Shown piece by piece: positions 1-51,224 of a stretch of 51,224 nt of DNA (position 1 is the first letter of the stretch; each line of letters starts with the position of its first letter). The stretch is from assembly GCA_947626895.1 (NCBI GenBank), contig CANQTY010000005.1, forward strand, positions 1-51,224. Reading direction: 5' to 3'. The notes under the pieces are model-generated. The model made no database searches. It was given only the letters and a program-made list of their open reading frames with translations, and was not told where the DNA came from. The translations under genes and the position numbers were made by a program. The stretch is from an uncultured Bacilli bacterium. GTDB taxonomy: Bacteria; Bacillota_I; Bacilli_A; RFN20; CAG-449.

Positions 1-65
1 GTTAAAGAACATTGCCCCATACAAGATAAATCTTGCATTGTTAATAGTTTAAAAGATTTTTCCAT
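1..65 (-). CDS. Pyridoxine/pyridoxamine kinase-like protein, N-terminal fragment
   Basis: The gene runs off the left edge. Only 21 codons are visible from the ATG at 65. They read MEKSFKLLTMQDLSCMGQCS, and the stretch MQDLSCMGQCSL resembles the start of PdxK/PdxY-type pyridoxal kinases of Firmicutes, which carry a (H/Q)DLSxxGxxSL motif at the beginning of the ribokinase-like fold. A perfect AGGAGG lies 6 bases upstream (72-77), which fixes the start. The family phosphorylates pyridoxine, pyridoxamine or pyridoxal in vitamin B6 salvage. The call rests on one short motif, so it stays moderate. The remaining sequence is outside the window. Confidence 0.55.
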   Translation of the reverse strand, partial: MEKSFKLLTMQDLSCMGQCSL

Positions 66-91
66 AGATAGCCTCCTAAAAAACTATATTC

Positions 92-119
92 ATCATAGCA
101 CTTTTATTTTCTAAATAAA
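92..119 (-). promoter_or_regulatory. Promoter of the kinase-like gene
   Basis: On the minus strand an extended -10 (TGC-TATGAT, hexamer at 92-97) lies 16 bases from a weak -35 (TTTATT, 114-119). The predicted start is about 20 bases upstream of the ATG at 65, leaving just room for the AGGAGG. Confidence 0.5.
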
Positions 120-145
120 GTTTTAATTTAGTTTCTTTGTTTTAA

Positions 146-571
146 TTATTTTTTAAAATGAGCGTAAGTTTTATTTAGATACTCTTTTCTACATTTTTTT
201 AAAATAATTCCCTTAATTCGAGGAAGAAAAATACGAATTTCTTCTTCATCATAACCCACTTGAATGGCATGATCACTAACAATAATTGGCCTTTTTAAAA
301 TAGAAGGATACTTCATAATGAAATTGACTAGTTCATTAAAAGACATCTTATCTAAACTAATCCCTTTTTCTTTAAAAACGTTAGAGCGCGTAGAAATTAT
401 TTCATCTGTTCCATCTAAAGATTTTTCTAAAATCTCTTTAATTTCTTCATACGTTAATGCTCTTTTAAAAAAATTGATTTCTTGAAAAGGGATATGGTGC
501 TCATTGAAAAATTCTTTTACTTTCTTACAAGATGCACAAGATGGCGTAGTATATACTTTTAACATAATCAT
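146..571 (-). CDS. spx: Spx family transcriptional regulator
   Basis: This is a 141-residue ArsC/Spx-fold protein. The redox-sensing CxxC (CASC) follows a YTTPS stretch as in Bacillus Spx. The central STRSNVF block carries the conserved Arg, and RPIIVSDHAIQVGYDEEEIR matches the Spx RPII/QVGY region, so this is Spx rather than arsenate reductase. Spx binds the RNA polymerase alpha C-terminal domain and redirects transcription under thiol stress. Starting at the third codon (ATG at 565) would put the cysteines at positions 10 and 13, as in known Spx proteins. Neither start has a strong ribosome binding site, so the first two residues are uncertain. It stands alone, with its own upstream region at 572-654. 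Confidence 0.9.
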   Translation of the reverse strand: MIMLKVYTTPSCASCKKVKEFFNEHHIPFQEINFFKRALTYEEIKEILEKSLDGTDEIISTRSNVFKEKGISLDKMSFNELVNFIMKYPSILKRPIIVSDHAIQVGYDEEEIRIFLPRIKGIILKKCRKEYLNKTYAHFKK

Positions 572-654
572 CTATTAGTCTTTGTTTTCTTTTTTAAAAT
601 ATACCGAAAAGATTGTTTTCGTTTTTAAATAAAGAAAAATCATATATAATGACT

Positions 655-909
655 CTAGTTGGGATTTTGACTTTTACGCCTTTTTCGCCAAGAAATAAAT
701 CTTTTCCAGGTTTCATCAAAAAATAAAGCAAAAATTAAGATGATTAATCCTATAGGAATTAGATAAATTTCTTTCCTTGTGATTAAAAAGCCTAAAAAAG
801 GAAAAAAAGAAACATTATTACCTCCAAGAGAAAGGTAAATTAAAAGAAAAGATACTCCTAAAGAGGTCAAAATTAAACCTAACAAAAACACTAAAAGACG
901 ATATAACAT
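655..909 (-). CDS. Small two-span membrane protein, unknown
   Basis: A protein of 84 residues has membrane spans near 5-27 and 48-66 and a strongly basic tail (KRFISWRKRRK), suggesting a cytoplasmic C-terminus. I chose the ATG at 909 because GGGGTG at 916-921 sits six bases before it. The frame could open three codons earlier at a GTG (918), but that GTG is part of the ribosome binding site. No family is recognised. It is divergent from the HAD phosphatase that starts at 953, so the 43-bp gap must serve both genes. Confidence 0.65.
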   Translation of the reverse strand: MLYRLLVFLLGLILTSLGVSFLLIYLSLGGNNVSFFPFLGFLITRKEIYLIPIGLIILIFALFFDETWKRFISWRKRRKSQNPN

Positions 910-952
910 ATCGTTCACCCCATTAAGTATATGTAAGAAAGGAAGATTTTAG

Positions 953-1762
953 ATGAAAAGATATTTGATAGCGTTAGATATGGATGGAACTTTATTAAAT
1001 GATGAAAAAGATATTACTCCTTTAACAAAAAAGGCGTTAATTACTTTAAAAAACATGGGACATAAGATTGTTTTTGCTTCAGGTAGACCTTATCGAACGA
1101 TGTTAAGATATTATGAGGAATTAGATATTGATACTCCTGTTATTGCCTATAATGGCGGGGCAATCTATGGCTTAAAAAGTAGCTACCCTGATATTGAAAC
1201 AACCTTTCCTTTAAGCGATGTTTTAGCAATATATAATCAATACGGTATCGAAAACTTAGAAAATACAATTTGTGAAACCGCTAAAGAAGTCTATTTGCTC
1301 CATGATGATGAAACTTTTACAACATGGTTTAATTACACACATTTAGAAAAACACATTGGAGATTTAAATGAGACTTTAAATGTTGATCCTATGACGATGT
1401 TATTTCACTTCAAAGGGAAAAATGATATGGAAGAATTAAATCAAATCGCTTCTAAAGTTAACCCTGAGTTATTTGTTCGTAGCTGGTCAGGAGGAGAATT
1501 CGCGGAACTTAGCTATAAAAAAGTATCTAAATATCATGCTTTAAGAGATATTGCTTCCTTTTATCATATTCCAAACACACGTATCATCGCTTTTGGAGAT
1601 GCTGGAAATGATATTGAAATGTTAAGCAATGTAGGTGTTTCCGTAGCGATGAAAAATGGCACAGAACATACATTAGAAAAAGCAATGCACGTGACTAAAG
1701 AAGATAATAATCACGATGGCATTGCCTTGTTTTTAAATGAATTTTTTAATTTAAACGATTAA
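953..1762 (+). CDS. Cof-type HAD-IIB phosphatase
   Basis: A HAD-superfamily hydrolase of 269 residues, the usual size for Cof/YidA-like sugar-phosphate or nucleotide-phosphate phosphatases. Motif I is DMDGT (residues 9-13, nucleophile and acid Asp), motif II is the SGR near residue 43, the motif III Lys is in SKYHALRD, and motif IV is GDAGNDIEML. The cap lies between motifs II and III, as in subclass IIB. AAGGAAG precedes the ATG. Its end overlaps the convergent zinc-ribbon gene by four bases. The physiological substrate cannot be told from sequence. Confidence 0.9.
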   Translation: MKRYLIALDMDGTLLNDEKDITPLTKKALITLKNMGHKIVFASGRPYRTMLRYYEELDIDTPVIAYNGGAIYGLKSSYPDIETTFPLSDVLAIYNQYGIENLENTICETAKEVYLLHDDETFTTWFNYTHLEKHIGDLNETLNVDPMTMLFHFKGKNDMEELNQIASKVNPELFVRSWSGGEFAELSYKKVSKYHALRDIASFYHIPNTRIIAFGDAGNDIEMLSNVGVSVAMKNGTEHTLEKAMHVTKEDNNHDGIALFLNEFFNLND

Positions 1763-2211
1763 TTTTTTACTTGAGTTCCACAATTGGGGCAAAACTTATC
1801 ACTTTCATTGATTTTTGCTCCACAAGTTGGACAAAAATGAATGGTTTCCCCATCTTGAGGCATAAAATCTCTATATGTAGGGGTAGGATTATTGGTAACA
1901 ATAGGTTTGTTATTTTTACTCGCCTTAATCGCTCCGACAATAATAAGGACAAATCCAACAATTCCAGCAATAACACAAAGTACAATAAGAAGCATTGGAA
2001 TTAAAAATCCTGGATTAGAAGCTAAATTATTAAGCATTCTGTTGTAATTTGCAGAAGCAGAATCTACATATTCATTTGGATAAATACCATAACCCAACAT
2101 GACATTATAGGTTGTAACCATCATGATAACATAGGAAATAATTCCAATGATGATCGCGCTAATTAAGGTAGCGACACCTGCAATAAGTAAACTTGGTTTT
2201 TTCTTTTTCAT
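1759..2211 (-). CDS. Zinc-ribbon membrane protein, unknown
   Basis: The protein has 150 residues with two membrane spans (about 7-32 and 70-93) and a C-terminal zinc ribbon built on two CPxCG knuckles (Cys 127/130 and 141/144). This layout is common in small Firmicutes membrane proteins of unknown function. It is the last gene of the operon starting with the pseudouridine synthase, one base after the phosphoglucomutase stop. Its nearest AAAGGA is about 14 bases from the ATG, so it may depend on translation of the upstream gene. The ribbon is at the C-terminus here, whereas it is often N-terminal in related-looking proteins. Confidence 0.8.
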   Translation of the reverse strand: MKKKKPSLLIAGVATLISAIIIGIISYVIMMVTTYNVMLGYGIYPNEYVDSASANYNRMLNNLASNPGFLIPMLLIVLCVIAGIVGFVLIIVGAIKASKNNKPIVTNNPTPTYRDFMPQDGETIHFCPTCGAKINESDKFCPNCGTQVKN

Positions 2212-2212
2212 A

Positions 2213-3913
2213 TTAGAGATGTAATTCCTTTAAAATTGCTTGATGTAAAGCTTTTGGTTTTGCTAAAGCTTCGTTTTTAGAAGAAGAAACTGCGCCATAA
2301 TAGAACTTACATTTAGGTTCAGTTCCAGATGGACGGATACTTACTGTTGAACCATCTTCTAAATAATATTTTAAGACATCAGATGTTGGTAAACCTTCAA
2401 TCTTACTTTCTTCCTTTTTCACATAGTCATAACGGACATCAAGAAGATAATCTTCTAAAGCGACAACTTTATATCCCCCGATTTCTTTAAAAGGATTTGC
2501 TCTTGTGCTTTCCATGATTTGCTTCATCTTTTCTCCACCTTCTTGACCTTCAAAGTAGATAGAATAGAGTTCATCATGGTGATAACCAAATTTTTGTTCA
2601 ACTTCTTCCATCACTTCATCAAGACGTTTACCATGTAAGAGATGGTAATTAACCATTTCAGAAACAATGACTAAAGCTTGTAAAGAATCTTTATCACGGA
2701 CAAAAGGTTTGACTAGATATCCATAACTTTCTTCATAACCGAATTCAAAAGTCTTTTCTTTTGTTAATTCATAATGATGAATACGATCTCCAATAAACTT
2801 AAAGCCTGTGAGTAAGGACTCAACACTTAATCCATAACTTTTAGCAATTTTTGTACCAAGAGATGAGGTAACAATCGTATTAAACATCACACCGTTTTTC
2901 AATAATAATCCTAGTTTTTTTCTTTCCCCTAGAACATAATCGATTAGCAATGCACCAGTTTCATTACCAGTATAAAGTTGATATTCTCCTTTAGAATTTA
3001 AGAAAGCAATGCCAACTCTATCTGCATCTGGATCGGTTGTTAAAATTAAATCCGCATGATATTTTTTGGCATATTCTAACGCTAATTCATAAGCTTCTTT
3101 ATTTTCAGGATTCGGGGATTTTGTATGTGAAAATAAAGGATCTGGACTACATTGTTCTTCTACAGGAATGACATTATAATTTAAATCTTTAAAGATTTCC
3201 ATGGCATTCATGTAGCTAGTTCCATGCTGGGGTGAAAAGACGATTTTAATTTTACTCTTGTCTAATTCAGGGTGAAGAGCAATACTTTCCACTTCTTTAC
3301 GATATTTTTCATCCATAGATTTATCTAAGGTGATAATTGGAGCACTTTCATTTCCAATCTTTACATCTAATTCAAAACCTAAAGAATCGATAATATCGAC
3401 AAGACGCTTAATACATGATGGAACAAGTTGACAACCAGTTTCATCATAAACTTTATAACCATTATATTCTTTTGGATTATGTGAGGCAGTAATCATCACC
3501 CCTCCACAGGCATGCGTTTCACGAACCGCAAAGGATAATTCTGGAGTGGGTCTTAACGCATCAAATAGATAAGCTTTAATGCCGAATGAGGATAATACTT
3601 TCGCGGTTTCTAAGGCAAATTCACGCGAGTATAATCGGTTATCATGAGAAATACAAACACCCATTTCTTTGGCATTTTCGTATTTTTCTAATAAGAATTT
3701 AGCAAATCCTACAGTCGCACGCGCAACAATTTTCACGTTTAGACGATTGCTACCAGGTCCTAGGATTCCTCGAATTCCTGCAGTACCAAATTCAAGATCG
3801 CGATAAAAGGCATCATTCATTTGCTCTTTTGTCATAGCTTTTAGTGTTTCTTTGTCTTCTGGAGAAACACTTGGGTCAGTTAACCAACGTTCATACTTTT
3901 CTTCAATTGTCAT
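2213..3913 (-). CDS. pgcA: Phosphoglucomutase/phosphomannomutase
   Basis: An alpha-D-phosphohexomutase of 566 residues, the size of Bacillus PgcA. It interconverts glucose-6-phosphate and glucose-1-phosphate, feeding UDP-glucose for cell-wall and glycolipid synthesis. The catalytic phosphoserine loop is TASHNPKEYNGYK, the metal loop is TDPDADRVG, the sugar-binding segment GYEESYG is present, and the C-terminal phosphate site is SIRPSGTEPK. The start is the ATG at 3913: GGGAGG lies just upstream, and the ATG overlaps the previous gene's TGA as ATGA. A longer frame from 3928 would bury that ribosome binding site. Its operon partners are mostly unknown proteins. Confidence 0.95.
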   Translation of the reverse strand: MTIEEKYERWLTDPSVSPEDKETLKAMTKEQMNDAFYRDLEFGTAGIRGILGPGSNRLNVKIVARATVGFAKFLLEKYENAKEMGVCISHDNRLYSREFALETAKVLSSFGIKAYLFDALRPTPELSFAVRETHACGGVMITASHNPKEYNGYKVYDETGCQLVPSCIKRLVDIIDSLGFELDVKIGNESAPIITLDKSMDEKYRKEVESIALHPELDKSKIKIVFSPQHGTSYMNAMEIFKDLNYNVIPVEEQCSPDPLFSHTKSPNPENKEAYELALEYAKKYHADLILTTDPDADRVGIAFLNSKGEYQLYTGNETGALLIDYVLGERKKLGLLLKNGVMFNTIVTSSLGTKIAKSYGLSVESLLTGFKFIGDRIHHYELTKEKTFEFGYEESYGYLVKPFVRDKDSLQALVIVSEMVNYHLLHGKRLDEVMEEVEQKFGYHHDELYSIYFEGQEGGEKMKQIMESTRANPFKEIGGYKVVALEDYLLDVRYDYVKKEESKIEGLPTSDVLKYYLEDGSTVSIRPSGTEPKCKFYYGAVSSSKNEALAKPKALHQAILKELHL

Positions 3914-4617
3914 TTTTTCTCCTCCCATTCTTCAACAGATGAAACAATCGATTCAAATTCTCTGATTTCTTTTTGATATCCTTTATATTCTAGCCAAGCA
4001 AGTAAGTATTGATTCTTTTCAAAATCTTTAGCAAAATCGTTAATCATTGTTGGGCTAAGAATCATTTCAAAGAACGATTTTACATCTTTATAACCTCTTC
4101 TACGATAAACAATTTCATCCCTTTTATCAAGATGAAAGCCCAATTTAAAATAGGCACGAGCCTCGTTTAATAAAAATTCGTGCTCTAAGCATAAAACGGT
4201 TTCATAGAGTTTACTTTGCATGTGATCATCTCCGACATGACGCATGTAATAAGATAATAATCCATAACGTAAAAAATCTTGCATATAAATATCTATCTGG
4301 GGTGCTCCATTTAAGATACGATTTCCGATTTTTTCATAACTTTTATATTGTACACCATAATATTGCAAGGGTAACACTGGGGCAAAAAGATATTGAATTT
4401 TAAATAAAAATACTTCTTTTGAGGTTTCACTACTTCTTAATTCTTCAACCTTTTTATAAAGTTCTTCATCATACTTTTTTAAAATTGTTAAAAAGTTTTT
4501 AGTATTGATTAAAGCAAAAGATTCTTCGGGATATAAATAGATTTTACTTCCGAATTCTTTTAAAGAGAAAAATTCTTCATCACGAATATGAATATTAAAC
4601 TTTATTTTATGATTCAT
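3910..4617 (-). CDS. Conserved-operon protein of unknown function
   Basis: This soluble protein has 235 residues, no signal peptide and no membrane span. I recognise no family. It is rich in aromatic and charged residues, and its second half (about 120-225) looks helical. It starts inside an ATGA overlap with the upstream membrane gene (4614-4617) and ends inside an ATGA overlap with pgcA (3910-3913). It is therefore translationally coupled to both and is very likely a real protein acting with them. Confidence 0.75.
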   Translation of the reverse strand: MNHKIKFNIHIRDEEFFSLKEFGSKIYLYPEESFALINTKNFLTILKKYDEELYKKVEELRSSETSKEVFLFKIQYLFAPVLPLQYYGVQYKSYEKIGNRILNGAPQIDIYMQDFLRYGLLSYYMRHVGDDHMQSKLYETVLCLEHEFLLNEARAYFKLGFHLDKRDEIVYRRRGYKDVKSFFEMILSPTMINDFAKDFEKNQYLLAWLEYKGYQKEIREFESIVSSVEEWEEKK

Positions 4618-5675
4618 GCGATAAATCCTTTCGTAATTAAAATGTAACAGATAACTAAATAAATAAGTAATAAGAAGATGAATTCTAGTAAAACGATTTC
4701 ATAACCAAACATATTATCTTCTGGTAAACCATCTTTTTCATTGATTTTGAGCATATATTTTAAGGCTCTATATTCTTGATCTAAATTTGAATATGGCTTA
4801 CAAGTTCCTTCGATTTCCTTCTTTTTTTGAATACAGGTAAGGATATAATGATATAGTTTTTCTGTCGTATGATTAATCTTTAAGACGATATCTTGAGAAT
4901 GTGTAAATAAGACATCTTGTGCCCAAAAGTACTTTCGCATATGATATCTTCTACGTGAAATAGAAAACATCCATAAAAAATCTGCAAAAAATATAAAGAA
5001 ATAAATTGCAAATAAAGGATAAGCAAAATAGGCTCTAGTTAAATCAAATTTGAAGACTGGATAAATGATGTTGTCCTTTAAGAAGAACAATAAAATTAAA
5101 CATAGGCTCATCAAGAGTAAAAAGATTCCATAACCTATTTTTGAACCGGGGATTTTGCGCTTATGTGGTACATTTTTAGGCCGCATAATTAAAATTTGTA
5201 AAGGATCTAGTACAACTTTAATCACTTCTTTTCGCCATTGAATCATCGAACGTTTGACCATTTCAATTTTATAGTCATTCGAATAATTTTCTAGCATGAT
5301 GACATCTCCTAGATAGGTTTCTTTACCATCAAAATCCACGGCAATACGTGATAAAAGAACTTCATTTTTATTTTTAAAACATAAGAAGGGATTTAAGAAA
5401 CGACGATTTTGGACGCTATGCCATAAATATAGAGCATGAGCATAACAGATAAAATAAACCTTTAATGTCTCCATTTCTGTATGCGTTAATAATTCATATT
5501 CCTTCTTTAATAATTCATATCTAGGTGAAGATTTTTCCTCTTCGCTACGGAAAAAGTCTCTTAAATTTTTCATTACATCCGTATCTAAAAATTGCTTTTG
5601 ACGAGCCTCTTTTGTCGAATCATCATGAACATTAAAGAGTTCTCCAAGAAGAAGGAGTTTATCACTTTGCTTCAT
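4614..5675 (-). CDS. Three-span membrane protein, unknown
   Basis: The protein has 353 residues. The first 175 are soluble and charged, followed by spans near 181-199 and 218-238, a cytoplasmic-looking helical segment, and a last span near 327-348 close to the C-terminus. No family recognised. It overlaps both neighbours by ATGA, the CvpA-like gene at 5672-5675 and the unknown soluble gene at 4614-4617. The two membrane genes and the soluble gene may form one complex, which is inference from the coupling alone. Confidence 0.72.
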   Translation of the reverse strand: MKQSDKLLLLGELFNVHDDSTKEARQKQFLDTDVMKNLRDFFRSEEEKSSPRYELLKKEYELLTHTEMETLKVYFICYAHALYLWHSVQNRRFLNPFLCFKNKNEVLLSRIAVDFDGKETYLGDVIMLENYSNDYKIEMVKRSMIQWRKEVIKVVLDPLQILIMRPKNVPHKRKIPGSKIGYGIFLLLMSLCLILLFFLKDNIIYPVFKFDLTRAYFAYPLFAIYFFIFFADFLWMFSISRRRYHMRKYFWAQDVLFTHSQDIVLKINHTTEKLYHYILTCIQKKKEIEGTCKPYSNLDQEYRALKYMLKINEKDGLPEDNMFGYEIVLLEFIFLLLIYLVICYILITKGFIA

Positions 5676-6193
5676 ACGTTCATCACCACATTTCCTAAAC
5701 TAATAAATAGGCGATTTAAAAATCCCCCATAAAAGTCCCATAAGGGCGCAAGTGCGCTACAACCAAATGCCACAGTCGTGGCAATAAAACCAATGTTACA
5801 AATAACAAAAAGAATCTTTAAAATCTTTAAATTAATGCCTTTATTTTTTTGAAATGGAGAACGTTCCTTAATGATAAAATGGAAGATTCCTAAAAAAACA
5901 TAAATCAAGATAATAAAGATGATAAAAAACAACATAAAACGAATAATTTGTATAACATCTTCCTTTGGTAAAGCTACATTTTCAAAATAAAATCCGCCTT
6001 TTTGATAGATTTTATTGACGACTTTAGAAAATAAATGCGTCTGTCCTTTTGGAAAAAGTAAAGTCAAAAGAAAAGTACATAAAAACGCTAGAGCAAAAGA
6101 TAAAAACACTTTGATATTTTTCCAAACAGATTGTCCGATAGGAACAACAGAGAAAATGAGTAATATGACAACAAAAATCAAAGAGGTATACAT
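5672..6193 (-). CDS. Four-span membrane protein (CvpA-like topology)
   Basis: A 173-residue protein with four predicted spans (about 4-20, 28-47, 84-108 and 127-148) and loops of about 35 and 18 residues. Size and topology resemble CvpA/colicin V production-type proteins, but the conserved glycines of that family are not clear, so no name is given. It starts one base inside the pseudouridine synthase stop (TAATG at 6191-6195) and overlaps the next gene by ATGA. Confidence 0.68.
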   Translation of the reverse strand: MYTSLIFVVILLIFSVVPIGQSVWKNIKVFLSFALAFLCTFLLTLLFPKGQTHLFSKVVNKIYQKGGFYFENVALPKEDVIQIIRFMLFFIIFIILIYVFLGIFHFIIKERSPFQKNKGINLKILKILFVICNIGFIATTVAFGCSALAPLWDFYGGFLNRLFISLGNVVMNV

Positions 6194-7164
6194 TATTTAT
6201 TCCCCCTTAATTTTTCTAATATTTCTTGCTCTTTACGTGGAAGTTCCATAATAAATTCTTGGTTTGATAAATAGCTTAATTTACCTTCAATTTTACCAAA
6301 AGATAAGCTTCTTGCATGAAGAAATTGATTTTTGTATTGATATTCTTTTTCAAAGATTTTATTTTTTGCAAAATCACCATATTTCGCATCTCCACATATG
6401 GGATAACCAATATAAGCAAAATGCGCTCGTAGTTGATGGAAACGACCTGTAATTAAGCGAGCCTGAACTAAAGTTTTATCTTTAAAGTTTTCCATAATCC
6501 AATATTGGCTAATTGCCTCTTTTCCTCCTTTAGCAATAGGAGTAACAAAGACCATCCCCTTTTTTTCATCCTTTTTTAAAGGAAAAGAGATTTCTCCATC
6601 TTTAGTTAATTTACCCTCAAGAAGAGCGATATAATCTTTAGAGATTTCTTCATGCGTTTTAAATAATTTAAATAATTCCTGTAGACTTTCTAAATTCTTT
6701 CCAAAAGCAACAATTCCTGAAGTATTACGGTCTAGGCGATGTGCTGGACTTGGACAAAATCCATGACTTGAGGGATCATATTCTCCTTTATTAGCAAGAT
6801 AATTTAAAACTTGATTTGTTAATGTTAGACGTTTTTCATCTTGATCACCATGGACTAAAATACCCTTATTTTTCGCTACGAAAAGAACATTTTCATCTTC
6901 GTAGATGATTTGAATATCACTTTTTACTTTATAAAATGGTTTTACTTTGATAAATTCTTCAAGCTTTTCATCGGGAACATAAATGCGTAACACATCATTT
7001 TCTTTTAAGATGTAAGAAATATTGATTGGTTTACCATTTACTTTAATATCTTTAATACGAAAAAGTTTATAAATATAGCTTAAAGGAGCGTCAGATAAAT
7101 ATTGGCGAACAAATTTATCGACACGTTTTCCTGCTTCCTTATGAGAAATCGAAATTTCCTTCAT
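6193..7164 (-). CDS. RluC/RluD family rRNA pseudouridine synthase
   Basis: A 323-residue large-subunit rRNA pseudouridine synthase. An S4-like RNA-binding domain (about 1-65, containing DKFVRQYL and IKVNGKPI) precedes the catalytic domain. The signature AHRLDRNTSGIV holds the catalytic Asp. Further conserved blocks are VLVHGD, ARLITGRFHQLRAH and GDAKYG. It isomerises uridines in 23S rRNA; C-type and D-type cannot be separated by eye. AAAGGA lies ahead of the ATG. It leads an operon of six genes down to the zinc-ribbon protein. Confidence 0.92.
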   Translation of the reverse strand: MKEISISHKEAGKRVDKFVRQYLSDAPLSYIYKLFRIKDIKVNGKPINISYILKENDVLRIYVPDEKLEEFIKVKPFYKVKSDIQIIYEDENVLFVAKNKGILVHGDQDEKRLTLTNQVLNYLANKGEYDPSSHGFCPSPAHRLDRNTSGIVAFGKNLESLQELFKLFKTHEEISKDYIALLEGKLTKDGEISFPLKKDEKKGMVFVTPIAKGGKEAISQYWIMENFKDKTLVQARLITGRFHQLRAHFAYIGYPICGDAKYGDFAKNKIFEKEYQYKNQFLHARSLSFGKIEGKLSYLSNQEFIMELPRKEQEILEKLRGNK

Positions 7165-7204
7165 CGCTTGTTCCTTTCTTACTTATACAAATTGCCTCTT
7201 TTTT

Positions 7205-7210
7205 ATTATA
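7205..7210 (-). promoter_or_regulatory. Candidate -10 box for the pseudouridine synthase operon
   Basis: A perfect TATAAT on the minus strand lies about 40 bases upstream of the ATG at 7164. The -35 region at 17 bases is poor (TTTCTT) and overlaps the proS terminator, so this is a weak call. Confidence 0.42.
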
Positions 7211-7220
7211 CTTTAAAGGT

Positions 7221-7260
7221 AAAAAAAAAGAAATGAGATAAGCTTTTTTCTTCATTTCTT
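7221..7260 (-). terminator. Rho-independent terminator of proS
   Basis: On the minus strand, 10 bases after the proS stop, the arms AAGAAATGA and TCATTTCTT (7252-7260 and 7228-7236) form a nine-base stem followed by a run of nine T (7221-7229). Confidence 0.75.
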
Positions 7261-7270
7261 CTTTTGATTT

Positions 7271-8974
7271 TTATTTTGCTTTTAAAAGTTCTTCCATTTT
7301 TTGCATTACTTCCTCATAAGAAAGTTCTACTTTGATATTTCCTTCACGAATCTTAAATTCTACGATATTTTCACTTGCTTTTCTTCCGACGATAATTTGC
7401 AGAGGAATGCCGATTAAATCCCAATCTTTAAATTTAAAGCCTGCTTTTAAATCACGATCATCTAAAATAATTTCAGAATTAAATTTAGATAATTCCTCAT
7501 AAAGTTTATCCGCGAGAGTTTTTTGTACATTATCATCATAATTAATTGCAATGATAACTAAAGGATAAGGAGCGACTTCAATAGGAAAACAAATTCCATT
7601 TTCATCATGATGTTGCTCTATTATTGCTGCAAAAGTTCTCGTTACTCCAATTCCATAGCATCCCATATACATAGGAACTAATTTTCCATCTTGGTTAAGG
7701 TAAGAACAATTCATGGGTTCAGAATACTTGGTACCTAATTTAAATAATTGACCGACCTCAATTCCTCTTTCACTATGTAAAGGTGCACCACATTCAGGGC
7801 AAAAATCTCCTTCATGAGCGATATGTAAATTCATAATTGTTCCCTTAAAATCCCTTTCGTAATTCGCGTTTATATAATGATAATCTTTTTTATTTGCTCC
7901 CATTACACCATTTTGAATTTTTGTTACTGCAGGATCGATAAAAACATCAAGATTGCAATCTTTTGGACCAATAAATCCTAAAGGTAGATGAAGGGAAGTG
8001 ATTTCCTCTTCACTTGCTAAACGTACAAAAGCTTCTGAGGATTTAAAAGCATTAACCACTTGAATAAAGTTAATTTCACTATCCCCACGTACTAAAAATA
8101 GGGCATATTTTTTGCTAGCTTCATCAAAGTAAATCATACTCTTAATCATCTTAGATAATGGGACATTTAAAAAGGAAGCAACTTCTTCACATGCCTTTTG
8201 ATTGGGAGTAGAAACTAACGCCAATTCTTTGGTAGTTTCTTTTTCATTATCAACCAAAAGTGATGTTGCCTTTTCTTCATCCGCGGCATAACCACAATTA
8301 TCACAATAAATAATATTGCTTTCCCCAACTTCACTTAGAGCCATAAATTGATGTGAAGTACTACCTCCAATGGCGCCAGTATCCGCTAAAACGACCTTAA
8401 ATTTTAAGCCTAAGCGAGTGAATATACGATCATAAGTACGATACATTTCCATATAGGACTTGTTACTTGCTTTTTCGTCTACATCAAAAGAATAGGCATC
8501 TTTCATTACAAATTCTCGACCTCTCATTAAGCCAAATCGAGGTCTCATTTCATCACGATATTTTGTTTGAATTTGATAAATGTTTAAGGGTAATGATTTA
8601 TAAGATTTCACCATAGAACGTACTAAATCGGTAAATATTTCTTCATGCGTGGGACCTAGACAAAAATCTCGATCATGACGATCTTTAAAACGAAATAATT
8701 CGGGACCATATTTTTTCCATCTGCCTGATTCTTCCCATAATTCTTTAGGTTGAATTGCACTTGATAATATTTCTTGTGCGCCTGCTTTATCCATTTCTTC
8801 ACGAATTATATTTTCAATTTTTTGTAGGGATTTAAGTCCCATTGGTAAATAAGTATAAACTCCAGCGACTAATTTTTTCATTAAACCTGCGCGAAGCATA
8901 TAGATATGGGAGTCAATAATTGCTTCCGCGGGGGCTTCTTTTAAAGTTGGAATTAACATTTTGGACGCTTTCAT
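7271..8974 (-). CDS. proS: Prolyl-tRNA synthetase, bacterial type
   Basis: A class II aminoacyl-tRNA synthetase of 567 residues, the usual length of the long bacterial form. It charges tRNA-Pro with proline. Motif 2 (RPRFGLMRGREFVMKDAYSF) and motif 3 (GCYGIGVTRTFAAI) are intact. The YbaK-like insertion that edits mis-charged Ala-tRNA-Pro occupies roughly residues 225-385, and the anticodon-binding domain is at the C-terminus. GGAG lies 11 bases before the ATG. No T-box leader is present in the 157 bases upstream. It is a single-gene unit ending in a clear terminator. Confidence 0.97.
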   Translation of the reverse strand: MKASKMLIPTLKEAPAEAIIDSHIYMLRAGLMKKLVAGVYTYLPMGLKSLQKIENIIREEMDKAGAQEILSSAIQPKELWEESGRWKKYGPELFRFKDRHDRDFCLGPTHEEIFTDLVRSMVKSYKSLPLNIYQIQTKYRDEMRPRFGLMRGREFVMKDAYSFDVDEKASNKSYMEMYRTYDRIFTRLGLKFKVVLADTGAIGGSTSHQFMALSEVGESNIIYCDNCGYAADEEKATSLLVDNEKETTKELALVSTPNQKACEEVASFLNVPLSKMIKSMIYFDEASKKYALFLVRGDSEINFIQVVNAFKSSEAFVRLASEEEITSLHLPLGFIGPKDCNLDVFIDPAVTKIQNGVMGANKKDYHYINANYERDFKGTIMNLHIAHEGDFCPECGAPLHSERGIEVGQLFKLGTKYSEPMNCSYLNQDGKLVPMYMGCYGIGVTRTFAAIIEQHHDENGICFPIEVAPYPLVIIAINYDDNVQKTLADKLYEELSKFNSEIILDDRDLKAGFKFKDWDLIGIPLQIIVGRKASENIVEFKIREGNIKVELSYEEVMQKMEELLKAK

Positions 8975-9072
8975 AGATGAATTTTCTCCTTTTTGCTTTT
9001 TTATTCTACCTTTTTTTAAATCTAGTTACAAGTTATAAGAAAAGGAATTAAAACTCTTAAATCTTCTTTATA

Positions 9073-9100
9073 TACACTTTTTTAGAAAACGTGCTATCAT
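9073..9100 (+). promoter_or_regulatory. Promoter of the GtrA gene
   Basis: Extended -10 TGC-TATCAT (hexamer at 9095-9100) with a poor -35 (TACACT, 9073-9078). The ribosome binding site (AGAGGA) follows about 20 bases later. Confidence 0.45.
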
Positions 9101-9131
9101 AATACTAATCAAAGAAAAAGAGGACTATTAA

Positions 9132-9644
9132 ATGGAAGAAACAAAGGAAAACCAATATCATAAGGAGACAAAAAAAGAACTATTTTTTGAAATTATTCGC
9201 TTCTTAATTGTCGGAGGTACTGCCACGATTATTGATTATGCTATATTTTACCTTTTTAGAGAGGTTCTTCTTCCTGCTAGACTTATCGAAAATAATGGAG
9301 TTTGGGATATCTTTTCAATCATTATTGCCACAGCCTTAGGTTTTACGGGAGGATTAATTGTCAATTGGTTATTATCGATTTCTTTTGTCTTTAAAAATGT
9401 CAAAGATAAAAAAGCATCTAGATCTAAAAAATCCTTTATTATCTTTACTCTTATAGGGTTAATTGGACTAGGAATTACAGAACTTGGTATGCTTCTTGGA
9501 GTGAATCTTTTACCCGATTTTGCCATATTTGGAATGGATAAATTATTTAACCTAGCCATGAAAGAATGGGTCATGAAAGTCATTATGACTATCATCGTCT
9601 TAGTTTGGAATTATGTTGGTAGAAAAATCTTTGTTTTTAAATAG
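9132..9644 (+). CDS. GtrA family membrane protein
   Basis: The protein has 170 residues with four spans. The N-terminal FEIIRFLIVGGTATIIDYAI is the hallmark of the GtrA/DPMS family: an RF(l/i)xVGGxxxxxD segment opening the first helix. These proteins help move undecaprenyl- or polyprenyl-linked sugars across the membrane during glycosylation of cell-surface polymers. The second span contains GFTGGLIVNWLLSISFVF and the last ends in WNYVGRKIFVFK, also typical. It stands beside no glycosyltransferase; its neighbour is the NYN gene 51 bases downstream. The substrate is unknown. Confidence 0.88.
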   Translation: MEETKENQYHKETKKELFFEIIRFLIVGGTATIIDYAIFYLFREVLLPARLIENNGVWDIFSIIIATALGFTGGLIVNWLLSISFVFKNVKDKKASRSKKSFIIFTLIGLIGLGITELGMLLGVNLLPDFAIFGMDKLFNLAMKEWVMKVIMTIIVLVWNYVGRKIFVFK

Positions 9645-9695
9645 AGTATCAAGGTAAAAACTATATATATATTAAATAAGGAAGGAGGTGAAATC

Positions 9696-10568
9696 TTGGA
9701 GAATAAAACTGCCATATTTATAGACGCAGAAAATATCACAGCATTCGAGGCTTATCCTCTTATTTTTAAAAACCTAATTTCCAAAGGGTATATCCCTTGT
9801 ATCCGCAAAATGGTAATATCTCAAATCACAGATGAATTTAAAGATTTAACTTCCATTGTTAAACAAAATTATTTTGATCTTGTGTTATCGTATAAGCCTA
9901 TCGAATCAAAAAAAGAAAAGAATAAAAATAATGCTGATTTTCGCTTATATATTGAAGTATGTAAAGTGCTATTTAGTAAAGAATATCAAGATATCAATAC
10001 ATTTGTGATAGGCTCTTCAGATGAAGGATTTACAGAATTAATCATCTTATTAAAGAAAATGGGTAAAAAAGTCTTAGGCATTGGAAATCGCGGAAAAGGA
10101 AGACCTCTTACCTCTACCCAATTTAAACAATTATTTGATGAATTTTATTTTGTTGAAGATATCCTTGAAGCAGAAAAGAAAAAGCAGGAAGAAGCTCTTT
10201 TAGAGGCTAAAAAGAAAGCTGAACAAAAAGCTAATAAAAAAGAAAAGAAAAGAGCTAAAAAGACAAAAACGGTTATAAATAATACTCCAAAAGTAAATAA
10301 TAATGAACCGAAAAAAGAAGTCATCATAGACATTAAACCGATAGAAAAAAATGAAGAGTATTATAAAACCTTAAATAACGCTTTACTTGAATCTGCAAAG
10401 CAAAAGACTAGATTTGAATTTTCAGAATTAAAAAACTATGTGATGAAACGTTATAATCTTCCCTTAACAAAAGGAGATCTTGAAACATTAAATATCGTCA
10501 TTACTCAAGATAATGGAAAAGATTTTGTTAAACTTACCATAGAAAATCCTGAACCAAATCAAAATTAA
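9696..10568 (+). CDS. NYN-domain (PIN-like) protein with C-terminal helical/HTH-like domain
   Basis: The first 155 residues match the NYN/DUF88 (LabA-like) fold. FIDAENI near residue 9 gives the first acidic residue, NADFRLYIEV near 80 the second, and IGSSDEGFTELI near 106 the third. These are the metal-binding acids of a PIN-type RNase. A lysine-rich coiled linker (about 155-215) follows, then a 70-residue C-terminal domain that could be an OST-HTH/LOTUS-like RNA-binding module. The start is a TTG at 9696, chosen because a near-perfect AAGGAGGTG lies five bases upstream. Putative role: RNA cleavage or turnover. Target unknown. Confidence 0.8.
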   Translation: MENKTAIFIDAENITAFEAYPLIFKNLISKGYIPCIRKMVISQITDEFKDLTSIVKQNYFDLVLSYKPIESKKEKNKNNADFRLYIEVCKVLFSKEYQDINTFVIGSSDEGFTELIILLKKMGKKVLGIGNRGKGRPLTSTQFKQLFDEFYFVEDILEAEKKKQEEALLEAKKKAEQKANKKEKKRAKKTKTVINNTPKVNNNEPKKEVIIDIKPIEKNEEYYKTLNNALLESAKQKTRFEFSELKNYVMKRYNLPLTKGDLETLNIVITQDNGKDFVKLTIENPEPNQN

Positions 10569-10588
10569 AAAATTTTACCTTAATACTA

Positions 10589-10611
10589 GGACGGAAATCC
10601 GTCCTTTTTTT
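10589..10611 (+). terminator. Terminator of the NYN gene
   Basis: A six-base GC-rich stem (GGACGG/CCGTCC) with loop AAAT is followed by seven T. This is a textbook intrinsic terminator just downstream of the stop at 10568. Confidence 0.92.
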
Positions 10612-10614
10612 GAG

Positions 10615-10638
10615 AAAAAAAGCACTTTTCAGTGCTTT
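10615..10638 (-). terminator. Terminator of the unknown membrane gene at 10637
   Basis: Stem AAAGCACT/AGTGCTTT with loop TTTC, followed on the minus strand by a T tract (10615-10621). The stem begins within the stop codon of the minus-strand gene. It is back to back with the plus-strand terminator at 10589. Confidence 0.85.
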
Positions 10639-11071
10639 AGGATTTTACTTCTTCTGTTTTTGTAGTAACTTCACTTACCACAGGAGTTTCTTCATCTTTA
10701 ATAAGCTTCATAGGCTTCTTTGCTTGGCGTTTACGTTTTGCCTTGATATCTGCGCGTTTAGAAAAGGCAAAGAAAACAATAGCAAAGTAAATTATGGCAA
10801 TTAAAATCAGCATGAGTCCTAAATTAGCATAGCTAGAACCAAAACCTAACCAAGCGATGAACTCCCCTTGAGATTGATATAAAGGATAAAGAACGTGATT
10901 ATTAAAATTACCATCCATATTCATAATTAAAATACCAAGGGTAGAGAAGGTTAAACCTCCAAGTAAAATAATTCCCCCGATGGAATACCAGATGATTTCC
11001 GCTATCTTCCAGTTCAGTTCTTTTCTTTCTTCTAAAGATCTTTTTTTCTTTTTATTCTTTTCCTTTTGCAT
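10637..11071 (-). CDS. Two-span membrane protein with basic ends, unknown
   Basis: A 144-residue protein with a very basic N-terminus (KEKNKKKKR), spans near 26-50 and 83-104, a short outside loop, and a long charged cytoplasmic tail. No family recognised. AAGGGGAT precedes the ATG. It is the last gene of the unit HAD phosphatase (12875) to unknown protein (12021) to this gene, with an 11-bp gap. Confidence 0.7.
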   Translation of the reverse strand: MQKEKNKKKKRSLEERKELNWKIAEIIWYSIGGIILLGGLTFSTLGILIMNMDGNFNNHVLYPLYQSQGEFIAWLGFGSSYANLGLMLILIAIIYFAIVFFAFSKRADIKAKRKRQAKKPMKLIKDEETPVVSEVTTKTEEVKS

Positions 11072-11082
11072 AACTATCCCCT

Positions 11083-12021
11083 TTATTGAGAATCTTTATT
11101 ATCCTTTTTTTCTTCAGTAGTTTCTTGGTTTTCTACTTTTTCTTCTTGATTTTCTACTTTAGTTTCTTGCTTACTTTGATTTTGTGCATTGAGCATTTCT
11201 TGTTCAAAGTCAGCAAGTTCTTGCCATAATTCAACATAGTCTTTCTTCCAATCTAATTCTGCTACTTGGCAATATTGTGTCCATTTGTTATGTAAGTTAT
11301 CAATATAAGAACGGATGGTTCTTCCTTCTTCTGGCTTTTTATTTCCAGAGATTAAATCGATAACTTCTAAACTTAATTCAACATTCTTTTTGAATTTTTC
11401 GTCTTCAACTTTTGAATGTTCTCTAACAAATTGAATAAAGCTTAAAACTTTTCTTAATTCATTGACAACAAATGTAGATTGAGGATTTTCTTTTCCTTGA
11501 TTTTCATTCATAGTACGGTTGAATTCTTCAAATAAACGTCTAACAGCGTCGGTTAAAACGAGTAATGTAATACTACGATAGAAAACTTCATCTTTTGTGA
11601 TTAATTGTTCGACTTGTTCTTCATGAGTGCCTTGTTGCTTATTGAAATTCATGAAACCACGAACGATATCGTTTAAGGTTTCTCTCAAACCTACGACATA
11701 ATCAAATACCTGATTTGCAAAAGCAGAATCGACGATTAATTTTTCTCCATCAATGTGGCAAACTCTAGCATCATCGCTATAAACTAATTCGACAAAATCA
11801 TTTAAATTCTTACGGATTTTATCTCCAATTTCATTATCCTTTTGTTGGTCTAAAAAATGAGATAATGGAGAATTGGGTTCTAATCCATGAAGCAATGATT
11901 GCTTTCTTTGAAGATAGATATTTTTGTCATAGTTGTCTTTTGGGATTCCATATTCAAGAGTATCACGGATGATAACTGCGACTTGATAAATTCCCATTAA
12001 ATATCTTGTTTCTTGATTCAT
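11083..12021 (-). CDS. Helical protein of unknown function with repetitive tail
   Basis: A soluble protein of 312 residues, mostly alpha-helical by composition, without signal peptide or spans. The C-terminal 40 residues are low complexity, with the unit KVENQE repeated (KVENQEEKVENQE), and are probably disordered. No family recognised. It starts in an ATGA overlap with the upstream HAD phosphatase stop (12018-12021), behind a strong AAGGAGATC, so the two are translationally coupled. The coupling suggests a shared role that I cannot name. Confidence 0.72.
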   Translation of the reverse strand: MNQETRYLMGIYQVAVIIRDTLEYGIPKDNYDKNIYLQRKQSLLHGLEPNSPLSHFLDQQKDNEIGDKIRKNLNDFVELVYSDDARVCHIDGEKLIVDSAFANQVFDYVVGLRETLNDIVRGFMNFNKQQGTHEEQVEQLITKDEVFYRSITLLVLTDAVRRLFEEFNRTMNENQGKENPQSTFVVNELRKVLSFIQFVREHSKVEDEKFKKNVELSLEVIDLISGNKKPEEGRTIRSYIDNLHNKWTQYCQVAELDWKKDYVELWQELADFEQEMLNAQNQSKQETKVENQEEKVENQETTEEKKDNKDSQ

Positions 12022-12875
12022 TTTTGATCTCCTTTTTTTGGGAAGATTTTATCTTCCAAATCACTTACTGCTTTGATAGTTGCCTTAGCGTTTTCTTTTA
12101 CTTCTTTTGGGGCATTTTCCATACAGTACGATTGGTCAAATGCTGCGAAAAGTGGTAAGTCATTCCCCGAGTCTCCCACGACGGCAGTTTCGGTTTCTTC
12201 TAATTTTAGCATAGTAAGAAGTTTTTTTAAAGCATTAGCTTTATTTACATCTTTTTTCATAAACTCGATGGAATTACTAGACCATAAGACTTCATAAGAA
12301 TCCCCAAGAGTCTTAGTGTATTCCTCGGTTTGAGCACGGGCTCTTTCATGAGCTTTTTTTGTAAATCCATAGCAGGGCATAACTTTATAAAAGTGACAAT
12401 CTTCATCGTTTAAGTATTTTTCTAATTGCTTATCACCAATGACGTATCGTTCACTATATTGAAATTGCATCTTCATGATTAACGTAGCGATGAATCTAAA
12501 AATGGGGTTTATTTTTCTCATGGTAATAATTAAAGGTTGTGTATTTGTCATAAATAACCAAATCTTTAATTTCTTATCTTTTTTTGTTGTTTCGTATAAA
12601 TTACGAACTTCTTCTTTAGATAAATAATGTTCTTCGACGACTTCCCCATCTTGATAAAGTACTGCGCCGTTGCAGGCAATCATAGATACAGGATGATTTA
12701 ATTTTTTTTCGATTTTTTTAGCGATTGGATAATTTCTTCCCGAGACTAAAATCAGTTTCCTTCCACTATTTAAGAATCGAATAAGAAACTTTCGATTTTT
12801 AGAAGTTAATATACGGAAAACTCTTTTAGGATAAAATAGAGTTCCGTCTAAATCTGTCGCTAATGTTTGAATCAT
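12018..12875 (-). CDS. Cof-type HAD-IIB phosphatase
   Basis: A second HAD-IIB hydrolase, 285 residues. Motif I is DLDGT (8-12), motif II is VSGRNY, a motif III Lys is present in DVNKANAL, and motif IV is GDSGNDLPLF. The first motif has Thr at position 7 before the nucleophile Asp, as is common. Residues about 115-150 (PIFRFIATLIMKM) are unusually hydrophobic and basic for a cap domain. It is distinct from the paralogue at 953. GGGTGA lies six bases ahead of the ATG. It leads a three-gene unit with two unknown proteins. Substrate unknown. Confidence 0.88.
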   Translation of the reverse strand: MIQTLATDLDGTLFYPKRVFRILTSKNRKFLIRFLNSGRKLILVSGRNYPIAKKIEKKLNHPVSMIACNGAVLYQDGEVVEEHYLSKEEVRNLYETTKKDKKLKIWLFMTNTQPLIITMRKINPIFRFIATLIMKMQFQYSERYVIGDKQLEKYLNDEDCHFYKVMPCYGFTKKAHERARAQTEEYTKTLGDSYEVLWSSNSIEFMKKDVNKANALKKLLTMLKLEETETAVVGDSGNDLPLFAAFDQSYCMENAPKEVKENAKATIKAVSDLEDKIFPKKGDQK

Positions 12876-12892
12876 TTAATTCACCCAAAAAG

Positions 12893-12901
12893 ACTATAGC
12901 A
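12893..12901 (-). promoter_or_regulatory. Extended -10 promoter of the HAD unit
   Basis: TGC-TATAGT on the minus strand (hexamer at 12893-12898), 18 bases upstream of the ATG. No good -35 is seen, as expected for an extended -10. Confidence 0.5.
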
Positions 12902-12975
12902 CAAATAACTATTAAAATTCTATGAAATGAGTCTTCAAATAAAAAATAATCTTCATTTTGCCTTCACTTTGTCTA

Positions 12976-13941
12976 TTATTCTTTGATAAAGTCCTTAAAA
13001 TAACGGGCAATAATTCTTCTTTTAATGAGCAATAGTTGAGAAGTTGCTAAAGTAAAATAATATTGATTTTCATTTATTTCTTCGTTTTTTAATAAAGTAT
13101 GTGTTTCATAAAATAAGGATTTTAAATCTTCTTGAACGAATTTTGGATATAAACTTGCAATAATAAATCCTTTATCTTTATTAAAAAATCCTAAAACCAA
13201 AGGAATGTTTTCTTCTTTGTTATCTATGGTTGTACCCTTTTCATCACTTTCAAAGCTTTGAATATGCATTACTATTCCTTCTTTTTTAGCAAAATCTAAG
13301 GCATCTTTAGATATCACACTTGCACCACTTAAAAGTAATATTTCTAGTTCTTTATAAGATAGATGTTGGTAAGGTTTGATTCTTTTTAAAGGAGTTTGCA
13401 AAAATGGGTAAACTCCTTTTACATCTTTATAAAGATAAACATCTTGATCAAATGCTTTTCCATAAATTAAAGCACTTAAATCTGAATTTCCTCTTCCTAA
13501 GGTGATAACTTCTTGTTTTTCTGTACGAGCAATAAAACCTGGAACAATCACAACATCATAAATTTTAAAAGCTTCTTTTATGGCGCTTACATCATAAGAA
13601 ATAACTTTTCCGTTTCCATACTCTTCATTAGCTAAAATGCCGTTTTCTAGATAAGAAAGCGCAATTGCATTTATTTTTTGTTCTTTTAAAAATGCACAAA
13701 ATGTTAAAGAAGAAATGATTTCTCCAGAAGCTAATAAACGATCTTTTTCCTTTAATGAAATCATTTCATTTCCAAGTAAAGAAAGTGTATCTGTACTATA
13801 TGGGAAACCACTTCTTCCCATCGCTGAAACTATGCATAATTTTTTAATGTTTTTATCTTTATTCAAAATTTCTAGAACTAGATTCATTTGTTTTCTAGTT
13901 GCTAAAGCTAAACCACCAAATTTATAGATTTTTAAATTCAA
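12976..13941 (-). CDS. Aspartokinase-like protein, divergent and short
   Basis: The amino-acid-kinase fold is clear. KFGGLAL (7-13) replaces the usual KFGGTSV, then come SAMGRSGFPYSTD, ASGEIIS, a PGF block and GRGNSDLSA (usually GRGGSD). Order and spacing follow Bacillus DapG. At 321 residues it is about 80 shorter than DapG (404), and the C-terminal ACT region is poorly preserved. Aspartokinase phosphorylates aspartate for Lys/Met/Thr synthesis, but the changed KFGGTS and regulatory regions make activity uncertain. No dap, asd or hom gene is nearby. The start is a TTG at 13941 behind AGGTGA. It may be a degenerate or repurposed enzyme. Confidence 0.78.
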   Translation of the reverse strand: MNLKIYKFGGLALATRKQMNLVLEILNKDKNIKKLCIVSAMGRSGFPYSTDTLSLLGNEMISLKEKDRLLASGEIISSLTFCAFLKEQKINAIALSYLENGILANEEYGNGKVISYDVSAIKEAFKIYDVVIVPGFIARTEKQEVITLGRGNSDLSALIYGKAFDQDVYLYKDVKGVYPFLQTPLKRIKPYQHLSYKELEILLLSGASVISKDALDFAKKEGIVMHIQSFESDEKGTTIDNKEENIPLVLGFFNKDKGFIIASLYPKFVQEDLKSLFYETHTLLKNEEINENQYYFTLATSQLLLIKRRIIARYFKDFIKE

Positions 13942-13973
13942 AAGAAGTCACCTAAATCAACATATGACTTCTT
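13942..13973 (-). promoter_or_regulatory. Hairpin between apbE and the aspartokinase-like gene, covering its ribosome binding site
   Basis: Arms AAGAAGTCA (13942-13950) and TGACTTCTT (13965-13973) form a nine-base stem. It lies nine bases after the apbE stop and could end apbE transcription, although the T run on the minus strand is short. Read as RNA for the next gene, the 3' arm overlaps the AGGTGA ahead of the TTG start. Confidence 0.55.
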
Positions 13974-13981
13974 TTTCTTTT

Positions 13982-15226
13982 TTAGAAGAAAGAAAGTTTC
14001 ATTTCACTTGCTTCATCAATACTTACAAAATCGCTTAATGAAGAATCAACATAGCAATGAATTCCATCTTCATCATCCATATAAATTGTTTTTACATTAA
14101 ATAAATTTGATAGAGTTTTACCCTCCTCGATAGAACACATCATTAAAGCTGTAGATAATGCATCACAACTAGCGCCATCTAGGTTAGAATTACTAAAAAC
14201 ACTCACTGAGCGATGATAAGATTGGTTTTGTAAATTATTTCCCACATTTACGCCCGTTGGGTATCCTGTCATGGGATTAATAATATGATGATATCGAATC
14301 CCATCACTTGTTAAATAATAGTTTTGATAATCTCCAGAAGTAGAAAAAGAAAATTTTCCTTGATAAGCAAAATGTAAAAATTCATCTTCCTTTTGTCTTA
14401 AAGGATATAAAGGATTGCAAATGGATATATTCCAAGTATCAAAATAAGAATCACCATAAGAAGTTAAAGAAGATTGTCCTAAAGAAAATAAAGAATGTTC
14501 ATCATCCATTATTTCACTTAGAATATCATTTACTCTACCTTTTGCAATTCCTCCAAAAGTGATACTGATAGTTTTATTTTCAATCTGACTAAATTTAACG
14601 CTTTTATTGATATCATCAAAAGTAAATATTTCTTTTATTTCCTCAATAGAGGGAGTATTATTTAATGCTTTATTAATTTCTTCTTCACTAGGGGTAATAT
14701 CTATTGTTCTTCCTTTATATTGACTAATATAAGAATCCCATAAAGAAGATAATTCACCAATACAAAAATTAAATTTACCTTCTGTTTTCAGCGTTAAATC
14801 ATAAGCAATTTTTAATAAATCATATGTTTCTTTTTCTAATGAGATAAATTCTTCATCCCCATAATGATTATTTAAATATGCGACATTATGCAATAAAGAA
14901 CCATCTGCTTTTTTAAAATAGGTATGTCGATCAAAACACATCGATAAATAGACGATTTCTTTTTTACATTCATTGAGTTTTGTTTCTAAGGAAGTCTTAT
15001 AACTTTCATGAAGATAGTTATAAGAAATAATTTCTGCTTGATCAAAAGCAAAATAAATGGGTAATTCCTTTTCATTACCATTTTCATCTATTTGAAAAGG
15101 AGTATATTCATTAAAAAAAACATTCATTGGTGTCATAAGGACATTTGTCCATGACATTTCTTTATCTTCAATATTGCATGAAGTTAATAAAGCTAGACAA
15201 AGAAAACCTAATAAATGCTTTTTCAT
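13982..15226 (-). CDS. apbE: FAD:protein FMN transferase, lipoprotein
   Basis: The protein has 414 residues. A lipoprotein signal ends in LTSC, so Cys17 is lipidated and the enzyme faces outside the membrane. ApbE hallmarks are GGIAKGRVND, HHIINPMTGYPTG and GASCDALSTALMM, the last holding the metal-binding Asp/Thr pair. ApbE transfers FMN from FAD to a Thr in (S/T)GAT-type motifs of RnfG, RnfD and FMN-binding domains. The rnf cluster at 27-32 kb provides obvious clients. It is longer than many ApbE proteins (about 330-350), with extra N-terminal sequence after the anchor. GGAGG lies five bases before the ATG. Confidence 0.93.
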   Translation of the reverse strand: MKKHLLGFLCLALLTSCNIEDKEMSWTNVLMTPMNVFFNEYTPFQIDENGNEKELPIYFAFDQAEIISYNYLHESYKTSLETKLNECKKEIVYLSMCFDRHTYFKKADGSLLHNVAYLNNHYGDEEFISLEKETYDLLKIAYDLTLKTEGKFNFCIGELSSLWDSYISQYKGRTIDITPSEEEINKALNNTPSIEEIKEIFTFDDINKSVKFSQIENKTISITFGGIAKGRVNDILSEIMDDEHSLFSLGQSSLTSYGDSYFDTWNISICNPLYPLRQKEDEFLHFAYQGKFSFSTSGDYQNYYLTSDGIRYHHIINPMTGYPTGVNVGNNLQNQSYHRSVSVFSNSNLDGASCDALSTALMMCSIEEGKTLSNLFNVKTIYMDDEDGIHCYVDSSLSDFVSIDEASEMKLSFF

Positions 15227-15245
15227 AACGCCCTCCTAGAAAATC

Positions 15246-15251
15246 ATTATA
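15246..15251 (-). promoter_or_regulatory. -10 box of apbE
   Basis: A perfect TATAAT on the minus strand 20 bases ahead of the ATG, without a good -35. It lies in the 65-bp gap after hpf, so apbE probably has its own start. Confidence 0.5.
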
Positions 15252-15291
15252 CACGATTTTTAGGAAATGTGGGCTTTATTTAACTTTTTGA

Positions 15292-15828
15292 TTATTTTTT
15301 TACTTGGATAACGCCATATCCTCCATCATTACGTTTATAAAGAACACTAATTAAATCGTCCTCGGCATCATGATAGATGTAAAAACTATGTCCAAGAGCT
15401 TCCATCTTTGTAATCGCTACTTCCATTTCAATTGGTTCTAATTCAATTTCTTTTACACGAACGATTTGATCATTATCAGCAGTTTCTTCTCCTTCAAATT
15501 GATCAAAAGCAATCGAACTAGAAAGATTTACATGATGTCTTCTACTGATTTTAGTTTTTAATTTACGCATTTGACCTTCAAGTTTATCAATTGCAAGATC
15601 TAACGCCTCATAAAAATCACTCGCGGATACTTCAACACGGAAATCCATCATTTTTGTAAAAATCGTGATTTCTACTTTTTGCATTTCGCGATAGGTTTTA
15701 ACTAATACTTTTGCAGTTACACTTTCATCAATAATGAAGTATTTATCCATCTTGGATAGCTTAGTCTCAGTCGCTTTTTTCATCGCTTGAGTAATGGTAA
15801 CATTTTTTCCTGTAATTTGAAATTTCAT
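15292..15828 (-). CDS. hpf: Ribosome hibernation promoting factor, long form
   Basis: The protein has 178 residues and two domains. The N-terminal S30AE/YfiA domain (about 1-110, MKFQITGKNVTITQAM) binds the ribosome decoding site. The C-terminal dimerisation domain (about 120-178, EALGHSFYIYHDAEDD) pairs two 70S ribosomes into inactive 100S particles. The long form is typical of Firmicutes. It stands alone behind a good promoter with a striking 25-bp palindrome at the start site, so expression is probably tightly controlled. AAAGGAG precedes the ATG. Confidence 0.96.
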   Translation of the reverse strand: MKFQITGKNVTITQAMKKATETKLSKMDKYFIIDESVTAKVLVKTYREMQKVEITIFTKMMDFRVEVSASDFYEALDLAIDKLEGQMRKLKTKISRRHHVNLSSSIAFDQFEGEETADNDQIVRVKEIELEPIEMEVAITKMEALGHSFYIYHDAEDDLISVLYKRNDGGYGVIQVKK

Positions 15829-15855
15829 AAGTTTTGTCTCCTTTCAATGATTCTT

Positions 15856-15880
15856 ATGTGTAAGAATATTTCTTACACAT
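15856..15880 (-). promoter_or_regulatory. Perfect 25-bp palindrome at the hpf transcription start
   Basis: Arms ATGTGTAAGAA (15856-15866) and TTCTTACACAT (15870-15880) are perfectly complementary around a 3-base centre. It lies two bases downstream of the -10 box and spans the predicted start site, ending 28 bases before the ATG. It is either an operator for a dimeric regulator or a stem-loop at the 5' end of the hpf mRNA. Confidence 0.75.
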
Positions 15881-15882
15881 TT

Positions 15883-15911
15883 ATTATAATTTATTTTCTT
15901 TATTTTGAGAA
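15883..15911 (-). promoter_or_regulatory. Promoter of hpf
   Basis: -10 TATAAT (15883-15888), 17-base spacer, -35 TTCTCA (15906-15911). The -10 abuts the palindrome. Confidence 0.68.
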
Positions 15912-15963
15912 GTAGGTGCTTTTATTAAATTTATCAAATCTCCCTAACTTTACGCATTTTTTA

Positions 15964-15992
15964 TTGCATTATTTTTTTTGATTTACTATAGT
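15964..15992 (+). promoter_or_regulatory. Promoter of the flavin-reductase-like gene
   Basis: -35 TTGCAT (15964-15969), 17 bases, -10 TATAGT (15987-15992). AAGGAG follows ahead of the ATG at 16013. It is divergent from hpf. Confidence 0.7.
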
Positions 15993-16012
15993 TTAAACAA
16001 GGAGAAAAATTT

Positions 16013-16450
16013 ATGGCTGATTATGTAAATATGGGCGCAAATGTGGTTGCGATGGAAAAAGACCATCATAAATATGCGATGACTTGTGCCTGGTGTATGC
16101 AATGTGATTATGAAGAACTCTTACTTTTAATTGGTGGCCAATCAATTACAGGTCATCATCTTTCTGTCGGGGATATTATTGGTGTTTCTGCATTAAGCAA
16201 AGCTCAAGGGGATATTGCTAATCATTTTGGAGATCAACATTCTGATATAGTCGATAAGTTTGTTGGTCAAACTTATCATCAAGAAGGAAGTGCTCTTTTA
16301 ATTGATGGAGCAAAAGTAAATATGGTATGTGAAGTAAAAGATATTACTCATGTAAAGGAAAATGATGAAGATTTCTTAGTCCATGTAAAAATCTTATCTT
16401 CCAAAGTAGATGATAAAGTCGACTTCTTATCTAGAAGTGACATGCGTTAA
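16013..16450 (+). CDS. Flavin reductase-like (FMN-binding split barrel) protein
   Basis: A protein of 145 residues with the pattern of the flavin reductase-like split-barrel domain: CAWCMQCDYEELLLLIG followed by GDIIGVSALSKAQGDIANHFG and a C-terminal block on secondary-structure spacing. In the family this region binds FMN and the final FG loop stacks on it. Three cysteines (CAWCMQC) near residue 25 are unusual and might be redox active. It lies divergent from hpf with its own promoter and terminator, and no obvious oxygenase partner is near. NAD(P)H:flavin oxidoreductase or a flavin-dependent stress protein are both possible. Confidence 0.75.
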   Translation: MADYVNMGANVVAMEKDHHKYAMTCAWCMQCDYEELLLLIGGQSITGHHLSVGDIIGVSALSKAQGDIANHFGDQHSDIVDKFVGQTYHQEGSALLIDGAKVNMVCEVKDITHVKENDEDFLVHVKILSSKVDDKVDFLSRSDMR

Positions 16451-16466
16451 AAACTAAATCAAAAAG

Positions 16467-16505
16467 AAAAAGCTACTATGTATTTTATGAACGTAATAGC
16501 TTTTT
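16467..16505. terminator. Bidirectional terminator
   Basis: Arms AAAAAGCTA and TAGCTTTTT, continued by TATGT/ACGTA after one mismatch, form a long stem with A and T runs on its two flanks. It can end both the plus gene at 16450 and the minus lipoprotein gene at 16516. Confidence 0.82.
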
Positions 16506-16515
16506 ATATGCCTTT

Positions 16516-17661
16516 TTAATTTACTAATTCAAATTGATATTCGTAATGATAGCTTGTAGGGAACATATGTACTTCTTCATCGAGAATCGTCTCTTTTAAA
16601 TTCAATATCCCATCAATAGAATGACCAGATAATCCCGTATAATAAAAGCTTAATTCATGGCTTTTTTGATATATTTTGATTGAATTTGGAAGAACATCTT
16701 TACCATAAGAATAATAATATGCATCCGTTGAATTATTCTCTTTTAAATCAGTAAAACTGCCACTTCCTAAATCTAGATTTCCAAAAACTGAGCCATCATC
16801 TAAAAATGTAATGGTTTTGCCTTTATTATTTTCATTCATTTCTTGAACATAAGTAGAATATTTACCACCTTGATCTTCTTTACTAGTAAGTTCACCATAG
16901 GCATTATAAACTTTGATATTTTTAAAAAGGTAAGTTTTTCCTTTGACATCATCATAAAATTGAGAAGGTACTGCAAAGGATGTTTTTCCAATTTGACTCA
17001 ATATCATCGTTTGAGTTATAGGTAAATAAGAATCGATAATTGTTTCCGTTTTAACATAAGAAACCATTTTATTTTCATCAAATTGAATGGTGACATTATA
17101 ATCTTTTGTATTTTGTCCATTAAAATAATCCTTTAAATTTAAGACAAGATTTTCCGCGATATATTGATTATTTATTGCATCAAAAGTAAAAGAATTAAAT
17201 AAATTAGAGATAGGATTAAAAAGATATTCTTTGATATAGTTTTGATATTTTTTCACAATTGTATTAAGCTCTAGACTATCATTTTCATGATTATCTTTGA
17301 TCCATCTTTTCTCATCCGTGGAGCTAAATGTGATATATTCTTGATTGATTTTAGTATAAATGGAACTAACCTCATTTGCACTTCCAGGAATATCTAAAGG
17401 TTCTCTATAAAAATGTTCATAAAGTTTTTCTTTATTTTCTAGTTTTACATCTACAGAACGAGTTATAAGATTATGTTCTTCATATTTTTGCTCCACGAAA
17501 AAGGAAAAGTTACTACCATCATAGTTTTTTAATGTATCTTTCCAATCGGAATCATTCATTGGATTAAGTTCAATTAAAAATTTCTGTTTTTCACAAGATA
17601 TACATCCTATGGATAACATGAATAAGGAAGTAATTAAAATGGATTTTTCAATTTTTTTCAT
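16516..17661 (-). CDS. Lipoprotein with shared C-terminal domain, unknown
   Basis: A 381-residue protein with a lipoprotein-type signal (LSIGCISC, lipidation likely at the last Cys), so it is exposed on the outer face of the membrane. Residues about 245-381 are related to the whole mature part of the neighbouring lipoprotein at 17770: both have GK(T/K)Y(L/V)F, DDG/NDGkVfG, DLG(S/A)G(S/T)F and a closing GI/VLxL segment. The N-terminal 240 residues are unique to this copy. The family is not recognised. Its ribosome binding site is poor and its promoter is not clear. Confidence 0.7.
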   Translation of the reverse strand: MKKIEKSILITSLFMLSIGCISCEKQKFLIELNPMNDSDWKDTLKNYDGSNFSFFVEQKYEEHNLITRSVDVKLENKEKLYEHFYREPLDIPGSANEVSSIYTKINQEYITFSSTDEKRWIKDNHENDSLELNTIVKKYQNYIKEYLFNPISNLFNSFTFDAINNQYIAENLVLNLKDYFNGQNTKDYNVTIQFDENKMVSYVKTETIIDSYLPITQTMILSQIGKTSFAVPSQFYDDVKGKTYLFKNIKVYNAYGELTSKEDQGGKYSTYVQEMNENNKGKTITFLDDGSVFGNLDLGSGSFTDLKENNSTDAYYYSYGKDVLPNSIKIYQKSHELSFYYTGLSGHSIDGILNLKETILDEEVHMFPTSYHYEYQFELVN

Positions 17662-17769
17662 ACCGTTTTTCTCTTTTCTAACTAGAAATAGACTTTTTTA
17701 TTTGTAAAATAAAGTAAAAGTTACATTTTTTTAATTGGTCAAATTAACTTTTTCTATACGTTTTTAATA

Positions 17770-18384
17770 TTAATCAACAATAACTTGGCTAGTAAAATCT
17801 ATAAAATATGAAGATGGTTCGTCTGTTTCCTCGAGTGGAATATTTATTAAAAGAACTAATACTCCTTCAAGTGAGTCACCTTTCATACTATACTGTTCAT
17901 TCTTTTTTCCTTCATTATCTTCCATAAATACTTCAACACTATTTTTCTTTAAGGATGTATCACAAGTATAATAAAAAACACCATCTGAATCTGGATCCGT
18001 TGCTAAACTATCAAAAGTTCCTGCCCCTAAATCACACGTTCCTAATACTTTTCCATCATTTGTAAATTCAATGTAGCATCCTTCATTTGCTAAATTTAGT
18101 ACTTCCATCATCCCAAACATGTCAGTAGATATTTCAGGAGCGCTTGTAACCGCGGTTCCATCTTCATCAACGATTTTTAAATCATTAAATACATACTTTT
18201 TTCCTGTTACATCGTCAACTATTACTTCAGGAGTAGTTGGTTCTTCACTTGATGATGGCTTACTTTCTACACTCTCAGGTGTTAAACTATTTTGACTAGA
18301 TAAGTTTTCTTGATTACAAGAAACAAAACCTATTGATAACATAAATAATGAGGTAAGAAGACATACTTTTTTAAGTTTTTTCAT
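17770..18384 (-). CDS. Lipoprotein, short paralogue of the 16516 gene, unknown
   Basis: The protein has 204 residues. The signal MKKLKKVCLLTSLFMLSIGF ends at VSC, very close to that of the neighbour. A Ser/Glu/Pro linker (about 25-55) then leads to one globular domain with GKKYVFNDLKIV, GKVLGTCDLGAGTF and YYTC. That domain matches the C-terminal third of the 381-residue neighbour, so the pair arose by duplication with N-terminal change. AGGAGG lies six bases ahead of the ATG and a TTGACG promoter is upstream. Function unknown. Confidence 0.72.
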   Translation of the reverse strand: MKKLKKVCLLTSLFMLSIGFVSCNQENLSSQNSLTPESVESKPSSSEEPTTPEVIVDDVTGKKYVFNDLKIVDEDGTAVTSAPEISTDMFGMMEVLNLANEGCYIEFTNDGKVLGTCDLGAGTFDSLATDPDSDGVFYYTCDTSLKKNSVEVFMEDNEGKKNEQYSMKGDSLEGVLVLLINIPLEETDEPSSYFIDFTSQVIVD

Positions 18385-18423
18385 AAAGTTCCTCCTTTAT
18401 TAGTGTTGCCACTTATTAATTTT

Positions 18424-18453
18424 ATGTTAACATTTTATGCTTTCTTTCGTCAA
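18424..18453 (-). promoter_or_regulatory. Promoter of the short lipoprotein gene
   Basis: -35 TTGACG (18448-18453), 18 bases, -10 TAACAT (18424-18429), 39 bases ahead of the ATG. Confidence 0.55.
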
Positions 18454-18498
18454 GAAAGGGTATTTGCATCAGCGGTAAATAAATATACCTACAAAATA

Positions 18499-18538
18499 AA
18501 AAAACTTCATTTTTTAAAATAAGAATATGAAGTTTTTT
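18499..18538 (-). terminator. Terminator of the metK-speA-speB operon
   Basis: A 12-base stem, AAAAAACTTCAT against ATGAAGTTTTTT, lies 20 bases after the speB stop with T runs on either strand. It is AT-rich but long. Confidence 0.7.
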
Positions 18539-18558
18539 AATACGTTTTAATGGTTTAC

Positions 18559-19440
18559 TTATTTTTTACCATATTTTTGATAATGGAGTAAAAGTACCAT
18601 TTCTCGAAGAACTTTACATGCTACCGCAGTAGAAACACCACTTGCATCATAATGTGGGGATAATTCTACAATATCCGCGCCAACGATGTTATTTAATTTG
18701 CGCATATCTAAGATTGCTTGTTGGAGTTCTTTATAAGAGATTCCTCCTGCTTCAGGGGTCCCTGTTCCAGGAAAAATAGAAGGATCTAATACATCTAAAT
18801 CAATCGTAATATAAATAGGTTCATCTTTCCACGCTTCAATGCGTTCATTTAAACCTTCTAAATCATATTTATGAAGATAAGTATGTCCTTCATCTGCCCA
18901 ATAAAATTCACTAGAGTCTCCAGAACGGATACCAAATTGAGCAATACGACCATCTCCTAGAAGGTCATAGCATTTTCTTAATACAGTCGCATGAGATAAT
19001 TTTCTTCCTAAAAATTCCTCTCTTAAGTCGGTATGGGCATCAAAATGAATGATATGTAAAGAAGGATATTTTTTTACATATTCACGAATTGTACCAAGAG
19101 TGACTAGATGTTCTCCCCCAATCATCATGACCTTTTTATTGTCGTTTAATATTCCTTTTGTAATTCTTGAGATCTCTTTTAAACTACCCTCGACATCCCC
19201 TAAAGGAAGCTCTAAATCTCCAATATCACAAGTAGGAACATCTTTTAAATCCATATCAAAGTAAGGTGAATACCATTCTAAACCGATGGAATCCTCTCTT
19301 ATTGCACTTCCCGCAAAACGAGTTCCAGGGCGAAAAGAACATGTCGCATCCATTGGCGAGGAAAAGATGACAACTTCGGCATCTTTATATTCACTTTCAC
19401 AACTTTGAAATACACAAGTATTCTTTTTTAAATGCATCAT
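18559..19440 (-). CDS. speB: Agmatinase
   Basis: A ureohydrolase of 293 residues. The binuclear manganese site is complete: GGEH, FDAHTDLR and DLDVLDPS motifs. GTGTPEAGG and the closing DIVELSPHYD match SpeB agmatinases more than arginases. It converts agmatine to putrescine and urea. I start at the ATG at 19440, two bases after the speA stop, where GAAGG in the end of speA serves as ribosome binding site. A longer frame from 19461 would overlap speA. It is directly coupled to the arginine decarboxylase, which makes its substrate. Confidence 0.93.
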   Translation of the reverse strand: MMHLKKNTCVFQSCESEYKDAEVVIFSSPMDATCSFRPGTRFAGSAIREDSIGLEWYSPYFDMDLKDVPTCDIGDLELPLGDVEGSLKEISRITKGILNDNKKVMMIGGEHLVTLGTIREYVKKYPSLHIIHFDAHTDLREEFLGRKLSHATVLRKCYDLLGDGRIAQFGIRSGDSSEFYWADEGHTYLHKYDLEGLNERIEAWKDEPIYITIDLDVLDPSIFPGTGTPEAGGISYKELQQAILDMRKLNNIVGADIVELSPHYDASGVSTAVACKVLREMVLLLHYQKYGKK

Positions 19441-19442
19441 TT

Positions 19443-20924
19443 TTAATTTCCTTCTTTCCATTGATCTTGATCAATTACTTGAATCATACCTAAGGGTGAG
19501 TCTTTAATAATTGTTCCCCCGCTAGATTCATAAAATTCATATATTTCTATTAAATTTTTAGAGATGATTTCTCCAGGAATTAATAAGGGTATTCCAGGAG
19601 GGTAAATCATCACTGATTCAGAACATATTTCGCCTTCGGCTTTAGAAATAACAACTCTTTTACTCGGTGCATGATAAGCTTCTCTAGGACGTACATAAAT
19701 ATCTCCGTAGTCAAAGATGAAGTTTTTCATAGGAATCTTTTTTCCACCTTCATAATATAAAGAAGAGATTTCTTTAAATGCTTTGATTAGATGGTCTACA
19801 TCCTCTTTGGTAGAACCAATTGCTAAGATAGCTAAAACTAGATACGTTTCTGCAAGTTCAAGTTGAATATTAAATTTCTTTCTTAATAAATGCATGATTT
19901 CAAAACCTGAATGACCTAGTTCTCTTACGGCAATAACAAGACGTGTTTCGTCAAAACTAAACTGCCCATTTCCTGTTTTTTCTCCATAAGATGGAGTTAA
20001 ACATAGAATTCCTGGAATTTTATTTAATTCATTTCTTGCATAACTTGCTAATGCTAAATTTTGACTTAAAATATCATGTCCATGAAAGACCATATATTTT
20101 CTTGCTGCATCTAAACTAGCAAGTAAAAGATGACTTGGAGAAGTCGAACCAAACATTGCATAAACTTTTAATAATTTTTCGTAACTTACTCTATCACCTT
20201 TTAAAAGTAAAGCTGATGATTGAGTTAAACTACCCATGGTTTTATGAATCGATACTGCCGATACGTCTGCTCCTGCTTCCATTGCAGAGAGAGGTAAAGA
20301 TTCATGAAAATGGAAATGTGCTCCATGAGCCTCATCGACTAAAACAAGCATATTTCTTTTATGTGCTTCTTTAACAACTGAAGCAATATCACATGTAACT
20401 CCAAAATATGTAGGATTAATGATAAAAACAGCTTTAGCATCAGGATTTTCATCCATCGCTTTTATATAATCTTCAACTAAAATATTATTTGCAATTCCTA
20501 AATATTGATCATATTGAGGTTCTACAAAGATAGGAAACGCTCCTGAAACAATTAAAGAATTAATCACCGATTTATGGACATTTCTAGGTAAAATAATCTT
20601 TTCATTGGCATTTACTGTGCCCATGATCATCATCATGATACCTGAAGTTGTACCGTTTATTAAAAAGATTGCTTTATCCGCGCCATAGGCATCCGCTAAA
20701 AGATTGGCACTTTGTTCTATAACTCCTCCACCTCGATATAAAACATCAATTCCAATTGGAGCATTTACATCATAACGAAAGGCATCAATACCAATAACAT
20801 CACTCAATTCGGTATGAATTCTTCCCATTTTATGTCCTGGAACATCAAATGGAATCGGATTAGAGGCAACATACTCTTTTAAAGCAGTGAGTAATGGAGT
20901 CTTTTCTTGTTCTTTTAAGTCCAT
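19443..20924 (-). CDS. speA: Arginine decarboxylase (Orn/Lys/Arg decarboxylase family)
   Basis: A 493-residue PLP enzyme of the Bacillus SpeA type. PGHKMG near residue 30, NGTTSGIMM, VDEAHGAHF and the PLP-lysine site VSIHKTMGSLTQSS identify the family, and the C-terminal YPPGIP segment is typical. It decarboxylates arginine to agmatine. Lysine decarboxylase is the main alternative from sequence alone, but agmatinase directly downstream supports arginine. It starts one base after the metK stop with a weak AAGAG upstream, so translation probably depends on coupling to metK. Confidence 0.9.
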   Translation of the reverse strand: MDLKEQEKTPLLTALKEYVASNPIPFDVPGHKMGRIHTELSDVIGIDAFRYDVNAPIGIDVLYRGGGVIEQSANLLADAYGADKAIFLINGTTSGIMMMIMGTVNANEKIILPRNVHKSVINSLIVSGAFPIFVEPQYDQYLGIANNILVEDYIKAMDENPDAKAVFIINPTYFGVTCDIASVVKEAHKRNMLVLVDEAHGAHFHFHESLPLSAMEAGADVSAVSIHKTMGSLTQSSALLLKGDRVSYEKLLKVYAMFGSTSPSHLLLASLDAARKYMVFHGHDILSQNLALASYARNELNKIPGILCLTPSYGEKTGNGQFSFDETRLVIAVRELGHSGFEIMHLLRKKFNIQLELAETYLVLAILAIGSTKEDVDHLIKAFKEISSLYYEGGKKIPMKNFIFDYGDIYVRPREAYHAPSKRVVISKAEGEICSESVMIYPPGIPLLIPGEIISKNLIEIYEFYESSGGTIIKDSPLGMIQVIDQDQWKEGN

Positions 20925-20925
20925 C

Positions 20926-22098
20926 TTAAAGTCTCTTCATCAATTCTTTGATTTCTTGTACTTTATCTAGTTTTTCCCATGGACAATTGACATCTGGGCG
21001 ACCAAAATGTCCATAATTAGATAAATCTCGATAATGGAATTCTGGCTTTGTTAAAGAGAAATTCTTGATAATCATGCCAGGACGTAAATCAAACAATTTG
21101 TTGATAATAGTTAAGATTTTTTCCTTGCTAATCTTTTCAGTATTAAATGTTTCTATAGCAATTGAGATAGGATGAGACATTCCAATTCCATAGCTCAATT
21201 GAATTTCTAGCATATCTGCGACTCCCGCAGCAACAAGATTTTTAGCTACATAACGTGCAGCATAAGCAGCACTTCGATCCACTTTAGAAGGATCTTTTCC
21301 TGAGAAAGCCCCTCCACCTGAACGAGCTTTACCTCCATAAGTATCTACAATAATTTTTCTACCTGTTAAACCTGTATCTCCAGCAGGTCCACCTAAAACA
21401 AATCTTCCAGTTGGGTTAATAAAATATTTAAAATCTGTGTTTAAATGGAAACTTTTTACGACAGGAACCATGATTTTATCATGAATAAAGGCTTTAAATT
21501 CATCTAAAGAAACATTTTCATCATGCTGACATGACATTAAAATCGTATCGACACGAATATCATGTGTATAATCAATTGTCACTTGAGCTTTCATATCAGG
21601 TCGAGCACCAATAAATGAACCATCTTTTCTTAAAGAAGTTGCTAAACGAACTAATTTATGCGCCATAACAATAGGTAAAGGCATATAATTTTCTGTTTCA
21701 TTCGAGGCATAGCCAAACATCATGCCTTGGTCTCCTGCGCCGATATTTTCTAAAGAATCTCCATCAACTCCTTGAGCGATATCAAGTGATTGATGTTTAA
21801 TGCGGTTTTCAATTTTACATGTATTTCCATTAAAAAGATATTCGTCTTTATCATAACCGATATCTAAAATGACTTTTTTAGCAATATTTTCATAGTCGAT
21901 GATGTCGTTATTATGTAATGTAATTTCTCCGCCGATTAAAAGATAATCTGTGGTGGCAAAACATTCACATGCCACACGTGCATTCGCGTCGCTTTTTAAA
22001 CATTCATCTAAAATTGCGTCTGCGATTTGATCACAAACCTTGTCAGGATGTCCTTCTGAAACAGATTCAGAAGTAAATAAAATTTTTGTTTCTTCCAT
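20926..22098 (-). CDS. metK: S-adenosylmethionine synthase
   Basis: A 390-residue enzyme making SAM from ATP and methionine. The GHPDKVCDQIADAILD start, GAGDQGMMFGYA and the GGGAFSGKDPSKVDRS loop are all canonical. Its ribosome binding site AGGAG is the 3' arm of a perfect seven-base hairpin (22105-22121), so translation is probably gated. It sits between a small HTH-like gene and speA/speB. SAM is also the aminopropyl source for spermidine, but no speD or speE is present here. Confidence 0.97.
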   Translation of the reverse strand: MEETKILFTSESVSEGHPDKVCDQIADAILDECLKSDANARVACECFATTDYLLIGGEITLHNNDIIDYENIAKKVILDIGYDKDEYLFNGNTCKIENRIKHQSLDIAQGVDGDSLENIGAGDQGMMFGYASNETENYMPLPIVMAHKLVRLATSLRKDGSFIGARPDMKAQVTIDYTHDIRVDTILMSCQHDENVSLDEFKAFIHDKIMVPVVKSFHLNTDFKYFINPTGRFVLGGPAGDTGLTGRKIIVDTYGGKARSGGGAFSGKDPSKVDRSAAYAARYVAKNLVAAGVADMLEIQLSYGIGMSHPISIAIETFNTEKISKEKILTIINKLFDLRPGMIIKNFSLTKPEFHYRDLSNYGHFGRPDVNCPWEKLDKVQEIKELMKRL

Positions 22099-22104
22099 AC
22101 TTTA

Positions 22105-22121
22105 CTCCTGCAAAGCAGGAG
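22105..22121 (-). promoter_or_regulatory. Hairpin enclosing the metK ribosome binding site
   Basis: On the minus strand CTCCTGC (22115-22121), loop TTT, GCAGGAG (22105-22111). The stem is seven bases and GC-rich. The AGGAG of metK is inside the 3' arm, six bases from the ATG at 22098. There is no T run after it on the minus strand, so it is not a terminator for the upstream gene. Confidence 0.75.
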
Positions 22122-22123
22122 CA

Positions 22124-22315
22124 CTATTTTTTCTTCCTACTTTGCGCCTTTAAATTATTGCTTTTTTCATTCTTAAAGTCAATCATATTAATTTTATTTA
22201 AGAAAAGTTCTTGGGGAGTTATTCCCGTGACTTTTTGAATCACGTCATAATCCATTCCTAGTTCAAAAAAAGTCTCTGCAAGTTTGAATTGTTCTTGATG
22301 TTTTTTTGTTTTCAT
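22124..22315 (-). CDS. Small helix-turn-helix-like protein, unknown
   Basis: A 63-residue protein: basic, helical, and without a membrane segment. FELGMDYDVIQKVTGITPQE resembles the GxxxxxIxxxTGLsxeE helix-turn-helix seen at the ends of some nuclease/transposase families and in small regulators. The remaining 25 residues are basic. A good GGGGTGA lies six bases ahead of the ATG. It is first in the metK-speA-speB unit, 25 bases upstream of metK. It could regulate the operon, but that is only inference from position. Confidence 0.65.
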   Translation of the reverse strand: MKTKKHQEQFKLAETFFELGMDYDVIQKVTGITPQELFLNKINMIDFKNEKSNNLKAQSRKKK

Positions 22316-22409
22316 TTTCTTTCACCCCTATTAGTATTAGTATGTGAAGAATAGAAAAACATAATCATCTAAAGATGAAATTTATAAATGAACTATGTGA
22401 GGTAACTAT

Positions 22410-23822
22410 TTATTTTCTACTTTTTAAAATTTCTCGAGCAATTTTAACTCCATTTGCGCCAGCTTGAGCTAAGCCTCGAGTAATTCCTGCGCCATCTCCA
22501 CCAACATAAAGATTTTTAATTTTGGTTTCAAAATGCTCATCACAAGCGATACGATCACTATAAAATTTTGCTTCTACTCCATAAAAGAGGGTATGGTCAT
22601 TTGCAATACCTGGAGTTACAACATTTAAAGCGGTCATCATTTCAATCAAAGATTGCATCGTTTTATAAGGTAAAATTAAGCCTAAATCCCCTGGCACTGC
22701 TTCTTTTAATGTAGGGCGAACAAAGCCTTCATCAATTCTTCTTTTTGTTGATCTTCTTCCTGCTTTAATATCGCCATATTTTTGGACAATGACAGAGCCT
22801 CCACTTAATTTATTGGCTAAAGAAGAGATTTCTTCTGCATATTGATTTGGATCTTTAAAGGGTTCAGAAAATTCATGAGAAACAAGTAAAGCAAAGTTTG
22901 TATTTTGACTTCCTAGCTCAATAGAATGGTAAGAATGACCATTGCAGACCATGATGCCATTATGGTTTTCAATAACTACATGACCACTGGGGTTGGAACA
23001 AAATGTTCTTACTTGTGTACCTACGGAGGTGTTATAGATAAATTTTCCTTCATATAAATAACGATTAATATCATCCATAATGATGTTATTTGTTTCCACT
23101 CGAACACCGATATCAACGCGGTTATTGGTGACTTCGATGCCATGTTTCATCATCATCGAGGATAACCATTGTGCTCCAGGTCTACCCACACCTAAAGAGA
23201 CGGCATCCGCTTCAATTACTTCACCGTTTTTTAAGATAACACCTTTTACTTTATTATCTTCTACAACAATATCTATGACTTCGCATTTAAAGCGATAATC
23301 TACATGACCCTTCATCGCTTCAAAGATATTTTTTAAGACATTTAAATTGAGTTCAGTACCTAAATGTCTTACTTCTGAACGGAGCAATTTTAGACCAACT
23401 GATATAGCTTTTTTTTCAATTTCAAAAACTTCTTTCGTGTTAGGATTTGTTAATTCTTTTGGTGCTCCATATTGAAGTTGAATTTGATCTACATAACGGA
23501 TTAATTCAATGACTTCTTCTGTCGATAAATAATCGGTCATCCATCCTCCAAAATCGCTTGTGATATTAAATTTTCCATCAGAAAAAGCCCCACATCCCCC
23601 AAAACCAGAAGTCATAGAACAAGCAGGTTTACAACCTGAATTTCCATAGATATCTTTAGGACATTGTTTAATCTTTTTCTCTAAAATAGGACAATTTCGA
23701 TGATAAATATCATTTCCTTTATCAATTAAAAGAACTTTTAAATTTGGATCATTATGCATGAGTTCATAGGCAGTATAGATGCCCATAGGACCTGCTCCAA
23801 CAATAACGACATCATACTTCAT
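22410..23822 (-). CDS. FAD-dependent dehydrogenase (COG2509-like)
   Basis: The protein has 470 residues. The N-terminal Rossmann motif GAGPMG (9-14) binds FAD, and the closing GGDGAGITRGLAQAGANGVK contacts the flavin end, as in the COG2509 dehydrogenase family. Five cysteines at 44, 54, 64, 68 and 77 flank the SGFGGCGAFSDGK block, a typical but uncharacterised feature of this family. The natural substrate is unknown. The ATG follows the purA stop directly (TAAATG) with AAAGGAAAT ahead. It is the last gene of the hpt-purB-purA operon, so a link to purine or redox metabolism is conceivable but unproven. Confidence 0.85.
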   Translation of the reverse strand: MKYDVVIVGAGPMGIYTAYELMHNDPNLKVLLIDKGNDIYHRNCPILEKKIKQCPKDIYGNSGCKPACSMTSGFGGCGAFSDGKFNITSDFGGWMTDYLSTEEVIELIRYVDQIQLQYGAPKELTNPNTKEVFEIEKKAISVGLKLLRSEVRHLGTELNLNVLKNIFEAMKGHVDYRFKCEVIDIVVEDNKVKGVILKNGEVIEADAVSLGVGRPGAQWLSSMMMKHGIEVTNNRVDIGVRVETNNIIMDDINRYLYEGKFIYNTSVGTQVRTFCSNPSGHVVIENHNGIMVCNGHSYHSIELGSQNTNFALLVSHEFSEPFKDPNQYAEEISSLANKLSGGSVIVQKYGDIKAGRRSTKRRIDEGFVRPTLKEAVPGDLGLILPYKTMQSLIEMMTALNVVTPGIANDHTLFYGVEAKFYSDRIACDEHFETKIKNLYVGGDGAGITRGLAQAGANGVKIAREILKSRK

Positions 23823-26398
<2,576 letters not shown>

Positions 26399-26405
26399 AT
26401 TTTAC

Positions 26406-26951
26406 CTACTTAATATATTTTGGATTAATGACTCCGACATAAGGTAAATTACGATATGCTTCATTATAATCAAGTCCATATCCAATCACAAATTTATTTT
26501 CAATTTCAAAGCCTACATATTTTGCTTGAATGGGAACTTCTCTTCTTTCTTTTTTATCAAGTAACACACACATTTCACAAGATAAACATCCTTGAGCTTT
26601 AAAATATTGTTTTAATTGATAATACGTAAGACCTGTATCGATTATATCCTCAATTAATAAGATATCTCTTCCTCGAATTTCAAAATTCGAATTAGAAATC
26701 GTGACATTTCCAGTCGTTGAGGTCGTATTTCCAATATAGCTTGATGCTTTAATAAATTCGATACGACAATCGATATGGATATTTTTCATTAAGTCCGCGA
26801 AAAAAAAGATAGCACCCTTTAATGTGCAGACGATTGTAAGAGGGGCGTTTTGATAATCTTCATTAATTTTTAATGCAAGTTCTTCCGCTTTCTTACGAAT
26901 TTCTTCTTCTGATAAAAGAATTTCACTAACGATGTCTTCAGGATAATTCAT
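26406..26951 (-). CDS. hpt: Hypoxanthine-guanine phosphoribosyltransferase
   Basis: A purine salvage enzyme of 181 residues, normal length for Hpt, transferring PRPP's ribose phosphate to hypoxanthine or guanine. The PRPP loop is LLIEDIIDTGLTY; the N-terminal KGAIFFFADL and C-terminal FVIGYGLDYNEAYRNLPYVG match. Start at the ATG at 26951 because GGAGG lies three to four bases before it. A longer frame through a TTG (26963) would hide that site. IMP made here is the substrate for PurA, two genes downstream. Confidence 0.96.
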   Translation of the reverse strand: MNYPEDIVSEILLSEEEIRKKAEELALKINEDYQNAPLTIVCTLKGAIFFFADLMKNIHIDCRIEFIKASSYIGNTTSTTGNVTISNSNFEIRGRDILLIEDIIDTGLTYYQLKQYFKAQGCLSCEMCVLLDKKERREVPIQAKYVGFEIENKFVIGYGLDYNEAYRNLPYVGVINPKYIK

Positions 26952-26967
26952 ATTGACCTCCAAAAAG

Positions 26968-27004
26968 AAAACACGTAAACATCATACCATAGCTTACGTG
27001 TTTT
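26968..27004 (-). terminator. Terminator of the rnf operon, with an extended -10 box in its loop
   Basis: An 11-base stem, AAAACACGTAA against TTACGTGTTTT, followed on the minus strand by C and five T. It lies 30 bases after the rnfB stop. The 15-base loop contains TGG-TATGAT (26981-26989), an extended -10 that would start hpt transcription about 23 bases ahead of its ATG. Confidence 0.78.
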
Positions 27005-27034
27005 TAAAATTGAAATGATAGGTTTTTTCTTTTT

Positions 27035-27364
27035 TTATTCGCTGACTTTTAAAGTTTCACCATTTGGTCCAGGTGTGCTATTTAAATAAGTCACGATTGT
27101 TTGAGCTTTATCTTGTTTAATCACTTTACACATACGTACTTTCGTGACCTTTCCTTCGATAATAGCATCTACTAAACCTGCACAACCAGGATATCCACAG
27201 GCACCGCAATTGGCACCAGGCATATTTTTCATAACTTCCGCTTTACGTGGATCTTCTTGCACGGATAAAAATTTATCTGCAAGAGCAAGAACAACACCTA
27301 AAATAATGGCGATAACAACGATTACCGCGGCAGCAATTAACATTGATTGATAGTTAAATTCCAT
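27035..27364 (-). CDS. rnfB: RnfB-like protein, truncated to anchor and one [4Fe-4S] motif
   Basis: A protein of 109 residues. The N-terminal span is about 7-30. Next comes the RnfB Fe-S domain: NCGACGYPGCAGL with Cys 53/56/61 and a fourth Cys at 79. Full RnfB proteins are about 180-330 residues and continue with a ferredoxin-like domain bearing two more [4Fe-4S] clusters. Here the frame ends at 27035 and a terminator follows within 65 bases, so the shortness is real and not a frameshift seen in this window. It starts directly after the stop of the 63-residue gene, behind AAGGAGG. Confidence 0.87.
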   Translation of the reverse strand: MEFNYQSMLIAAAVIVVIAIILGVVLALADKFLSVQEDPRKAEVMKNMPGANCGACGYPGCAGLVDAIIEGKVTKVRMCKVIKQDKAQTIVTYLNSTPGPNGETLKVSE

Positions 27365-27556
27365 TTATTTTTCCTCCTTATTATCTGCTGCATCGTCCTT
27401 ATTTTTATTAAACTTACAGAAAGTATTTTTACATTCTAGACATTCAATATCATCATCACACCCTTCAGGTTTTGCTACCTTTTTATTTAAAAGATAACCG
27501 ATGATAAAAATGGTAAGTAAAACAGCAACAATTCCAATCGCAGCAATGATTTCCAT
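27365..27556 (-). CDS. 63-residue cysteine-rich membrane protein in the rnf operon
   Basis: One N-terminal span (about 3-23), then KKVAKPEGCDDDIECLECKN with Cys 33, 39, 42 and 47 (C-x5-C-x2-C-x4-C), and an acidic/basic tail. Four cysteines on the cytoplasmic side could bind an iron-sulfur cluster or zinc. It lies one base after rnfA and abuts rnfB (TAAATG), so it is co-translated with them. I know no standard Rnf subunit of this size and pattern. It may complement the short RnfB. Confidence 0.75.
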   Translation of the reverse strand: MEIIAAIGIVAVLLTIFIIGYLLNKKVAKPEGCDDDIECLECKNTFCKFNKNKDDAADNKEEK

Positions 27557-27557
27557 T

Positions 27558-28181
27558 TTAGAAAATTCCTACAAGTCCATTCATAAAGATCATGGCCATA
27601 ATTGCAGTACAAAGTAAACCGACGGCAACGCCAGAAAATCCTTTAGGAATTGGTGCATTTTGTAATCGTTCTCTTAAAACAGAGAAGATGTAAAGAGCTA
27701 AGAAGAAACCTAATGCTGTACCAATAGAATAAACAAGCATGAAGATGAAATCACCAAATTCACCACCGATAGAATTAGTAAGGGATAATCCACCTAAAAG
27801 GGCATCCATATCGACGACTTGTTTACAGATATATAAGACAACACAGTTCGTGGTAATTAAAGGAAGATAGATTCCTAATGATTTATATAAAGATGGTGAG
27901 AACTTTTTAATAAACATTTCCACGAATTGCACGACACTTGCGACGACTAAAATAAAGCAAAGTGTCGACATATATTCAATATTCCATAAGACAAGGAGCT
28001 TATTTAATAAATAGCAGATAATCGAGGCTAAAACCGCGACGAAAGTAAGAGCAAATCCCATACCAACAGCGCTTTTCTTCGATTTAGAAACACCTAAATA
28101 AGAACATACCCCATAAGGAAGGGAGAATACGACGTTACTTGTTAACATCGCAATCATGAGTAACTTGAATACTTCTAACAT
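27558..28181 (-). CDS. rnfA: Rnf complex subunit RnfA
   Basis: A 207-residue protein with about six spans, homologous to RnfE next to it. The intramembrane half-helices that carry the shared Fe-S site are marked by the Asn/Cys segments SLPYGVCSYLG near residue 20 and LITTNCVVLYICK near 108. RnfA and RnfE fold as inverted mirror subunits in the Rnf/NQR core. Assigned as RnfA by order (C-D-G-E-A-B). RnfE is separated by two bases. Confidence 0.92.
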   Translation of the reverse strand: MLEVFKLLMIAMLTSNVVFSLPYGVCSYLGVSKSKKSAVGMGFALTFVAVLASIICYLLNKLLVLWNIEYMSTLCFILVVASVVQFVEMFIKKFSPSLYKSLGIYLPLITTNCVVLYICKQVVDMDALLGGLSLTNSIGGEFGDFIFMLVYSIGTALGFFLALYIFSVLRERLQNAPIPKGFSGVAVGLLCTAIMAMIFMNGLVGIF

Positions 28182-28183
28182 AA

Positions 28184-28894
28184 TTATTTAACCTCCTTTA
28201 CTGGAGCGCCATTTTCGGCTTCTTTTTTTAAAGCAGCTTCTTTTTTAGCTTTTTCTTTTTTATGTTCATCCATCATCATACGGATACAATAGAAAACACC
28301 TAAGATTAAGCCAAACATCATAAAGGCACCAGAACTTTGGACAAAGATTGGCATCTTATATTCTGCAAATGGTAAGAAAGAGAATAATAATTCATTGTTG
28401 AATGGATTACGGATAGTAAATCCACCTGTTCCTAATAATTCTCTAAAGAAAGCTAAGATTAAACAAGAGATTAAAAATCCGATTCCTGTTCCAAGTCCAT
28501 CAAGCATTGAATCTACAACACCATTTTTACTAGCAAAAGCTTCCGCTCTTCCTAAAATGATGCAGTTAACTGTAATCATAGGAATAAATAATCCTAAACT
28601 ACTTGCTAAATCTGGAGTAAATGCCTTCATCAAGTATTCAACCATCGTAACAAAGCTAGCGATGATGACGATAAAGACGGGAATACGAACTTCATTTGGT
28701 ACCCATTTACGAATTAAAGAGATAAAGGTATTCGTAAAGAATAAAACCATAATGACAGCGACACCCATACCTAAAGCGTTATTTAATGAGGTGGTAATTC
28801 CTAAGACTGGACACATACCAAGGAGATTTACTAAAATGGCATTTTCACGAATCAAAGGATTTACAAACGTAGCTAGTTTTCCATCTTTTTTCAT
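28184..28894 (-). CDS. rnfE: Rnf complex subunit RnfE
   Basis: A 236-residue protein with about six spans and a charged 25-residue cytoplasmic tail (KKEKAKKEAALKKEAENG), longer than usual. The paired motifs NLLGMCPVLGITTSL and ITVNCIILGRAEAFA match RnfE. It is a channel subunit of the ferredoxin:NAD+ oxidoreductase. Its ATG overlaps the rnfG stop (TAATG) behind GGAGGTAATG. Confidence 0.93.
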   Translation of the reverse strand: MKKDGKLATFVNPLIRENAILVNLLGMCPVLGITTSLNNALGMGVAVIMVLFFTNTFISLIRKWVPNEVRIPVFIVIIASFVTMVEYLMKAFTPDLASSLGLFIPMITVNCIILGRAEAFASKNGVVDSMLDGLGTGIGFLISCLILAFFRELLGTGGFTIRNPFNNELLFSFLPFAEYKMPIFVQSSGAFMMFGLILGVFYCIRMMMDEHKKEKAKKEAALKKEAENGAPVKEVK

Positions 28895-29436
28895 TAGGCA
28901 TTACCTCCTAAAGTTTTGTAATGAGCTAAAGCTTGATCAACAGCTTTTTTCATTGCATTCTTTGTTTTAGTCGCTCCTGCATAAGCTGGGAATTCATTTT
29001 GTCCTGTATAAGTTTTTAATTCACTTAAAGTTGTTTCATTGTTTTCATATTTACTAGCATAACCAGAATTGTTATTGGTAATCATTGAATATGAATCAAT
29101 TTTTCCACTTGTCTTATCAATTCCAAGCATAAAGGAGACTGTTCCCGATTGGGGATTATCTGTAGTTAAAGAATAGACATAAGAAGAAGCACTTCCATGA
29201 GGAACTTCCACTAGACCAGTGATATTTGTATAACCATTGCTAGCAAAGTCATAAGTGACTTCTTTAATGCCATCTACTTGAACACCATCATAAAGAACTT
29301 GATATGCTTCATTTCTTTTGACCATTTCATTATGTTCAATGACGGGTTGACAAACGTTATAGACCGCGGCAAGCGCTGTTCCAAAAAAGAGACATACACC
29401 ACCTAAAAATAAAGGAAGTTTTATAAATTTATTCAT
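28894..29436 (-). CDS. rnfG: Rnf complex subunit RnfG (FMN-binding)
   Basis: The protein has 180 residues. One N-terminal span (about 5-27) is followed by an extracytoplasmic FMN_bind domain. The flavinylation motif near the end reads AYAGATKTKN (AGAT at 153-156, acceptor Thr156); the usual motif is (S/T)GAT, so the first residue differs. I start at the ATG at 29436, where GGAGG precedes it and the rnfD stop lies one base before. The frame upstream to 29454 overlaps rnfD. ApbE at 14-15 kb is the expected modifying enzyme. Confidence 0.92.
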   Translation of the reverse strand: MNKFIKLPLFLGGVCLFFGTALAAVYNVCQPVIEHNEMVKRNEAYQVLYDGVQVDGIKEVTYDFASNGYTNITGLVEVPHGSASSYVYSLTTDNPQSGTVSFMLGIDKTSGKIDSYSMITNNNSGYASKYENNETTLSELKTYTGQNEFPAYAGATKTKNAMKKAVDQALAHYKTLGGNA

Positions 29437-29437
29437 T

Positions 29438-31027
29438 TTATTTACCCTCCACATAATCTAGAACACGATTGATACCATACATATAGCCTGAAACCGTGTA
29501 GGTTGCTCCACATTTTATAGTATCTGGTACTTTACTAAATTCGGTATAATTTGTAGAACTATAATATTGTAAATCTAATGCACGGAATGTAGCAAATGGG
29601 ATAGGATCTTCAAATTTAACATATGTTTCACTTAATTCTTTTAAATGACTACCTTTATCTTGTCGATAACCTAAGTATTCACTCATTTCTTCAACAACAC
29701 CTAAGAAGTAATCACCATATCCTCCACCTGCACCTGTATCATTGACTGTTACACTAACCACTGTTTTAGCTGAGGCATTTACTTCTACATCCATATCAAT
29801 TTGAACATAGGGAGCATCTTTTTCGGTTTGATTAGCAAAAGGAGTAACTTTTACATTGTAAACAGATGCACTCTTTTCTGTTACCACTGAATTATAAGTA
29901 GGTGTAGCGCTTGATACTTTTCCCATATAAGCACAGCTTACTAAGATTAATAAAGTACAAATTCCTCCCGTGATAGAGGCTTTAAGAGCTAATTTATCCG
30001 TAGTTCTTCCTTTAAAGCACATATCGATTAAAGGAGTAATCATATTTGCAAATAAGATAGAATAGGCAACACCTTCTGCGCCAGATCCCATGAAACGAAT
30101 GAGCATCGTGATAAATCCTGCAAAAACACCATAGATAATTTTACCTAATGGAGATGTAGGACTTGTCACAGGATCAGTTAAGCAGAAGACCGCACCAAAT
30201 AGGATACCTCCTGTTAACATTTGGGCTAAGATAAATGTTCCAAAATCACTTACACCATTTACTGCGCCAACTAACATGGCACTTAATAAACAAGTAAGTA
30301 AATAAGAACAAGAAATTCTCCAGTCGATGACGTGTAATACGACAAAAGCAATTCCAATGACGATAATTAATAAGGAGAATGTTTCACCTAAAGTTCCTCG
30401 ATAATTTCCGATAAATAAATCAAAAAGTGAAACATTACTAAAGGATGTTAAAGTATTCCATCCTTCGCCTGCCCAATTGCTTAAAACGGTAGGACCTGTA
30501 AAAACCTCAAATTCTTGTATACCTTCGATATGGCCATAATTAAATGAACTACCAAAGCAGATTTGAGCAAAGATTCTTCCAAAAATCGCGGGATTGAAGA
30601 TATTATATCCAAATCCTCCAAAGAGCATTTTACAAATGGCTACCGCAGCAATCGTGGTAAACACAAGTTGCCACCAAGCCATTCCAACAGGAAGAAGTAA
30701 AGCAAGAATAATACCTGTGATATAACCAAAAGAATTGATTTCTTTCTTTAAAAGATATAAGCAGATATTTCCTACTTTTTCCTTATTTTCTTTATATTCT
30801 TTTAAGGTTTTTGGTAAGAAAAATAAGATTTCTGTAACCATCGCAGTTAAAACACAAATGACAACGTTCAAGATTGCAAATAAGCCATCTTCAACATTTC
30901 CTGCGATAAAGTAATAAATAATAGCCGCTAACCAAACAAGAGCTAAACCACCTAAAAGCATTAACATGATTTTAAGTGTGCTATTTTTTGATCTTACGTA
31001 AGGAGCGGGATTTACTGCTAAATTCAT
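29438..31027 (-). CDS. rnfD: Rnf complex subunit RnfD with C-terminal FMN-binding-like extension
   Basis: The protein has 529 residues, against about 310-350 for usual RnfD. Residues 1-370 are a normal membrane RnfD: NPAIFGR at 145, TDPVTSPTSPLGK at 284-296, and a candidate flavin Thr in FTGPT (Thr180; usual (S/T)GAT). After the last span (about 351-368) a 155-residue extension follows, with VVSVTVND near 423 and PDTIKCGATYTVSGY at 501-515, the layout of an RnfG-type FMN_bind domain with CGAT (506-509). It overlaps rnfC by ATGA. Confidence 0.9.
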   Translation of the reverse strand: MNLAVNPAPYVRSKNSTLKIMLMLLGGLALVWLAAIIYYFIAGNVEDGLFAILNVVICVLTAMVTEILFFLPKTLKEYKENKEKVGNICLYLLKKEINSFGYITGIILALLLPVGMAWWQLVFTTIAAVAICKMLFGGFGYNIFNPAIFGRIFAQICFGSSFNYGHIEGIQEFEVFTGPTVLSNWAGEGWNTLTSFSNVSLFDLFIGNYRGTLGETFSLLIIVIGIAFVVLHVIDWRISCSYLLTCLLSAMLVGAVNGVSDFGTFILAQMLTGGILFGAVFCLTDPVTSPTSPLGKIIYGVFAGFITMLIRFMGSGAEGVAYSILFANMITPLIDMCFKGRTTDKLALKASITGGICTLLILVSCAYMGKVSSATPTYNSVVTEKSASVYNVKVTPFANQTEKDAPYVQIDMDVEVNASAKTVVSVTVNDTGAGGGYGDYFLGVVEEMSEYLGYRQDKGSHLKELSETYVKFEDPIPFATFRALDLQYYSSTNYTEFSKVPDTIKCGATYTVSGYMYGINRVLDYVEGK

Positions 31028-32355
31028 TTTTTACCCTCCTTTTTTTGTGCCTCTAATTGTTTTAATTTGATGGATGTCATTAATTTGGCTTTTTTGACAA
31101 AGTCATTAACATCAATCTTACTTGGGCAGATATAAGAACATAAACCACATCCTATACAATGCCATGGAGTAAGTGCCATCATTCGATCACTATCTTTTGC
31201 TTGATAAGCATCTTTAATTTCCACTGGTTGTAAACCTACTGGGCAATGATCCGTACAGGCTCCACATCGTAAGCAAGGAAGTGTATTTAAAGTCATTCTA
31301 GGTAAAATCGTAAGTCCATTATAATAAGGTAATATAACGGCTTTATCATCCATAACTCCTCTTGAACACATTGGTCCACCAAAAGATACAGATACACTTT
31401 CACCAACATAACCACCTAAAAATTCAACAATATCAACTGCTCTTGTATAAATAGGAACATCGACATTTGATGGATTAGAAACTCCACTACCAGAAACGGT
31501 AATCACTTTATGAGTTTCCACTTCTCCATTCATTGCTCTAGCTAGCAAAATCGCGGTAGTCACATTATTGACAATGGTATGAGCTTCCGCAGGTAATTTA
31601 TCATACGTTCTTTTTAATACTGCTTTTACGATGAAACGTTCCCATCCCGCAGGATAGACGTTTTTCACATGAGCTACATGGATAGAGGGATTAATCGATT
31701 CAATATCCTTATAGCATTCATCTAAATCGGGATATCCTTTTTTATAGACGATATAAGCATCTTTTGCTCCCGCGGCTTTCATCATAAATTCAATACCATG
31801 AATTAATTCATCTTTATGAAGTAGCATCGCTTCATGGTCGGTAGTTAAGAATGGTTCACATTCAACACCATTAATTAAAATGGTATCGATATTCTTTTCT
31901 AAAGCACCTAAATATTTAATATAGGTTGGGAATCCTGCACCACCTTGACCACTTAAGCCAGATTCCTTCATGCGTTCAACAATTTGTTCTGCTGAAGCTT
32001 TCAAGTCAAGAACCTCTAAAGGTTCTACTTTTTGATGTTTCTTATCATTTTCAATCGCAAAGTGTCTTACATTACGACCTAGACCTGCATGAAACATCGT
32101 TTCTTCTCTAACGATTTTTCCAGAGACTGGGGCAAAAACAGGTGTTCCTTTTTCACACGTTCCAATCACTTGACCTTCTTTTACTAGATCACCGATTGAA
32201 ACATTGAGCTGAATCGGTTTAGAAGATCCTGGATCTACCACTGGAACAAAGACTTCATTGGGTTCAAATTTTAAAACTTCTTTACCCATGGAAAGTTTCT
32301 TTGTGTCTTGGATACGATAGAGATGTTTGTGTCCTAACGTAGTAAAAATAGACAT
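31024..32355 (-). CDS. rnfC: Rnf complex subunit RnfC
   Basis: A 443-residue peripheral subunit that takes electrons to or from NAD(H). The NADH/FMN site is SGLSGQGGAGFPTYIK near residue 132. Two ferredoxin-type [4Fe-4S] motifs near the C-terminus are CLRCGACTDHCP and CIGCGLCSYICP. It is close to the usual length (about 440). It is first in the operon, behind GAAGGAG and an extended -10 promoter. Rnf couples ferredoxin:NAD+ electron transfer to sodium or proton pumping. Confidence 0.96.
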   Translation of the reverse strand: MSIFTTLGHKHLYRIQDTKKLSMGKEVLKFEPNEVFVPVVDPGSSKPIQLNVSIGDLVKEGQVIGTCEKGTPVFAPVSGKIVREETMFHAGLGRNVRHFAIENDKKHQKVEPLEVLDLKASAEQIVERMKESGLSGQGGAGFPTYIKYLGALEKNIDTILINGVECEPFLTTDHEAMLLHKDELIHGIEFMMKAAGAKDAYIVYKKGYPDLDECYKDIESINPSIHVAHVKNVYPAGWERFIVKAVLKRTYDKLPAEAHTIVNNVTTAILLARAMNGEVETHKVITVSGSGVSNPSNVDVPIYTRAVDIVEFLGGYVGESVSVSFGGPMCSRGVMDDKAVILPYYNGLTILPRMTLNTLPCLRCGACTDHCPVGLQPVEIKDAYQAKDSDRMMALTPWHCIGCGLCSYICPSKIDVNDFVKKAKLMTSIKLKQLEAQKKEGKK

Positions 32356-32376
32356 AATAAAATCTCCTTCTTTGTC

Positions 32377-32385
32377 ATTATATCA
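32377..32385 (-). promoter_or_regulatory. Extended -10 promoter of the rnf operon
   Basis: TGA-TATAAT on the minus strand, hexamer 32377-32382, about 21 bases ahead of the rnfC ATG. No good -35. Confidence 0.65.
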
Positions 32386-32464
32386 TTTATTGTTTTTGAA
32401 ACATAGTGATTTTTATTCTCGTTTTGTACTTTTTTTACATAGTAAAAAGGTAAAAAGAAAGATA

Positions 32465-32500
32465 GCAAAAACTCGTACCTAGTGAGATACGAGTCTTTGC
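32465..32500 (-). terminator. Terminator of the wzz-like gene
   Basis: Arms ACTCGTA and TACGAGT, extended by GCAAA/TTTGC after one mismatch, with a 10-base loop. It lies 14 bases after the stop at 32515 and has a T run within the 3' arm on the minus strand. Confidence 0.75.
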
Positions 32501-32514
32501 ATAATTAGATAAGT

Positions 32515-33825
32515 TTATTTCTTTTCCTTCTCATCGTCAGAAATTTGACATCCTTCTTTATTTTTAGCAGGGGATAGCATTTTTCTATCTAATACTAAAT
32601 TGATACATGCTCCTATAACAAAGCCAAGGAGAGCAAAGATAACCATTGCTAAGATGATATTCATACCACCATCTTCATCGATAATATCTGTTTCATTATT
32701 GACATAAACTAAGGAGAAGTTAGTAGCAACAACTTTTTGCACATTTTCAAATTGCTTTGTCTCATCACTTAAAATAGAACGATATGAAGCAATCATTTGG
32801 GTAACTTTAGCGACTTTATTTTTATAATCTTGTGTTTCATCATTTTCATGAGCTAATTTTGAGTCAATGATTGTTAATTCCACATCAATTTCTGCATTTT
32901 TAGAAGTTAGTTCTGCAATTTTTTGATAATAGGCATCTAAATTGACTTCAGTTAGGCCATTCGCTTGTGCTTTTTGTAATTGATCATCAATTGCAGCATT
33001 CAAACTTTTAATTTGTTCATCATTCGCCGCTTTTTCTTGAGTTAATGCTTCTTTTTGAAGTTCTAACTTACTTACATATTCACTATCATTTGGATTAATG
33101 ATTCCATCTTTACGAATCATGCTTAATAATGCTTTAATTTCATCTTCACTGATTCTTAAATTTAAGATTTTTGCATAATCATTAATTCTTAAACTAGATT
33201 CCACTAAAACATTCGAGTAATCATTTTCAAGATGGAGATAAGCTTCTTCAAGAATTAAAAGTTGATTATTTAATATTTCTACTTGAGAATCAAAATCTTT
33301 AATTTGATCAAGAAGATTAAGAGTTGCACTATAATCCATTTCTTCAGCATATTTTAAAGTCAAATCATATGGAGTATAAATCATCTTTTCAATGAAATCG
33401 CGACCTTGATTAAAAGAAACAAAGTATTTTTTAGGAACACTTAAATTATAAGAATAAGTGATTTCATTTTGATTATTGACTTCACTATTTCTAACTAATT
33501 TTACTTCATCAGCAAGATTTTTAATATCGATTGAGGCAAAGTCTTCTTGATTTTCATCTTGAATTCTTTTTAAGTTATCCTCGGAAAAGATTTCTCGATA
33601 ATCAAATTTTGCTCCATTTAAATAAGTGCCTCTTTCTAAGCTTGGAATATCATAATAAAATGAAGCATTATATTCTTCGCTTTGTCGATTATAGATAAAA
33701 TGAACACCTAAAGTACCAATTAATAAAAAAGCAAGCGTGGAAACAATCCATACCCATTTTCTTTTTAATGCTACTTTAATTAATTGTAATAAACTTAAAC
33801 CTTCTTCGTTTTCATATTCTTCCAT
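32515..33825 (-). CDS. Wzz-like polysaccharide chain-length/co-polymerase protein
   Basis: The protein has 436 residues. The first span lies near residues 24-44 just after LLQLIKVALKRKWVWIV, the last near 388-410. Between them lies a long coiled-coil extracytoplasmic part rich in Gln, Glu and Lys. That is the polysaccharide co-polymerase (Wzz) topology, without the tyrosine kinase domain. I start at the ATG at 33825 because GGAG lies upstream and the consensus promoter at 33854-33882 lies inside any longer frame. It would set polymer length with the O-antigen ligase-like protein at 39848. No glycosyltransferase cluster is present here. Confidence 0.8.
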   Translation of the reverse strand: MEEYENEEGLSLLQLIKVALKRKWVWIVSTLAFLLIGTLGVHFIYNRQSEEYNASFYYDIPSLERGTYLNGAKFDYREIFSEDNLKRIQDENQEDFASIDIKNLADEVKLVRNSEVNNQNEITYSYNLSVPKKYFVSFNQGRDFIEKMIYTPYDLTLKYAEEMDYSATLNLLDQIKDFDSQVEILNNQLLILEEAYLHLENDYSNVLVESSLRINDYAKILNLRISEDEIKALLSMIRKDGIINPNDSEYVSKLELQKEALTQEKAANDEQIKSLNAAIDDQLQKAQANGLTEVNLDAYYQKIAELTSKNAEIDVELTIIDSKLAHENDETQDYKNKVAKVTQMIASYRSILSDETKQFENVQKVVATNFSLVYVNNETDIIDEDGGMNIILAMVIFALLGFVIGACINLVLDRKMLSPAKNKEGCQISDDEKEKK

Positions 33826-33853
33826 AAAATTCATCTCCAAATAATTCTTTATT

Positions 33854-33882
33854 ATTATTGACAAAGTCCTTATTTTTGTCAA
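33854..33882 (-). promoter_or_regulatory. Consensus promoter of the wzz-like gene with embedded inverted repeat
   Basis: Perfect -35 TTGACA (33877-33882), 17 bases, -10 AATAAT (33854-33859). An inverted repeat TTGACAAA/TTTGTCAA (arms 33875-33882 and 33858-33865, 9-base spacer) covers the whole stretch between the -35 and the -10, as expected for a repressor site. Confidence 0.75.
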
Positions 33883-33910
33883 AGATAATATGCTTTTTTT
33901 ATGTTTTTAA

Positions 33911-36091
33911 TTAATAATCTTCATATGGATCAACGTTAATAAAGCATTGAACTCCTCTTTGGGATTTAAAAATATCTTGTAATTTTAATAAAACATCTTT
34001 GATATCCTCGAATGATTTATATTTTAAAAGAAATTTTTTGCGATAATGTCTATTTAAAATCCTTATATAATATTCACTAGGTCCTATGACTTCGACAGCT
34101 TTATCTTCAAAAGATGCATTTAAAAAGGCTTTTATTTTTAAAGTCATCTCATCAAGTAATTCTTCATTTGCAGAAGATAATGTGAGAATTGTACAATAAC
34201 AAAATGGAGGATACATATTCATTTTTCTGATTTTCATTTCATAATTATAAAATCCTTCATAATCTTGTTTAGAAGCATATTTTAAGGCGTAATGGGTAGG
34301 ATTATAGGTTTGTAAAATGGCAAGTCCATTTTTTGATCTACCCGCTCTACCGATAGTTTGAGTTAATAAAGAAAAGGTGCGTTCTGCGGCTCTAAAAGAA
34401 GGTAAATTTAAGCCAATATCTGCAAGTAGGACAATAGCTAAAGTGACATTTTTAAAGTCATGACCTTTGGCAATCATTTGGGTACCAAGCAAGATATCTG
34501 CTTCTTGATTTTTAAATTGTTTTAAAATGGATTTGGTTTGTCCTTTTTTACTTGATACATCGGAATCTAAACGCAAGATTTTTGCGGATGGAAAAAGCTT
34601 TTTTACTTCTTCTTCTGCCCGTTCTGATCCATACCCATTAATTCTAAAGTAAGTAGAGGAACAAGATGGACAAATGTCAGGTTCATCTTCTTCATAACCA
34701 CAATGATGACACTTTAAACGATGGACATCTTTATGTAAAGTTAAGGGTAAATGACATTCTTTACAACGGAAAATATGTCCACATTTTCGACAACTAAAGG
34801 AAGGAGCAAATCCTCGACGATTTAATAAAATCATGACTTGTTCATGTTTATCTAAAGTTTCTTGAATAGCTTTTCTTGCAGTTTTAGAAAATAAGATAGA
34901 CTCTTTATCAATTTCTTTATAATCACTTAATGAAACGATTTGACAAGTGGGTAAATGACCCGTTATTCGATTATTTAATGTTAATAAGTGATAAACTCCT
35001 TTATATGCACGAGAACGAGATTCTAAAGATGGCGTGGCAGAACCTAAAAGAATGCCGCAGGAATGATATTTCATTCTCATTTTTGCTACCGTTAAAGCGT
35101 GATAATAAGGGGGAGATTCTTGTTTATAAGTTTCAGAATGCTCTTCATCAATAATAATCATACCGATATTATCTAAAGGGGCAAAAATTGCACTTCTTGC
35201 ACCAATGACTATATCAATTTCCCCGCGAGCAATTAGACGATATTCATCATATTTTTCTCCTGGAGTCAAAGAAGAATGTAAGATTGCAATAGAGGAAAAG
35301 CGTTCTTCAAATTGATGGATCATTTGATAAGATAAACTAATCTCTGGAACTAAAATTAAAACTTTTTTCCCCATCTCTATCATCTTTTTTGTGAGTTGGA
35401 GATAGACTTCAGTTTTTCCACTTCCTGTAACTCCTTCAAGAAGATAAATATCACGAGGATTTTCAAGTATTTTTGTTAAAACATCTTGTTGTTCATCACT
35501 TAAAGTGTTTTCTTCTTTTTTTTCGATATTTTCCGTTTTTAAACGTCTTTTTTCCTTTTTAACTTCCACAATAGCGCCTTTATCTAAAAGAGTCTTAATT
35601 ATATTCGCTGAATAAAGATTTTTTAAACTTTCTTTACTTTCTTTAATCTTTAAAAATACTTCTTCTTGCTTTTTTGTTAACAAAATATTTTCATCTTTTA
35701 CTTTAACATAGGTCTCATAAGCAATTTTTGGTTTACTTAATGAAGAAGATTTGGGTTTTAAACTCGGAGGTAACATTGTTTGATAAATAGAAATTAATGG
35801 AGCAAAATAATATTCTTTTAATTCACTTGCTAACTTCATTAATTCTTCATTTAAAATCGGTTCTTCATCTAATACCTTAGTAATTGATTTAATTTCTCGA
35901 CCTTGTAAGACACTTTCATTCTCTAGAGAAATAATATCTTTGATAGCTAAAACATAACCAACGACTTCTTGTTTGTTAAATGGCACTAAAACACGCACAC
36001 CAATTTGAATATCATCCCCATCATAAGCATAAGAAAAAGGACGATCTATTTGCATACTTGGATACTCGATTAGTACCTCGACTAGCTTCAT
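33911..36091 (-). CDS. priA: Primosomal replication restart helicase PriA
   Basis: A 726-residue superfamily 2 helicase that reloads the replisome at stalled forks. An N-terminal DNA-binding domain (about 1-110) precedes the Walker A LLEGVTGSGKTEVYLQL, the DEEH box IIDEEHSETYKQ and the GSATPSLESR motif. Eight cysteines (CRKCGHIFRCKECHLPL, CHHCG, CPSC) form the zinc-binding module, and RAAERTFSLLTQTIGRAGRS is motif V/VI. AAAGGA precedes the ATG. Ten bases separate it from gmk upstream. Confidence 0.97.
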   Translation of the reverse strand: MKLVEVLIEYPSMQIDRPFSYAYDGDDIQIGVRVLVPFNKQEVVGYVLAIKDIISLENESVLQGREIKSITKVLDEEPILNEELMKLASELKEYYFAPLISIYQTMLPPSLKPKSSSLSKPKIAYETYVKVKDENILLTKKQEEVFLKIKESKESLKNLYSANIIKTLLDKGAIVEVKKEKRRLKTENIEKKEENTLSDEQQDVLTKILENPRDIYLLEGVTGSGKTEVYLQLTKKMIEMGKKVLILVPEISLSYQMIHQFEERFSSIAILHSSLTPGEKYDEYRLIARGEIDIVIGARSAIFAPLDNIGMIIIDEEHSETYKQESPPYYHALTVAKMRMKYHSCGILLGSATPSLESRSRAYKGVYHLLTLNNRITGHLPTCQIVSLSDYKEIDKESILFSKTARKAIQETLDKHEQVMILLNRRGFAPSFSCRKCGHIFRCKECHLPLTLHKDVHRLKCHHCGYEEDEPDICPSCSSTYFRINGYGSERAEEEVKKLFPSAKILRLDSDVSSKKGQTKSILKQFKNQEADILLGTQMIAKGHDFKNVTLAIVLLADIGLNLPSFRAAERTFSLLTQTIGRAGRSKNGLAILQTYNPTHYALKYASKQDYEGFYNYEMKIRKMNMYPPFCYCTILTLSSANEELLDEMTLKIKAFLNASFEDKAVEVIGPSEYYIRILNRHYRKKFLLKYKSFEDIKDVLLKLQDIFKSQRGVQCFINVDPYEDY

Positions 36092-36100
36092 AATATTCCT

Positions 36101-36694
36101 TTATTTTTGTTTTAATTTATTTAATCTATTGCGAATAATGCGCGCGATATCTCTTGCAGCACGCCCAACATTATCGTTCATCACAGCATATTGATATCGT
36201 CCTTTTAAGTTAATTTCTCGACGAGCTTTTTCTAAACGTTCTTGAATAATCTCTTCTGGTTCGCTTTTTCTTCCACGAATTCTTCTTTCTAATTCCTCTA
36301 AAGAGGGAGGTAATAAGAAAATAGAAATGACATCGTCCCCTTTGCACTTATCAAGTACTTGACGGGCTCCTTCCACTTCTATTTCTAAAAATACATTTTT
36401 TCCTTCATTTCTTAATCTTTCAACATATTCTCTTGGGGTTCCATAATAATTTCCCACGAAGAAAGCATGTTCTAATAATTCATTATTTTTTATTTTATTT
36501 TCAAATTCTTCTTTGCTCACAAAAAAGTAATCTTTTCCATCTTTTTCTTTTTTTCTTGGCGCTCTAGTAGTCATAGAAATAGAATAAGCAAGATTTAAAG
36601 ATGTATCTTTAAATAATATCTTTCTAACTGTGCCTTTTCCTACACCCGAAGGACCAGAAAGGACGATGAGTAAACCTCTTTTTGTTTCTCCCAT
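36101..36694 (-). CDS. gmk: Guanylate kinase
   Basis: An enzyme of 197 residues phosphorylating GMP to GDP. The P-loop is LSGPSGVGKGT, then SMTTRAPRKKEKDGKDYFFV with the GMP-binding residues, and a REYV-type lid. I start at the ATG at 36694, where AAAGGAAAA lies upstream. A longer frame to 36754 contains the probable promoter (36723-36751) and is ruled out for that transcript. It leads the gmk-priA pair, and GMP from Hpt is its substrate. Confidence 0.95.
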   Translation of the reverse strand: MGETKRGLLIVLSGPSGVGKGTVRKILFKDTSLNLAYSISMTTRAPRKKEKDGKDYFFVSKEEFENKIKNNELLEHAFFVGNYYGTPREYVERLRNEGKNVFLEIEVEGARQVLDKCKGDDVISIFLLPPSLEELERRIRGRKSEPEEIIQERLEKARREINLKGRYQYAVMNDNVGRAARDIARIIRNRLNKLKQK

Positions 36695-36722
36695 ATAAGC
36701 TTTTCCTTTTGATTTCAAAAAT

Positions 36723-36751
36723 ATCTTACCTTTAAAGAAGAAAACATTCAA
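36723..36751 (-). promoter_or_regulatory. Promoter of gmk-priA
   Basis: -35 TTGAAT (36746-36751), 17 bases, -10 TAAGAT (36723-36728), with the ATG about 28 bases downstream. Confidence 0.55.
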
Positions 36752-36838
36752 CAAAAAGAATTCAAATATCTCCTTTTTTACCTAAAATAAGCCTTATTAA
36801 GTCTATTTTATACCTTTATTTTATAGATAATTTCTTGA

Positions 36839-37750
36839 TTATTCTTGAAGATTTATAGAACATGAATAAGTTTCTTTTAAAATATTTTCTAGCTTTTTAG
36901 GTAAAGATATTACTCTAAAAAAGTAGATGAGTCTTCCAAGCAAAAATGGAAAAATTAAAATTTCTGAAAGGATAATTAAAATCACTCTAAAAAAGATTGG
37001 GATTTTCAAAAATCCACCTTTTTCTTTGGTAATATCTCCACTGATTTTGCCATTAGAAATGATTCCTTTATAAACATAATCTCCATAGATAAAACTATGC
37101 TTTAAGGGAATATTAATTTCTTCATTAATATCGCTATTGATAAGAAATTCTTGATGCGAACGATCTTTTAAACTGATACTTGGTGCAAAATAGATATATA
37201 ACGATAAAATCATGATGATAATTCCTATTCCCATGCCAATAAAACCATTCGTTTGATTAACATTTGTCGTCCCTGTGAAGGATAATATGGCTATTTGGGT
37301 TAACATAATTGCAGTTAAAGCAGAACAAAAGTTAATAATCTTTAAATTTCGATAAATTCTAGTTTGACCTTTATCAGCAATAATTCCATAAAGGGCTAAA
37401 CCAAGTTCAAAAAAGGAAACAAAAGCAATTCCAATAGCAATATAAAAAGTGTAGGTTCTTCCACTTTCTTCTTTAAAAATTAAACGAAGCATATAAAGTA
37501 AATAGAATAAACCTGCACTAAATAGATAAATCGCAATCTTTATATTCTTTTTTAAGTTGTTACTATCATTAATAAAGAGTTCTTCATAACATATCTTTTT
37601 ACTGAAGAAAATAAATAGATTAAAAATTCCTGATACACAAAAGAAAAAGTCAAAGAAGACTCCAAAAAGAATTTTTCCTACTCCTAATAATATATTGAAG
37701 ATTAAAGATGTCTTTAAAATAAGTCTTGCTTTGCTTTTTCTTTTTTTCAT
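36839..37750 (-). CDS. Polytopic membrane protein, unknown
   Basis: A 303-residue protein with roughly seven spans (near 12-30, 33-50, 72-90, 100-123, 140-158, 168-190 and 250-278). A soluble segment near 195-248 has short beta-like stretches (FIYGDYVYKGIISNGKISG). No family recognised. It is translated two bases after the 173-residue gene and shares its promoter under the predicted TetR operators. Confidence 0.65.
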   Translation of the reverse strand: MKKRKSKARLILKTSLIFNILLGVGKILFGVFFDFFFCVSGIFNLFIFFSKKICYEELFINDSNNLKKNIKIAIYLFSAGLFYLLYMLRLIFKEESGRTYTFYIAIGIAFVSFFELGLALYGIIADKGQTRIYRNLKIINFCSALTAIMLTQIAILSFTGTTNVNQTNGFIGMGIGIIIMILSLYIYFAPSISLKDRSHQEFLINSDINEEINIPLKHSFIYGDYVYKGIISNGKISGDITKEKGGFLKIPIFFRVILIILSEILIFPFLLGRLIYFFRVISLPKKLENILKETYSCSINLQE

Positions 37751-37751
37751 A

Positions 37752-38273
37752 TTACTTAACTAAACTTGAAGCATGTTTCATATCGATTTCAATCGTATTG
37801 AGATATTCTTCTTTCTTTTTTAAGATGATATCTTCTCTTTTTTGCGCTCTTTTTTGATAGATAAAATAATTAACTACACAACCTAAAATTCCTAAAACGC
37901 CAAGAACGATACCTAGAACTAAACCAAGTGTTTCTAAATTCAGTGCCATAATTAAAGACATGCCTCCTCCAAGGAGAAGAGTAGAAATTACACCAAAAAT
38001 ATAGGCAAAGATCATACATCCTTGAAGAGTATCCTTTTTAAGTGATTGAATTTTAGAAACATTATTGACCATCTTATTTTCTAAACGGTTGAGTTCTTTT
38101 AGATGTTCCAGTTCTCTTTTTCTTTTAAATTCTAATTTTGTCTTATTTTTAGAGATTGCTTTTTCTTCGATTAATTCATAACCAAGACTTAAATAGATAT
38201 CTTTAAGTAGACCCTTTTCTTCATCTTTTACTTGTAAGGTTTGATAATCATACATCATTACATCATTTTCCAT
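37752..38273 (-). CDS. Coiled-coil, two-span membrane protein, unknown
   Basis: The protein has 173 residues. The N-terminal 75 are charged and likely coiled coil (KRKRELEHLKELNRLENKM). Two spans follow near 85-108 and 113-134, then a basic tail. AAGGAGG lies nine bases ahead of the ATG at 38273. First gene of a two-gene unit divergent from the TetR regulator, with paired operators over its promoter. Such units often encode efflux or envelope-stress proteins, but nothing here shows transport. Confidence 0.65.
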   Translation of the reverse strand: MENDVMMYDYQTLQVKDEEKGLLKDIYLSLGYELIEEKAISKNKTKLEFKRKRELEHLKELNRLENKMVNNVSKIQSLKKDTLQGCMIFAYIFGVISTLLLGGGMSLIMALNLETLGLVLGIVLGVLGILGCVVNYFIYQKRAQKREDIILKKKEEYLNTIEIDMKHASSLVK

Positions 38274-38299
38274 TTTTTAATTCCTCCTTGATGTTTTAT

Positions 38300-38337
38300 T
38301 GAAACAAATGTATCATTATATGAAACAAGTGTTTCAT
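38300..38337 (-). promoter_or_regulatory. Tandem TetR-type operators over the promoter of the 38273 gene
   Basis: Operator 1 is TGAAACA-AA-TGTATCA (38300-38315, one mismatch). Operator 2 is ATGAAACA-AG-TGTTTCAT (38320-38337, perfect). Their centres are 21 bases apart, two helical turns. The minus-strand -10 TATAAT (38315-38320) sits exactly between them, with operator 2 filling the spacer. The -35 (GCATAC) is poor. Confidence 0.78.
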
Positions 38338-38391
38338 GTATGCTTTTATTAAATCACATTCATAGATAAATAAAAGATAGGAAACTTATTT

Positions 38392-38430
38392 TGAAACAAA
38401 GGATGAGATTTTGTATCACAAAATGAAACA
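38392..38430 (+). promoter_or_regulatory. Further TGAAACA half-sites upstream of the TetR gene
   Basis: TGAAACA at 38392-38398, its inverted near-copy TGTATCA at 38412-38418 and TGAAACA at 38424-38430. The spacing is looser than in the tandem operators. They lie just ahead of the ribosome binding site and suggest autoregulation. Confidence 0.5.
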
Positions 38431-38449
38431 AAGAAAGGAGAAATGATTC

Positions 38450-38974
38450 ATGATTTTAAAAGAAACAAACGATTATACGAAAAGTTATATTATGACTAGT
38501 TTATTTGAGTTAATGAAAGAAAAAAACTATGAAGATATCACTGTCACAGAAATTGTTAAAAAAGCAGGTGTAGGGCGAGTAACTTATTATCGAAATTTTG
38601 AAAGTAAAGATGATATCATTCGTCAATACTTTAAATCTGAGACAGAAGACTTTTTGAAAAAACAAATTTATAAGCCAAGAACTAAAGAAGATTATTTCGA
38701 TATTATTAAACTAACCTTTACTTATTTTAAAAAGAATCAAGAATTTTTTAAACTCATAAAAAAAGCACATTTAGAGACTTTATATTTAGAATTTTTAAAT
38801 GAAAATATGAAGATAAACTTTATTGAAAATAATTTATCAAATAATAAATATCTTCCTTATATGTATGTTGGAGTAATCTTTAATACATCTATGAAATGGT
38901 TAGAAAGTGATTGTAAAGAAAGTATTGATTCTCTTTCTAAAACTCTATTTGATTTTATTTTTCATAATAATTAG
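38450..38974 (+). CDS. TetR/AcrR family regulator
   Basis: A 174-residue repressor. The N-terminal helix-turn-helix matches the family: LFELMKEKNYEDITVTEIVKKAG, then VGRVTYYRNFESKDDII. The remaining helices form the ligand-binding core, with a C-terminal aromatic/hydrophobic region. AAAGGAG precedes the ATG. Divergent from the two unknown membrane genes. TGAAACA palindromes fill the 176-bp gap, so it very probably represses both its own gene and that pair. Its inducer is unknown. Confidence 0.9.
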   Translation: MILKETNDYTKSYIMTSLFELMKEKNYEDITVTEIVKKAGVGRVTYYRNFESKDDIIRQYFKSETEDFLKKQIYKPRTKEDYFDIIKLTFTYFKKNQEFFKLIKKAHLETLYLEFLNENMKINFIENNLSNNKYLPYMYVGVIFNTSMKWLESDCKESIDSLSKTLFDFIFHNN

Positions 38975-38995
38975 GCTATCACCTAAAAATAAAAT

Positions 38996-39013
38996 CCACA
39001 TATATTAATGTGG
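38996..39013 (+). promoter_or_regulatory. Small hairpin ahead of cwlJ
   Basis: CCACAT/ATGTGG with loop ATATTA. Its 3' arm runs into the GGTGAT that serves as the cwlJ ribosome binding site. Short and modest. Confidence 0.4.
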
Positions 39014-39021
39014 TGATTCAT

Positions 39022-39441
39022 ATGGCAAGAGTATCTTATCGAAATTCAGATATTAATTATTTAGGAAGGATTATGCGCGCAGAGGCTCAAACAGAAGGGG
39101 TTTTTGGCATGAAGCTAGTCGGAAATGTGGTCATTAATCGCGTTGTTGTCACCTGTGGTGATTTTAAAAAGATTAAAAATATCTATCAAGCAATCTTTCA
39201 AAAGAATCAATTCGAGGGAACAAAAATTCCCTTATTTAACGCTCAAGCGACAGGAAAAGAAAGGCAATTAGCGCTAGATTGCATTAAATTTTGGAGAGCA
39301 GATCCTGCTTATAAAGCTTTATATTTTCAAAATCCAGGAAAAAATAAATCTTGCAAAAAACGATTTTGGGGTCCTTATGCTGGAAAATATAAAAAGCATT
39401 GTTTCTATAATTTAGATAAATATAAAGGATGTAATTTATAA
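39022..39441 (+). CDS. cwlJ: CwlJ-type cell wall (spore cortex) hydrolase
   Basis: The protein has 139 residues, the size of Bacillus CwlJ (142), and lacks a signal peptide as CwlJ does. IMRAEAQTEGVFGMKLVGNV holds the catalytic Glu. VINRV..CGDFK, the IYQAIFQKNQFEG segment and the closing KKHCFY follow the CwlJ/SleB order throughout. CwlJ hydrolyses cortex peptidoglycan during germination. I start at the ATG at 39022, with GGTGAT just upstream; two GTG codons precede it in frame. No gerQ is nearby, so a vegetative role cannot be excluded. Confidence 0.83.
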   Translation: MARVSYRNSDINYLGRIMRAEAQTEGVFGMKLVGNVVINRVVVTCGDFKKIKNIYQAIFQKNQFEGTKIPLFNAQATGKERQLALDCIKFWRADPAYKALYFQNPGKNKSCKKRFWGPYAGKYKKHCFYNLDKYKGCNL

Positions 39442-39847
39442 TTCTTTATAAAAAGAACAATTAGTCTATTTTTAGGTGTTTTTCTAAAAACTACGATAAA
39501 TAATCAAAGTCTTTTCCATGTACAAATTAATCACTTATTGTAGAATTCTTTAAAAGAAGTTTTAAATAGAGGTGTTTCCCCTTGCCTAATCGGTAAGGGG
39601 ATTTTAACTAGACTATTGAAAGATTAATATCCATAAAAAATAGTTTTAGTTTCATAATAACTTTATAAAGCCAAAACTAACTTAAGTTTAGACATTTTAA
39701 TATCGAAACAACTTTTTCAATAATTATAAAATTTTTTTAGATAAATTTAGCAAAAACTGCAATTCATTTGTTTATTTTAACAAATTTATGTAAATCTATG
39801 TAGTATGGAAATCATTGAAGCTTATATCATAAGTTTAATAAAATAAA
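39442..39847. other. Intergenic region between convergent genes
   Basis: About 400 AT-rich bases with no convincing gene. A GC-rich hairpin (CCCCTTGCC/GGTAAGGGG, 39578-39600, loop TAATC, one wobble) followed by ATTTT may end cwlJ transcription. Further on lie TTAGTTT/AAACTAA arms (39647-39679), enclosed by TATTGAAA/TTTCAATA (39614-39621 and 39715-39722). The nested arms suggest a folded RNA or relic, with nothing else recognisable. Confidence 0.5.
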
Positions 39848-41257
39848 CTAAGCAGCTTTATTTTTTAATTCTTTTCTTAGCTTTAATTCTTTAATTGAAT
39901 CTTCGCTTGTTAATAAATCACTATTTGTAAAGATCAATAAAACGGGGAACATATAAGTTGGGGATAAGAAAGTATTATCGATTAATCCATGAATAAAACC
40001 AAATAAAATAAAGTAAATAAAGGCAATTCTTAAATTTCTTTTTAAAGGTAAAGAAGTAATAATAGCTTGAATATTAAATAAGATATAGCCAATTACTCCA
40101 AGAATTCCTCCAAGAGCAAGCATCGTATAGAAAGTATTATGACATAACATCACTTCTGTATAGGGTGAAGAACCAAAGGCTTTATCATTAATTTCAAATA
40201 AACTAATAGGACCTCCACCGAAAAGAGGATTTTCTTTAAAGAATAAAAGTGCTTGATACCAAATTTTATCTCGACCTGTAACATCATTTCCACGTTCAAT
40301 TAATGAATCAATATTCGCATGAATCGTTTCATTATTAAGATAAAAGATAAAACCTAAAAAGATAAAGCCTACAATCAATAAGAAAGTAAATAGAATTCTT
40401 TTTTTCCAAGGGAAATTAATCACTAATAAATAACACATTAAGGGAACTAAGAAAATGGAAGTAATCATTCCCCCGCGAGAATAAGAAAATAAAATGAGGA
40501 AATAATCACAAATTAAAATAAGCCAAGCCCCTAATGAATACGGATTAAAGAAATGTTTTCTTTCAGTTAAAACAATAAAGGGCATAAAGCATTCAATCGT
40601 TATAATTAAGGTATTTTTATTTCCCCATCCAACATCGATATAGACTTGATCTTTATTGATAAAAACCACTAAAACCTCAAATAAAATCACTAAATTTAAA
40701 GCTAAAAACATCGGACGAAGTGATTGAATATATCCTTTGATACCTGTTGAGGTTAGTAACATATAAATAAAGACATAAATGACAAAATATAGATAATAAT
40801 AAAATCCATATTCATGATAAATTCCATGTTCTACAAAAGAATGTAAGACATAAGAAATACCAAGAACAACTAAACAAAATAAAAATGAAAAACCTAAACT
40901 TCCTATCGGAGCTCTAAAAGATAGATGATGTACTTTTCTTTTAATAAGGAATAAGAAAATAATAAAAACATAGTATCCTAAAGCGATAAATACCTCGATA
41001 GGTACTCCAGTATAACTAGGAAAACTAGAAAAGGAAATCATATAAAGGAACGCTAAAGGAGCAAATAAAGTTCCATCATTTGAGTATAAATAAATAATTG
41101 TAGATATCACAATGGCACTAAGAGTAGCAAAAAGTAAAGAAGAAGTATACCAAGCAAAAAAGAATGCCATTGCTTCGATAAAGAAAAATAAGAAGCTATG
41201 CATCTTTTCTTCAATTTGCTCATTTCCTAAGTGCTTAAATAAAAAGAAATTTTCCAT
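39848..41257 (-). CDS. O-antigen ligase/polymerase family membrane protein
   Basis: A protein of 469 residues with 10-12 spans. The large outside loop before the last spans carries the family motif region ERGNDVTGRDKIWYQALLFF...NPLFGGGP, with the FYTMLALGGILGVIGY span after it. This is the O-antigen ligase (WaaL/Wzy_C) signature. Such proteins polymerise or ligate lipid-linked polysaccharide outside the membrane. In a Gram-positive cell that means capsule, teichoic-type polymer or glycolipid. The ATG at 41257 is chosen; a TTG at 41269 is in frame but lies inside plsY. It starts just after the plsY stop, so it is co-transcribed. Confidence 0.85.
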   Translation of the reverse strand: MENFFLFKHLGNEQIEEKMHSFLFFFIEAMAFFFAWYTSSLLFATLSAIVISTIIYLYSNDGTLFAPLAFLYMISFSSFPSYTGVPIEVFIALGYYVFIIFLFLIKRKVHHLSFRAPIGSLGFSFLFCLVVLGISYVLHSFVEHGIYHEYGFYYYLYFVIYVFIYMLLTSTGIKGYIQSLRPMFLALNLVILFEVLVVFINKDQVYIDVGWGNKNTLIITIECFMPFIVLTERKHFFNPYSLGAWLILICDYFLILFSYSRGGMITSIFLVPLMCYLLVINFPWKKRILFTFLLIVGFIFLGFIFYLNNETIHANIDSLIERGNDVTGRDKIWYQALLFFKENPLFGGGPISLFEINDKAFGSSPYTEVMLCHNTFYTMLALGGILGVIGYILFNIQAIITSLPLKRNLRIAFIYFILFGFIHGLIDNTFLSPTYMFPVLLIFTNSDLLTSEDSIKELKLRKELKNKAA

Positions 41258-41259
41258 AT

Positions 41260-41943
41260 TTACATCCAAGTGATCTTTCGTTCTTCGCCTTTAATTAATC
41301 TTTTCACATTTTCTTTATGACGGACGAGAACAAAAAATGCCATAAAAAGTAGAAATGAAGGTAAAACAATATCATATATCATCCCAAAATCCATACCAAA
41401 TTTTAAAATAGGAAAGATGATTGGAATAAAAGAAATAATCGAGATGATAAAGGTCGATAATATTGAAGATAAGGAGACATATTTTTTAAGCCATAAGATA
41501 AACATAAATACGGCAATACCAATCAAAGCCAAACACCAATTGATGGAGATTAATAATCCTCCATAGCAGGATACAGCTTTTCCTCCTTTAAAATGTGTAA
41601 ACAAGGGGAATGTATGACCAATACATGCAAAAAATCCTGAAATATAGGCATAATAAGTTGGTTCCATAAATAAAGATTCTTTGGGGATTGCATAGTTCAT
41701 GATAAAATAAATACCCCAAATGGAAATAATTGTCTTTAATACATCAAGTAAAATAACGATTAACCCAACCTTTTTTCCAAAGACTCTTCCAGCATTTGTG
41801 CCTCCAGCATTATGGCTTCCTTCTAATCGTGGATCACGATGAAAAAATAACTTACCAATCACTACACTAAAAGAAATACTACCTAAAAGATATCCAACAA
41901 AAATAGAGACAAATATCATACCTATCGATAAAGCAATATTCAT
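41260..41943 (-). CDS. plsY: Acyl-phosphate:glycerol-3-phosphate acyltransferase
   Basis: A 227-residue membrane enzyme that acylates glycerol-3-phosphate at position 1 using acyl-phosphate, the first step of phospholipid synthesis. It has about five spans. GSISFSVVIGK near residue 22, GSHNAGGTNAGRVFG near 43 and GHTFPLFTHFKGGKAVS near 110 are the three PlsY motifs. An AAGGAGG lies 12 bases before the ATG, in the loop and arm of a small AAAAGG/CCTTTT hairpin. It leads the plsY-ligase pair and is divergent from parE. Confidence 0.94.
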   Translation of the reverse strand: MNIALSIGMIFVSIFVGYLLGSISFSVVIGKLFFHRDPRLEGSHNAGGTNAGRVFGKKVGLIVILLDVLKTIISIWGIYFIMNYAIPKESLFMEPTYYAYISGFFACIGHTFPLFTHFKGGKAVSCYGGLLISINWCLALIGIAVFMFILWLKKYVSLSSILSTFIISIISFIPIIFPILKFGMDFGMIYDIVLPSFLLFMAFFVLVRHKENVKRLIKGEERKITWM

Positions 41944-41983
41944 GGGGAAAAGGCTCCTCCTTTTTTCTAAATTTTACCCAAAT

Positions 41984-42012
41984 AGTTTACAATAAATTAC
42001 TAGAATTATCAA
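41984..42012 (-). promoter_or_regulatory. Promoter of plsY
   Basis: -35 TTGATA (42007-42012), 17 bases, -10 TAAACT (41984-41989), about 40 bases ahead of the ATG. Confidence 0.5.
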
Positions 42013-42076
42013 AGGATATTTGTTAAAATAAAAAAAGTGACAAATTTAGGATATTTTGAAAGGAATGTGAGTATTC

Positions 42077-44026
42077 ATGGTTGAAAGAAAATATGATGCA
42101 GAATCATTAAAAATATTAAAAGGTCTTGAACCTATTAAAAAAAGACCTGGTATGTATATTGGCTCTACCGATTGGAGGGGCACCCATCATTTAGTATGGG
42201 AAATTATTGATAATGCTGTTGATGAAGCAATTGCAGGATATGGAAAAAATATTTATGTTACTATCCATAAAGATGGGAGTCTTTCTGTTTTAGATGAAGG
42301 AAGAGGCATTCCTTGTGATTATAATGAAAAAGAAGAAATGGAAGGACTTGATATCGTCTTTTGTACCGTCCATGGTGGAGGTAAATTTGATACTGAGGTT
42401 TATAAAGTTGCCGCGGGTCTTCATGGTGTTGGCGCGGCATGTGCAAATGCCTTATCAGAATGGCTTGATGTCCACGTTTATAAAGATGGAATTGAATATC
42501 ATTGCCGTTATGAAAATGGGGGAGCTATTAAAATTGGTACTGATCAAATAGGGACTACTACAAAACATGGTTCTTTAGTTCGTTTTAAACCTGCATTAGG
42601 TATTTTAAGTGATGTAGAATTCCGTTTTGATGTCATCGCAGATCACCTGAATAATACAGCCTCACAATGTCCTAAAATTCGCTTTTATTTACATGATGAA
42701 AGAGATAATAAAAAACAAGAATTTTATTATGAAAAAGGCATAAAAGAATATTTAGAAAGAAAAAATGAAGGGAAAAATCCTTTACATCCTGTCGTATATT
42801 TTTCTGATGATACAAAAGAAATTAAAGCAGAATTTTGTTTTCAATTTCTTTCTGATGTTTATGAAGAAAAAATCTATTCCTTTGCAAATTCCGTTTTTAC
42901 CCCTCAAGAGGGAAGTCATGTTCGTGGTTTAAGAAGTGGCATAACGAAAGCCTTTAATGATTATGCTTTACAAAATAATCTTATCAAAGGAAAAGAAAAA
43001 CTTGATGGCGCAGATATCCGTGAAGGTCTTTCTGTTGCCCTTTCTGTAAGAATTCCTGAAGATAAGATTCAATTTGAAGGACAAACAAAGGAAAAGCTTG
43101 GTACTCCTGAAGCTGCCTTTGTCGTAGAAAATTTAGTCTATGATAAAATTAACTACTACTTAATGGAAAATAAAGAAGTTGCTAAAAAGATCTTTTCAAG
43201 AATTATGGAAGCAAAAAAAGCTCGTGAAGCGGCGCGAAATGCTCGAGATGATGTAAGAGGTAAAGTCAAACAAAATAATGAAAAAACAACCCTTTTATTA
43301 TCAGGAAAATTGGTACCACCTCAATCAAAAGAATATACAAAATGTGAACTATTTATCGTCGAAGGAGATTCCGCGGGAGGGTCTGCTAAAAAGTGTCGAG
43401 ATCGACGTTATCAAGGTTTACTTCCTTTAAGAGGAAAACCTAAAAATATTTCAACAGATTCGGAAAATGCCTTTATGAAAAATGAAGAATTATCTACTCT
43501 TGTTTATACCATTGGCACAGGCACAGGAAATGATTTTTCTTTAAAAGATTTACGTTATGATAAGATTATCATCATGACCGATGCGGATACTGATGGTGCT
43601 CATATTCAAAATTTATTAATTAACTTCTTCTTCCAAAAGATGCGTCCTTTAATTGAAACAGGACATGTTTACATTGCTTGTCCTCCTTTATATCGTGTCT
43701 TTAAAATGGTTGGAAGAACTACGCATGAAGAATTTTGTTGGACCGATAGCGATGTAAATGAAGCTAAAAAGAAACTTGGTTCAGGTTGTGAAATCTCCCG
43801 TTATAAAGGACTTGGAGAAATGGATGCAGATCAATTATGGAAAACCACGATGGATCCTAGAACAAGAAAATTGATTCGTCTTGTGATGCCAAGTATTGAA
43901 GGGGCAGCCAAAAAAGTAGATTTATTCATGGGAAAAGATGCTGCACCAAGAGCAAAATGGATTGATGAAAATATTGATTTCAGTGATAAATCCGACTTTT
44001 TATCATTAAAAGGAGGAAATAACTAA
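42077..44026 (+). CDS. parE: DNA topoisomerase IV subunit B
   Basis: The ATPase subunit, 649 residues. The GHKL ATP site is EIIDNAVDEAIAGYG with KRPGMYIG before it; the ATP lid is VAAGLHGVGAACANALS. The TOPRIM domain has VEGDSAGGSAKKCRDR and IMTDADTDGAHI. Paired with a ParC-type partner, so ParE rather than GyrB. AAGGAATG lies ahead of the ATG at 42077. It decatenates daughter chromosomes. The parC start overlaps its stop by one base. Confidence 0.94.
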   Translation: MVERKYDAESLKILKGLEPIKKRPGMYIGSTDWRGTHHLVWEIIDNAVDEAIAGYGKNIYVTIHKDGSLSVLDEGRGIPCDYNEKEEMEGLDIVFCTVHGGGKFDTEVYKVAAGLHGVGAACANALSEWLDVHVYKDGIEYHCRYENGGAIKIGTDQIGTTTKHGSLVRFKPALGILSDVEFRFDVIADHLNNTASQCPKIRFYLHDERDNKKQEFYYEKGIKEYLERKNEGKNPLHPVVYFSDDTKEIKAEFCFQFLSDVYEEKIYSFANSVFTPQEGSHVRGLRSGITKAFNDYALQNNLIKGKEKLDGADIREGLSVALSVRIPEDKIQFEGQTKEKLGTPEAAFVVENLVYDKINYYLMENKEVAKKIFSRIMEAKKAREAARNARDDVRGKVKQNNEKTTLLLSGKLVPPQSKEYTKCELFIVEGDSAGGSAKKCRDRRYQGLLPLRGKPKNISTDSENAFMKNEELSTLVYTIGTGTGNDFSLKDLRYDKIIIMTDADTDGAHIQNLLINFFFQKMRPLIETGHVYIACPPLYRVFKMVGRTTHEEFCWTDSDVNEAKKKLGSGCEISRYKGLGEMDADQLWKTTMDPRTRKLIRLVMPSIEGAAKKVDLFMGKDAAPRAKWIDENIDFSDKSDFLSLKGGNN

Positions 44027-46593
44027 TGGCAAAGAAAAAAGATGTTAAAGAAGAAATGATTGAAGAAGTCATTTTAGAAAACGATATTGAAGAAGTCATG
44101 TCTCAAGGCTTTGGGCGTTATTCTAAATACGTTTTACAAGAAAGAGCAGTCCCTGATGTCCGTGATGGACTTAAACCTGTACAAAGACGTATTTTGTATA
44201 CAATGTATTTAGAAGGGAATTTTTCGAGTAAACCAACAAGAAAATGTGCGCGTACCGTAGGCGCGGTCATTGGTCGATTCCATCCTCATGGGGATGCATC
44301 GGTCTATGAAGCTATGGTACGTTTATCTCAAGATTGGAAGATGCGTGTTCCTTTAATTGATTTCCAAGGAAATAATGGCTCAATTGATGGGGATGGCGCG
44401 GCAGCTTATCGATATACTGAAGCGCGCCTTTCCGAAATCACGGATCAAATGATTCTTGACTTAAATAAAAATACCGTAGATATGGAATTAAACTTTGATG
44501 ATCAAGAATTAGAACCTGTGGTATTGCCCTCAAGATTTCCCAATTTATTAGTCAATGGTTCTCAAGGAATTGCAATGGGTGCCTCAACGGATATTCCCCC
44601 GCATAATCTTGGCGAGGTAATCGATGCGACCATCTATCGTATTCATCATAAAAATGCCACCACTCAAGATTTAATGCAATTTATTTTAGGCCCAGATTTT
44701 CCAACTGGTGGAGTTATTTTAAATGTTGATGAACTCCCATCAATTTATGAAAAAGGCAAGGGATTAATTCGCTTGATGGCAAAAACATCTTTAAGAGAAT
44801 TAAAAGATTGTAACCAGATTGTTATCTCTGAAATCCCTTATGGAGTGAATAAATCAGAACTTGTGAATGACATCGATAAATGTCGTTTCCAAAATAACTT
44901 AAATGCCATTCTAGAAGTTCGTGATGAAACCGATAAAGATGGATTATCCATTGTCATTGATGTGAAAAAAGACGCGGATATTGAAAATATTCGTAAGTTT
45001 ATTATTTCGAAAGGTGTTTTAACTCAATCGATTAAGTTTAATATGTTAGTTATCGATCATAATCGCCCAAGAACTTTAGGATTATTAGATACCATTGATT
45101 GTTATATTGAGCATCAAATCGATGTGATTACAAGAAGATCAAATTTTGATTTAGAAAAAGCCAAAAATCGTTTACATATCGTCGATGGATTAATCAAGAT
45201 GGTTTCCATGATTGATACAGTGGTACATTTAATAAGATCTTCAAAAGACCGCCAGGAATCCAAAGCTAGATTAATAAGCGAATGTGGATTTAGTGAGGCT
45301 CAAGGGGATGCTATTTTAGCTTTACAACTTTATAGATTATCTAATACTGATGTAACTACTTTAGAAAAAGAAGCAGAAACGCTTCGTAAAACCATCCATG
45401 ATTTAGAAGAACTTTTATCCTCACCGACCTTGATGAATAAATTAATTGCTCATGACTTAACAGAAATTAAAAATAAATTCGCAGATGCAAGAAGAACTTC
45501 TTTCCAACAAGAAGATTTAGATTTATCCGTGGATAAGCGTTCTTTAGTGACAAAAGAAGAAACCGTCGTTGTCTTTACTCGCGATGGTTACTTTAAAAGA
45601 TGTCAAGTTCGTTCTTATAATTCCTCTTTAGGAAGTGAAACAGGAATTAAACAAGGAGATGTCATCAAAGGGGTCATTAAGTGTTATACAACAGACTATT
45701 TATTAGCTTTTACTTCTTTAGGAAATTATTTATTTATCCCTGTTTATCTTCTTTTTGATACAAAATGGAAAGAAGAAGGAAAACATATTAATGAAATTTC
45801 TAGCATCTCTGGGAATGAAAAGATCGTTTCAGGCATTGTTGTCTCAGATTTTAAAGAAGGAATTCAAGTGGTAATGGTATCAAAACTTGGTCAAGTAAAA
45901 CGTTCTTTACTTAAAGAATTTGAAGTTACTCGTTTTTCTCGACCTATCCGTTGCTTCCAATTAAGTAGTGATGATTCTTTAATCAGTGCAAAAATTTCTC
46001 ATGGAAATGATGATATTCTCATCTTAACAAGCTCAGGCCAAGCTTCTTTATATAATGAAAATGAAGTATCTTCTGTTTCTTTAAGAGCTAAAGGTGTAAA
46101 AGCCATCAGCTTTGGAAAAGAAAAAGCCACGATCGTGGATAGTTATGTTTTAGAACCCAATGAAAATTATCGTCTTCTATTATTAACTCATCATCATGCA
46201 ATCCGTCTTGTGGATGTAAAAAATATCATTCATACCGCGCGTCTTGGTATGAAAACTCCCTTATTTAAAACCTTTAAAAGCGATTTACAATATTTAGTCG
46301 CTTCAAGATTAATTAAGAAAGGGGAAGAAGTTAGTAAAATTACGGCGATATTTAAAAATCATCAATCGAGTGAAATTGATTTAACCGATGTCAAGATTCA
46401 ACCTCTAGATGCTTATCTTAAAAAGAATTTAAATTTTGAAATTCAAGCTGATATAGAAGATATGCATCAATATGATGTACCGAGTGTTAATATGGATACA
46501 AGAGTAGAAATACCCCAAAAGGTGGAAACAATTAAACCTGAAAAAGAAGACGTAGAACAATTATCATTATTTGACTATATCGATGATGATTAA
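44026..46593 (+). CDS. parC: DNA topoisomerase IV subunit A
   Basis: An 855-residue breakage-reunion subunit. The active-site Tyr130 is in AAAYRYTEARL, and DFQGNNGSIDGDG is the ParC form of the motif (GyrA has GNFGS). The quinolone-determining segment reads HPHGDASVYEAMVRLSQDW. Ala91 replaces the usual Ser of Gram-positive ParC (Ser80 in Staphylococcus), and Glu95 is kept. A C-terminal beta-pinwheel follows from about residue 510, ending in a ParC-like acidic tail. TAATG overlap with parE and AAAGGAGG confirm the start. Confidence 0.94.
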   Translation: MAKKKDVKEEMIEEVILENDIEEVMSQGFGRYSKYVLQERAVPDVRDGLKPVQRRILYTMYLEGNFSSKPTRKCARTVGAVIGRFHPHGDASVYEAMVRLSQDWKMRVPLIDFQGNNGSIDGDGAAAYRYTEARLSEITDQMILDLNKNTVDMELNFDDQELEPVVLPSRFPNLLVNGSQGIAMGASTDIPPHNLGEVIDATIYRIHHKNATTQDLMQFILGPDFPTGGVILNVDELPSIYEKGKGLIRLMAKTSLRELKDCNQIVISEIPYGVNKSELVNDIDKCRFQNNLNAILEVRDETDKDGLSIVIDVKKDADIENIRKFIISKGVLTQSIKFNMLVIDHNRPRTLGLLDTIDCYIEHQIDVITRRSNFDLEKAKNRLHIVDGLIKMVSMIDTVVHLIRSSKDRQESKARLISECGFSEAQGDAILALQLYRLSNTDVTTLEKEAETLRKTIHDLEELLSSPTLMNKLIAHDLTEIKNKFADARRTSFQQEDLDLSVDKRSLVTKEETVVVFTRDGYFKRCQVRSYNSSLGSETGIKQGDVIKGVIKCYTTDYLLAFTSLGNYLFIPVYLLFDTKWKEEGKHINEISSISGNEKIVSGIVVSDFKEGIQVVMVSKLGQVKRSLLKEFEVTRFSRPIRCFQLSSDDSLISAKISHGNDDILILTSSGQASLYNENEVSSVSLRAKGVKAISFGKEKATIVDSYVLEPNENYRLLLLTHHHAIRLVDVKNIIHTARLGMKTPLFKTFKSDLQYLVASRLIKKGEEVSKITAIFKNHQSSEIDLTDVKIQPLDAYLKKNLNFEIQADIEDMHQYDVPSVNMDTRVEIPQKVETIKPEKEDVEQLSLFDYIDDD

Positions 46594-46600
46594 TTATATA
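46571..46600 (+). promoter_or_regulatory. Candidate promoter of the duplicated unknown gene
   Basis: -35 TTGACT (46571-46576) inside the end of parC, 18 bases, -10 TATATA (46595-46600). AAGGAGAT follows. Confidence 0.42.
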
Positions 46601-46621
46601 TAATATAAGGAGATTTAAACT

Positions 46622-47170
46622 ATGAATGAATGGACAGTAAATGATTTTTATAACTTTGATAAAACTTATATCAAAGTGCTTAATTTAGCTCGTAAGCATG
46701 ATTATGATTGCGTATCATATGCATTTAGTTTTGCAAATTCTTCTGAAATAAGTGAATTATCTTATGATAGTGGCTCAAGATTACGTACTGCAATTAATTC
46801 ATATGACTATAATACGATTTATAATGCATTTGTAAGAGAAAAAGATTATTTATATAAAATATATATAGATAAAGTAAAAAATGCTCAAAAATATCGTTGG
46901 AGTCGTGAGCGATTTAATGAATTTGTTGCCCTTTCTGCAAGAATTAGAGAAATGGCAAGAAAACATAATCCTGAATGTTTCTATGAAGCTTATCATATGG
47001 CATATGAGCAAATGATGGAAATCGCTGATGATGGAGCGTTCAAATTAATTGATGCTATCGAAAAATATAAAAGCTCACAAGATTATAATAGCTTTATTTC
47101 CGTGCTTGAAGAATCTTGTGGTTATTGCTTTAAAGTATTCAATTACGTATTTGGTTACATTGTACTTTAA
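46622..47170 (+). CDS. Internally duplicated protein of unknown function
   Basis: The protein has 182 residues and no signal peptide or span. It is two related halves. First: LARKHDYDCVSYAFSFA (near 22), then DSGSRLRTAINSYDYNTIYNAF and a closing KIYIDKV. Second: MARKHNPECFYEAYHMAY (near 112), then DDGAFKLIDAIEKYKSSQDY and a closing KVFNYV. The halves share the ARKH start, the D(S/D)G and the DYN(T/S) stretch, and end in similar hydrophobic helices. No family recognised. AAGGAGAT lies seven bases ahead of the ATG, and a good terminator follows. Confidence 0.75.
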   Translation: MNEWTVNDFYNFDKTYIKVLNLARKHDYDCVSYAFSFANSSEISELSYDSGSRLRTAINSYDYNTIYNAFVREKDYLYKIYIDKVKNAQKYRWSRERFNEFVALSARIREMARKHNPECFYEAYHMAYEQMMEIADDGAFKLIDAIEKYKSSQDYNSFISVLEESCGYCFKVFNYVFGYIVL

Positions 47171-47207
47171 ATTAAAATCATTAGTTAATTCTATAAATGG
47201 AATCTAC

Positions 47208-47232
47208 AAAGTCCTATTCATAGGGCTTTTTT
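47208..47232 (+). terminator. Terminator of the duplicated unknown gene
   Basis: Stem AAAGTCCTA/TAGGGCTTT (one wobble), loop TTCA, followed by a T run to 47232. Confidence 0.82.
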
Positions 47233-47451
47233 AGAATTTATTAATAAAAGTTCTATAATAAAATCTATATATAGACTTTCTTTTTAATTGTGCTTTTTCG
47301 TTTAAATTTCAATAAATTTGAAGAATTATTTATTAAAGTTAAAATTTAAAATAAATTAAAAAATATGGCTGAATATAGGTAATTTAATAAAATTATAAAT
47401 AGAATAATTATCCTTAAAACATTCTATTTTTTAACAAAATTAAAAAATACC

Positions 47452-47481
47452 TTTACTTTTACCCTTGTAAGGGGTTACAAT
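47452..47481 (+). promoter_or_regulatory. Promoter of the glycerophosphodiesterase gene
   Basis: -35 TTTACT (47452-47457), 18 bases, -10 TACAAT (47476-47481). The spacer contains ACCCTT-GT-AAGGGG, a small inverted repeat. Confidence 0.5.
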
Positions 47482-47509
47482 TTAAATAAAGAAGAAAGGA
47501 TCCTTCACG

Positions 47510-50194
47510 ATGATTAATTTTGGAATAAAAATGATGGCAGTTCTATGTACATCATTTTCCTGTTACATGGGAACATTACCTAAACAACCCTTAAATTTAG
47601 CAACAAACGAAAATGAAGTAATTTATGAATCATTTAGCTCATTTCCAGAAGATTGGATTTTATATGATAAAGCAGATATAGCTTATACTACGTCAAGAGT
47701 AGAAAATAATGAAGTTGTAATATCACATACTTACAATGATAAAGTTGAGGGTGAAAGCGCAAGAGCTCATCTATATTATGGCTCTTTTTATAAAATAGAA
47801 GGATTGGAAACATATGAAGACTTTACTTTTACAATGGATTTTAAAATTGATTCATATTTAAATGAATCTAGATTTGTAGGTGTAGCATACCATACAAATG
47901 AAGTTAATGATTATCTAAATGGATTATTCATGAATTATCGTATGAATGGTCAATCTGCTTCTTCTGTAATTTATTCTAATGGATCATTTAAAGATGATTC
48001 TGCTAAACAGGGACCATCCTTATTATCTGATGGAGAATATCATCAATTAACGATTACTATGGAAGGAAATACAGTAAAACATTATATGGATACTCATCTT
48101 GTAACACAATATGATGCATCTACAAAATATACTAATAATCTTCTGGGTAGTAGTTTTCCTAAAACTGGAGGATTTGCTATTTTAGCAAATAAATGTACAA
48201 TGAGAATTAAAAAGATTAGAATTACCCCGAATGCAGAGAAAGTCGAGGAAAAAGAAGAAGAAAAAGAAATTGATTTAGATGAGCAATTAGTAAAAACATA
48301 TCAATATGATAAAAAGAATTTGATTAACTTTCCTACCGTGGTTAGTAAAGTTGAATCAAGTGAAGATTTAGAAACACTAAAGAATAATGTTATGAAACCA
48401 TCCAATGTCATCTTAAGAATGAATAAAGATCAAAATATTGTTGATAAAGAAGATAATGTCATCGCTTCTTTTGAAAGTATATATCTTGATGTCTTAAAAA
48501 AAGATATGATTCCTGTCGTTGAAGTTGAAGAAGAATCTGAAGCAATTGCATTAATAAGTTTTTTAAATAATAAACATCATATTTTAGATATGGCAGTTTA
48601 TTCTAAACGCGATTATTTAGTGCAAAAAGTAAGGCAAGGTTTTCCTAAAATAAGAGGAATTATTTCTTATGAAGATCAACCTGTAACCATGGGTTTAGTT
48701 GTAAGAAATTCAAATGAAAATCTTGCGAATGTTGCAGTTTTATCTAAATCTCAAGCAAATCAAGAAAATATTAATTATATTCAGGCTCGATTTAAAACTG
48801 TTTGGGTACAACTTGATGATAATGATTCAGATTTAACAATAGCTAACATGATTAATAGTTCTTGTTATGGACTAATTTCTCATGATTATCAGCATATTTA
48901 TAATGTATTTGATACATATGAGGAAAATAGTTATATTCATCCTGTGTTTAATGCGGGGCATCGAGGATTACCAAATAGTTGTAACGAAAATTCAGTTTCA
49001 GGTGTTAAGGCGGCAATGAAAGCAGGAGCAACGCATCTAGAATTAGATTGTTATCTAACGAAAGATAATCGAGTTGTTATGATGCATAATCGTAATATTG
49101 AAGGTGCCACTAATGGGACAGGGAATGTCGATTCATTTACTTTAGATGAGTTAAGACAATATAAATTGGATAAATTTGGACTAGAAGAAATTCCCACCTT
49201 AGAGGATATTTTTGATGCCATGAAAGAAAAAGAAGATGTGGTTTTAATCTTAGAATTTAAAAGTTTTGATGATGTACAAAATCCTATAAGAATAAGCGAT
49301 ACAGTGCAATGTGTAAAACAAATTATTGATAACTATAAGTTTCAAGATCGTGTGATATTTATTTCCTTTAATATAGATTTTATAGATGTGATAAGAAGTT
49401 TAATGCCTAATATGTCTGTCGCGTATTTAAACTCGAATCGATATATAGGAAATACCTTAAATGAGGAAGCTTATGCACCATTATTAACAACGATGTGTGA
49501 ACATAGTATGATTTATGATTTTGATTATACAAATAAAAAAATTAAAATAACAAAAGAATTTAACGAGCAATTCTTAAGAGATCGAGGCTCAATCGGTTGG
49601 TATTGGACATTTGAAAATACATCATCTTTAGAAAATAATGTTCCAAATAATGGTTATTTAGGAGTTACAACCGATTGTCCTGATTATTATAGTAATTATG
49701 TTAAATACGTAAAAGGTATAGAAGTTAGTTTAGAAAGTGGCGCTACAATAGGCGTTAATAGTCCTATAAAATTAAAAGTAGAAAAATATAATGGAACAGA
49801 AGAAGATGTTGAAGGAAAAGTCTTTAAATTAGAAGATCAAGGCGATTATTATGATGTTATTGCTTCTTATACAGTAAGACAAAATAATAAAGATTATATT
49901 TATTACACTCAAGTGTTTAAAATACATAAATATAAAGAAGCAGTGAATCCAGGTGGCTCTACAAGTAGTAGTCAATCTTCACAAGTAACATCAAGTGAAA
50001 CAAGCTCTAGTGCTTCTAGTTCAATAACTTCCTTTAACAGTAATTCACATACGAGTATGGATTCAACAGCAAATTCTCAAGATGGAGGAAATGAAAATAA
50101 TGTCGTTCCTATAGTCGTTGGAGTCAGTGCAGGCGTTGGTGTTAGTGCTCTTGCAATTATTCTTGCAATTTTAAAAGCTAAAAAGAAAATCTAA
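47510..50194 (+). CDS. Multidomain surface glycerophosphodiester phosphodiesterase
   Basis: A protein of 894 residues with a signal peptide (about 1-35). A lectin-like (LamG/DUF1080-type) beta domain covers roughly 35-245. A segment at 260-475 alternates strands and helices like a TIM barrel but lacks GDPD catalytic residues. The catalytic GDPD domain is about 478-730: NAGHRG (His-Arg) near 482, LELDCY (Glu/Asp) near 510 and MHNRNIEG (His) near 525. A Ser-rich stalk and a C-terminal span (about 864-888) with a basic end follow, so it is anchored to the cell surface. It should hydrolyse glycerophosphodiesters or polyglycerol-phosphate. Confidence 0.85.
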   Translation: MINFGIKMMAVLCTSFSCYMGTLPKQPLNLATNENEVIYESFSSFPEDWILYDKADIAYTTSRVENNEVVISHTYNDKVEGESARAHLYYGSFYKIEGLETYEDFTFTMDFKIDSYLNESRFVGVAYHTNEVNDYLNGLFMNYRMNGQSASSVIYSNGSFKDDSAKQGPSLLSDGEYHQLTITMEGNTVKHYMDTHLVTQYDASTKYTNNLLGSSFPKTGGFAILANKCTMRIKKIRITPNAEKVEEKEEEKEIDLDEQLVKTYQYDKKNLINFPTVVSKVESSEDLETLKNNVMKPSNVILRMNKDQNIVDKEDNVIASFESIYLDVLKKDMIPVVEVEEESEAIALISFLNNKHHILDMAVYSKRDYLVQKVRQGFPKIRGIISYEDQPVTMGLVVRNSNENLANVAVLSKSQANQENINYIQARFKTVWVQLDDNDSDLTIANMINSSCYGLISHDYQHIYNVFDTYEENSYIHPVFNAGHRGLPNSCNENSVSGVKAAMKAGATHLELDCYLTKDNRVVMMHNRNIEGATNGTGNVDSFTLDELRQYKLDKFGLEEIPTLEDIFDAMKEKEDVVLILEFKSFDDVQNPIRISDTVQCVKQIIDNYKFQDRVIFISFNIDFIDVIRSLMPNMSVAYLNSNRYIGNTLNEEAYAPLLTTMCEHSMIYDFDYTNKKIKITKEFNEQFLRDRGSIGWYWTFENTSSLENNVPNNGYLGVTTDCPDYYSNYVKYVKGIEVSLESGATIGVNSPIKLKVEKYNGTEEDVEGKVFKLEDQGDYYDVIASYTVRQNNKDYIYYTQVFKIHKYKEAVNPGGSTSSSQSSQVTSSETSSSASSSITSFNSNSHTSMDSTANSQDGGNENNVVPIVVGVSAGVGVSALAIILAILKAKKKI

Positions 50195-50212
50195 TTTCTA
50201 AATCACTAATTT

Positions 50213-50259
50213 AAAAAGAGTTAATTTTCTCATATTTAAGGGGAAACCAGCTCTTTTTT
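50213..50259 (+). terminator. Terminator of the glycerophosphodiesterase gene
   Basis: Outer stem AAAAAGAG/CTCTTTTT with a 30-base interior that can form a second stem (TTTTCT/GGGGAA). T run at 50254-50259. Confidence 0.7.
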
Positions 50260-50315
50260 GCTTTAAACAATCTTTAAATAAAGATAGAGATGGCTTTAAC
50301 TTATTTTCATTTTTA

Positions 50316-50344
50316 TTGTTCAATTAAGTAAATTATGTTATTAT
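50316..50344 (+). promoter_or_regulatory. Promoter of the AbiEi-like gene
   Basis: -35 TTGTTC (50316-50321), 17 bases, extended -10 TGT-TATTAT (hexamer 50339-50344), 61 bases ahead of the ATG. Confidence 0.6.
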
Positions 50345-50405
50345 CTTTTCGTAAAAATTATTATTTTTTACTCAAAGAAAACAACATAAAAAGGAGAATT
50401 GTTTT

Positions 50406-51062
50406 ATGACTATCACCGAATGTATTGATGAATTTGTAAATACAAAAGAAGTAATGAGTCCAATTTTCACTAATGATGTTTATAAATATGTTCAATCTAA
50501 AATAAAAGATGTAAAAAAATCTACAGTGAATATGAGTCTAAGACGATATGAAAAGAAACATCCTTATTTTTTGCGTTATCAAAAAGGCATTTATTATAAG
50601 ACTGCCGATTCAATATTCGGAGGATTAGTACCTATTAATTACAAAGCTATTATGTTTAGAAAGTATTTAGGCACTCAAGATAATATAATTGGTTATGAAA
50701 CTGGCGCATCGCTAATAAATCAACTTGGTTTATCAACTCAAGTTCCTCGTTGTACTTTTATCGCATCGAATAAGACTCGTTATGAACACGATGTTCCTAA
50801 TGCTTTTATTCATTTAGTAAAACCTGTAATTAAAATTACTAATGAAAATGTAAGATATTTACAATTTTTAGATTTACTATCTAAAGAAAATCGATGGCTT
50901 ATTGAAGTTCCATATTATCTAAGAATTTTTAAAGAATTTATTCGTACTTATCATTTAACTTTTAAAAAGCTTTGTTGGTATGCTCAATTTTATAGACAAG
51001 TTGAAATCTATGAAGGTCTTGCAGAATTAGTTGATATGAAAAGTTCTAAAAAAACTTCCTAA
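50406..51062 (+). CDS. AbiEi-like (DUF6088-type) antitoxin/regulator
   Basis: The protein has 218 residues. An N-terminal winged-helix-like part (about 1-60) is followed by YQKGIYYKTADSIFGGLVPI and IGYETGASLINQLGLSTQVP, the pattern of DUF6088/AbiEi proteins, the antitoxin half of type IV AbiE systems. The usual partner, an AbiEii nucleotidyltransferase, is not in the 162 bases that remain. A terminator at 51097 separates this gene from whatever follows. It is therefore either a solitary member or its partner has its own promoter (51201-51209). AAAAGGAG precedes the ATG. Housekeeping regulator is the main alternative. Confidence 0.65.
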   Translation: MTITECIDEFVNTKEVMSPIFTNDVYKYVQSKIKDVKKSTVNMSLRRYEKKHPYFLRYQKGIYYKTADSIFGGLVPINYKAIMFRKYLGTQDNIIGYETGASLINQLGLSTQVPRCTFIASNKTRYEHDVPNAFIHLVKPVIKITNENVRYLQFLDLLSKENRWLIEVPYYLRIFKEFIRTYHLTFKKLCWYAQFYRQVEIYEGLAELVDMKSSKKTS

Positions 51063-51096
51063 ACAACCTGTTTTTAGCTAATTTTAAATAAATATG

Positions 51097-51130
51097 AAGG
51101 TCATTTGAATAATATACAAATGATCTTTTT
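51097..51130 (+). terminator. Terminator of the AbiEi-like gene
   Basis: An 11-base stem AAGGTCATTTG/CAAATGATCTT with one G-T pair, loop of nine bases, then a T run. Confidence 0.82.
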
Positions 51131-51200
51131 AAAAAGTTTTTAAAGTTTTTCAATAGTTCTTTGCACAGTGTTGTTTTTTCTAGTATAGGAAATTAAAAAT

Positions 51201-51209
51201 TGTTATAAT
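51201..51209 (+). promoter_or_regulatory. Promoter of a gene beyond the right edge
   Basis: Extended -10 TGT-TATAAT (hexamer 51204-51209), with AGAAAGGAT as ribosome binding site at the last bases (51216-51224). The coding start must lie just beyond the window. Confidence 0.6.
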
Positions 51210-51224
51210 AACCACAGAAAGGAT

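Follow-up and report, generated by a model that had tools for sequence, protein, structure and literature searches.

A recurrent fusion of RnfD to FMN_bind-type domains in a part of Bacilli

In current models of Rnf pumping, RnfG swings so that its flavin alternates between RnfA/E and RnfD, and this movement is gated by the ion-binding state. In the known complex, the RnfG flavin shuttles between the cluster of RnfA/E and the flavin of RnfD (PMC11889175). In RnfG and NqrC (PF04205; TIGR01947), one membrane helix leads into an outside domain whose C-terminal part has an [S/T]GAT-type site and a helix. The known structures of RnfD/NqrB (PF03116) stop after helix ten, as do characterised RnfD proteins; in A. 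woodii, RnfD has ten helices, and its N- and C-terminal loops are located within cytosolic RnfC (PMC11889175). Multi-flavinylated RnfG and other multi-FMN_bind proteins carry extra covalent flavins on the outer side of Rnf, and their extra domains sit on RnfG or on separate proteins (PMC8238504). In NQR/RNF-like two-subunit systems (PF03116 + PF00175), a cytosolic NAD-binding domain is fused to the C-terminus of the NqrB/RnfD membrane domain, and the FMN site of the core has been lost (PMC11334425).

Here we analyzed a stretch of 51,224 nucleotides from an uncultured Bacilli bacterium, referred to in its entirety as the window. Its RnfD resembles the multi-flavinylated RnfG proteins in a predicted additional covalent flavin on the outer side of Rnf, but here the extra domain is on RnfD; unlike the two-subunit systems, its C-terminal fusion is extracytosolic by prediction and the core flavin site, Thr180, is kept. 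The open-licence literature searched (main texts) describes multi-flavin RnfG and makes no mention of an RnfD–FMN_bind fusion, and the word "fused" is absent from the main text of PMC8238504. Database architecture lists may already contain the fusion.

The rnf operon of the window and its extended RnfD

The rnf operon occupies the minus strand, from 32355 down to 27035, in the order rnfC, rnfD, rnfG, rnfE, rnfA, rnfB. Together with an apbE gene, the genes are as follows:

31024–32355, minus strand: rnfC (TIGR01945, 273 bits)
29438–31027, minus strand: rnfD with the C-terminal fusion (open frame and Pfam)
28894–29454, minus strand: rnfG, 186 aa, predicted FMN on Thr162 (FMN_bind, 30.4 bits)
28184–28894, minus strand: rnfE, with the NC motif at the RnfA/E cluster (Pfam and motif)
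27558–28181, minus strand: rnfA, with the NC motif at the RnfA/E cluster (Pfam and motif)
27035–27364, minus strand: rnfB, short form of 109 aa (membrane anchor and one FeS cluster, PF04060; no ferredoxin domain)
13982–15226, minus strand: apbE (FMN transferase; lipoprotein signal LALLTSC), 12 kb away from the rnf genes

ApbE is encoded twice in the window genome, with one copy inside the window. The short RnfB is also found in related loci (L034–L113), where proteins of 81–133 aa comprise a membrane anchor and one FeS cluster domain and lack a ferredoxin domain. The counterpart of this short form in A. woodii RnfB is the B8 part (residues 30–100). Ferredoxin would therefore need to meet the cluster of such an RnfB directly.

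The rnfD gene is a single open frame of 529 codons, and its stop codon overlaps the start of rnfG. An earlier note, made from the sequence alone, had estimated that RnfD is about 180 residues longer than usual, and this held: the core ends at about residue 342, leaving ~187 extra residues. The protein is laid out as follows:

30002–31027, minus strand: RnfD core, residues 1–342, ten predicted membrane helices (PF03116, 236 bits; RnfD/NqrB fold match, Z 30–33)
29915–29992, minus strand: eleventh membrane helix, residues 346–371 (AlphaFold helix 346–371; hydropathy peaks 346–374)
29441–29899, minus strand: predicted extracytosolic domain, very probably of FMN_bind type, residues 377–529 (homologues, clade HMM and fold)

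The Pfam profile NQR2_RnfD_RnfE (PF03116) spans residues 5–341 with 236.1 bits (cut-off 27.7); TIGR01946 matches at 171.7 bits, under its curated 207, and PF00175 (NAD-binding) found no match in this protein. Compared with solved structures, the RnfD model aligned over residues 11–349 with A. vinelandii RnfD (Z 33.4) and A. woodii RnfD (Z 31.9), and the solved RnfD/NqrB structures contain no counterpart to residues 350–529. Thus, the window protein shares with RnfD/NqrB the core, its ten helices, the conserved Thr180 site and the operon position, and differs in the addition of helix eleven and an outside domain.

The AlphaFold model of the whole protein (37 sequences, pLDDT 72) shows the ten core helices, the eleventh helix, and then a beta sheet with strands at residues 377–386, 389–397, 410–417 and 422–430. 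Helix 510–526 starts directly after Gly507-Ala508-Thr509, so that the tail terminates in CGATYT and a helix. A Foldseek search with this full model returned the RnfD core and noise only. The landmarks that the earlier note had picked out were located, VVSVTVND at residues 422–429, where the model has a strand, and PDTIKCGATYTVSGY close to the C-terminus, with the Thr509 codon at 29501–29503.

Since A. woodii RnfD has ten helices and both termini in the cytosol, one extra helix puts the tail outside. The loop charges agree with this placement, with Lys/Arg-rich loops at residues 71–98 and 339–345 and an acidic loop at 162–213. From helix count and charge, we infer that the tail lies outside the membrane, on the same side as the Thr180 loop.

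The extension is conserved, at 74% identity over its full length in a second MAG (L034) and at ~30% identity in two further clades of the window family. Because the fusion occurs in many independent assemblies, including those of type strains, we rejected a frameshift or assembly artefact as its origin; the extension is not an artefact.

Identity of the tail and its predicted flavin site

The tail escaped direct detection. The earlier note had proposed a search of the tail with PF04205 (FMN_bind), which failed, giving no Pfam match at E-values up to 10; an NCBIfam scan of the tail yielded no useful match, and TIGR01947 (RnfG) did not match it. When the profile of the small window family was set against that of clear FMN_bind tails, the match was weak (26%, E 7e-4; reversed controls 0.2–0.3%). 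Given this weak match and the lack of direct Pfam or NCBIfam hits, we used homologues and fold as a bridge.

Homologous RnfD proteins made the relationship visible. In eight of the nine tested, PF04205 scored above its curated cut-off (22 bits) on a chain that also bears PF03116. The tail scores were 28.6 bits in L036, a member of the window's own family, 31.8 in L042, 26.5 in L048, 54.6 in L079, 36.7 in L063, 89.5 over two stretches in L082, 43.8 in L088 and 45.7 in L100, and L068 fell narrowly under the cut-off with 21.2 bits. The tail of L005, from the window family of genomes, also scored above it (24.4 bits). The window tail is homologous to the tails of L036 (E 9e-20) and L040 (E 8e-20). 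Furthermore, a clade HMM of FMN_bind domains from other clades, with the whole window family excluded, scored the window tail at 17.6 bits, and the best of 2000 shuffles reached 10.7.

Structural comparison pointed moderately in the same direction. A tail-only AlphaFold model was made from eight window-family sequences, with no templates and no clear FMN_bind sequence among them. Chains of NqrC, the subunit of Na+-NQR that carries FMN, accounted for 7 of its top 11 structural neighbours at moderate Z-scores of 4.2–5.2, the best aligning over 96 residues at 3.2 Å in a second-look aligner. The structural prediction that the earlier note had called for is favourable in that NqrC is the best neighbour, and unfavourable in that Z is just 5.2 and Foldseek alone found no significant match to the tail model. 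An insertion of ~45 residues carried by the window-family tails is of low confidence in the model.

These results relate the tail to FMN_bind domains, and we conclude that it is very probably a divergent FMN_bind-type domain. Like RnfG/NqrC, it follows a lone membrane helix, is predicted to lie outside and has a C-terminal [S/T]GAT-type site with a helix; the rnfG gene is adjacent, and the nearest solved fold, at moderate Z, is NqrC. It differs in being covalently part of RnfD and in the insertion. BLAST detected no similarity between the window tail and the adjacent RnfG, and the two stand apart in the domain tree described below. Thus, of the claim that RnfD is fused to a second RnfG-type FMN_bind domain, the FMN_bind-type character stood, on the homologue scores, the HMM score against shuffles and a model that most resembles NqrC, and the description as a second RnfG did not.

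Two putative flavin sites are present in the window RnfD:

30488–30496, minus strand: GPT, residues 178–180; Thr180 is the predicted covalent FMN site of the core (aligned region of A. woodii RnfD T156; PMC11889175)
29501–29509, minus strand: GAT, residues 507–509; Thr509 is the predicted FMN attachment site of the tail (GATYT invariant in the family)

Thr180 is nearly invariant across the 37 RnfD sequences, and the neighbouring Ala is replaced by Pro in the window. In the tail, GATYT is invariant in all eight window-family sequences at ~30% overall identity and aligns, at the same position, with the textbook DAVTGATYT of L042. Measured against the usual flavinylation motif, Dxx[S/T]GAT, the window's DTIKCGAT is off consensus, with Asp one residue further away and Cys in place of Ser/Thr; DLYCGAT in the tail of L034 restores the Asp. 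The window RnfG motif, FPAYAGAT, also breaks the Asp rule, yet this RnfG is standard. As the earlier note had observed, this RnfG ends like the RnfD tail, its AGAT lying near the C-terminus (Thr162 of 186). Degenerate GAT sites occur in several relatives, as in the first tail domain of L021 and L023. Taken together, covalent FMN on the window tail is predicted, and we consider it probable.

Distribution of the fusion, loss of rnfG and a proposed role of the tail

A scan of genome contigs yielded 80 related Rnf loci, in which RnfD tail lengths were bimodal: 38 extend at least 138 aa beyond the core, 42 extend less than 80 aa, and none falls between. Fused RnfD proteins are encoded by the type strains Longicatena caecimuris DSM 29481 (L048) and Amedibacillus dolichus DSM 3991 (L068). 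Within the window's order, RnfD frames of at least 500 aa occur in 29 of the 85 genomes that bear RnfD, and in a wider sample frames of at least 469 aa were found in ~32 of 111 genomes. Some tails contain two domains (L067, L075, L080, L082, L085, L088, L091 and L097), and one 730-aa frame (G388) contains three. The RnfD–FMN_bind fusion is therefore a recurrent architecture in this part of Bacilli, with one to three domains.

Three operon arrangements were distinguished. In arrangement 1, an unfused RnfD is followed by a separate two-domain FMN_bind protein (347–406 aa) and then RnfG (e.g., L057, L104, L107 and L112). In arrangement 2, fused RnfD and RnfG are both present (the window, L034, L036, L048, L068, L088 and L091). 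In arrangement 3, found at 12 loci (L056, L061, L063, L067, L072, L078, L079, L082, L083, L089, L090 and L092), RnfD is fused and the rnfD–rnfE gap is at most 175 nt, which leaves no room for rnfG there. L097 was rejected as an rnfG-less locus, as the genome search showed a 202-aa RnfG-like frame.

For arrangement 3, whole-genome FMN_bind searches in six frames found the RnfD tail as the sole match in G058, G060, G062, G064, G066 and G068, and two fused RnfD frames as the only matches in G063. The tail is likewise the only FMN_bind domain in G225 (98% complete), which has a 474-aa RnfD. Some relatives with fused RnfD have thus lost rnfG. The arrangement 3 loci retain the NC motifs of RnfA and RnfE, the ferredoxin motifs of RnfC and, in those with an identified RnfB, the RnfB cluster motif, and the complex therefore seems functional. 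As the sole FMN_bind domain in several relatives, the tail must serve Rnf itself there, at the RnfG step.

We consider it fairly probable that ApbE attaches an FMN to the fused domain, which then shuttles electrons while tethered to RnfD, either beside RnfG or in its place; FMN binding and function are predicted from these data. The added helix 11 would hold an extracytosolic FMN_bind-type domain on an otherwise normal RnfD, and ApbE would attach FMN to Thr509. The tethered domain could then serve as an additional mobile carrier of electrons at the outer face of Rnf, next to RnfG, relaying electrons between the iron–sulfur cluster of RnfA/E and the FMN on Thr180 of the core. By analogy with the known complex, a flavin domain anchored on RnfD through helix 11 would be well placed for RnfG-like shuttling. 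In relatives without rnfG, the same kind of tail would perform the whole RnfG step. The window keeps rnfG, so the basic electron path there does not depend on the tail.

The retention of rnfG could also mean that the extra flavin serves another route, with the flavinylated domain passing Rnf electrons to an extracellular acceptor outside the internal Rnf path. The same role has been proposed for multi-flavinylated RnfG proteins (PMC8238504), some tails bear two or three domains, and many other FMN_bind proteins are encoded in some fused relatives (13 matches in G287 and 23 in G314). However, in the window genome, which is 91.6% complete, RnfG is the sole PF04205 match besides the undetected tail, leaving no FMN_bind-type acceptor partner visible, and in the relatives whose only FMN_bind domain is the tail, that domain must serve Rnf. 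We regard this alternative as unlikely.

Still less probable is that the tail keeps an FMN_bind-like fold as a flavin-free structural or RnfG-docking module. The window motif (KCGAT, with no Ser/Thr at −3), the large family insertion, the failure of Pfam to detect the window copy and the degenerate sites in relatives are all compatible with such a module, whereas the invariance of GATYT in so divergent a family would be hard to explain without an attachment site, and the RnfG of the same genome is off the Asp rule as well. An unrelated extracytosolic domain with a coincidental GAT is the reading we disfavour most and think highly improbable; the lack of direct Pfam, NCBIfam or significant Foldseek matches speaks for it, but homologous tails match Pfam, the HMM score beats all shuffles, NqrC is the best structural neighbour, and GATYT coincides in position with textbook sites.

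We think it somewhat more likely than not that Rnf takes a distinct form in small-genome Bacilli and Mycoplasmatota. In this form, the mobile FMN shuttle would be tethered to RnfD, and RnfG would have become redundant and been lost in many lineages. What remains would be a pump of five genes (RnfCDEAB) whose RnfB is short and has one cluster; the window would represent a stage with both shuttles. A flavin domain tied by a helix to RnfD, combined with a losable RnfG, constitutes a natural experiment for shuttle models and limits the travel of the shuttle. An RnfG-less Rnf offers a simpler complex for structural work, and the presence of the fusion in cultured type strains (Longicatena caecimuris and Amedibacillus dolichus) makes these proposals testable. 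Annotation is also corrected, in that many gut Bacilli and Mycoplasmatota with the domain on their RnfD seem to lack RnfG.

Origins and variants of the tails

In a domain tree of 106 domains and 109 columns, with weak deep forks, the window tail fell in a supported clade of window-family tails only (100/99), apart from the RnfG proteins of the same genomes. A recent duplication of the adjacent rnfG was rejected on the BLAST result and this tree, with the few columns and weak deep forks noted. RnfD tails formed at least three groups: Mycoplasmatota-type tails grouped with the second domain of the separate FMN_bind protein of arrangement 1, and Erysipelotrichales tails with the second domain of RnfG proteins that have two. 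The tree does not support one common origin for all fused tails, as at least three label changes are required by its starred branches. It is likely, on this tree with its weak deep forks, that several fusions occurred or that domains were exchanged within the operon.

In L054, L064, L073 and L099, RnfG has two FMN_bind domains, of which the second clusters with the Erysipelotrichales RnfD tails; the placement of these second domains suggests possible domain exchange between RnfG and RnfD. A separate two-domain FMN_bind protein between rnfD and rnfG was found at L057, L084, L096, L103, L104, L106, L107, L108, L110 and L112. It occurs in Izemoplasmatales/Acholeplasmatales-type operons and looks like an unfused counterpart of some RnfD tails.

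Several relatives depart from the common layout of the tail. At L021, the RnfD core is separated from two FMN_bind-like domains by an Ig-like domain (PF16403), and the linker thus varies across lineages. In a sister genus (L039–L041), ~150 extra residues separate helix 11 from the FMN_bind-type domain, and the neighbouring RnfG-matching protein is enlarged to 334–523 aa. At L011 (G038), the RnfD frame reaches 883–996 aa, and its very long tail, for which there was no Pfam match, contains repeats in which several GAT-like sites lie.
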